DNA of 35,452 bases from positions 1 through 35,452 of the forward strand of contig JASLKC010000020.1 of the NCBI GenBank assembly GCA_030747785.1, read 5' to 3'. The translations under genes were made by a program, and so were the position numbers. Every line of letters begins with the position of its first letter. The first letter of the stretch is position 1. Under the pieces are notes generated by a model, which worked only from the letters and a program-made list of their open reading frames with translations, searched no databases and was not told where the DNA came from. Origin of the DNA: Candidatus Poseidoniaceae archaeon. Its GTDB lineage: Archaea > Thermoplasmatota > Poseidoniia > Poseidoniales > Poseidoniaceae. This document shows, piece by piece, positions 1 through 35,452 of this stretch.

Positions 1-1707
1 CTTGTGGCACTATTCCTTGCTCTATCTGCAGTTTCTGCAGTTAGCGGTGACGGATCCGACCCACTCGACCCTTCAGATGGAGGAGCAGATTGGGACGGCG
101 ATGGATTAACCAATGCAGAGGAACAGAACCACGGCACAAACATGAATAACGCCGACAGCGATGGTGACGGTTTACCTGATGGATGGGAGGTCAACAATGG
201 CCTTTCACCAACCAATGGCGGAGACGCCAACGGTGATCCTGATGGAGACGGTCTGACCAACGCCCAAGAGTACGCACAGGGTACAAACCCTAACAACGCC
301 GATACGGATGGCGACGGTAAGAGCGACAGTGTCGATCAATACCCAACCGATCCTTATGATGGTGAATACAGCGACTCTGATGGAGACGGTATCCCAGACG
401 CATACGACCCTGATTTCCAGGAGTCAAATGAAGGATCTGGCGATGGCGGAACCGAGGGCGGTGGCGAATCTGAAGACCAAGGTCAGGGCGAAGGTCAAGG
501 CCAAGGACAAGGACAAGGTCAGGGACAAGGACAAGGTCAAGGACAAGGTCAAGGACAAGGTCAGGGACAAGGTCAGGGACAAGGTCAAGGACAAGGTCAG
601 GGACAAGGTCAAGGACAAGGTCAGGGACAAGGTCAAGGACAGGGTCAAGGACAAGGTCAGGGACAAGGTCAAGGACAAGGTCAAGGACAAGGTCAGGGAC
701 AAGGTCAAGGACAAGGTCAAGGACAAGGTCAGCAAGGTCAGCAAGGTCAGCAAGGTCAAGGTGGCCAACAAGGTCAGCAAGGACAGCAAGGCCAAGGTTC
801 CCAGCAAGGACAGCAATCCGGTCAACAAGGCCAGCAAGGTCAATCAGGCCAGCAAGGCCAAGGCCAGCAAGGAGAGCAAGGTCAGCAGGGACAGCAGCAA
901 GACAACGGTCAGGGACAGCAACAGCAAGGCGGCGAACAAGGCGGCCAGCAGGGCGACCAGACCAGTCAAGACCAGGGAGGTCAAAACTCCCAGAACGGTC
1001 AGAACCAGCAGGAGCAAGGACAGACTCAGAACGGCCAGCAAGGCCAGCAGGGTCAGCAGTCCGAGCAACAGCAGGGTCAGCAGCTGGACAACCAGGAGCA
1101 GAACGGCGAGAACGACAATGATGGTGATGGAATCCCAGATAACCTCGACAACGATGACGACAATGACGGCATCGCTGACGATCTGGATGCTAACCCAGAA
1201 GATCACGACAACGACGGCATCAACGACGCAGAAGACAGCGACGATGATGGTGACGGAATCGATGATGCTGAGGAGACCCAGGATGGCGATCCAAACACCA
1301 ACATCTACGACCATGACAATGACGGAATCAGCGACAATGTGGACCTCGACATCGATAACGATGGCATCGACAACCGCAACGACGTTGGCCCGAATGGCGA
1401 GGACTACAGCCGAGACCACGACAACGATGGCTCGGATGACGGCGTGGATACCGATGATGACAATGACAACATCCTCGATGTGGACGAAATTGGTGGCGCT
1501 ACTGGCGCATACCGCTACGACCATGACAACGATGGAATCTGGGACAGCACCGATACCGACGACGACAACGATGGCCTTTCCGATTGGTTCGAGACTAACG
1601 ATGGCAACGACCTCACAGGTCAGTTTGACCACGACAATGACGGAATGGATGACATGGACGACGACGATGACGACAATGACGGCATCATCGATATCCTTGA
1701 AGTCTGA
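1..1707 (+). CDS. Asp-rich surface protein with Gly-Gln repeat, 5'-partial
   Basis: Exported, probably calcium-binding surface protein; the exact role is unknown. The frame is open to the first base, and a hydrophobic stretch ending in Ala-rich sequence (LFLALSAVSAVSG) just inside the window looks like the end of a signal peptide or membrane helix. The GTG at base 4 is therefore unlikely to be the true start. Order of parts: two to three thrombospondin-type-3/EF-hand-like loops (DWDGDGLTN, DSDGDGLPD, DPDGDGLTN); a Gly-Gln low-complexity tract of about 200 residues starting near residue 160; then about ten loops of the type DHDNDGI and DDDNDGI up to the last residues. No C-terminal membrane anchor or sorting motif is visible, so it may be held by its N-terminus or released. 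It precedes a giant protein with the same loop type and is separated from it by a strong terminator hairpin. Family function (Ca2+-dependent stiff rods) is established; the role here is inferred. Confidence 0.85.
   Translation, partial: LVALFLALSAVSAVSGDGSDPLDPSDGGADWDGDGLTNAEEQNHGTNMNNADSDGDGLPDGWEVNNGLSPTNGGDANGDPDGDGLTNAQEYAQGTNPNNADTDGDGKSDSVDQYPTDPYDGEYSDSDGDGIPDAYDPDFQESNEGSGDGGTEGGGESEDQGQGEGQGQGQGQGQGQGQGQGQGQGQGQGQGQGQGQGQGQGQGQGQGQGQGQGQGQGQGQGQGQGQGQGQGQGQGQGQGQGQGQQGQQGQQGQGGQQGQQGQQGQGSQQGQQSGQQGQQGQSGQQGQGQQGEQGQQGQQQDNGQGQQQQGGEQGGQQGDQTSQDQGGQNSQNGQNQQEQGQTQNGQQGQQGQQSEQQQGQQLDNQEQNGENDNDGDGIPDNLDNDDDNDGIADDLDANPEDHDNDGINDAEDSDDDGDGIDDAEETQDGDPNTNIYDHDNDGISDNVDLDIDNDGIDNRNDVGPNGEDYSRDHDNDGSDDGVDTDDDNDNILDVDEIGGATGAYRYDHDNDGIWDSTDTDDDNDGLSDWFETNDGNDLTGQFDHDNDGMDDMDDDDDDNDGIIDILEV
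481..1092 (+). repeat. Gly-Gln coding tandem repeat
   Basis: Tandem repeat inside the first gene. The first part, to about 732, is roughly forty Gly-Gln dipeptides. Codons mostly alternate GGA-CAA with GGT-CA(A/G), so the DNA unit is about 12 bases rather than 6. After that it changes to Gln-Gly-Gln and more degenerate Gln/Gly/Ser/Asn-rich sequence. The unit keeps the reading frame, so gain or loss of copies would change length without disrupting the protein. Confidence 0.9.
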
Positions 1708-1780
1708 ACTTAATTTGCGGGATCGAAAAATTGTAGAATGCGTTCAAACACCTGTGCTTCTGAAGTACGGGAATACCGAT

Positions 1781-1828
1781 TTCATCGGGGGTTCGCCCCC
1801 GATGGAATCTCACTTTCTTTTTTCTATT
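1781..1828 (+). terminator. Hairpin terminator after the Gly-Gln gene
   Basis: A perfect nine-base inverted repeat, CATCGGGGG (1783-1791) and CCCCCGATG (1796-1804), encloses a TTCG tetraloop and can be extended by two weaker pairs. It is followed by a T-rich stretch (1814-1828). This GC-rich stem plus T-tract lies about 75 bases after the stop of the first gene and before the promoter of the next, so it probably ends the first transcript. Confidence 0.75.
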
Positions 1829-1844
1829 CAAAATCTCTTGAATA

Positions 1845-1878
1845 GTGATACGCAAATTCCCACGTGATACGCGTACGC
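1845..1878. promoter_or_regulatory. Direct repeats and palindrome upstream of giant gene
   Basis: GTGATACGC occurs twice, at 1845-1853 and 1864-1872, 19 bases apart (about two helical turns). The second copy runs into the perfect palindrome GCGTACGC (1871-1878). The block lies just upstream of a TATA-like element, so it may be a regulator-binding site or an upstream promoter element for the 2631-residue protein gene. No regulator can be named. Confidence 0.4.
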
Positions 1879-1895
1879 ACATGCGGGTGGCGCGC

Positions 1896-1904
1896 TTGAT
1901 ATAG
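1896..1904 (+). promoter_or_regulatory. Possible TATA box of giant gene
   Basis: The sequence TTGATATAG is centred about 42 bases before the ATG at 1942. An archaeal start site about 25 bases downstream would give a short leader that still contains the Shine-Dalgarno GGAGAGG. Position and composition fit, but no matching BRE is obvious. Confidence 0.4.
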
Positions 1905-1929
1905 TCGGCGTCAGTCACCGAATAGTTCC

Positions 1930-1936
1930 GGAGAGG
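1930..1936 (+). promoter_or_regulatory. Shine-Dalgarno of giant gene
   Basis: GGAGAGG lies five bases before the ATG at 1942 and supports that start. Confidence 0.6.
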
Positions 1937-1941
1937 TCTAT

Positions 1942-4900
1942 ATGTTGTCAAACAGACTATTCAATCAAAAAATTGAGAACCGCCTAAAAACGACAGTATC
2001 AGTAGGAATCATATTCCTGATGATTACGAGTACGTGGCTTGCTATGATTGCTGAAACCAGTGGTAGTAACACTGTTGAAAGCGTTTTATCAGAAGGTACA
2101 CCACTTGCAATGAGCGACTCTCAATCCACTGACCAAGGTGGCCAGGGAGGATGGGATGGTGGCAGATCTAGCCAGGTTGGCTTAGAAATGCACGATGCCC
2201 TATGGGACCTTGCATGGTCAGACCCTGGTGCAATGTATGGCCATATTGATGACCTTTCAGTTCTCGACCTCAACGCAGGTTACGGAATAATGCTTGAGGA
2301 ATCCCACTTGGAAGACCACGACAATGATGGCATAAATGACTTAGCAGATCTCGATGATGACAACGACGGTATTTACGACCTTTTAGAGAGATTCGATGGT
2401 TGCGTGGAAACAGATCCGTACGACCACGATAATGATGGAATCCTAGACCATCTCGATTACGATGATGACAACGATGGTATTCTGGAAGGGCCAATCGACT
2501 TCACAGCACTTGAAGCCCTAGGCCTAGATCCACGAAATGTTAGCATGCACCGCTATGTTGAATCAACGACGATTCATCCACTATCAGGGCTTGAGGTTGG
2601 CCAATTCTACCGTGCCGACCAACTCCCATTCGATCACGATAACGATGGCGTCCCAGACGAGGACTCGGATGGTTCAGGCGCTGGACGTTATGATGAAGAC
2701 GACGATAACGATGGCCGTATTGACCAATTCAAGTGGCCTTGTGACTTCGATGATGATGGCGCTCAGGATTACTTCGACGACGATGATGATAACGACGGCA
2801 CTCTTGACTGGAATGACGCTGCACCATATGATGCCAGTATTTCTGGACCAATGTCTAGCAGCGGAAACATGTACGACACCTACCGTACTTGGAATTTCAA
2901 TGAATACAGGGCTTACTCAGCAGGTGTTGACTTCATTACACTTGAAGCTAACAAAGTAGATGCAAATGACGTCTTCGACTATGCAGGAGGAGAGCAAGGT
3001 GATGGTGCGGCTGGAACTCCCGCTTTCACAAACATTGTCGACGGAGATCTTGACGGCGATGGCATTCCCAATTTCATCGACCCAGACAATGATGACGATA
3101 ATACTCCAGATAGTGCAGATACCGATGATGACAATGATGGGCTATTGGACATGTCCGACCCTGATGATGACAATGACGGAATACCAGATACTTGCTGGAA
3201 TATCGATTTGAATAATGATGGTCTAAATGATTACACTGGTTTGAATCAAACACCGTATCAAACGCCAGGAGCAGATACAGATAATATCCCTGGAATCGAT
3301 TGCGAAATGGATTATGATGCCGATATTGATGATGATAGATTCCGACCATTTGACCAAAATTACAACGCGGTTTGGGATTGGCTAGATCCAGACATGGGCG
3401 GTTCCGCAACTCCTGATGACCCCGTACATACTCAGCAATTCGCTCTTGATTTCGCTTACGATATCGATAACGACCAGATTGAGAATGAGAACGACTCTTT
3501 CCCTGCTGACATGAATAGCGAGGCGTGGATGGCAACCTGCCCATCAATGGCAAACCCCAATCCTACTAGCCCCGATTCCCGATGTATGACACGACGCGCT
3601 TCCTTTGGGCAATTCAATGACTGGGATGGCGATGGCATTTCTAATTGGGACGATGTTGATGACGACGGTGATGGAATTATCGACATGCTCGATATTGATT
3701 GGGATTGCGATTTTGATAATGACGCAGACCTTCACAATATCAACGGAAGCCGTTACCGTGACGATGGTCCAAACGATGTCGATGCAGATATCGACGGCGA
3801 TGGAATGACCAACGATATCGATTGGGATGACGACAATGATGGATTGTCTGACTTGTATGACCCAGATGATGGAAATTGCGGACTAGTAGATTATGATGCT
3901 ACAGACCAATTCGCAACCCCCTACTATCCTATTGGCGACGGCGCTCCACTTGACGGAAGCAACGACGACCAAGCATATTCCGATAATACTGACGATTACT
4001 GGGCATTAATTTTCAATGCTAATCCATTCGCCGATGTAATCCTCAATTACAATGGATACGACCCTACTATCAGCCCTATTACAGATTCAGGAGGGACAGT
4101 ACCTGAATTCTATTGGTTCATGTACACCCGCTGGTCCTCCTACAATGGCGGTAACGAATGGGATATTGACGCTGATGGTGATTCGCTCATCAACGGCTTA
4201 GATACAGACCAAGATGGCGACGGCATGCCTGATTGGTGGGACCAAGACGAGGGTAACGATGGCCTCCTTGATGTGAATGATCTCAAGATGGGTGGTTCAA
4301 TCAATATGACCCAGTGTGGTTGGTCTGTCGGATCACTTGGTACTGGATTCACATGCGGATATCAATATGCTCTGTCATATCATATGCCATTAAACGGAAT
4401 CAATGCGCAATTTGGCTCTCCATATTCAACTCGACCAGATTCAGTTGTAGACCAAGGTAACTTCGCCCAAGGCAACTTCACTTGTACTGCAGGAGCCCAA
4501 GGTGGATGTTGGCACTATGACTTCGGAGGGGACCAATCTACCGATTCGGCAATGACATTCGCAGAAATTACAGATAACCGCGATGCATATCTTACTTGGG
4601 TAGGCCTTTCCACAGGCATTTGGCAGTGGAACTTTGACGCCCCTGGCCCGATGAATGGCTTCCCTGATGAATTGGGAGCAGATTTTGTCAAGAATTGGGA
4701 AGATGGCGATGTCGATGGTGACTTCACTAACAATACAATTGATTTGGATGAAGATTACGATTCACTGTATGATTGGAATGACATCGATGACGACAACGAT
4801 GGCGTATGGGACTTCTTCGAAGTAGACCAAAACGACGATCTTGACGATGATGATGGCCAAGACAATGGCAATTTCTTCGGTGGAACAAATTGTAATGACA

Positions 4901-7900
4901 ATGATGATGATGGAAACGATCAGGACGTTGACGGAGACGGTTGGTTCCAATCTGTTTGGGACCGGGGCGAGATGAGCCAAGGTCTCCGTAGCCCGAAGTT
5001 TTACGATGTTGACAACGATAATGATGGTGTACCAGATTCAGAGGATTTCGACGATGATAACAACGGGGTTTCCGATGAACAACAAGAAATGATGCCCGGA
5101 TGTTTTGCTGGCGAAGAACAACATCCATTTGATCACGATAATGACGGTATAGTAGATTGGGCCGATGATGACTTTGACGGCGATGGCTTATCCAATACAG
5201 CAGAATTAGCAGTTTCTCTAACCGCCGTATTTGATCACGACAACGATGGCACCCGTGACGATATGGATCTCGATGACGACGAAGACGGAATGCAAGATAT
5301 TGACGAAGTTCTACTCTGGCCAACACGTTTCGACAGCCCATCTACAAATCCATGGGACCATGATGATTACGGAAACGGCGAAGGTCTTGCTAATCCAATG
5401 GATTCTAGCACAGGCCCAGATTCAATCGACGATGATGATGACAACGATACGCGCGTAGATGCGGATTTTGACCATTTAGAAGAGACTTGGACTGCAGACC
5501 CTTGTTATGCTGGTTCACAATCAAGCGATTGGGACCACGACAACGATTGCAAATTAGATGCCGACGATAAGGCACCTACATTCATTACGATGCAAATTCC
5601 AGAAACGCTATGGATGGATGCTCGAAGCCCATCCATTTTCAGCGGGCACGTAGATTGGATCAATCCAGTCAGTCAAACACTTGAGCCTGCAGTTGGATTG
5701 CCCGTTCAAGTTCAAATTGAGTGGACTGGGAACAATACTACAGCTATCGAGACAATCGACGTTCTCACTAATCAGTGGGGTAATTTCACTGTTGGACAGT
5801 TTATCTATCCAGAGGATTTGACAGTAGGGGACAATACAACTTACCGCGTATACGCAGAAGTTACCGAGATGTTCGCCTTCAATGGAAATACAAGCCAGTC
5901 ATACTTTGTTGGCTGTGAGGCTAACCTTACAGTTGACTATTCGGCATGGACCTACTTCCGTAGCGATGAACAACCGTTCTGGCTCGATTTCAAGGCTCAT
6001 TATGAAGCAGACTGGATTCGTGGATACTACGACTTCCCCGTGAAGAATGCTCCAATAACATTCTCAATTACCGGAGGAATGTTTGGAAACCGAACAGCTC
6101 CATCCAACTTCTCTGGATTCGACGGTAATGGATACAGAACCGATGAAGGCGGTTGGGCTTCACTCACATTCGTACAGAGCCTTGGAGCAAATGGAACATG
6201 GAAACAGGTTCGATGGAATTCTACAATGGATAATGGAGTAGGCTCCATTCCAGGCGGCTATGAAGAGATTGTATGGAATGATCTAATCAAGGAACACGAT
6301 GTGGTAGTAGATTCTTTAGGAGTGCCAGTCAGGTATGATTATACCAATACAAGTCTACCAGCAGGAGATATTGAAATCATTGCATCTGTAGACCCAACTC
6401 TCGCAGGCGAGTGGCCGTTCCCGTACCTCCACGGTGATGAAACAGATCCATTCTCCGTTCGTGTTATGCACAGAATGAATATCGAGGGAGAGATGATTGT
6501 TGGCGGATTATCGCCGGTGTATTATTGGGATGCAACCATCAATAATGGCGATGGTAGTTTCGGTAATTGGGCAACCCTCTTCCATCAGCAAGCACTCAAT
6601 GCCGCCGGTGTAACTTTCACTGAGGCAAAGATACTGAGGCCATATCCAACACTTTGGGATGGCAATCCAGCAAACTTAACTGGCGAAGCAGTCAACTTAC
6701 GCGACTTCATCAATGTCAACACAACTCACTGGTTCATCAACTTGGTAAATGGTGGCGATTCAGACTTACCACCTTGTGGCCAAGTTGACCCAACCGACCC
6801 TAACAGCCCAATTCGCTGTGAGATTGTACCTGAGATGAATACTGGAGATACCCTATTCGTCACTGGTAAGGTAACAAACCGAACCAATGATGCGTGGGAC
6901 CAAGATCCGATTGCACTACAGGTTGACATTGACCACAACGGGCAGTTCTTAGGAAGCCAAGAGACGGCATATACTCAACGCCCGGTTATGCATAATGGTG
7001 ATGCGACATTTGAGTACAACTGGACTTGGTTCAGTCAGTACGCAGCAGGAACCTACGGTCTCCGAGTCGACTTCACTAACAATGCATACTACTTCACTGG
7101 AAATTCTTCCACATTAGCATCTACTGGTGCATACATCAATGTTACAGTCATTGGAACAACTCAGTTCCAGATGACTAGTGTGCCCCGTCTGTATCGCAAT
7201 TCGACCACTAACATCGAGGCCCGATTAATGGACAACTCATTGCAACCTGTAAGGCAGGTTCCGGTGACGTGGACATGGAGTTTCGACGGTAGAACTGGCG
7301 TTAATTACACAGATGATATCGGAACCTTCTCAATTCCGTTCGACATCAATCCAGATGACTCACTTGGAAACTATTCCTTGCAATTTGAGTACGATGGTAC
7401 ACGGTTGATGAAGGGCAATGTCGCAAGCCAGAGCGTTTGGGTTGTCTCCCGTACATACATCAACGTAGTTCAAGCAGATCCTAATATTCGTCAATCAGGT
7501 GACCGTTGGGATTTCACAGCTCAAGTTAATGATGACAATAAGACAGCCACAATTCGAGATGCCGGTGGGCAGGCACTTTCCGGTGCTAACTCTCCAAATG
7601 GCGGTCTAGTCGATGTCATCTACGAAGGAACGGATTTCGATGGAGTAGTGCATCGGCAAGTTGTTGCTACACTCGCTCCAAATGCAGGAATTATTTCTCT
7701 ACCAGAACCATTGTCCGCTGGTAGCCACCTCTGTTTCTATGATGGAAATGGCGATGGCATACCTGACCGTGATAACGATGGAGATGGACAATTATCTGAT
7801 TCTGAATCGATAGGCTGTTTGAAGGCGAATATTTCACCTCTCAACCCACAATTGCTCAGAGAAGACCCTGACAGTTTCCTTCCGGATGGATTTGGACCGG

Positions 7901-9837
7901 TTAGCGTCTATCTGCGATTCCGTGAGACATTACCTAACGAAGGATGCCAGGAAATTGAGGTTTCGTTCCTTTCCTTACAAGGTAAGTGGGACCCATGTGT
8001 TGACCTACTCGGAAACGACCACTTCCGTGTTCAGATGTCATATAACTCAAATGGATTCTCTCTAATTGGAAGAACATCGCTCGATATCGATGACCAAATC
8101 GTCTACACAAGTGAGATTGACCCACTATCTGGATTAGTAGTTTCTAAGCCGATGGTCGTCACAGGTGTGCTTTCTGATGAATTGGAGACCAACCTAACCT
8201 TCCGTTCAATCCGTGTCAATTATGAGATGGTAAACAGTCCAGCAGGACCAGTTGCATGTGAGAACGGAATGACAGATATCGATGGCCGCTTTGCCATTAC
8301 ATGTCCACTTTCAGACGTAATGGCGGGAACAGCACGCGTATCAGTAATTTATTCCGCTTGGGATAATAACGACGCATTCCGCTATCAGAACAAGACCGTT
8401 CAAACCGAGTTCGATGTATTCAGCAACTCGACCCTACAGATTTCAGAGGTTGGCCCATTCAAGTCTAGCGTCGAAACATTCGTCGCTGCAAATGGGACAT
8501 CATACCCAGTATTGTATCTAAAGGAAAGCTTCCACATCGATGCAATATTGACTCAATCAAACGGGCAGTATGTCGGCGGTAAGTGTCTGAACATCTACCT
8601 CGACCCGCAAAAGAACGTCCGTCCGCTTGCAAGTATCAACACTCGCGAGTCCGATGGAATGGTTGAATGGTTTAGTGGCGATCCAAGCCAGAATCCGAGT
8701 TTGAAAGGTGTAGAAACTACCGGAGGACAACTCGAAGGCTATCGCCTATTACGAGTGGCATTCGAACCGGAAGTCAACGTACCCGGTGGATGTGACAAAG
8801 ACTCATCTAACGTGTTGAATGGTTCAAGCATGGATATCGTCGTACTCGTGCGTAGCAGAGTCGATCTCCAGGTTAAGACTACTTGGTCTCATACCGGGGC
8901 AAATGGTCTGGACACCGACGGCATGGTTCATGGTGAAATCGCACTATTACGAGACCGCCTTGACCTCGCAGTTGAGAATGAAGAAATATGGTTTGTACGC
9001 CAGTACTGGGATTCCAACAGCCTCGAGTGGGTTACTGAGGGACGAAATGAGTCTTATACAAACGAGCAAGGTGTAGCATCGTTCCATTGGGCATATTCTG
9101 GCAAGACCTGTGAAGGAGAGCCTTGTGGTGGAGATTGGCGTATCATCGCTTACTACCCAGGTTCTACATTCTATGCGGAGTCAACCGATAATATCACACA
9201 CGAAGTACATTACAAAGAGAAGGTAATTATTGAATCTACATCGTGGTGTATAGGTCCAGTTTGTATCGATAATCCATCATGGTTAATGGCGCTTGCAATC
9301 ATTTTCCTTGCCGGAGCAATTGCTGGTGTAATGTATTACCAGCGCGTCGTTGCTCGTCGTCAGGTAGAGGCACTTCGTGGTATTCTTACGGATACTATGC
9401 TGCAACTCCAAGCTGCAAACGAATATATCGCAATCATCTTTGATTGCTACAAGCAATTGGTGAAGCACTTCAGGCGACATGGATTCATGAAGAAGGTCTA
9501 CGAAACCACTCGTGAATTCGAAAGCGCAGTACGCAATGCATTCCACATGGTGCCAGCAGACCAACTCGATGGATTCCTTGGAATCTTCGAAGAGGCTCGC
9601 TACTCAGACCACGACATTGGACCAAGTCACCGTGACCGTGCAATACAGACATTGAATGCTATTGCTCAGAGCCTATCGATGGCTCTTGGCGATGGCGGAA
9701 TGATCACCCGCGGTGCGCAACACGATGCGGAATTGTATGGCAATCTCACCAAGGCTGGCGAATTCGTTGCAGCAGATGGAACAGTCAAGCAGGCTGGACT
9801 TTCAGACGACGAAGAACTGTCCAATTTCAAGATTTGA
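1942..9837 (+). CDS. Giant Ca-loop surface protein with intracellular DUF4129-like tail
   Basis: Membrane-spanning surface protein of 2631 residues. Residues about 17-38 form a hydrophobic signal or anchor helix. About residues 115-1205 are packed with thrombospondin-type-3-like acidic loops (DHDNDGI, DDDNDGI, DWDGDGI), a type known to bind calcium. About 1210-2440 is Thr/Asn/Gly-rich with many N-glycosylation sequons and looks like successive Ig-like beta domains; another short acidic loop group occurs near residue 1940 (DGNGDGIPDRDNDGDG). A second membrane helix (LMALAIIFLAGAIAGVMYY) begins near 2450. The last 160 residues lie on the cytoplasmic side, begin as a probable coiled coil and contain CYKQLVKHFRRHGF, ETTREFESAV and FEEARYSDHDIG. 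These match my memory of the DUF4129 family (PF13559), often found as cytoplasmic tails of transglutaminase-like and other surface proteins. Paired Cys residues suggest disulfides outside. The ATG at 1942 has a good ribosome site. Function unknown; an adhesin, S-layer-type protein or surface sensor is possible. Confidence 0.9.
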   Translation: MLSNRLFNQKIENRLKTTVSVGIIFLMITSTWLAMIAETSGSNTVESVLSEGTPLAMSDSQSTDQGGQGGWDGGRSSQVGLEMHDALWDLAWSDPGAMYGHIDDLSVLDLNAGYGIMLEESHLEDHDNDGINDLADLDDDNDGIYDLLERFDGCVETDPYDHDNDGILDHLDYDDDNDGILEGPIDFTALEALGLDPRNVSMHRYVESTTIHPLSGLEVGQFYRADQLPFDHDNDGVPDEDSDGSGAGRYDEDDDNDGRIDQFKWPCDFDDDGAQDYFDDDDDNDGTLDWNDAAPYDASISGPMSSSGNMYDTYRTWNFNEYRAYSAGVDFITLEANKVDANDVFDYAGGEQGDGAAGTPAFTNIVDGDLDGDGIPNFIDPDNDDDNTPDSADTDDDNDGLLDMSDPDDDNDGIPDTCWNIDLNNDGLNDYTGLNQTPYQTPGADTDNIPGIDCEMDYDADIDDDRFRPFDQNYNAVWDWLDPDMGGSATPDDPVHTQQFALDFAYDIDNDQIENENDSFPADMNSEAWMATCPSMANPNPTSPDSRCMTRRASFGQFNDWDGDGISNWDDVDDDGDGIIDMLDIDWDCDFDNDADLHNINGSRYRDDGPNDVDADIDGDGMTNDIDWDDDNDGLSDLYDPDDGNCGLVDYDATDQFATPYYPIGDGAPLDGSNDDQAYSDNTDDYWALIFNANPFADVILNYNGYDPTISPITDSGGTVPEFYWFMYTRWSSYNGGNEWDIDADGDSLINGLDTDQDGDGMPDWWDQDEGNDGLLDVNDLKMGGSINMTQCGWSVGSLGTGFTCGYQYALSYHMPLNGINAQFGSPYSTRPDSVVDQGNFAQGNFTCTAGAQGGCWHYDFGGDQSTDSAMTFAEITDNRDAYLTWVGLSTGIWQWNFDAPGPMNGFPDELGADFVKNWEDGDVDGDFTNNTIDLDEDYDSLYDWNDIDDDNDGVWDFFEVDQNDDLDDDDGQDNGNFFGGTNCNDNDDDGNDQDVDGDGWFQSVWDRGEMSQGLRSPKFYDVDNDNDGVPDSEDFDDDNNGVSDEQQEMMPGCFAGEEQHPFDHDNDGIVDWADDDFDGDGLSNTAELAVSLTAVFDHDNDGTRDDMDLDDDEDGMQDIDEVLLWPTRFDSPSTNPWDHDDYGNGEGLANPMDSSTGPDSIDDDDDNDTRVDADFDHLEETWTADPCYAGSQSSDWDHDNDCKLDADDKAPTFITMQIPETLWMDARSPSIFSGHVDWINPVSQTLEPAVGLPVQVQIEWTGNNTTAIETIDVLTNQWGNFTVGQFIYPEDLTVGDNTTYRVYAEVTEMFAFNGNTSQSYFVGCEANLTVDYSAWTYFRSDEQPFWLDFKAHYEADWIRGYYDFPVKNAPITFSITGGMFGNRTAPSNFSGFDGNGYRTDEGGWASLTFVQSLGANGTWKQVRWNSTMDNGVGSIPGGYEEIVWNDLIKEHDVVVDSLGVPVRYDYTNTSLPAGDIEIIASVDPTLAGEWPFPYLHGDETDPFSVRVMHRMNIEGEMIVGGLSPVYYWDATINNGDGSFGNWATLFHQQALNAAGVTFTEAKILRPYPTLWDGNPANLTGEAVNLRDFINVNTTHWFINLVNGGDSDLPPCGQVDPTDPNSPIRCEIVPEMNTGDTLFVTGKVTNRTNDAWDQDPIALQVDIDHNGQFLGSQETAYTQRPVMHNGDATFEYNWTWFSQYAAGTYGLRVDFTNNAYYFTGNSSTLASTGAYINVTVIGTTQFQMTSVPRLYRNSTTNIEARLMDNSLQPVRQVPVTWTWSFDGRTGVNYTDDIGTFSIPFDINPDDSLGNYSLQFEYDGTRLMKGNVASQSVWVVSRTYINVVQADPNIRQSGDRWDFTAQVNDDNKTATIRDAGGQALSGANSPNGGLVDVIYEGTDFDGVVHRQVVATLAPNAGIISLPEPLSAGSHLCFYDGNGDGIPDRDNDGDGQLSDSESIGCLKANISPLNPQLLREDPDSFLPDGFGPVSVYLRFRETLPNEGCQEIEVSFLSLQGKWDPCVDLLGNDHFRVQMSYNSNGFSLIGRTSLDIDDQIVYTSEIDPLSGLVVSKPMVVTGVLSDELETNLTFRSIRVNYEMVNSPAGPVACENGMTDIDGRFAITCPLSDVMAGTARVSVIYSAWDNNDAFRYQNKTVQTEFDVFSNSTLQISEVGPFKSSVETFVAANGTSYPVLYLKESFHIDAILTQSNGQYVGGKCLNIYLDPQKNVRPLASINTRESDGMVEWFSGDPSQNPSLKGVETTGGQLEGYRLLRVAFEPEVNVPGGCDKDSSNVLNGSSMDIVVLVRSRVDLQVKTTWSHTGANGLDTDGMVHGEIALLRDRLDLAVENEEIWFVRQYWDSNSLEWVTEGRNESYTNEQGVASFHWAYSGKTCEGEPCGGDWRIIAYYPGSTFYAESTDNITHEVHYKEKVIIESTSWCIGPVCIDNPSWLMALAIIFLAGAIAGVMYYQRVVARRQVEALRGILTDTMLQLQAANEYIAIIFDCYKQLVKHFRRHGFMKKVYETTREFESAVRNAFHMVPADQLDGFLGIFEEARYSDHDIGPSHRDRAIQTLNAIAQSLSMALGDGGMITRGAQHDAELYGNLTKAGEFVAADGTVKQAGLSDDEELSNFKI

Positions 9838-9859
9838 AAGGGATAATGAGGCAATTATG

Positions 9860-9878
9860 CCGGAGGCTCCGCCTCCGG
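9860..9878. terminator. GC-rich hairpin after giant gene
   Basis: Perfect inverted repeat CCGGAGGC / GCCTCCGG with a three-base TCC loop, 22 bases after the stop of the giant gene. No T-run follows, so intrinsic termination is uncertain; it may protect the mRNA 3' end or hide the GGAGG in its stem. Confidence 0.45.
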
Positions 9879-9933
9879 TCCTATGCCCGTAGCAAGCGCA
9901 GGGTTGATGTGGCGTGCCTTATGTGGTACAACT

Positions 9934-10377
9934 ATGAGCGATTGGAAGGCGTTAATCGACCAAGCTATGATGCAAGAGGGTTCTGATGTAATTGGAGCCC
10001 ACCACACCTACGGAAAAGCAGTGAAGTCAGCACTCGCAAGTGCCCAATCATTGTTGTCAGATCTTGAGGCTGCACAGATTATGGAATTAATCTATGGCGC
10101 CTTGGTGGCATACTCCCAACAAGTGATGTTGAGAATGAAGGCTGAAGACCCAGAGATAGGAGGGGTCGACCATGCATTCCGTGCCGGGCAAGCATACGGC
10201 GTAAGTTGTGTACTCAATCACCTGATTGATCAATTAACAGATGCAGCAGCGGTTACTTCACTAAAGGCTCTGGATGATTTCTCAGATACTCTACATGACG
10301 AGATTATTGTTCAGGCTCGCGGTGCAGGCTTGACTGTAGAACTCCTCGATGCAAAGGGCGAGATTCTATTCGAGTAA
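9934..10377 (+). CDS. Small alpha-helical protein, unknown
   Basis: I do not recognise this 147-residue protein. The start is set at the ATG beginning MSDWKALIDQ, because the upstream in-frame ATG at 9883 lies just after the hairpin and adds a low-quality segment (MPVASAGLMWRALCG). The protein is soluble and predicted to be almost entirely helical, with Ala/Leu/Asp-rich stretches (KAVKSALASAQSLLSDLEAAQIMELIYGAL is one long helical run split over residues 20-50) and a short beta-like C-terminus (GLTVELLDAKGEILFE). No catalytic motif or cysteine cluster is visible. It ends with tandem stops TAA-TAG. It sits between the giant surface gene and the ribosomal protein operon, where other archaea often have an RNA polymerase subunit D gene, but it does not resemble RpoD. 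Confidence 0.75.
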   Translation: MSDWKALIDQAMMQEGSDVIGAHHTYGKAVKSALASAQSLLSDLEAAQIMELIYGALVAYSQQVMLRMKAEDPEIGGVDHAFRAGQAYGVSCVLNHLIDQLTDAAAVTSLKALDDFSDTLHDEIIVQARGAGLTVELLDAKGEILFE

Positions 10378-10396
10378 TAGAATTGCTCTGAATGAT

Positions 10397-10424
10397 GCAC
10401 TACGGCGCGATGCACCGTAGGTGC
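10397..10424. promoter_or_regulatory. Leader hairpin 1 upstream of L18e
   Basis: GCACTACGG (10397-10405) pairs with CCGTA-G-GTGC (10415-10424), nine pairs with one bulged G, around a nine-base loop. It begins 20 bases after the stop of the previous gene and may be a terminator or part of a ribosomal-protein leader. Confidence 0.35.
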
Positions 10425-10461
10425 GCGTCGGTGCCTTCATAACAGGGTGTCCGGTCGGCGA

Positions 10462-10478
10462 GATGCTTCTAAAGCATC
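10462..10478. promoter_or_regulatory. Leader hairpin 2 upstream of L18e
   Basis: Perfect inverted repeat GATGCTT / AAGCATC with a CTA loop, ending 11 bases before the L18e ATG. Its position at the ribosome entry site fits translational control of the ribosomal operon, but no known motif was recognised. Confidence 0.35.
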
Positions 10479-10489
10479 GAGTGAGTCAT

Positions 10490-10855
10490 ATGAGTAACCC
10501 AACAAGCAAGACAAACCTTCACCTCGTCGACCTAATCGGCGATTTGAAGACGCAGTCTCGTGATACTGGCGCAGCTCTGTGGCGAGATGTCGCTCAGCGC
10601 CTCTCTAAGAGTCGCAGCAACTGGGCACAGCCCAACCTCAGCCGTCTAAGCAGGCATGCCCCCGAGGGCGCAACCGTCCTCGTTCCAGGCAAGCTTCTTG
10701 GCGCTGGTGAGGTTTCTGCAAAGCACGACGTCGCCGCCTACAGTATAAGCGCTGGAGCACGAGAGAAAATCGAAGCCGCTGGCGGACGTGTATTGTCCCT
10801 CAACGAGCTGATGAACGAAAACCCATCTGGATCGGGGGTGTACATCCTTGGATGA
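10490..10855 (+). CDS. rpl18e: Ribosomal protein L18e (eL18)
   Basis: Component of the large ribosomal subunit, found in archaea and eukaryotes and related in fold to bacterial L15. The 121-residue product has the usual family length. Recognisable segments include the N-terminal TNLHLVDLIGDLKTQSR, LWRDVAQRLSKSR, and VLVPGKLLGAGEVS followed by VAAYSISAGAREKIEAAGG. The ATG at 10490 (MSNPTSKTN) fits the family N-terminus; in-frame GTG codons upstream (10421, 10481) would add an unrelated extension across the leader hairpins. The 3' end overlaps the L13 start by eight bases, so translation is probably coupled. First gene of the L18e-L13-S9-RpoN operon. Confidence 0.96.
   Translation: MSNPTSKTNLHLVDLIGDLKTQSRDTGAALWRDVAQRLSKSRSNWAQPNLSRLSRHAPEGATVLVPGKLLGAGEVSAKHDVAAYSISAGAREKIEAAGGRVLSLNELMNENPSGSGVYILG
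10834..10840 (+). promoter_or_regulatory. Shine-Dalgarno selecting a TTG start for L13
   Basis: GGGGGTG, one mismatch from the archaeal consensus GGAGGTG, lies seven bases before the TTG at 10848. No in-frame ATG occurs nearby, so this site decides the L13 start. Confidence 0.6.
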
Positions 10856-11336
10856 AGGAACAACATTCGTCTACGATGCTGACGGCCTCATCCTTGGGCG
10901 TCTGGCTAGCACCGTTGCTGACCTACTCCTGAAGAGCACTCGTGGTGGCGGTAGTGACAGAGTTGTCATCGTTAATGCCGAGAAAACAGTAGTATCTGGC
11001 AAGCCAACATCTGTCTTTGCTACATATCACGACAAGTATGCTCTCAATCACGCCCGAAAGGGTCCATACTTCCCACGCATGCCCGATATGATCCTCAAGA
11101 GGACCGTTCGTGGAATGCTGCCTTATCAGGCGAAGACCAGTGGTCGTCGTGCCCTGCGTAACCTACGTGTCGAAATCGGCTGCCCAAGCCACCTCTCCGG
11201 AGATCTTCCAGAAGGTCACGAGCAAGGTGATGACAGCAAGATTCGCCGCGCTCTCCCACAGCGCTTCGTGCGCCTTGGAGAGATTAGCGCTAATCTTGGC
11301 GCACCCGCACACCGTTGGAACGGAGGTGAGCAGTGA
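10848..11336 (+). CDS. rpl13: Ribosomal protein L13 (uL13)
   Basis: Universal large-subunit protein binding 23S rRNA. The 162-residue product shows the L13 signature set: VYDADGLILGRLASTVADLLL at the N-terminus, VVIVNAEKTVVSGKP, and the conserved KGPYFPRMPDMILKRTVRGMLP region near residues 70-90. The C-terminal part (KIRRALPQRFVRLGEISANLG) is of the archaeal/eukaryotic type. It starts with TTG, supported by a GGGGGTG ribosome site, and overlaps the end of L18e by eight bases. Its TGA stop overlaps the ATG of S9 by one base. Member of the same operon. Confidence 0.95.
   Translation: MDEGTTFVYDADGLILGRLASTVADLLLKSTRGGGSDRVVIVNAEKTVVSGKPTSVFATYHDKYALNHARKGPYFPRMPDMILKRTVRGMLPYQAKTSGRRALRNLRVEIGCPSHLSGDLPEGHEQGDDSKIRRALPQRFVRLGEISANLGAPAHRWNGGEQ
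11322..11329 (+). promoter_or_regulatory. Strong Shine-Dalgarno of S9
   Basis: GGAGGTGA is a full match to the archaeal 16S rRNA tail complement, six bases before the ATG at 11336. It favours that ATG over the GTG one codon earlier. Confidence 0.75.
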
Positions 11337-11770
11337 TGGCTCGCAAGAAACTGAAAGTTGTCCACTCATCTGGAAAGCGTAAGACTGCAGTCGCTAGAGC
11401 CACCGTCAAGGCAGGTAAGGGACGTGTCCGCGTTAATAGCGAGCCAATCGAAATTCTTCAACCAGCTCTATCCCGCCGTAAGGCAATGGAGCCACTAGTC
11501 ATTGCTGATGCAATGAACCGCCTCGGAAAGGTAGACATCAATATCCTCACACAGGGTGGCGGAATTATGGGTCAAACCGACGCTATTCGTACTGCTATTG
11601 CGCGTGGATTAGTCCACTACAATGGAGGCGCTGAGGGCCTTGATGACGAACTCCGTGACGAGTATCTGCGCTTCGACCGTAGTCTGCTTGTTAACGACCC
11701 TCGTCGCAAGGAGCCAAAGCATCAACTCGGCCGTGGTGCTCGCCGCAAGAAGCAGAAATCTTACAGGTGA
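11336..11770 (+). CDS. rps9: Ribosomal protein S9 (uS9)
   Basis: Small-subunit protein whose C-terminal tail reaches the P-site tRNA. The 144-residue product shows the family pattern: HSSGKRKTAVARATVKAGKG at residues about 9-28 (the SGKRKTAVAR signature), GGGIMGQTDAIRTAIARGLV in the middle, and the basic tail ending KKQKSYR, which is the nearly invariant S9 ending. ATG at 11336 with an ideal ribosome site; it overlaps the L13 stop by one base. The next gene, RpoN, begins five bases after the stop, so the four genes are almost certainly co-transcribed. Confidence 0.97.
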   Translation: MARKKLKVVHSSGKRKTAVARATVKAGKGRVRVNSEPIEILQPALSRRKAMEPLVIADAMNRLGKVDINILTQGGGIMGQTDAIRTAIARGLVHYNGGAEGLDDELRDEYLRFDRSLLVNDPRRKEPKHQLGRGARRKKQKSYR

Positions 11771-11775
11771 TATGA

Positions 11776-11979
11776 ATGATAATTCCAGTACGTTGTTTTA
11801 GTTGCGGAGGACTTGTAGCCCACAAGTGGGAAGAGTTCAATGAGAAGAAGAAAGCAGGTATCGAAATAGCAGATGCACTCGACGAAGTCGGAATCATGCG
11901 CTATTGTTGCCGTCGTATGATCGTATCCCATGTGGATTTAATCACCGAGGTCGCACCATTCAGTGCACCTCGCCAGTAA
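11776..11979 (+). CDS. rpoN: RNA polymerase subunit N (Rpb10-like)
   Basis: Small zinc-binding subunit of archaeal RNA polymerase, equivalent to eukaryotic Rpb10. It helps assemble the platform of subunits D, L, N and P. At 67 residues it has the family's usual size. The N-terminal IIPVRCFSCGGLVAHKW has the CxxC pair and RYCCRRM holds the second, adjacent Cys pair, together forming the single zinc site. The partner sequence AGGTGA overlapping the S9 stop serves as ribosome site, five bases upstream. This is the archaeal RpoN, not bacterial sigma-54, which shares the symbol. The gene ends the ribosomal operon; no RpoK, enolase or S2 gene follows. Confidence 0.96.
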   Translation: MIIPVRCFSCGGLVAHKWEEFNEKKKAGIEIADALDEVGIMRYCCRRMIVSHVDLITEVAPFSAPRQ

Positions 11980-11996
11980 GCGAACATAACTTTCCG

Positions 11997-12098
11997 ATTC
12001 CCAGGCTCACGGGCCTGTGGGTTAGCTTGGCCTATACTTGGCGGCTGGGGGCCGTCAGACTCCAGTTCAAATCTGGACAGGCCCACCTGCCTGGGAAT
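11997..12098. repeat. Ten-base inverted repeat bracketing tRNA-Pro
   Basis: ATTCCCAGGC (11997-12006) is perfectly complementary to GCCTGGGAAT (12089-12098). The arms lie four bases before and three bases after the tRNA (discriminator included), so the precursor could form a helix continuing the acceptor stem after a symmetric four-by-four internal loop. Within the arms, CAGGC can also pair with the GCCTG of the acceptor stem itself. Confidence 0.8.
12011..12085 (+). tRNA. tRNA-Pro (anticodon GGG)
   Basis: Full cloverleaf read by eye. Acceptor stem GGGCCTG / CAGGCCC is seven perfect pairs with discriminator A. The D-stem has a T13-T22 mismatch and the D-loop contains GG at 18-19. Anticodon stem GGCGG / CCGTC (one G-T pair) has loop CTGGGGG and anticodon GGG, reading CCC and CCU. 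The variable loop is four bases. The T-arm is TCCAG-TTCAAAT-CTGGA. The CCA end is not fully encoded, and no intron is seen. It lies 31 bases after the RpoN stop. Confidence 0.93.
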
Positions 12099-12116
12099 TA
12101 GCAATCATCGAATCTA

Positions 12117-12135
12117 GAGCCTCCATAGGAGGCTC
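12117..12135. terminator. Hairpin between tRNA-Pro and beta-helix gene
   Basis: Perfect inverted repeat GAGCCTCC / GGAGGCTC with loop ATA, 32 bases after the tRNA. It resembles the hairpin at 9860-9878 in size and in its GGAGGC core. No T-run follows. A second weak stem (CCTAC / GTAGG, 12142-12160) lies just downstream. Terminator or 5' leader structure are both possible. Confidence 0.4.
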
Positions 12136-12176
12136 GAAGCGCCTACCTTCATGGTGTAGGAGCGTAAGGACACAGT

Positions 12177-15100
12177 ATGCGCAGCCGTGCAATTCTACTC
12201 AGTATCTTGATGCTGGCCTCGGTTATGAGTCCTGTATTAGCCAATGACACAGTCACTACTACAGACGTTGAAATATCTGGAAACCACACCATGACAGGCA
12301 ATTATACTGTCAGTCATGGATCTACTTTGACCCTCAAACCTGGTACGTCAGTCGACATGGGTGAATTTTGGATGAAGGTCGAAGGTAACCTTGTAGCTAA
12401 TGATGCAATCATTATGTCAAGCGTTCAATCTACTTCGCCCGGCGGCCATAATGCAGGGGTATGGGATGATATCACAATCACTACTATCGGTACTGCGACT
12501 CTGACAAATGTCACTATTTCCAATGCTAAATCTTGTCTGATTGTCGATGGTTCATTGACTGCGACGGATTTGATTCTGGAGGATTGCTTAATCGGAATGG
12601 AAGTTGCAGGCACCGCAGATGTTACCGATCTCGTTGCTAGAGATATCGATCACGATGGAGTGCGACTAACAGGAATAGCGACACTTTCCAATCCCGAGTT
12701 CATCGACATGTCCCAAGGAGTCTCCTCTAGTGGCGACTTAACGATGACAAGCGCAACATTGAGTTCTACAGGATTGTATTTCTCAGGAGGCACGGTCGAT
12801 GCAACAGATGTCGCTCTAAGCAATGCCCAAACCGGAGTGACAATCCTGTCGGGAGCGAGTGGCTCTATCGATGGCTTGACGGGAACCGCAGCTAATGCCA
12901 TTACTTCGATGGATTCTACAGGATTCACGATCAAGAATGTCAATATGCAAGGAGAAAGACTAGTCAACTCCTGGTCAGCAGGAGATTTGACTGTAGAGGA
13001 TGTAGATTTTACTTCGACCAGTGGCGAAACTGTAGTTGATGTAAGGACCTCTGGAACGTTCACTCTTTCCAATGCAATAATCGATGGTTCATTCAATTCT
13101 CAACAAGGCTCTTTTTCTTCACCATGGATTGCAATGTCACTTTCTGGTTCTGGAGATTATGTATTATCAAATATCGATGTAGAAGCGACTAACACCGCAA
13201 TCACCTCATCGGGAACAGGCACACTTGACCTTTCTAACTCGATGATTTCGAGCGAAGGAACTGGGATTACACTCTCTGGACTTTCATCTTCTATGATGTC
13301 CGATGTAACGGTTAATATTAGCAATGGAGGAGCGACTGGCCTGGATATTCTCCAAGGTCAACATACATTGGACAATCTTACCATTGAAATGCCATACAAT
13401 CCTAACGATGCAGATTCTACCGGACTTGAATCATGGTGGGCAAACATTGCAGTAGGCCATCTGGATGTCAGTGGATTTGAGACAGGAGTAGAATTACACG
13501 ACACATTCTTCGAAGTAGAAGAAGCGGTATTAATGGATTCAAATCTTCAGAATTTAGTATTGTATTCATCACAAATGGACATTGCAACCTCATTGGAAAC
13601 AAGAATCGCAGACTATGGTGTTCAACTTGAAAATTCAACTCTTACCCTGCGTAATTGGGATTCGAGTTTGCATGGCTCATCACTTCTAGTATCATCAGGC
13701 AGTACTGCTACTGTCTGGGGTTGGACTTCTATGAATAACATGAATGATGACGCAATAGGCGCAGGCCATCTGATTTACGCTTCAACAGATTTCCCATCAA
13801 TTAGCACGGATTCAAATGAAAGGCTCTGGGGCAATACTGTGACATTCGAAGATCTCGCTGGAAATCCGATTGATGCAGATTGGGTTGCTCTAGGGTTTCA
13901 TGGAACCGCAACATCCGGCACAGACATTCTCCCGCTATCCGAAGAAGGTACGATTGTAACTGCAGCATTCGAGGGTATTGGAGTTGCATCTGAACTCATC
14001 GGTTCAGAAGGTGATACTCATAATATTCAGGTGCCGATTATTCCTTCAGGAGATTGGATTATTCCTACCGGTGCAGATGTTGTGCTGGGTGCTACTCCAG
14101 ATGGCTTATCGCATATGGCCCAAGGCAATATTACCATCCAGAACGGAGGTAGTTTAACAGTAATGGATAGCACATTGAGCCTTCCATCAACCAAGAAGGT
14201 CACAATCAATTCGGGCGGTATTCTCAAAGGCGCAAACGGTATTTTAGACGGCGATGTATTTACTCAGTATTCCGATAATATCAATCCTGATTCTGGGGAT
14301 GAATTGGTGGTAAATGGAAATACTGCATTGGATTGCCCCGGAGCGACTGAGAGCAATAATCTCTTCATCGAGGGCAACCTTTCTCTTGGTCCTGGCTGCG
14401 ATTTGACGATTATTTCGGGCGCAGTATCAGGCACAGTCACCGTATTTACGGCGGCTGAACTCATTGTGAAAAACACATTGCAGGTAGCAGTTCTCGATAA
14501 AGGCGAACCGGTTCAAGGCGCTTCGGTCAAAGTGGGCGGTCAAGTAACTACAACCGACTCATTGGGACAAGCATCACGTACGATTACTGCAAGGTCAACA
14601 GATAGTGGGGGTACAACATGGGCTGGTCTAATCACTGTCGAAATGCAAAGCGGAAGCCTTCTCGATTTGTACGCATGGGATTCAAACTCATCATATTCAC
14701 ACACTTTTATGGCCTCGACAATTTCTGGAGGTTCACTAAATGAGTGGATGGTTCTTGAAAAGATTTGGAGCCCATACCATCTTTCATCTGACCTTGTAAT
14801 TCCACACGGACAAACTCTCACAATTCACGATGGAGTATCTCTCAGAGTTGCGGATAGTGTAACGATCACTGTTGACGGAACATTAGATGCAGGAAGTTCA
14901 ACTATCTCTTCAGTTGGAAGTGGTTCAAGATGGGGCGGATTAATGATTGGAGATAATGCCGTGGCCACAACCAATCTTCTCGGAACACAAATTGTCGAGG
15001 CAGCACCATTGATTACAATGGACGGCCCAGCTTCAGTCAACATCGTCGATGCAATTCTATCACGTTCGGCAGCAGGAGAACCATTAATTCGAGTAACACT

Positions 15101-16748
15101 TTCTTCTTCGGGTGACATTTCAATCGTCAATACGATGTTTTCAGACGGCGGATCGTTTTGTATTGAAGCCCAAGGGCCAACTCAGATTAGCATCACCGCT
15201 TCCATTATGTCAACATGCGGGGGAGATTCACTTTGGTTACGCTCAACCCCACTTTCAATATCGGCCCTTGAGGTTGAAGATGGAATTGATTTGGCTGGAG
15301 TCACTGGGACAATTTCTGATTTGACTGGAACCAATCTTACATTATTCAATATCGACGGGCTTGAAATGGAGAATCTCGAACTAGATGGTTCTATTACAGG
15401 AATTGACAATCGAGAACTAATAATCAATGGAGCAACCATTAATTCGGCCCCTGGAATCGATTTTGATTCGACTGCAGGAGAATTATCCGGGCTCGATATC
15501 GATTGTGAAGGAAGCGGCACAGGCCTTGTACTCCATCATTCAAGAGCCTCTAGACAGATGGTCGTAAGCGACTCCAATATTATTGGATGTAGCAAAGGAA
15601 TTGATATGCACGCCGATGCGGATGAATCCCCAATGAAAATCATCTTCCGAGGAGTTACATCTGAAGCTGCAACCGCCCTTTCAAGCGATGGCCACGGATT
15701 CACCTTTGAGGGCGGCGCTCTAATTGGAAGCCTCGAGATATCTAATGCTCGCGGCGATATTTACGATGTCACACCTCTTGCATCTACAGTGACTGATGGT
15801 GATTTATGGATGTGGACTAACCACATATTCGATAGCCAGATGGATGGAAGCCCATATGCCTCTGAAATGACGATGAGCATCGATGCATTAGATTGGTCAA
15901 ATACTGCAACAGGTACTGCGGTTCAAATGGCAATACCTCATACACATGAAGACGCAACAGGCCAGGTGACTGCCTCTCAAGCAATGGTTAGCGCAATTGC
16001 TGAAGGACTACCACAGGTGGACACTACCGTTTCTATTGGGCCGAATGCCCAAACCGTAATTGCGATTTCTTTGAGAGATAATGAGGCGCCAAATGTAGAG
16101 ATAATCATTCCAGATGACGGTCAAAGAGTGATGGAGACATTACCTATGGAAGTGAGAGGCGTTGTAAGCGATGATATTACTGCCAACGAGGATCTAATCA
16201 TAATGTGGAGTGTAATACAATCTCAAACAACTCTCATGCAACTTTCAGGCGAATGGGCTAATGTAACCGATTTGAATGCCGGCAATTACATCTTAAAATT
16301 GGAAGTAACCGATGAACAGGGATTGACCTCTTATGATACACTTGCATTCGAGATAACCCTTCTCGATAGTGATGGCGATTGGCTCAATACCTGTGATTCA
16401 AACGAATGGTATGATTCTACACACTCCCGCAAATGTGGCCCTGATATCTATGATGATGACAAGGATGGCGATGGTGTTCTGAATGGTAGAGATTCGTTCG
16501 ACATGGATATTTGTGCAAGTCTGGACAGTGATGGCGATGGCCAGCCGGACAATTTGCATTGCCCTCCTGGCCTCTCTACTTGGCTGACCGTTGACGATGA
16601 TGACGATGGTGATGGCATTCCTGATGTTATGGAAGAAGAAGAATCCGCCGAGGAGGGAGGAATGAACCCCGCTCTATTGGTGGTATTCTTCGTATTGATT
16701 GGAGCCCTCGCATTTGTTGTAATGAGAATGCGAAGGGAAGTGGATTGA
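12177..16748 (+). CDS. Large beta-helix-like surface protein with C-terminal anchor
   Basis: Exported 1523-residue protein held by a C-terminal membrane helix. A clear signal peptide covers residues 1-22 (RSRAILLSILMLASVMSPVLA then ND). Most of the protein is Ser/Thr/Gly-rich with short repeating beta-strand patterns such as GNHTMTGNYTVSHGSTLTLKPG, LTNVTISNAKSCLIVDGSLTATDLILEDC and SIDGLTGTAANAI, typical of right-handed parallel beta-helices. A second block of the same kind starts near residue 860. Residues about 1300-1395 look like an Ig/cadherin-like domain (PNVEIIIPDDGQ). An acidic stalk with thrombospondin-3 loops (DSDGDW, DKDGDGVLN, DSDGDGQPD, DDDGDGIPD) precedes the helix NPALLVVFFVLIGALAFVVM and a basic tail. 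AAGGA six bases upstream supports the start. The stop overlaps the next ATG by one base. Probably a polysaccharide-binding or adhesive surface fibre; no catalytic residues were identified. Confidence 0.88.
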   Translation: MRSRAILLSILMLASVMSPVLANDTVTTTDVEISGNHTMTGNYTVSHGSTLTLKPGTSVDMGEFWMKVEGNLVANDAIIMSSVQSTSPGGHNAGVWDDITITTIGTATLTNVTISNAKSCLIVDGSLTATDLILEDCLIGMEVAGTADVTDLVARDIDHDGVRLTGIATLSNPEFIDMSQGVSSSGDLTMTSATLSSTGLYFSGGTVDATDVALSNAQTGVTILSGASGSIDGLTGTAANAITSMDSTGFTIKNVNMQGERLVNSWSAGDLTVEDVDFTSTSGETVVDVRTSGTFTLSNAIIDGSFNSQQGSFSSPWIAMSLSGSGDYVLSNIDVEATNTAITSSGTGTLDLSNSMISSEGTGITLSGLSSSMMSDVTVNISNGGATGLDILQGQHTLDNLTIEMPYNPNDADSTGLESWWANIAVGHLDVSGFETGVELHDTFFEVEEAVLMDSNLQNLVLYSSQMDIATSLETRIADYGVQLENSTLTLRNWDSSLHGSSLLVSSGSTATVWGWTSMNNMNDDAIGAGHLIYASTDFPSISTDSNERLWGNTVTFEDLAGNPIDADWVALGFHGTATSGTDILPLSEEGTIVTAAFEGIGVASELIGSEGDTHNIQVPIIPSGDWIIPTGADVVLGATPDGLSHMAQGNITIQNGGSLTVMDSTLSLPSTKKVTINSGGILKGANGILDGDVFTQYSDNINPDSGDELVVNGNTALDCPGATESNNLFIEGNLSLGPGCDLTIISGAVSGTVTVFTAAELIVKNTLQVAVLDKGEPVQGASVKVGGQVTTTDSLGQASRTITARSTDSGGTTWAGLITVEMQSGSLLDLYAWDSNSSYSHTFMASTISGGSLNEWMVLEKIWSPYHLSSDLVIPHGQTLTIHDGVSLRVADSVTITVDGTLDAGSSTISSVGSGSRWGGLMIGDNAVATTNLLGTQIVEAAPLITMDGPASVNIVDAILSRSAAGEPLIRVTLSSSGDISIVNTMFSDGGSFCIEAQGPTQISITASIMSTCGGDSLWLRSTPLSISALEVEDGIDLAGVTGTISDLTGTNLTLFNIDGLEMENLELDGSITGIDNRELIINGATINSAPGIDFDSTAGELSGLDIDCEGSGTGLVLHHSRASRQMVVSDSNIIGCSKGIDMHADADESPMKIIFRGVTSEAATALSSDGHGFTFEGGALIGSLEISNARGDIYDVTPLASTVTDGDLWMWTNHIFDSQMDGSPYASEMTMSIDALDWSNTATGTAVQMAIPHTHEDATGQVTASQAMVSAIAEGLPQVDTTVSIGPNAQTVIAISLRDNEAPNVEIIIPDDGQRVMETLPMEVRGVVSDDITANEDLIIMWSVIQSQTTLMQLSGEWANVTDLNAGNYILKLEVTDEQGLTSYDTLAFEITLLDSDGDWLNTCDSNEWYDSTHSRKCGPDIYDDDKDGDGVLNGRDSFDMDICASLDSDGDGQPDNLHCPPGLSTWLTVDDDDDGDGIPDVMEEEESAEEGGMNPALLVVFFVLIGALAFVVMRMRREVD

Positions 16749-17287
16749 TGACCAACCCTGCTGACGCATTACCAGATCCAGCATTAGTTGGTGCAGTATG
16801 CGTTGGTATTCTAGCATTGATTGTGGCTTGGGATGCGTGGTGGCTCACTCGCCAGCGACTCGACATTCCTGAATTAGGCGAATTGGCCAACTTGGGTTTT
16901 GCATGGGGGAGTGACCAAGCGACTGAAGCTCAGCGCCAATGGGCTAACATGTTCAGCATGGCTGCAATGATGGTACTACCGTGGGGATTGAAGGATGTTT
17001 CAGATACGCCAACCAGTTACATCTTGGTTTGGGACGCCCTTCTTGCTTTACACATGATTTCCTTACTTATTCCTAAGAGATATGCAGTAACGAAGACCCA
17101 TCTATTTACAGATGGCCAAAGGTATGAATGGAGCCGGTTGAAATTACAGAAGCGACAACCAAAGAAACGAATTATGCTACTAAGGAAAAATTGGGGCCCT
17201 TTTGGACCATTACCATTGGGTGGAAATCGTTCAGACCTCGAGGTCGCTCTTAGCAGAATTAGTGGATTTATTGAAGAAGAAGAATGA
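16748..17287 (+). CDS. Small three-helix membrane protein, unknown
   Basis: Product of 179 residues from the ATG that overlaps the previous stop (TGATG). Three hydrophobic segments are visible: LVGAVCVGILALIVAWDAWWL near residues 12-33, a second around FSMAAMMVLPWGL, and YILVWDALLALHMISLLI near 90-110. The last 70 residues are soluble and basic (KLQKRQPKKRIMLLRK), ending in an acidic tail. The soluble part, with a strand-rich beginning (YAVTKTHLFTDGQRYEWSRL) and a terminal helix, resembles bacterial PH-like domains of small membrane proteins. That is a guess from pattern only. It is co-transcribed with the beta-helix gene and shares an ATGA junction with the PPC gene, so it could help localise or process the surface protein. 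Confidence 0.8.
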   Translation: MTNPADALPDPALVGAVCVGILALIVAWDAWWLTRQRLDIPELGELANLGFAWGSDQATEAQRQWANMFSMAAMMVLPWGLKDVSDTPTSYILVWDALLALHMISLLIPKRYAVTKTHLFTDGQRYEWSRLKLQKRQPKKRIMLLRKNWGPFGPLPLGGNRSDLEVALSRISGFIEEEE

Positions 17288-17751
17288 GAAGACTAATCGG
17301 CTCATTTCACTGCCAACGAAACATGGAGTGGACTAGAAGTGGCGATGACCTATTCGTAAGGCTCGACCCAGGAGAAGAAATCCACGCTGCACTCAGAGCG
17401 TTAGCCGATGAAGCAGAATTCGATGCTGCGGCAATAACTAGTGGAATTGGCCGCACTAGAGGCAACCACTACGGCTACATGTCTGATGACCACATTTACA
17501 CTCGTCGAAGTTTCGAGCCTGCTGCAGAATTAGTTTCACTTCAAGGAAACCTAGCACGTCTTGAAGATGGCACAGCATTTACTCATATTCATGCTACATG
17601 GTGCAGCGATGACAATATTGTGATGGCTGGACATTTGTTTGAATCTACTATACATGTTGTAGGAGAAATTCATATGAGAATACTCTCAGAAGCGATAATG
17701 ACACGTTGTCCAATGGAGAATAGCGAGTTTGTTGCACTACGCTTTTCGTGA
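17284..17751 (+). CDS. PPC/DUF296-domain protein
   Basis: Single PPC (plant and prokaryote conserved, DUF296) domain of about 140 residues. The family forms trimers with a metal-binding His site and in plants is attached to AT-hook DNA-binding proteins; the prokaryotic role is poorly defined. Seen here: LFVRLDPGEEIHAALRALADE at the start of the domain, AAITSGIGRTRG near residue 50-60, and the His triad H101-x-H103 ... H117 in FTHIHATW and MAGHLFES, followed by VVGEIHMRIL. The upstream ATG at 17284 shares an ATGA junction with the previous gene; an internal ATG at 17323 (MEWTRSGDD) fits the family start better, so the first 13 residues are doubtful. It could be a DNA-binding or metal-sensing protein. 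Confidence 0.85.
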   Translation: MRRLIGSFHCQRNMEWTRSGDDLFVRLDPGEEIHAALRALADEAEFDAAAITSGIGRTRGNHYGYMSDDHIYTRRSFEPAAELVSLQGNLARLEDGTAFTHIHATWCSDDNIVMAGHLFESTIHVVGEIHMRILSEAIMTRCPMENSEFVALRFS

Positions 17752-17782
17752 TGTTCAAAGCCTATGGCTGCGGTGGTAATTC

Positions 17783-19804
17783 ATGGCCGGGGCGGACCGC
17801 ATAAGTGAACTCGCCGAAGCCGTGCGATACCATCGCGAACTTTACTACAATCAGGCTGCCCCGGAGGTAACTGATGCAGAATTTGATATGCTATGGGAGG
17901 AGTTAATCCTCCTTGATCCTAGCAATGCCGTACTCCATGAAGTAGGCCCTGAACCGGCCCCTGGGACTGTGAAGGTAGACCACACATTCCCAATGCGTTC
18001 TCTCGATAAAGGAATCAATGCTGAAGACATAATTCACTTCGTAACCCAATCGACCTTTAGCGGTACTAGATACATCGCCCAACCTAAATTAGACGGCTCT
18101 GCACTTTCATTGGAATACGTGTCTGGAAATTTGGTTAGAGCCGCAACAAGAGGTAGTGGAGAGCGGGGTGAAGATGTCACTCTTAACGCACGTTTAGTAG
18201 GAAATGTCCCATTACGCCTGAACATAGCTGCTGATTGTCATGTTCGCGGTGAAGTTGTCATGCCATTGGCTATATTTGAAGAAAAATATCGCGAAATATC
18301 ACCAAATCCTCGCAATCTCGCCGCAGGTGCCCTTCGGCAAAAACACGGCGATGGTAAGGCCGATGCAAGAGATTTGATATTCCAAGCATACGATGTAAAA
18401 TTCCCACAGGTATCTCCCGATACCAATCTCGATAGCGATTTACTATCTTGGCTTAGTAAAGCAGGCATTGAACCAGCTCCTTGGACAATCTTTGATGAGG
18501 ACCAACCGCAAAATGCAATGGTTGAGCATACCGTTTCTTGGACAGGAAAACGCGCTGAATATGAATATGAAATCGATGGGATTGTATTCAAGTTAGACGA
18601 CCTTGCTCAGCGTGAACGACTTGGAATGACTGCGCATCACCCGCGTTGGGCTCTGGCGTGGAAGTTCCCTTCTCAGGAAGCAGAGAGTGTGTTACTCGGA
18701 GTTGACTGGCAAACTGGGCGCACTGGTGCAATAACCCCAGTAGCACGAATTGCTCCACAAATGGTTGGAGGCGTGACAGTGGAAAATGTCACACTTCACA
18801 ATGTAGGTGAAGTTGAGCGATTAGCAATTACATTGGGCGATAAAGTTAGAATTACTCGTAGAGGAGATGTTATTCCGAAAATTATCGAAAATCTAGGCCA
18901 AGCAACGATTACTGATTTGGAGAATCGTTTTCATGCCAATGGCGAACCTTTTGTCGGAAAATTACCTTCAGGAGTAATTCCGATTCCATCGAATTGCCCG
19001 GCCTGCGATAGGGCTCTCGTAATGGATGGAGCATTTTTGCGCTGTATTTCTTTGGATTGTGATGCAAGAACCGCCCGTTCTCTGACCTATTGGTGCCGTT
19101 CTCTGGAAATGGACGGCGTTGGGGAGAAGTTGATCGACGCATTACTTGAAGCAGGACTAGTCGAATCTATTGCTGACCTATACCGGCTTCAACATGCTCA
19201 ACTTGCCGACCTTGAAAGAATGGGTGATAAGAGTGCGTACAATGTTTTGGACGAACTTGCAAAGACTCGAAACCTAACACTATCTCGATTCCTTCATGCT
19301 CTTGGCATGGAACGTATTGGTCCAGAAGTTGCGACGACTATTTCTCAGCATTTTGTTAGTTTGGGGCGCATTTTGGAATGGGCTGACGGCGAGGATTTGG
19401 AAGAGTTAACCGCAGTTGATGGCATTGGCGAGAAAGTAGCCCAGACATTTAGGAATGGAATACAGAAACGTCGTGACCTTATTCAAGAATTATCAACAAT
19501 AATCGAAATTACCGATGAAGCACCAGCTGCAACCGGCATATTCGAGGGGCGCTCTTTTTGCATCACCGGATCACTTACAAAACCCCGAAAGGAAATTGCC
19601 TTAGCAATCAAGAATGCAGGAGGCAGAGTGGTTAGCAGCGTTAGCAATAGCCTTGATGTCTTAGTCGTTGGAGATAATGCTGGAAGTAAATTATCCAAGG
19701 CACAAAGCCTTGGGCTAGTAGTTTGGAGTGAAGAGGAATTATTCTTGGAAATTAGCAATGATTCAGTCAAAGATATCGCTTCCAAGACCCTATTCGATTT
19801 CTGA
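17783..19804 (+). CDS. ligA: NAD-dependent DNA ligase LigA
   Basis: Seals nicks in duplex DNA during replication and repair, using NAD+ to adenylate the enzyme. The 673-residue length equals bacterial LigA and all domains are present in order. Domain Ia has the NMN-binding Tyr-Tyr and Asp residues (YHRELYYNQAAPEVTDAEFDML, residues 16-37). The nucleotidyltransferase domain has catalytic Lys102 in KLDG and later NPRNLAAGALRQ and DGIVFKLDD. The OB-fold has RTGAITPVARI. The zinc finger has CPAC and a second Cys pair (C-x-five-C) about 15 residues on. Helix-hairpin-helix motifs follow, and a C-terminal BRCT domain begins at FEGRSFCITGSL. No inactivating change was seen. Start ATG has GGTGGT five bases upstream. 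Archaea normally rely on ATP-dependent ligase, so this is probably a gene gained from bacteria; Haloferax is a known archaeal precedent. Confidence 0.97.
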   Translation: MAGADRISELAEAVRYHRELYYNQAAPEVTDAEFDMLWEELILLDPSNAVLHEVGPEPAPGTVKVDHTFPMRSLDKGINAEDIIHFVTQSTFSGTRYIAQPKLDGSALSLEYVSGNLVRAATRGSGERGEDVTLNARLVGNVPLRLNIAADCHVRGEVVMPLAIFEEKYREISPNPRNLAAGALRQKHGDGKADARDLIFQAYDVKFPQVSPDTNLDSDLLSWLSKAGIEPAPWTIFDEDQPQNAMVEHTVSWTGKRAEYEYEIDGIVFKLDDLAQRERLGMTAHHPRWALAWKFPSQEAESVLLGVDWQTGRTGAITPVARIAPQMVGGVTVENVTLHNVGEVERLAITLGDKVRITRRGDVIPKIIENLGQATITDLENRFHANGEPFVGKLPSGVIPIPSNCPACDRALVMDGAFLRCISLDCDARTARSLTYWCRSLEMDGVGEKLIDALLEAGLVESIADLYRLQHAQLADLERMGDKSAYNVLDELAKTRNLTLSRFLHALGMERIGPEVATTISQHFVSLGRILEWADGEDLEELTAVDGIGEKVAQTFRNGIQKRRDLIQELSTIIEITDEAPAATGIFEGRSFCITGSLTKPRKEIALAIKNAGGRVVSSVSNSLDVLVVGDNAGSKLSKAQSLGLVVWSEEELFLEISNDSVKDIASKTLFDF

Positions 19805-19848
19805 CCTAATGAGGGAGACTTCATACCTGAATAGTCGATGAGGAGACT

Positions 19849-22239
19849 ATGCGTCGCATTACAGCCGCAATGCTTGTACTCATTTTCGCCATGTCTTTAG
19901 CTTCACCATTGAGTGAAGGAAAAGAGAATGGGATATTCAACTCGGCCAATGGTTGTACATGTCATTATGCCGGCACAACCACCACCTCATTGACAGGAAC
20001 TCCAACAGATTATTCTCCGGGCCAGACCTATTCTCTGACGCTAACTGTTGCAGGCGGAGGTAGTGGCAAAGGAGGATTTTCAATGAATGTCAATAAAGGC
20101 TCATTTTCAAATCCAGGCACCTCTGTGAAGATAAATAATAGCGATAATAAACAGGCAACCCATTCTAATCCTAACGTAAGAACATGGACATTTGATTGGA
20201 ATGCTCCATCATCAGGTTCTGGTACAGTAACTTTCGATTGGGGAGTTATTGAAGCAAATGGAAATGGTGGGAATACTGGAGATAACAGAAATACCGGCAC
20301 AAAGAATGTTCCCGAATCTGTAACGAATAGTCCTCCTTCGGTTTCCAATGTGCAGATATCTCCGTCTTCAGCAATGACTGGGGATACATTGTCACTTTCA
20401 TATAATTACAATGACGGTGATGGCGATTCTGAGAGTGGCACCCAAATTAGGTGGTACAAAAATAGCAACCTCGTCTCCACTCGCAACAACATGAATACCG
20501 TCCCTTCATCTTTGACTATGAAAGGTGAATCGTGGGTTGTAGAAGTTACACCAAGTGACGGAACCGACCAAGGAAGCCCTGTGCAATCAAATGCCATGAT
20601 TATTCTCAACTCTGCACCTGTAGCCTCTGGTTCAATCACTCCATCTACTCCTATGGAAGACGATGATCTAACTCTCGTATGGTCTGGTTCAGATACAGAT
20701 ACAGACCCAACAACTCTTGTTGGGATTGAATGGTTTGTAGACGGCAGCGTCGTCGAAACTTTTGATGATACAACTACTGTTCCTTCTATTGCCATTCGTT
20801 CTGGCGATGTTTGGCACGCGAAAGTTATGGTGAATGATGGTACAACGAATAGCCTATGGTTCACAGTTCCAAGTGTAACAGTCGGCTCATCAAATACAGC
20901 ACCAGTCATGTCGAGTGTAACACTTGCAGGACCATATACAACTGTAGATGATTTGGTTGCATCCGCTCAAGCAAATGATGGTGATGGCGATTCTCTAACA
21001 TATGAATGGCAGTGGGTGGGCTCTTCTATCACAACAAATATTCTTCCTTCGACCTTGACAACTAAGGGCGAAAGTTGGACAGCAAAATGCAGAGTAACCG
21101 ATGGTTCAGCATACTCTGCATGGATGGAATCTAGTCCGGTAATAATTCAAAACTCAGCGCCCGTGGTTGAGAACCTATCTATCGATCAAGACACGGTTTG
21201 GTTCCAAGAGAATGCAACATGGTCTCATGTTGCAAGCGACGCTGATGGCGACCAAATTACTATTCTAGAACAATGGAGTCAAAATGGAGATGAATTGACA
21301 TTGACCATTCAAGCAAGAGATACTGAGATGGCACTATCATCAACAGTTAGTGACACAGTACTCATTGTTAATGCGCCCCCCTCTGTTTCTTTTGATGGGG
21401 AACTTAGTCAGGATTCTTTGAGCGACCTCGCTCCTGTATTCACTACAGACGACCTAAATTCAGATGCAGTTACACTTTCATATGAATGGATGAGAAATGG
21501 ATATCTAACTTCATTCAATTCCTCAGCAGTTCCCGCCATTAGCCTCGCACCTGAAGATACTTGGATTGTAGCGGTTACCCCAAATGATGGCATGGATGAT
21601 GGAGATACTTTGTTGGTTGAATTCACCATTACTAACATCGCTCCAAGTGCGGCAATTACAGCCGATAATAACGCTTTAATCGGCGTCCCAACAACTCTTT
21701 CTGCAATCTCTTCAGTTGATGTCGACGGAGTAATTTATGAAGTAATTTGGACAATAGATTCGATGACATATAGTGGATTAACAATCCAATATGCACCAAC
21801 TACAGCTTCGACAAATGTCAGCGTAACCGTCTATGATTACAGTGGCGCATCATCTTCTATGTCTATGACATTGCTCGCTACGCCTGCACCAACTGCAAAT
21901 AATGTCAATGTGAAGGTTGTTGATAACGAGGTATCCCTCTCTTGGAGTGGAGATGCAGACGAATGGGCAATTTACCGGGATGGCACCCAAATCGGTACTA
22001 CTACGGATAACAAATGGGCGGACCGACCTCCAATTGAAGGAGATTATACCTATGGCGTTGGTGCTGTAGTAGAGGGTACCGCAATTCCGATTCATGAAGA
22101 GACGTCTGCAAGCCTTGCAGTTGATGATTCAATCGAAGAACCAGGCCCAGCAACAACCGCTGGAATGATAATTGGTATTGTCATGATATTGATTGGCGGT
22201 GCTGGTGTTGCCCTTTCTTTCATTCCAAGGAGGGATTAA
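19849..22239 (+). CDS. Secreted CxCH / Reeler-like protein with Ig repeats
   Basis: Exported protein of 796 residues. Residues 1-23 are a signal peptide (RRITAAMLVLIFAMSLASPLSEG). The mature N-terminus has a CxCH motif (GCTCHYAG, about residues 34-41) and then a domain with YSPGQTYSLTLTVAGG and GGFSMNVNKGSF, which resembles Reeler and 'choice-of-anchor V' domains. In those, a CxxCH-like motif at this place is common and suggests haem or metal attachment. From about residue 155 come six or so Ig-like domains, each with PVVENLSI-, GESWTAKC- or DGMDDGDT-like strands. A membrane helix (AGMIIGIVMILIGGAGVALSFI) and RRD end the protein. GAGGAG just upstream of ATG supports the start. First of three genes with no gaps; a metal- or electron-handling surface role is inferred, not shown. 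Confidence 0.85.
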   Translation: MRRITAAMLVLIFAMSLASPLSEGKENGIFNSANGCTCHYAGTTTTSLTGTPTDYSPGQTYSLTLTVAGGGSGKGGFSMNVNKGSFSNPGTSVKINNSDNKQATHSNPNVRTWTFDWNAPSSGSGTVTFDWGVIEANGNGGNTGDNRNTGTKNVPESVTNSPPSVSNVQISPSSAMTGDTLSLSYNYNDGDGDSESGTQIRWYKNSNLVSTRNNMNTVPSSLTMKGESWVVEVTPSDGTDQGSPVQSNAMIILNSAPVASGSITPSTPMEDDDLTLVWSGSDTDTDPTTLVGIEWFVDGSVVETFDDTTTVPSIAIRSGDVWHAKVMVNDGTTNSLWFTVPSVTVGSSNTAPVMSSVTLAGPYTTVDDLVASAQANDGDGDSLTYEWQWVGSSITTNILPSTLTTKGESWTAKCRVTDGSAYSAWMESSPVIIQNSAPVVENLSIDQDTVWFQENATWSHVASDADGDQITILEQWSQNGDELTLTIQARDTEMALSSTVSDTVLIVNAPPSVSFDGELSQDSLSDLAPVFTTDDLNSDAVTLSYEWMRNGYLTSFNSSAVPAISLAPEDTWIVAVTPNDGMDDGDTLLVEFTITNIAPSAAITADNNALIGVPTTLSAISSVDVDGVIYEVIWTIDSMTYSGLTIQYAPTTASTNVSVTVYDYSGASSSMSMTLLATPAPTANNVNVKVVDNEVSLSWSGDADEWAIYRDGTQIGTTTDNKWADRPPIEGDYTYGVGAVVEGTAIPIHEETSASLAVDDSIEEPGPATTAGMIIGIVMILIGGAGVALSFIPRRD

Positions 22240-23358
22240 ATGCGTAAAACACTCATAATCGCAATGGTGCTATTACTGCTATCATCGGGGATTTCTACTG
22301 CAAATCCAGGTGGAGAGGGTGATGCCCTCAGGTCGATGGAGTGCGGTGGCTCGTGTCATGGCGATGCCGGTTCGAGCGATATTTCACCATCCACGATTTC
22401 AATAATCGTTGATGATGAGGTTTGGGCTGGATTATTCACGACAGTTTCAGTTGTTGTTGAAGGAGTTGAACCTTCTTCAAAGCGACTCGTGGGAGTCTTC
22501 CTTCTGACAAATGAGAATGGTGCAAAAGATACCCCTGCTCATGAAGGTTGGACAATAGTATCCGATGCGAATGGAGGCACGAATAATTATGTTGAACTCG
22601 AATATCCAAGAGATGCAGACTCACTCACATTTACTTGGATTCTAAGAGCCCCGGATGCCCCGATTGAACACAATTTGTTAGCGACAGTCCATCACGGTAG
22701 TGAGGACGGAGGTAATGCTTTCCAAGGGCAATCTGAGACTATTGTAATCGATGTGTGGACCCCACCGGAGAACCTTGCCAGATTAGCAGCAGATTGGGAG
22801 CCCCCGGCAGTGAGGGATATTGGTGAACAAACAACGATTTCACTCGAAACCGAGGACGTCACATCTTTCACAGCCGAGTATCGCATAGATGGCGGAGAGC
22901 CCGTTAGCCTGTTGGTTTCCGATGGTTCATTCACCCTTCCAGCAGCAGTCAACCCCGGCGTTGTCGAATGGAGGGCACATCTCGAAGGCGATGGCCCAGA
23001 CCAAACTACAGTTTGGTTCAGAATTGTAGCTGCTGAACCTGCTTGGGAAGTAGATGAAACGGCATTATATTTGCAGGCCTTTGCCCTGCTATTCCTCTTT
23101 GCAGGCTTAGTGGTAATGCAACGTCCATCCAATGGAGTCGATATGAAGTCATACGACCACACGAATCAAGTTCCAGCAATGGATACCGTTGCTAATTCTA
23201 TGTACGGAGGAGCTGCAGAGATTTTCACACAACCCCTACAAACTCATTCTGGACCTCCACTTCCTCCTAGCGGTTTGCCAGCAGGATGGACTATGGAACA
23301 ATGGCAACATTACGGCCAAGAACATTTAGATTCAATTCTAAGGGAGGGAGTACAATGA
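22240..23358 (+). CDS. Secreted CxxxCH protein with membrane helix
   Basis: Exported 372-residue protein. Residues 1-21 are a signal peptide (RKTLIIAMVLLLLSSGISTA). The mature N-terminus has MECGGSCHGDAG, a CxxxCH motif placed exactly like the CxCH of the preceding gene. Residues about 45-165 form a beta domain in which GVFLLTNENG matches the position of the Reeler-like core; a second Ig-like domain follows to about 265. A membrane helix (LYLQAFALLFLFAGLVVMQ) leads to an 80-residue cytoplasmic tail ending in LPAGWTMEQWQHYGQEHL, a Trp-rich helical motif that may be a docking site. GGAGG lies six bases before ATG. The 3' end overlaps the next start (ATGA). Likely partner of the preceding protein; haem binding is only suggested because the spacing is not the classic CxxCH. 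Confidence 0.83.
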   Translation: MRKTLIIAMVLLLLSSGISTANPGGEGDALRSMECGGSCHGDAGSSDISPSTISIIVDDEVWAGLFTTVSVVVEGVEPSSKRLVGVFLLTNENGAKDTPAHEGWTIVSDANGGTNNYVELEYPRDADSLTFTWILRAPDAPIEHNLLATVHHGSEDGGNAFQGQSETIVIDVWTPPENLARLAADWEPPAVRDIGEQTTISLETEDVTSFTAEYRIDGGEPVSLLVSDGSFTLPAAVNPGVVEWRAHLEGDGPDQTTVWFRIVAAEPAWEVDETALYLQAFALLFLFAGLVVMQRPSNGVDMKSYDHTNQVPAMDTVANSMYGGAAEIFTQPLQTHSGPPLPPSGLPAGWTMEQWQHYGQEHLDSILREGVQ

Positions 23359-23864
23359 TTTCAGCTGGAACATTGCATGCGATCTCAACCGAATTAGTGG
23401 TTGGAATGTTTGTACTATCAGGATTTTGTTTCTTATTGTGCATGCTTGACAAAGGCCCTGAAGTAAAGGCTAATGTCGCACATTGGGCACTATTAGGTGG
23501 TCTTTTAGCAACTCCAGCCGCAATTATTACTGGAGTTCTTGCAGCACCTGGTGAAGGGATAGAAAATCCATTATTGGCAAACAAACTTCTTCTTTCAATG
23601 TCAGCAGTAGGCCTTGCGATTGGTGTTTTGCTTCGAAGGAGAATGGGTGCAGAGGTAGACCGCCTTCATTCAGGTATGGGAATGGTATCGGTTGGATTGA
23701 TATTATTCACTGCTGGCATCGGAGGAGAATTCGCCCGTGGCGAGACTCTAATCTTCTTCATTCCCAAAGAAACGGTATTCCTCTTCCCAATTTGGGTGAG
23801 TGCAATAATTCTGATACTCGGTATGGTGATATTGGGTAAATCAGCCATACAACATCGAGGATGA
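23355..23864 (+). CDS. Four-helix membrane protein, DUF2231-like
   Basis: Integral membrane protein of 169 residues with four hydrophobic segments: VVGMFVLSGFCFLLCML, HWALLGGLLATPAAIITGVLA, a third around LLSMSAVGLAIGVLL, and two near the end that may form one or two helices (MVSVGLILFTAGIGG, FPIWVSAIILILGMVIL). His8 and His in AHWALL sit at helix starts. The layout and the N-terminal LHAISTELVVG recall DUF2231-type membrane proteins, which are often near cytochromes, but the match is weak. The ATG at 23355 overlaps the previous stop (ATGA) and has GGGAGGGAG upstream, so it is preferred to the longer in-frame extension. Third gene of the operon; its 3' end overlaps the converging PAC2 gene by 24 bases. 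Confidence 0.82.
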   Translation: MISAGTLHAISTELVVGMFVLSGFCFLLCMLDKGPEVKANVAHWALLGGLLATPAAIITGVLAAPGEGIENPLLANKLLLSMSAVGLAIGVLLRRRMGAEVDRLHSGMGMVSVGLILFTAGIGGEFARGETLIFFIPKETVFLFPIWVSAIILILGMVILGKSAIQHRG

Positions 23865-24644
23865 AGCTGATGATGGAGAGTCAGAACTCTCAGCCCCATC
23901 TACTAACATCTTCAATTGTTCTTCAAGCGCCATCGCTTCTTTGAGTAGAGGCTCGTGGTCAAGATTAACGATTGGTAAGAGCGTGTTTAGTTTCTCGATA
24001 ATTACTGCAGCAGCCCTAGCATCTGGGAAACGAGGGTCTGCCTCGACCATGATACTCAAGATATTGCGACCTCGGCGGTTTGCTTCACCCAATAAGACTC
24101 CAGTAATTCCCTTGATAACACCTTGTTCAAGCATTGTAATACCGAGTTCCTCAAGCATTGTTCGCATTTCAGGAGTTGCTCCAACACCGAGAACATCAAT
24201 TTCATCAGTGTCTTCGTAATCGACCATAGGCTCTTGACCATTTAAGCCACCTTTCATTCCCTTTCGGGCGAATGCATCAATCAAAACGCCCTTGCTAGTT
24301 TTGGCATTTTTCGACCATTCGAACATCGAAGTAACAATGTCGTGAACCAATGGTTCAGGCACCATCAATTCACTCATTAGAAGAATTACTTTGTCACATC
24401 CATCAACTGTGCAAACCGGGTCGCCAGCGTATGCGCGAATAGGTGGAAGCGGCACTCCTTCATTGACCAAGCACAGTGCAGGGAGATCGGGATGCGTAAC
24501 ACCGCCTATGTATTTCAACTCGAGGTGGTCAATCAAGAAATGAGCCACGACACTCGAGACCATCCCTACTGACGGAAAACAGCAAACGATGAGTGCATCT
24601 TCAGTTTGGACCCCTTCATCAATTCGAACGGTAGCCTTCGTCAT
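23841..24644 (-). CDS. PAC2-family protein (proteasome assembly chaperone-like)
   Basis: Member of the PAC2 family, related to eukaryotic proteasome assembly chaperone 2 and to archaeal PbaB-type proteins. The 267-residue product shows ALIVCCFPSVGMVSSVVAHFLIDHL near residues 15-40 (the conserved G-x-G strand-turn-helix), then KYIGGVTHPDLPALCLVNEGVPLPPIRAYAG, the core LLMSELMVPEPLVHDIVTSMFEW, and GVIKGITGVLLGEANRRG in the second half. The last 40 residues are helical with a Ser-rich tail. The start is set at the ATG giving MTKATVRIDEG, which fits the family; an in-frame ATG at 24728 would add 28 residues and leave almost no room for the promoter of the divergent nuclease gene. Monocistronic, minus strand. 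Confidence 0.88.
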   Translation of the reverse strand: MTKATVRIDEGVQTEDALIVCCFPSVGMVSSVVAHFLIDHLELKYIGGVTHPDLPALCLVNEGVPLPPIRAYAGDPVCTVDGCDKVILLMSELMVPEPLVHDIVTSMFEWSKNAKTSKGVLIDAFARKGMKGGLNGQEPMVDYEDTDEIDVLGVGATPEMRTMLEELGITMLEQGVIKGITGVLLGEANRRGRNILSIMVEADPRFPDARAAAVIIEKLNTLLPIVNLDHEPLLKEAMALEEQLKMLVDGAESSDSPSSASSSMLYG

Positions 24645-24726
24645 GGTTTGACCAGAGGGGACCTCCTGTATCAATCTCCCCCCAGCAATACGAAGCGATT
24701 TGAAGGTGAACGAATCAGGCAAAATC

Positions 24727-25872
24727 ATGGCGGAGCAACGAAGTCACACCCTCTCCCCATCTGCGTGGAATCGATATGAGACCTGCCCGCGTATGTATTG
24801 GCTTAGCAGACAGAGACTTCCACGCAAAGCCGGAATGGCCGCAAGCCTTGGAACAGCCGTCCATGCATCTGTTGAAGACATTCTTCAGGTAGACCTTTCC
24901 AACAAAAATGATTCAGATACCCATTGGTTGCCTGAACTGGCAGAAGACTTTCTCAAGACACGATGGGCAGAAGAGAAAGAACTCTTCATGGCAACACCGC
25001 GCCGCCCAATGTGGAAAGAAAAAGAGTGGGATAAAGCGAAGCGAATGCAACGTAGTGCCATTCGAATGCTTCTTGCTTTTATCGGTGCTGAAGGTACAAC
25101 TCCACTTCAGGTAACAGTTGCAATGTGGAAGGCATTACTCTCCCGAGTAATCGCAGTTGAAGGCGAATTGAGAACCAGCGACAATCGGCTGATGGGCCGA
25201 TTGGATATGCTTCTTGCAGACGTTGATTCCGATGGCAAAATCAAGAGTTGGGTTGTGGCAGATCTCAAGACTGGCAGAGCGCCGGAAGATGATTTGAAAC
25301 CCGAGGTTCAACGACAATTACTCCTTTACCGAGATATTCTCCTTTCTAATAATCCGAATGCGCCACCCGTGCGTGCTGAAGGATGGTATACTGCAAATGC
25401 AACTACGTATGGTGCTGATGGCCCTTCGGTATTGGAAGATGCCCTAGAGGCTTGGGCGGCTACACAACCGACAGAGACCCCCCTTCCCGCCACCCCAGGT
25501 CCAGATTCATGCGGTGGGTTCTGTGATTGGAAAGCGTGGTGCCCTCATTGGTGGAATTGGCGCCTTGAAAGCGGCACTCTTGGTAAATCTGATTTTTCGG
25601 ATGCGGTAATTCTGCTGCATCATATCGATGGGTCGAATGGCTCAGGTGTTGCGGAAATTTGTGAGCCTGCAAATGCAGAAGGCAGGGCAATGCCGACGGG
25701 AATTCAAATTCCAATTTCTTTTGATGGCCGTGGTTTAGAAGCGCTCAAAGAATTACTTTCGACCGGCCACCAAGGGCCGATTTTCATTGGCGGTGCAATG
25801 ACAACTCGCAATACTTGGAGAGTTGGGCATTGGTGCGATGTACTCGCATGGTCACCCATTGCGGACAGCTGA
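24727..25872 (+). CDS. RecB/Cas4-like PD-(D/E)XK nuclease with Fe-S cysteines
   Basis: Predicted DNA nuclease of the PD-(D/E)XK superfamily, nearest to the RecB/AddB C-terminal and Cas4 types. Start residues MAEQRSHTLS. Motifs: SPSAWNRYETCPRMYW with C20; GTAVHASVED with H46; GRLDMLLADV with D160; VVADLKTG with D179 and K181; and VQRQLLLYRD with the Q-x3-Y-type motif. A later CGGFCDWKAWCP gives C262, C266 and C272, which with C20 matches the four-cysteine Fe-S cluster of this family. A further C-terminal segment of about 90 residues may be a beta domain. All catalytic residues seem intact. No CRISPR array or cas1/cas2 gene is nearby, so a DNA-repair role is more likely than adaptation. Divergent from the PAC2 gene across 82 bases; its end overlaps the converging exonuclease gene by 21 bases. 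Confidence 0.92.
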   Translation: MAEQRSHTLSPSAWNRYETCPRMYWLSRQRLPRKAGMAASLGTAVHASVEDILQVDLSNKNDSDTHWLPELAEDFLKTRWAEEKELFMATPRRPMWKEKEWDKAKRMQRSAIRMLLAFIGAEGTTPLQVTVAMWKALLSRVIAVEGELRTSDNRLMGRLDMLLADVDSDGKIKSWVVADLKTGRAPEDDLKPEVQRQLLLYRDILLSNNPNAPPVRAEGWYTANATTYGADGPSVLEDALEAWAATQPTETPLPATPGPDSCGGFCDWKAWCPHWWNWRLESGTLGKSDFSDAVILLHHIDGSNGSGVAEICEPANAEGRAMPTGIQIPISFDGRGLEALKELLSTGHQGPIFIGGAMTTRNTWRVGHWCDVLAWSPIADS

Positions 25873-26679
25873 GATTATCTCACGTAACTTCAGGCGTGTA
25901 ACTTCGTCCTCGATTCCCTTTGGTGATAGCAACCAATCTACATAGCGAGGATCTTCTTTCTCAATTCTGAGGAGATCTGTGCCTCGATGACGGCCAAATG
26001 CAACTATGTGCAGACCGTCATCAATCCTGATGCGCCCCTGTGGGTCGAGCGGAGTTAAATCTGCTAATGCTCGACCTAATTCGGATTCTTCAGGTCTTGA
26101 ATCACCATGAATTAACCACTGCTCAATTTCAGGAAGTGAGCGCCTGAACTTAGCGGGATTATCGCGTATTAATTTCCACAGAAGCAAGAGACTAGCGGCG
26201 GCATCTGCCGCAGCATCATGGGCATTTGTGAGGTCAATTCCATGGCGAGCACATTGCGCACCGAGGTTGTGCGGCCTTGGTACCTTTAGCCGCCGCACGG
26301 TCTCAAGCGTGTCGAGCATTACCATTGGTTTGGGCGGGACCATTCCACAACGAAAGTATTCATTCTCCAATAACGGCATATCAAATCGCCGCACATTATG
26401 TCCTACTACTACCGCTCCATCGATAAGGTCGAACAATTCTGCTGCATGGTGTTTAAACACCTTCTCCCCCTTCACCTGAGGGTCATAGATTCCATGAACT
26501 CTAGATGCACCACTAGGTATTGGGCGTTGAGGATTTACCAATACATCATGGTGAATGGCACTTCCATCAGCATCCGCTCCAATCAATGCGACCTGAACAA
26601 TCCGGTCATTATTTGTCGATACGCCTGTTGTTTCAAGGTCGAATGAAAGGACCCGGTGCCCCTCGAGAATGTCGACCAT
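25852..26679 (-). CDS. DnaQ-like 3'-5' exonuclease (DEDDh)
   Basis: Predicted exonuclease acting on DNA or RNA 3' ends. Residues counted from MVDILEGHRV: Exo I FDLETTG with D14 and E16; SRVHGIYD near residue 60; Exo II GHNVRRFDMPLL with D100; Exo III NAHDAAADA with H154 and D159, so all five DEDDh acidic/His residues are present. The last 80 residues contain VAFGRHRGTDLLRIEKEDPRYVDWLL, a short C-terminal domain found in several bacterial DnaQ-like exonucleases and DUF3820-type proteins. Start: ATG at 26679; a TTG two codons upstream is possible. Possible roles are proofreading, repair or RNA turnover. It is one of three DNA-processing genes in the window, with LigA and the nuclease. Confidence 0.93.
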   Translation of the reverse strand: MVDILEGHRVLSFDLETTGVSTNNDRIVQVALIGADADGSAIHHDVLVNPQRPIPSGASRVHGIYDPQVKGEKVFKHHAAELFDLIDGAVVVGHNVRRFDMPLLENEYFRCGMVPPKPMVMLDTLETVRRLKVPRPHNLGAQCARHGIDLTNAHDAAADAAASLLLLWKLIRDNPAKFRRSLPEIEQWLIHGDSRPEESELGRALADLTPLDPQGRIRIDDGLHIVAFGRHRGTDLLRIEKEDPRYVDWLLSPKGIEDEVTRLKLREIISAVRNG

Positions 26680-26752
26680 GAACAAGCGTTGCGTCCAAGG
26701 GCCTTGAACATCACTACGCAGGTCTTATTGAGCAATGAAGCGAGGGAAGGCT

Positions 26753-27085
26753 ATGGGCATCAAGGATTTCTTCAAACGAAAGCCGCCAAAAAAATTGGAG
26801 CCCAAAGAAGAAGCCATCGAATTACCAGAGATGGATAGGGACGCAGTACTTGCCGAAACTCTCTCTACTTTTGCTGAAGAAGATGTGTCAGAACCAATCA
26901 TCGAGATTACTCATGTAAGACCAGAATATGATACTGGAATAGTTGAGGCCGAAGATTTACTTGTCGATGAGATGGATTCTAATTACGAGTTAAACACCGT
27001 TGAGGTTGCCGATGTAGAAGAATTAGGTAATGAACTTGAATCGGTAGAAATAATCGGAGATTTACCTGAAGAAGTTGAATTTTGA
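26753..27085 (+). CDS. Small acidic protein, unknown
   Basis: Product of 110 residues from the ATG at 26753 (MGIKDFFKRKPPKK). An alternative in-frame ATG at 26735 adds six residues; the purine-rich GAGGGAAGG just before 26753 favours the later start. The N-terminus is a short basic amphipathic helix that could touch the membrane or nucleic acid. From residue 20 the chain is strongly acidic and low in hydrophobics (EEAIELPEMDRD, VEVADVEELGNELESVEI), and most of it is probably disordered. Nothing about its function is visible. It is transcribed with the same orientation as the PKD lipoprotein gene 50 bases downstream. Confidence 0.7.
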   Translation: MGIKDFFKRKPPKKLEPKEEAIELPEMDRDAVLAETLSTFAEEDVSEPIIEITHVRPEYDTGIVEAEDLLVDEMDSNYELNTVEVADVEELGNELESVEIIGDLPEEVEF

Positions 27086-27135
27086 CTTCACGCAGAAGGG
27101 ACACGATTAGATAGGAAGCATTCTGTCGTGTTAAC

Positions 27136-28299
27136 ATGCAGCGCCAAGGATGGGTATTCATCCTCTCTTTGCTTGTACTGCAAAGCCTTGCAGGTTGTAC
27201 TGGAGTTTTAGAAACGACAGTTGAACCCCGTGCGGCGCTTACCGCTTATCCCCTTGAGATTCAGGAAGGAGAGATGGTAAATTTCGATGCAAGGGACTCC
27301 GATGCTATCGAGGGTATAATTTCTGATTATTCGTGGGATTTTGGTGATAAGGATTCAGTAAATACCGTAGCGGGCTTCACCTCTCATCAATTCAATGAAC
27401 CAGGACTCTACAATGTTCGTCTTACCGTTACTAATGATCAAGGCGGAACAGATAGCACCACAGTAATGATACGAGTAAACGGCGCACCACGCCTAAATCT
27501 TTCATTACCTGAAGTAATTAGAGCCGGAGACATCGCTCTACTGGATGCAAGTGCTACAGTAGACCCAGAAGGAGCGCCCCTCTCTTTTGAATGGGACCTC
27601 AATCACTTCGAAGATTCTGATAGTGATGGGGATACACGCAATGATATCGATTCGACCGACTCGATTGTATATCTCGAAACAGCATACAGCGGTTCGATAA
27701 CGGGCTCACTCACAGTATCTGATGGTGAGGGAGGAGTTGTACAGGAACAGTTCATTCTTGAAGTTCTTACAAGGATGTACAAGGTAGTGTGGGTGACTCA
27801 GACATTGGATTGGGAATACGATGAATATCTCAACCAGGGCGATGAATGGACAGTTAATCTAACACCTGGAGATGGTGCTAGAATTATTTCATATGAAGCC
27901 CTATTAGAACTCGACCAAGATTTGGTAATGCCTCCAGATAATTTCACATTATCAGTTAATGTGGTTGACGATGGACACCACAGAAGTTCCCAGACCACCC
28001 CGGGAAATATCACTCAAAACGAATCGACTCAAGCCGAGATCAACGGGACCGACCTTAACCCAGAAGGAGAGAATGATGACTATGAGTCCGATTCCGCTGA
28101 ACAGTTAATTGCGGGTCTTCTCAATGAGGCAGGCGCTCGATTTGGACAAGGGGAATGGGTTTGGACAGTTGTTGCAAGAGATGCTGACCCTGATGCATTA
28201 GTCGATGGACTACCTGACCCGGATGGCGGAAATGATTGGCTTCTGACGATTACGATTCAGATAATGGTACCAGTATTAACCGAAGTTGCTTACGAATGA
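27136..28299 (+). CDS. PKD-domain lipoprotein
   Basis: Surface lipoprotein of 387 residues. Signal peptide with lipobox: LSLLVLQSLAGC, Cys at residue 20, followed by TGVL. Two PKD-type beta domains follow: DARDSDAIEGIISDYSWDFGD near residues 50-72 with GLYNVRLTVTNDQGG, then LDASATVDPEGAPLSFEWDLN with a repeat SLTVSDGEGG. An acidic segment (DSDSDGDTRNDIDSTD) may bind calcium. The second half (about 215-387) is beta-rich and not recognised, with an acidic patch PEGENDDYESDSAEQ. Start ATG at 27136. It ends six bases before the converging minus-strand gene. PKD domains commonly mediate protein or polysaccharide contacts at the cell surface; substrate unknown. Confidence 0.87.
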   Translation: MQRQGWVFILSLLVLQSLAGCTGVLETTVEPRAALTAYPLEIQEGEMVNFDARDSDAIEGIISDYSWDFGDKDSVNTVAGFTSHQFNEPGLYNVRLTVTNDQGGTDSTTVMIRVNGAPRLNLSLPEVIRAGDIALLDASATVDPEGAPLSFEWDLNHFEDSDSDGDTRNDIDSTDSIVYLETAYSGSITGSLTVSDGEGGVVQEQFILEVLTRMYKVVWVTQTLDWEYDEYLNQGDEWTVNLTPGDGARIISYEALLELDQDLVMPPDNFTLSVNVVDDGHHRSSQTTPGNITQNESTQAEINGTDLNPEGENDDYESDSAEQLIAGLLNEAGARFGQGEWVWTVVARDADPDALVDGLPDPDGGNDWLLTITIQIMVPVLTEVAYE

Positions 28300-28304
28300 A
28301 CAGT

Positions 28305-28319
28305 TTCAGTTGAACTGAA
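28305..28319. terminator. Palindrome between converging genes
   Basis: TTCAGTT-G-AACTGAA spans the narrow gap and the end of the minus gene. As RNA it would form a short stem with a five-base loop. Bidirectional terminator is possible but the stem is weak and there is no T-run. Confidence 0.25.
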
Positions 28320-28659
28320 TTGGTTGCACACTTTTCCAGTTTGCAGTTGCTAATTTCTTAGCCTTACCATCTGCGATAATTGGATGGATGTCATTAAGAC
28401 GTCCGTGCATTCCATGAACTTGGAATTTGACTCGCAGTTCGACATTTCGGTCACGTTCAGCGGCCTCCATCTGCTCATCATCGAGGTCAATATTTGCCAT
28501 TTCCTTCCCAGTTGTGGCTGAGTAGATTGAGAACTTATTTCCACTGATAGTAGCTCTTGGCTTGAAATCCCAATCATCGGGATGCTCCATCCAAACATCG
28601 AGGTCAATAGACAGTAAGTCACGGATGTTTACGCGCTTGATTGCGATGGTGTCGACCAT
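28306..28659 (-). CDS. Small unknown protein
   Basis: Product of 117 residues starting MVDTIAIKRVNIRDL, the in-frame ATG closest to a plausible promoter; an upstream ATG at 28731 would add 24 residues with an atypical Pro/Gly-rich sequence. The sequence is soluble, mixed alpha/beta: an N-terminal strand-helix, the acidic DLDVWMEHPDDWDFKP, a beta part (ATISGNKFSIYSATTGKEMANIDL) and a basic C-terminus (ADGKAKKLATANWKSVQ). No cysteine set or catalytic motif was recognised and I can name no family. It converges with the PKD lipoprotein and diverges from the next small gene across about 100 bases. Confidence 0.7.
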   Translation of the reverse strand: MVDTIAIKRVNIRDLLSIDLDVWMEHPDDWDFKPRATISGNKFSIYSATTGKEMANIDLDDEQMEAAERDRNVELRVKFQVHGMHGRLNDIHPIIADGKAKKLATANWKSVQPIQFN

Positions 28660-28734
28660 GGTACTCAGACCTGCGAGAAGCCGGCCATTCAAATTCCTTC
28701 CCTTTGGGCTGGGCCCCATGGGTTCCCACAATTT

Positions 28735-28744
28735 CTTTGATATG
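28735..28744 (+). promoter_or_regulatory. Possible TATA box of small wHTH-like gene
   Basis: TTTGATATGG is centred about 27 bases before the ATG at 28767, which is the spacing expected if the transcript starts at that ATG (leaderless). Confidence 0.35.
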
Positions 28745-28766
28745 GGTAAAGGAAATGTTGGAAATT

Positions 28767-29048
28767 ATGGTTCCACCAACCGCGGGCAAAGGCTCACAAA
28801 AATTGGCACGAAGAGTTAGATTGACAGAGGAAATAAAGCGATTTGTATTTGCCAATCCAGGTTGCAGTGCTCAAACGATTGTAGCTTTCCTATCAGTTGA
28901 CCAGAATATGAGAAACCATGGCTTAACACCTCGAAAAATCGGCTTCTTCATTCCACGATATCTGAAAGCATACCTAACTTGGTGGCAAGACCATACTGCA
29001 GGACGTCGCGTTTACGGTCCAACCGAAGGCGATGAGTCGACATCCTGA
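28767..29048 (+). CDS. Small helical (wHTH-like?) protein, unknown
   Basis: Product of 93 residues from ATG 28767 (MVPPTAGKGSQKLARRV). ATG 28755 (MLEI) is in the same frame and also possible; the frame continues upstream but that part overlaps the opposite gene's leader and lacks plausible protein character. The basic N-terminus is followed by TEEIKRFVFANPGCSAQTIVAFL and NHGLTPRKIGFFIPRYLKAYLTWW, a helix-turn-helix-like succession, so a small DNA-binding protein is possible. The tail is polar (GDESTS). No known family was recognised. The TATA-like element at 28735 supports the start. The next gene, the HAD hydrolase, begins 26 bases downstream in the same orientation. Confidence 0.68.
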   Translation: MVPPTAGKGSQKLARRVRLTEEIKRFVFANPGCSAQTIVAFLSVDQNMRNHGLTPRKIGFFIPRYLKAYLTWWQDHTAGRRVYGPTEGDESTS

Positions 29049-29074
29049 AGCGGGTCAGGCGCTCAGGCCGTGTT

Positions 29075-29734
29075 ATGGGTGAGGTTGCGGCCTACTTCGA
29101 TCTCGACGGCACCCTGCTCGATGCTTCGAGTGAGAAAACCCTTGCAACAGAGCTTGGAAAGCGTAGACCATGGCGCATTCCAGTCGCAACAATCTCTTGG
29201 ACTCTGGGCTTTTTGAGCAATATTTTGACGGGTAGTGCAGTATATGATGCGGCCCGCAATAGAGGCCACTTCGCCTTTTCAAATTGGGAGATCCTCAATA
29301 GGCTAGCAAAAATCATCGCTCCTAAGTTGGCTAAACGTATTCCAGAAGAGGCTAGAGAGCGCGTTCAATGGCATCGCGACCAAGGCCACCGCCTTGTCCT
29401 AATTTCTGCAACAATCAAGCCAATGGCATTAGCGATGGGCGCTGAACTTGGTATGGATGAGGTTTATGGCTGTGGGCCGGATGAGATGAAAGGCTTCATT
29501 TCAGGTTCTGAAAAAGGCTGGTCCGTCCCCCGAAGAAAAGGCAAGGTGCCAATTGTCAAAGCAGATGCTGAAGCCAACAATCACGACCTTTCACAGTGTT
29601 GGGCCTATGGAAATACTCACGCCGACTCCTTCTTCATGAAGGAGTGCGGTAACCCTGTAGCAATCAATGCCAAAGGTGCTCTCAAGGCAATAGCAGAAGA
29701 GCATGATTGGGAGATGCACAATTGGCGAATCTAA
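29075..29734 (+). CDS. HAD-superfamily IB phosphatase
   Basis: Predicted phosphatase of the haloacid dehalogenase superfamily, subclass IB, like phosphoserine phosphatases and lipid-head-group phosphatases. The 219-residue product has motif I DLDGTLL (Asp9 nucleophile, Asp11), motif II LISAT (Ser111), a Lys in KGKVP near residue 157 and motif III GNTHAD (Asp184). Motif III as GN-x-H-x-D is characteristic of HAD-IB proteins of unknown or phospholipid-related function rather than SerB itself (GDGxND). The helical cap lies between residues 20 and 100. Substrate is unknown: small phosphomonoester or lipid phosphate are options. It is followed, across a 49-base gap with a hairpin, by tRNA-Arg. Confidence 0.9.
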   Translation: MGEVAAYFDLDGTLLDASSEKTLATELGKRRPWRIPVATISWTLGFLSNILTGSAVYDAARNRGHFAFSNWEILNRLAKIIAPKLAKRIPEEARERVQWHRDQGHRLVLISATIKPMALAMGAELGMDEVYGCGPDEMKGFISGSEKGWSVPRRKGKVPIVKADAEANNHDLSQCWAYGNTHADSFFMKECGNPVAINAKGALKAIAEEHDWEMHNWRI

Positions 29735-29747
29735 AGACAGCCCTCGC

Positions 29748-29755
29748 GCTTAAAT
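29748..29755 (+). promoter_or_regulatory. Possible TATA box of tRNA-Arg
   Basis: CTTAAATG lies about 33 bases before the mature tRNA 5' end, a usual distance for an archaeal tRNA promoter with a short 5' leader. A GCCGG-TCGC-CCGGC hairpin (29763-29776) sits between it and the tRNA. Confidence 0.35.
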
Positions 29756-29783
29756 GGCGAAGGCCGGTCGCCCGGCTTGCACT

Positions 29784-29857
29784 GGCCCCATAGTGTAGCC
29801 TGGATATCACAGTGGCTTGCGGAGCCACGAACCCGTGTTCGAATCGCGGTGGGGCCG
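29784..29857 (+). tRNA. tRNA-Arg (anticodon GCG)
   Basis: Complete cloverleaf. Acceptor GGCCCCA / TGGGGCC has seven pairs and discriminator G. D-arm GTGT / TCAC has three pairs plus a T13-T22 mismatch, the same defect as in tRNA-Pro of this window. Anticodon stem GTGGC / GCCAC with loop TTGCGGA gives anticodon GCG, reading CGC and CGU. The variable loop is four bases. The T-arm is CCGTG-TTCGAAT-CGCGG. CCA not encoded, no intron. It faces the converging membrane-protein gene three bases away. Confidence 0.93.
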
Positions 29858-29860
29858 CTC

Positions 29861-30481
29861 TCATTCTTCTTCGAGTGTAAGCGTTACTTTCGGGTAAAGT
29901 GCGGCCCTTGCTCCAGCATTGAGTAGTGGCAGGGCAGATAGTGCCATACAAATGGCCATGCAAATGCCACACAAATATCCCAAATTCCTGTACGCAATAG
30001 TCAAACTCGGCGGTAGCATTTCTGCCGAAATTGAGTATATTTCCCAGTTTGCATAAATTCCACCAAGGGCTGCGAGTAGACAGCCTCCAATTGCAAGTTT
30101 TGACCCTTGGCCATTTAGACGGAACAAGAGAATACCCCCCACAAAAATCAGTACTGCGCCAATCATGATCGACCAACCCCTGATTGAATATGCCCCACTA
30201 TCTCTCGCTTTATCGTGGAATTCTTGGTATTCCTCATCAGTGATTTCATCTCCACCATTGCGTACATTTGTTAGTAGCAAATCAAGGTCTTCTTGGGTGA
30301 GGTCTTCAGCAAATGAACTAGCGATGTCACCATAGGCCACTACCCCCATTAGCAGGGACCCTAAGATGAGCAAGATTGCAATGGTTTTGGGACCTTTCCT
30401 GTCGGGTTTGACAGCAAAGATTTCTGCAGGTGGAGCAAGGCCATCATCGCCACTCATTCGCATTGAGAAACTATCACTCAT
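29861..30481 (-). CDS. Four-helix membrane protein, unknown
   Basis: Integral membrane protein of 206 residues. Start ATG 30481 (MSDSFSMRMSGDDG) overlaps the stop of the thioesterase gene by eight bases, favouring it over the GTG two codons upstream. Hydrophobic segments: TIAILLILGSLLMGVVAYGDIA near residues 33-55; WSIMIGAVLIFVGGILLF; LAIGGCLLAALGGIYANWEIY; and GYLCGICMAICMALSALPLL. Between the first and second is an acidic loop (EDLTQEDLDLLLTNVRNGGDEITDEEY). The C-terminus is short. No family recognised. Last gene of a minus-strand run of four; it ends beside tRNA-Arg. Confidence 0.78.
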   Translation of the reverse strand: MSDSFSMRMSGDDGLAPPAEIFAVKPDRKGPKTIAILLILGSLLMGVVAYGDIASSFAEDLTQEDLDLLLTNVRNGGDEITDEEYQEFHDKARDSGAYSIRGWSIMIGAVLIFVGGILLFRLNGQGSKLAIGGCLLAALGGIYANWEIYSISAEMLPPSLTIAYRNLGYLCGICMAICMALSALPLLNAGARAALYPKVTLTLEEE

Positions 30482-30887
30482 TACCACATGCCTCCAGACC
30501 CGTACGCAATAAATCTGGAATGGTCATGGATTCCATACTATCCATAGAAACACAGGCAGTCACCTGTTCACTACTCCAAAGCAACTCACCATTCTGGTTG
30601 TTGAATCGGTATTGCCATGTGCATGATTTATTGCCAATCGCACTAATCCAAATTACTGCATTTACAGTATCACCATAGCGTAAAGGAGCATGAAATGTAC
30701 TCTTGATATCGACTACTGGGAAACCGATGCGGTGCTTTGAGAGAATCGTAGGGTAATCAATCCCGCAAGCCTCTTCCCAAAACTCCTCGAAGAAACGGTG
30801 AGCGAGGTCGTAGATTCGGGGGTAAAAGGCAATACCAGCCATATCTACCATCGGAAAGTCGACTCTACGAGTAAGTCTAACCGCCAT
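30474..30887 (-). CDS. Hotdog-fold acyl-CoA thioesterase (4HBT-like)
   Basis: Likely hydrolyses acyl- or aryl-CoA thioesters. The 137-residue product has the 4-hydroxybenzoyl-CoA thioesterase/YbgC pattern: RVDFPMVDMAGIAFYPRIYDLAHRFFEEF near residues 8-36, with D15 in the catalytic aspartate position and the GIAFYPRI loop typical of the family, then HRIGFPVVDIKSTFHAPLRYGDTV and CTWQYRFNNQNGELLWSSEQVTACV, which form the central sheet. Start at ATG 30887 gives a normal family length; an ATG at 30938 would add 17 residues and overlap the pentapeptide gene. It shares an eight-base overlap with the next membrane-protein gene. Confidence 0.88.
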   Translation of the reverse strand: MAVRLTRRVDFPMVDMAGIAFYPRIYDLAHRFFEEFWEEACGIDYPTILSKHRIGFPVVDIKSTFHAPLRYGDTVNAVIWISAIGNKSCTWQYRFNNQNGELLWSSEQVTACVSMDSMESMTIPDLLRTGLEACGNE

Positions 30888-30913
30888 GAAGCAGACCACA
30901 GGCCGCCTGTTAA

Positions 30914-31336
30914 TCAAGCATCCTCGGGCATTGGCCATTTCTTTGCCAAGACCTTGGATAGGTCGGCATCGATTTTAGCATTCCACCAATCACTGCCCTG
31001 CCAAATAGCATATCGACCACGAATACCTCTGAGGTCTGCCCCTTCAAATTTACAATTTCGAAAATTTGAGAGATTTAATCTCGCTTTACGGAGATCACAT
31101 CCTCTGAAATCACAATCATCGAATGCTGATTTCATAAGGTCTGCTTCAAACATTGAAGCTCTCCTAAAATCACTGCTGACAAAATTTCCCTCGGTCATAT
31201 CGACTCCATCGAGGATAGCACGTCGGAAGTTGGAACGAGGATGGTTCCCTCTTCGCAATAATTCGCCCTTCTTGTTTTGGAAGGACCAATCAATTGGCGT
31301 TTCTTCTTCGTCGGTGGCACTGCCCGACATTACCAT
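30914..31336 (-). CDS. Pentapeptide-repeat protein
   Basis: Small protein of 140 residues that should fold as a right-handed quadrilateral beta-helix. The region of residues about 35-105 is built of five-residue units of the type A(D/N)(L/F)xx: SNFRRAILDG, GNFVSSDFRR, ADLMKSAFDD, CDFRGCDLRK, LNLSNFRNC and ADLRGI. N-terminus is polar (SGSATDEEET), C-terminus basic (KVLAKKWPMPEDA). The start is the ATG at 31336 with GAGG upstream; a second ATG two codons on is possible. Family members have varied roles, including topoisomerase protection, but none can be assigned here. It lies 10 bases after the winged-helix gene and 26 bases before the thioesterase gene. Confidence 0.9.
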   Translation of the reverse strand: MVMSGSATDEEETPIDWSFQNKKGELLRRGNHPRSNFRRAILDGVDMTEGNFVSSDFRRASMFEADLMKSAFDDCDFRGCDLRKARLNLSNFRNCKFEGADLRGIRGRYAIWQGSDWWNAKIDADLSKVLAKKWPMPEDA

Positions 31337-31346
31337 GGAATCCGCC

Positions 31347-31847
31347 TCAGTATCGTGAACGCTTGTCCAGATGCGCTCTTCCTTCAGGTGTCAAAACCGA
31401 GTATCGGTTCTTTTCCTTCGCGGAAGGCGGTATTGAAAGGAAACCACGTTCCCTAAGCCGATTCAAGTAAAGTGAGAGATTACCAGGCGCTTCTAGCCCA
31501 GCATCTTCGAATAAGATTTCAATAACACGTGGAGGGCTATCGTTCACACCTTCTACATCGCGTAAATATTGGATTGCACCTAGAACTTGATCCGGCTTGC
31601 GAATCAAACTACAATTTTCAATCAAAGCACGGAATGAAGACCCTCGTTCAGGGAGGCCAGCACCGCGTGCTGCTTCAACAGCGGCTTCAATTGCAAGCTC
31701 TCTCGCATTCCGAATGCGTGATAGAGCAATGGACCAAGTATCATCATCACGAACGCGTACAAGTCGCTCGTCCACACTAGACTGTGCGCCAGTAAGGTCA
31801 ATTTCGACATCACCGGCTCGAATCAAGATTTTTGCTTCATCGTCCAT
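31347..31847 (-). CDS. Winged-helix protein, probable regulator
   Basis: Product of 166 residues from ATG 31847 (MDDEAKILIRAGDVEIDLTG) with AGAGGGA upstream; the in-frame ATG 31886 would add 13 residues. Residues about 5-20 form a beta part (AKILIRAGDVEIDLTG) that recalls small archaeal domains of similar pattern. A helical middle follows (WSIALSRIRNARELAIEAAVEAARG), and the last 55 residues look like a winged helix (RVIEILFEDAG, LSLYLNRLRERGFL then a wing SAKEKNRYSVLTPEGRAHL). First gene of a four-gene minus-strand run and next to an inverted repeat in the shared promoter region, so autoregulation is possible. Target genes are not known. Confidence 0.75.
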   Translation of the reverse strand: MDDEAKILIRAGDVEIDLTGAQSSVDERLVRVRDDDTWSIALSRIRNARELAIEAAVEAARGAGLPERGSSFRALIENCSLIRKPDQVLGAIQYLRDVEGVNDSPPRVIEILFEDAGLEAPGNLSLYLNRLRERGFLSIPPSAKEKNRYSVLTPEGRAHLDKRSRY

Positions 31848-31900
31848 TCCACATCCCTCTGTGGGGCCGACCGGCCTTTCATACATAATCGTTTCAACAG

Positions 31901-31923
31901 TTCATTTTCTTAGATAAAATGAA
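31901..31923. promoter_or_regulatory. Inverted repeat, candidate operator
   Basis: Perfect inverted repeat TTCATTTT / AAAATGAA with a seven-base spacer, in the 262 bases between two divergent genes, 54 bases upstream of the winged-helix ATG. AT-rich sequence here could overlap the TATA box of the minus-strand operon. A regulator binding as a dimer would suit it. Confidence 0.45.
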
Positions 31924-32100
31924 ACAAATCAGGCTTTTTCATGTACGCAGTACCCCATACATACCCCCTAAAACCACATGTTAATGAATTCCTGTAAGAA
32001 ATAACGGAATGGCAATCCACATGTATCGGGAAAACCCAAATCACTACGAGCCCGTTTGGGAGAAGGCACTTGAAGGTCGGACGGTTTCCGCAAAACCCCG

Positions 32101-32106
32101 GGTGAT
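32101..32106 (+). promoter_or_regulatory. Shine-Dalgarno of FG-GAP gene
   Basis: GGTGAT matches the archaeal 16S rRNA tail complement and lies three bases before ATG 32110; spacing is a little short. Confidence 0.5.
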
Positions 32107-32109
32107 AAC

Positions 32110-35100
32110 ATGAGCCGCGTCTCTCCCCTGTTCATCGTAGCCATTCTCATGGTGTCTACACTGCCTGTTACTGTGATGCATGCAAGTGCAGAACAAACTA
32201 CAATGTCCAATTTCTCAGGCGGCTTTGCCACCGTGGATATCGCACTAAATGGGACTCAATCACACTCTTCTGTAACACTAGATATCCCCCGAAATGTAAC
32301 GTTTGTTACAGCATCGTTCGATATTGAAATCGATGCGGATGACGATAGTCCGGGCGAGGTTTGGCTTGATATTGATGAGGATGGGGAGAATGAATGGCAA
32401 TTTACTTCTCCAGGATATGGAGCCATTGGGCATCAGAATGAATTCTATACCGATTCAAGTTATGCTAATATTCAATATACAGGCTCAACAATATCTTCTC
32501 CGGGCTTCTATCTTCCTTCAACTTCTACCTTGAAGAGTTCGCAATTCAATGCATCATTCTCTCCCAACCTAGGAGGCGGTTTCTTCGACGTAGGGCAATT
32601 GGTTGATTTCACCACAGGAGATGTAGATGGAGATGGCCTTTCAGAAGTAGTCGCTCTTTCAAATGATAACAGTTCTACTGGTATTGGGACCGCGATTACA
32701 TGGCTTGATTGGAGCACAACGAATGGACATGTAACAAATAATTGGATTTCCACATGTGATAATGCAACATTTCTTTCCATCGCCGATATCAATGGAGATG
32801 GCGCAGAAGATGTAGCAGCGTTCGATTTAACCGAAAACCTCGCTTGTATTCATATGTACAATTCCACTACTGGAACTTTCGATTCCAATCAAAATATTTC
32901 GACACCTTCGGGACTAATCGCTGGTCTAATTGGAGATCTGACGAACGATGGAATGGCCGATATAATCTCAATTCATGCTTTAGGAACTTTATCCATTCAG
33001 CCATGGGCCAATATATCAGGTACTTTTTCCTCCTCCACAACAGAACAAATCGAACCAAATGGAACGAATGGCATTCCAGCAAATCTTGTAAGCCTTCAAT
33101 ATGGAGATTTCTTTGGAACTGGAAACGAGAGCGTTTTGGTATCAGACCATCAAGCCCACTGGACAAATTGGGATTTTTGGTCTGGATATTGGGCCGTTAA
33201 TCCACTGGTTACCTTCGACAATATCAAACAAAACGAAATAGCGGTAGACCTCGATGGAGATGGTGATACAGATTTCATCGGAGAAAATGACCAGGGTTAC
33301 GCAATATTACTCAATAATGGAAGCGCATGGGATACAACGATATTCCAATCACAACTCAATTTATTCAATGCTACAATTTGCGATTACAATGGCGATGGAG
33401 ATTTGAGTGTGATGATTCCATCAGCTGGTGTTAGCGATGGTTCTGCAAGTACCATTGAAGGAAATATTTCCCTTCAAGCCATCAACGCAACGACGGTTGG
33501 TAGCATCGATCCCCTCGCCCCTGAACCTTGGTCTTTACCAACTCGAATACTGTGTATAGATATGGATGGAGATAACCATGATGAACAAATTGTGGCTGCA
33601 GGAGAATCCATCAAGGGATTGTTCATCGGTGGATGGCACACCACCTCCTTCGATGCAGATGGTGACGGAACTTCCGATGCAACACAAGAAGGGTATGCTG
33701 GTGATGGCAGCTTTGGCTTAGATGCAATGCCATTGATAGATTATTACGACGTAATAAGAGATGAAATAGGGCCATTATTGCTCACACTCCCTGTAATTAC
33801 AGATGATTATGGAATAGAAATGGCCAATATTTCAATCGGTGTTGATTCAACAGGGTTTGGAACTTTCAACCTTTCAGGTCTAGATATTGGATATGATGCA
33901 TCTTTCCAAGTAAATTACAATCCGCATGCCATTGTTAATCTGACCAATGCAATCAATACACGAATGACAGGAGGGGTGGGAACATTCCCTATCGCTTTGT
34001 CATTCAATTCAACGGATTCAGGGCTAATTACGATTACCAATCTAAATGCGATACATACACCAGGTGCTCCAGCAATCTCTCTTCCTATTACTCCAACTTT
34101 GGTTCTGAAAGATCTAACTCCATCGGAAGTAACTCTTTCTTGGGACGATATGATTTCTTTCGGAACAGATTTCGTTCGATTCGAAGTGTTCCGTTACAAT
34201 GCATCTATCGAAGCAATTGATATCAACTCCCCATATGCAATATCGATGGCAAATATCACCGTAGATGATGAAGTATCAATCGGAGTCACATACACATATG
34301 CTGTGAGAAGTATACACACCTTCGGTATAACTTCCAACCTCTCAAATTTACTTGAGGTCACCATACCATACCCCGCCCCGCCCGATGCAGTAACAGGAGT
34401 AACAGTGGCCGACGTTGATGCTGATGAAGGTGGTTCTTTGATAGTGACTTGGGACCTGCTGCCAGCGTCAAGCCTGCCTTACCCATATGGCATCGATTCT
34501 TATGATGTATACTACTCAACCTCAGAATTCAATTCGACGGATAATGCAACTCAGATCGGCTGGGGTAATTGGTATTGGGATACAATGACATTCACAGGTT
34601 TAACTGATGGAACAGGATACTGGTTCGCAGTTGTTGGAGAAGATGCGTTTGGAAATTACACCAAGGAAGTGGTCTCAGTAGGGCCAACTTATCCACGCAA
34701 TGACACCCCCCTTCCTGTTGTAATAGATATTGAAACATCTCCGGTTATTGGCATTGGCCACCCTCTTGATATCGATTTGACCGCATGGGCGGGAGGCATT
34801 GAAAATACTCCAGTTGGCTCAGTAACAATAACATTAGCTAATTCTACTGATTCGTGGCTACTCGCAGAGGATTGGTCAGGAGTCCATTCTTCAGACCTTT
34901 CATCATTGGGCTCTTGGGCAGCAGACTTGAGAGGCGATGTCACAATTTGGGCCAATTATAGTGGAGACGCTGGTACTGAGCAAATGAGGCCAATTGCCTC
35001 AGCATCAACTTCTGTAAACAGGACTGTTACAGTAGATGCAACATTCAGTGCTGCAGAACCATATTACTTACTCGATTGGGATGGAGAAAGCGATGTACGA

Positions 35101-35452
35101 GTATATCTCGAAGCAGTAAACGCATCACAGGATTACTATCTTGAAGGAACTACAGTCGAATGGACAGTCCAGAATATGACCTCCAATAACAGTACTAGTG
35201 GAACTGACTTAATTGTAAATGGATTCTCACAATTCCTCGTTAATTTCCCAGAAGGAGGTAATTTGTGGGTTAATTTGACAGGTCCAAATTGGATCTTAGC
35301 GAACACAAATAGTGTATTGATTACCCTCCATCCTTATGGAGTAGTAATCGAAGATAATAGTACAACCAATGATACCGGTAATAATACCACAAATAACACA
35401 GATGACCCGTGGGAGCCAGATTCAATTTCTGATTTGGTAATAACTTGTCCTG
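32110..35452 (+). CDS. FG-GAP / fibronectin-III surface protein, 3'-partial
   Basis: Exported surface protein; 1114 codons are in the window and the frame is open to its end. ATG 32110 begins a signal peptide (SRVSPLFIVAILMVSTLPVTVMHASA). Residues about 35-165 are beta-rich. From about 165 to 530 there are FG-GAP/VCBS-like repeats forming a beta-propeller, each with a calcium-type loop: GDVDGDGLSE, ADINGDGAED, GDLTNDGMAD, VDLDGDGDTD, CDYNGDGDLS and DMDGDNHDE. From about 660 two fibronectin-III-like domains appear (TPSEVTLSWDDM, GSLIVTWDLLPASS and GTGYWFAVVGEDAFG). The remaining part is Ig-like, ending in an Asn/Thr-rich linker (NNTTNNTDD) with many N-glycosylation sequons. An integrin-like or cell-contact role is the family expectation; function here is unknown. 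It probably continues to a C-terminal anchor outside the window. Confidence 0.88.
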   Translation, partial: MSRVSPLFIVAILMVSTLPVTVMHASAEQTTMSNFSGGFATVDIALNGTQSHSSVTLDIPRNVTFVTASFDIEIDADDDSPGEVWLDIDEDGENEWQFTSPGYGAIGHQNEFYTDSSYANIQYTGSTISSPGFYLPSTSTLKSSQFNASFSPNLGGGFFDVGQLVDFTTGDVDGDGLSEVVALSNDNSSTGIGTAITWLDWSTTNGHVTNNWISTCDNATFLSIADINGDGAEDVAAFDLTENLACIHMYNSTTGTFDSNQNISTPSGLIAGLIGDLTNDGMADIISIHALGTLSIQPWANISGTFSSSTTEQIEPNGTNGIPANLVSLQYGDFFGTGNESVLVSDHQAHWTNWDFWSGYWAVNPLVTFDNIKQNEIAVDLDGDGDTDFIGENDQGYAILLNNGSAWDTTIFQSQLNLFNATICDYNGDGDLSVMIPSAGVSDGSASTIEGNISLQAINATTVGSIDPLAPEPWSLPTRILCIDMDGDNHDEQIVAAGESIKGLFIGGWHTTSFDADGDGTSDATQEGYAGDGSFGLDAMPLIDYYDVIRDEIGPLLLTLPVITDDYGIEMANISIGVDSTGFGTFNLSGLDIGYDASFQVNYNPHAIVNLTNAINTRMTGGVGTFPIALSFNSTDSGLITITNLNAIHTPGAPAISLPITPTLVLKDLTPSEVTLSWDDMISFGTDFVRFEVFRYNASIEAIDINSPYAISMANITVDDEVSIGVTYTYAVRSIHTFGITSNLSNLLEVTIPYPAPPDAVTGVTVADVDADEGGSLIVTWDLLPASSLPYPYGIDSYDVYYSTSEFNSTDNATQIGWGNWYWDTMTFTGLTDGTGYWFAVVGEDAFGNYTKEVVSVGPTYPRNDTPLPVVIDIETSPVIGIGHPLDIDLTAWAGGIENTPVGSVTITLANSTDSWLLAEDWSGVHSSDLSSLGSWAADLRGDVTIWANYSGDAGTEQMRPIASASTSVNRTVTVDATFSAAEPYYLLDWDGESDVRVYLEAVNASQDYYLEGTTVEWTVQNMTSNNSTSGTDLIVNGFSQFLVNFPEGGNLWVNLTGPNWILANTNSVLITLHPYGVVIEDNSTTNDTGNNTTNNTDDPWEPDSISDLVITCP

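Follow-up and report, generated by a model that had tools for sequence, protein, structure and literature searches.

What does a Marine Group II cell do with a surface protein of 2631 residues that carries a small conserved domain on the inner side of the membrane? The question is raised by one open reading frame, called P1 here, in a window of 35,452 nucleotides, which is the whole stretch of DNA that was analysed. Its source is a 1.83-Mb draft genome of Poseidoniaceae (Marine Group II). The initial annotation had described P1 as a huge extracellular part with calcium-type loops, joined by a single membrane helix to an intracellular DUF4129-like tail. It had also suggested that this unusual layout passes a mechanical or calcium state from the outside of the cell to the inside. 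The features that bear on this question were as follows.

1..1707, forward strand: secreted TSP3-repeat protein (PF18884, 49.4 bits), with its start cut by the contig end
1942..9837, forward strand: giant surface protein P1, an intact open frame with an ATG start, 2631 aa
1942..2073, forward strand: N-terminal hydrophobic stretch or signal peptide of P1, residues ~1-44, read from the sequence; the hydrophobic segment is found in orthologues too
2299..5541, forward strand: Asp-rich region of calcium-type (TSP3-like) loops in P1, residues ~120-1200, from the loop motif count
5542..9270, forward strand: Ig-like beta region of P1, residues ~1201-2443, from weak MG2/Big_1 matches, BLAST and sequons
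9277..9333, forward strand: single transmembrane (TM) helix of P1, residues ~2446-2464, from hydropathy; a helix in the model too
9445..9654, forward strand: DUF4129 domain of P1 (PF13559), residues 2502-2571 (ETTREFE ... FEEARYSDHDI)
9739..9834, forward strand: C-terminal extension of P1, residues ~2600-2631, with the conserved pattern KAG-F----G----AG in a 42-sequence alignment

Among 16 P1 orthologues, conservation extended over the full length (column means 0.56-0.83), the first 75 residues excepted. The C-terminal extension was present in the P1 orthologues and absent from the paralogue P2 in the same 42-sequence alignment. In NCBIfam, P1 matched none of the families. The gene order was also conserved, and the TSP3-repeat gene, P1, a small gene and ribosomal protein genes followed one another in the same way in two other Poseidoniaceae genomes. 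The upstream frame (1-1707) has no C-terminal anchor, and a long Gly-Gln tract separates its two loop blocks; the tract is also the source of a Lys-rich shadow ORF (308-1867). The small gene (9883-10377, forward strand) encodes a soluble protein that directly follows P1 in Poseidoniaceae and matched no Pfam or NCBIfam family. It was considered as a conserved partner of P1 and rejected, since the second family did not show it at this position. Farther along the window, there is an NAD+-dependent DNA ligase with adenylation, OB, HHH and BRCT domains (17783-19804, forward strand), a typically bacterial enzyme found here in an archaeal genome. It is followed by two adjacent surface proteins (19849-23358, forward strand) in which a Cys-x(1-3)-Cys-His motif was noticed by eye near the N-terminus.

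The tail of P1 was examined with profile and BLAST searches. Residues 2502-2571 matched PF13559 (DUF4129) with E = 9.1e-8 and 32.5 bits in the protein scan, above the curated cut-off of 24.8, and the same domain scored 39.6 bits in the genome scan. In BLAST, the tail matched that of P2 (E = 4e-18) and relatives in other families too, so the assignment to DUF4129 made in the initial annotation was confirmed. Across 13 diverse DUF4129 tails, the residues Y, T, EF and E-A-Y were invariant, and both P1 and P2 retained the motifs ETTREFE or ETVREFE, and FEEARYS. AlphaFold modelled the P1 tail as mostly helical at low confidence (mean pLDDT 61). Foldseek with this model returned no structural relative, and a search of PDB sequences with the profile of DUF4129 gave only chance-like matches (best E = 0.12).

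The ectodomain consists of two different halves. There were 57 loops of the form D-x-[DN]-x-D-[GDN] in P1, against 3.5 (at most 10) in composition shuffles, which is a 16-fold excess. As 53 of the 57 fall between residues ~120 and ~1200, the calcium-loop part proposed at first is real and fills this stretch, and the rest of the ectodomain is Ig-like. In the Ig-like region, the Pfam matches to MG2 and Big_1 were weak and under the cut-off, and BLAST aligned the region with the Ig regions of related DUF4129 proteins. The TSP3_bac profile (PF18884) matched the upstream frame and P2 and was silent on P1 at E <= 1. Thus, the name "thrombospondin-type-3" given to P1 is owed entirely to its loop pattern.

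The topology was read from hydropathy, in place of a trained predictor. One hydrophobic helix at residues ~2446-2464 (hydropathy 2.22) divides the ectodomain from the tail and is directly followed by basic residues (QRVVARR). The ectodomain has 37 N-glycosylation sequons where 21.7 would be expected (sd 4.1), an enrichment that the tail does not share (1 observed, 0.4 expected). The distributions of charge and sequons fit an ectodomain outside and a tail inside, as first proposed, so far as sequence can tell. P1 has no N-terminal multi-TM DUF3488 region; there is only a signal-peptide-like stretch and the one TM helix. A single helix between a large ectodomain and a conserved domain in the cytoplasm would also suit a transmembrane sensor, in which stretching of the loops or calcium binding outside alters the helical tail and signals through MoxR and DUF58. 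We consider such a sensor unlikely. Pfam found no kinase, HAMP, output or other known signalling domain in the P1 tail, and this speaks against the inward transmission that the initial annotation had in mind.

A survey of DUF4129 architectures across the phylum, which had been proposed together with that idea, showed that long DUF4129 proteins recur. The genomes compared were mostly drafts with gaps. DUF4129 was present in 98 of the 194 genomes sampled, including 57 of 58 Poseidoniaceae genomes, where there are usually two frames, of ~2650 (P1) and ~2980-2990 (P2) residues. The second Poseidoniales family has two giant DUF4129 proteins per genome likewise. Thus, the layout is not unique to this locus; nearly all Poseidoniales have it, and it appears repeatedly in the rest of the phylum. 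In families outside Poseidoniales, the DUF4129 proteins had lengths between 273 and over 2600 aa (some long open frames in the GC-rich relatives L039 and L054 are not DUF4129 genes and were left out). The ectodomains joined to DUF4129 varied greatly in type and length, and the 273-aa protein is a multi-TM protein with no large ectodomain. With such variety, the state of the ectodomain is unlikely to be a common input, which is a second point against a sensor.

The paralogue in Poseidoniaceae adds a further domain.

L033:5250-14144: paralogue P2, with a transglutaminase-like domain and a DUF4129 tail

In its own gene order, P2 comes after a TM protein (L033:2262-5138, 958 aa, directly upstream of P2) that has a very acidic C-terminus (ELDDDLELLEDLEDL) and is conserved in three genomes. 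The Transglut_core match in P2 was strong (E = 1.2e-12), and the domain was also found in several related DUF4129 proteins. In Pseudomonas, transglutaminase activity has been measured for the membrane protein TgpA, which is critical for viability (PMC3507681). From these observations one could suppose that the P2 domain crosslinks or otherwise modifies surface proteins of the envelope, with P1 as substrate or scaffold. However, the catalytic His of the HAW motif was replaced by T, S, A or N in 12 of 12 P2 orthologues of Poseidoniales, with the Cys retained. In two other lineages, the profile alignments showed the reverse, a retained His and a lost Cys. In P1, Pfam found no transglutaminase domain, and a profile built from the paralogue detected no remnant with filters off. 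A degenerate transglutaminase in the Cys-rich stretch 790-870 of P1 was likewise looked for with the P2 profile, filters off, and not found. The P2 domain is probably a pseudoenzyme, as judged from its residues, and envelope crosslinking seems to us the least probable of the explanations. Between families, the tail motifs persist, while the ectodomains and the catalytic residues vary. Therefore, we argue that the function shared by these proteins is the coupling through the tail and not transglutaminase chemistry.

The gene context indicates what the tail may be coupled to. Outside Poseidoniales, the DUF4129 gene leads an operon; after it come a DUF4350-like gene, MoxR, DUF58 and a multi-TM gene. 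The distance between DUF4129 and DUF58 was 1.8-4.4 kb at no fewer than 23 loci (>=23) in 11 families outside Poseidoniales, whereas the chance expectation for such proximity is about 1% per locus. DUF4350 frequently lay no more than about 1 kb from DUF4129. A genome of the class-level sister group has both of its DUF4129 genes in such modules. Furthermore, DUF58 was present in 97 of the 98 DUF4129-positive genomes and in 22 of the 96 DUF4129-negative genomes (p = 3e-32, ignoring relatedness); counted by family, the association was 24/1/3/at least 7 (p = 1e-4). Haloferax volcanii, a cultivable archaeon, likewise had matches to DUF4129, MoxR and DUF58. In one sampled genome (G143), the DUF4129 match was weak and DUF58 was not detected. 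The linkage of DUF4129 to the module would offer a sensor, too, a cytoplasmic ATPase module to signal through. Nevertheless, the gene context of DUF4129 and MoxR fits ATP-driven maturation from the inside better than signalling from outside to inside.

In Poseidoniales, the giants and the modules are unlinked. The P1 gene is not adjacent to DUF4350, MoxR or DUF58, either in its own genome, where the modules are on other contigs, or elsewhere in the order. For instance, in the complete genome G011 the giants map to 0.27 and 0.94 Mb, and the DUF58 genes are found at 0.65 and 1.85 Mb. Poseidoniales genomes have two DUF58 copies and usually two DUF4350 copies, order-wide. In the genome of P1, one module consists of DUF4350, MoxR, DUF58 and a multi-TM gene, and the other of DUF4350, DUF58 and a multi-TM gene with no MoxR. 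Two more MoxR genes of this genome (contigs C7 and C31; L069 and L070) each lie just after a GTPase gene with a GHVDHGKTS motif, which looks IF2-like by eye, and a ParA-like gene is near each. The surroundings of MoxR on C7 and C31 are possibly a duplicated segment. A joint duplication of the giants and the DUF58 modules was considered as well, and the trees do not show it: the two Poseidoniales copies were weakly paired in the DUF58 tree (90/92), and the DUF4350 and tail trees had no resolution (AU p = 0.35 for a clade of P1 and P2).

With giants and modules apart, P1 might be a structural or adhesive envelope protein whose DUF4129 tail is an inherited anchor, no longer served by MoxR and DUF58 in Poseidoniales. 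The lack of a transglutaminase in P1 and of the catalytic His in P2 would agree with this. So would a previous study that reported thrombospondin genes as widespread in Poseidoniales and proposed a role in cell adhesion (ISME J 2018, PMC6461757); its passages on these genes make no mention of a DUF4129 tail, a link to MoxR or a two-copy rule. However, P1 and P2 have both kept ETTREFE or ETVREFE and FEEARYS, and practically all genomes retain two copies of the modules, something a dead anchor could do without. We therefore regard the inherited anchor as rather doubtful, though less so than the sensor. Because the DUF4129 gene lies beside the MoxR module in related archaea, the cell probably relies on the module for the assembly or control of these giant surface proteins.

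Three known systems can be compared with this one. We take PA2875 and PA2874 of Pseudomonas to be MoxR and DUF58 proteins, and the C-terminus of TgpA to be DUF4129. TgpA (PA2873) lies in the predicted operon PA2875-PA2874-PA2873-PA2872 (PMC3507681). Like TgpA, P2 and its relatives carry an exported transglutaminase-like domain on a membrane protein. Unlike TgpA, P1 has neither the DUF3488 multi-TM region nor a transglutaminase, and its ectodomain consists of about 2400 aa of calcium loops and Ig-like repeats. For the second system, it should be noted that DUF58 and vWA proteins are kin. For an archaeal complex of arCOG01314 (DUF4350), MoxR/GvpN, vWA and Ig proteins, a role in secretion or membrane remodelling has been predicted (Biochimie 2015, PMC5898192). 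In both cases, a DUF4350 protein, a MoxR ATPase, Ig-like surface proteins and multi-TM proteins are encoded together, with DUF58 here in place of the vWA protein. The surface protein here differs in being a single chain of ~2600-3000 residues that carries a cytoplasmic DUF4129 tail of its own; its gene is also unlinked from the module in Poseidoniales. The main text of PMC5898192 mentions neither DUF58 nor transglutaminase, and a literature search on DUF4129 does not retrieve that paper. Third, the PFNA cluster of Bifidobacterium comprises PKB2, FN3, a MoxR-type AAA protein, DUF58 and a transglutaminase (PMC8430577). There, too, a large surface glycoprotein (FN3) is encoded with MoxR, DUF58 and a transglutaminase; unlike here, the transglutaminase and the surface protein are separate genes and a protein kinase is present. 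No DUF4129-tailed giant with calcium loops is reported for that cluster (PMC8430577).

Taken together, P1 is probably the giant surface protein, anchored in the membrane, of an archaeal DUF4129-DUF4350-MoxR-DUF58 envelope system, and the best reading is that it is related to the bacterial transglutaminase-DUF4129 proteins. Its origin seems to be a protein of the transglutaminase-DUF4129 type that acquired a huge ectodomain made of calcium-loop and Ig-like repeats. Poseidoniales have two copies, both unlinked from the module, and P1 is the copy that has no transglutaminase domain. A chaperone function that involves binding to vWA partners has been described for MoxR proteins (PMC11834572). Given this role and the predicted DUF4350-MoxR-vWA-Ig complex, we propose DUF4129 as a cytoplasmic handle on the client. 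The helical tail of P1 may thus be where DUF58, a membrane protein, and the MoxR ATPase dock; DUF4350 and the multi-TM protein would be their partners in the membrane. Their grip may drive the assembly, maturation or surface placement of P1, where both the direction and the role of ATP are suppositions. The ectodomain would form a calcium-stiffened rod for the envelope or for adhesion.

A bolder version of this can be offered only tentatively. The two calcium-loop and Ig-like giants might be the core of the Poseidoniales surface, with their DUF4129 tails gripped inside by a MoxR-DUF58 ATPase complex. Assembly or actuation would then be driven by ATP from inside to outside, with the transglutaminase chemistry lost and the coupling through the tail kept.

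Little is known of what builds the cell surface of Marine Group II archaea, which are abundant and uncultured. Present in almost all genomes and equipped with a conserved inner tail, the two giants are strong candidates for a core component of the envelope. Furthermore, the operon series gives DUF4129, a domain of no known function, a candidate role as a membrane client or adaptor of MoxR and DUF58.
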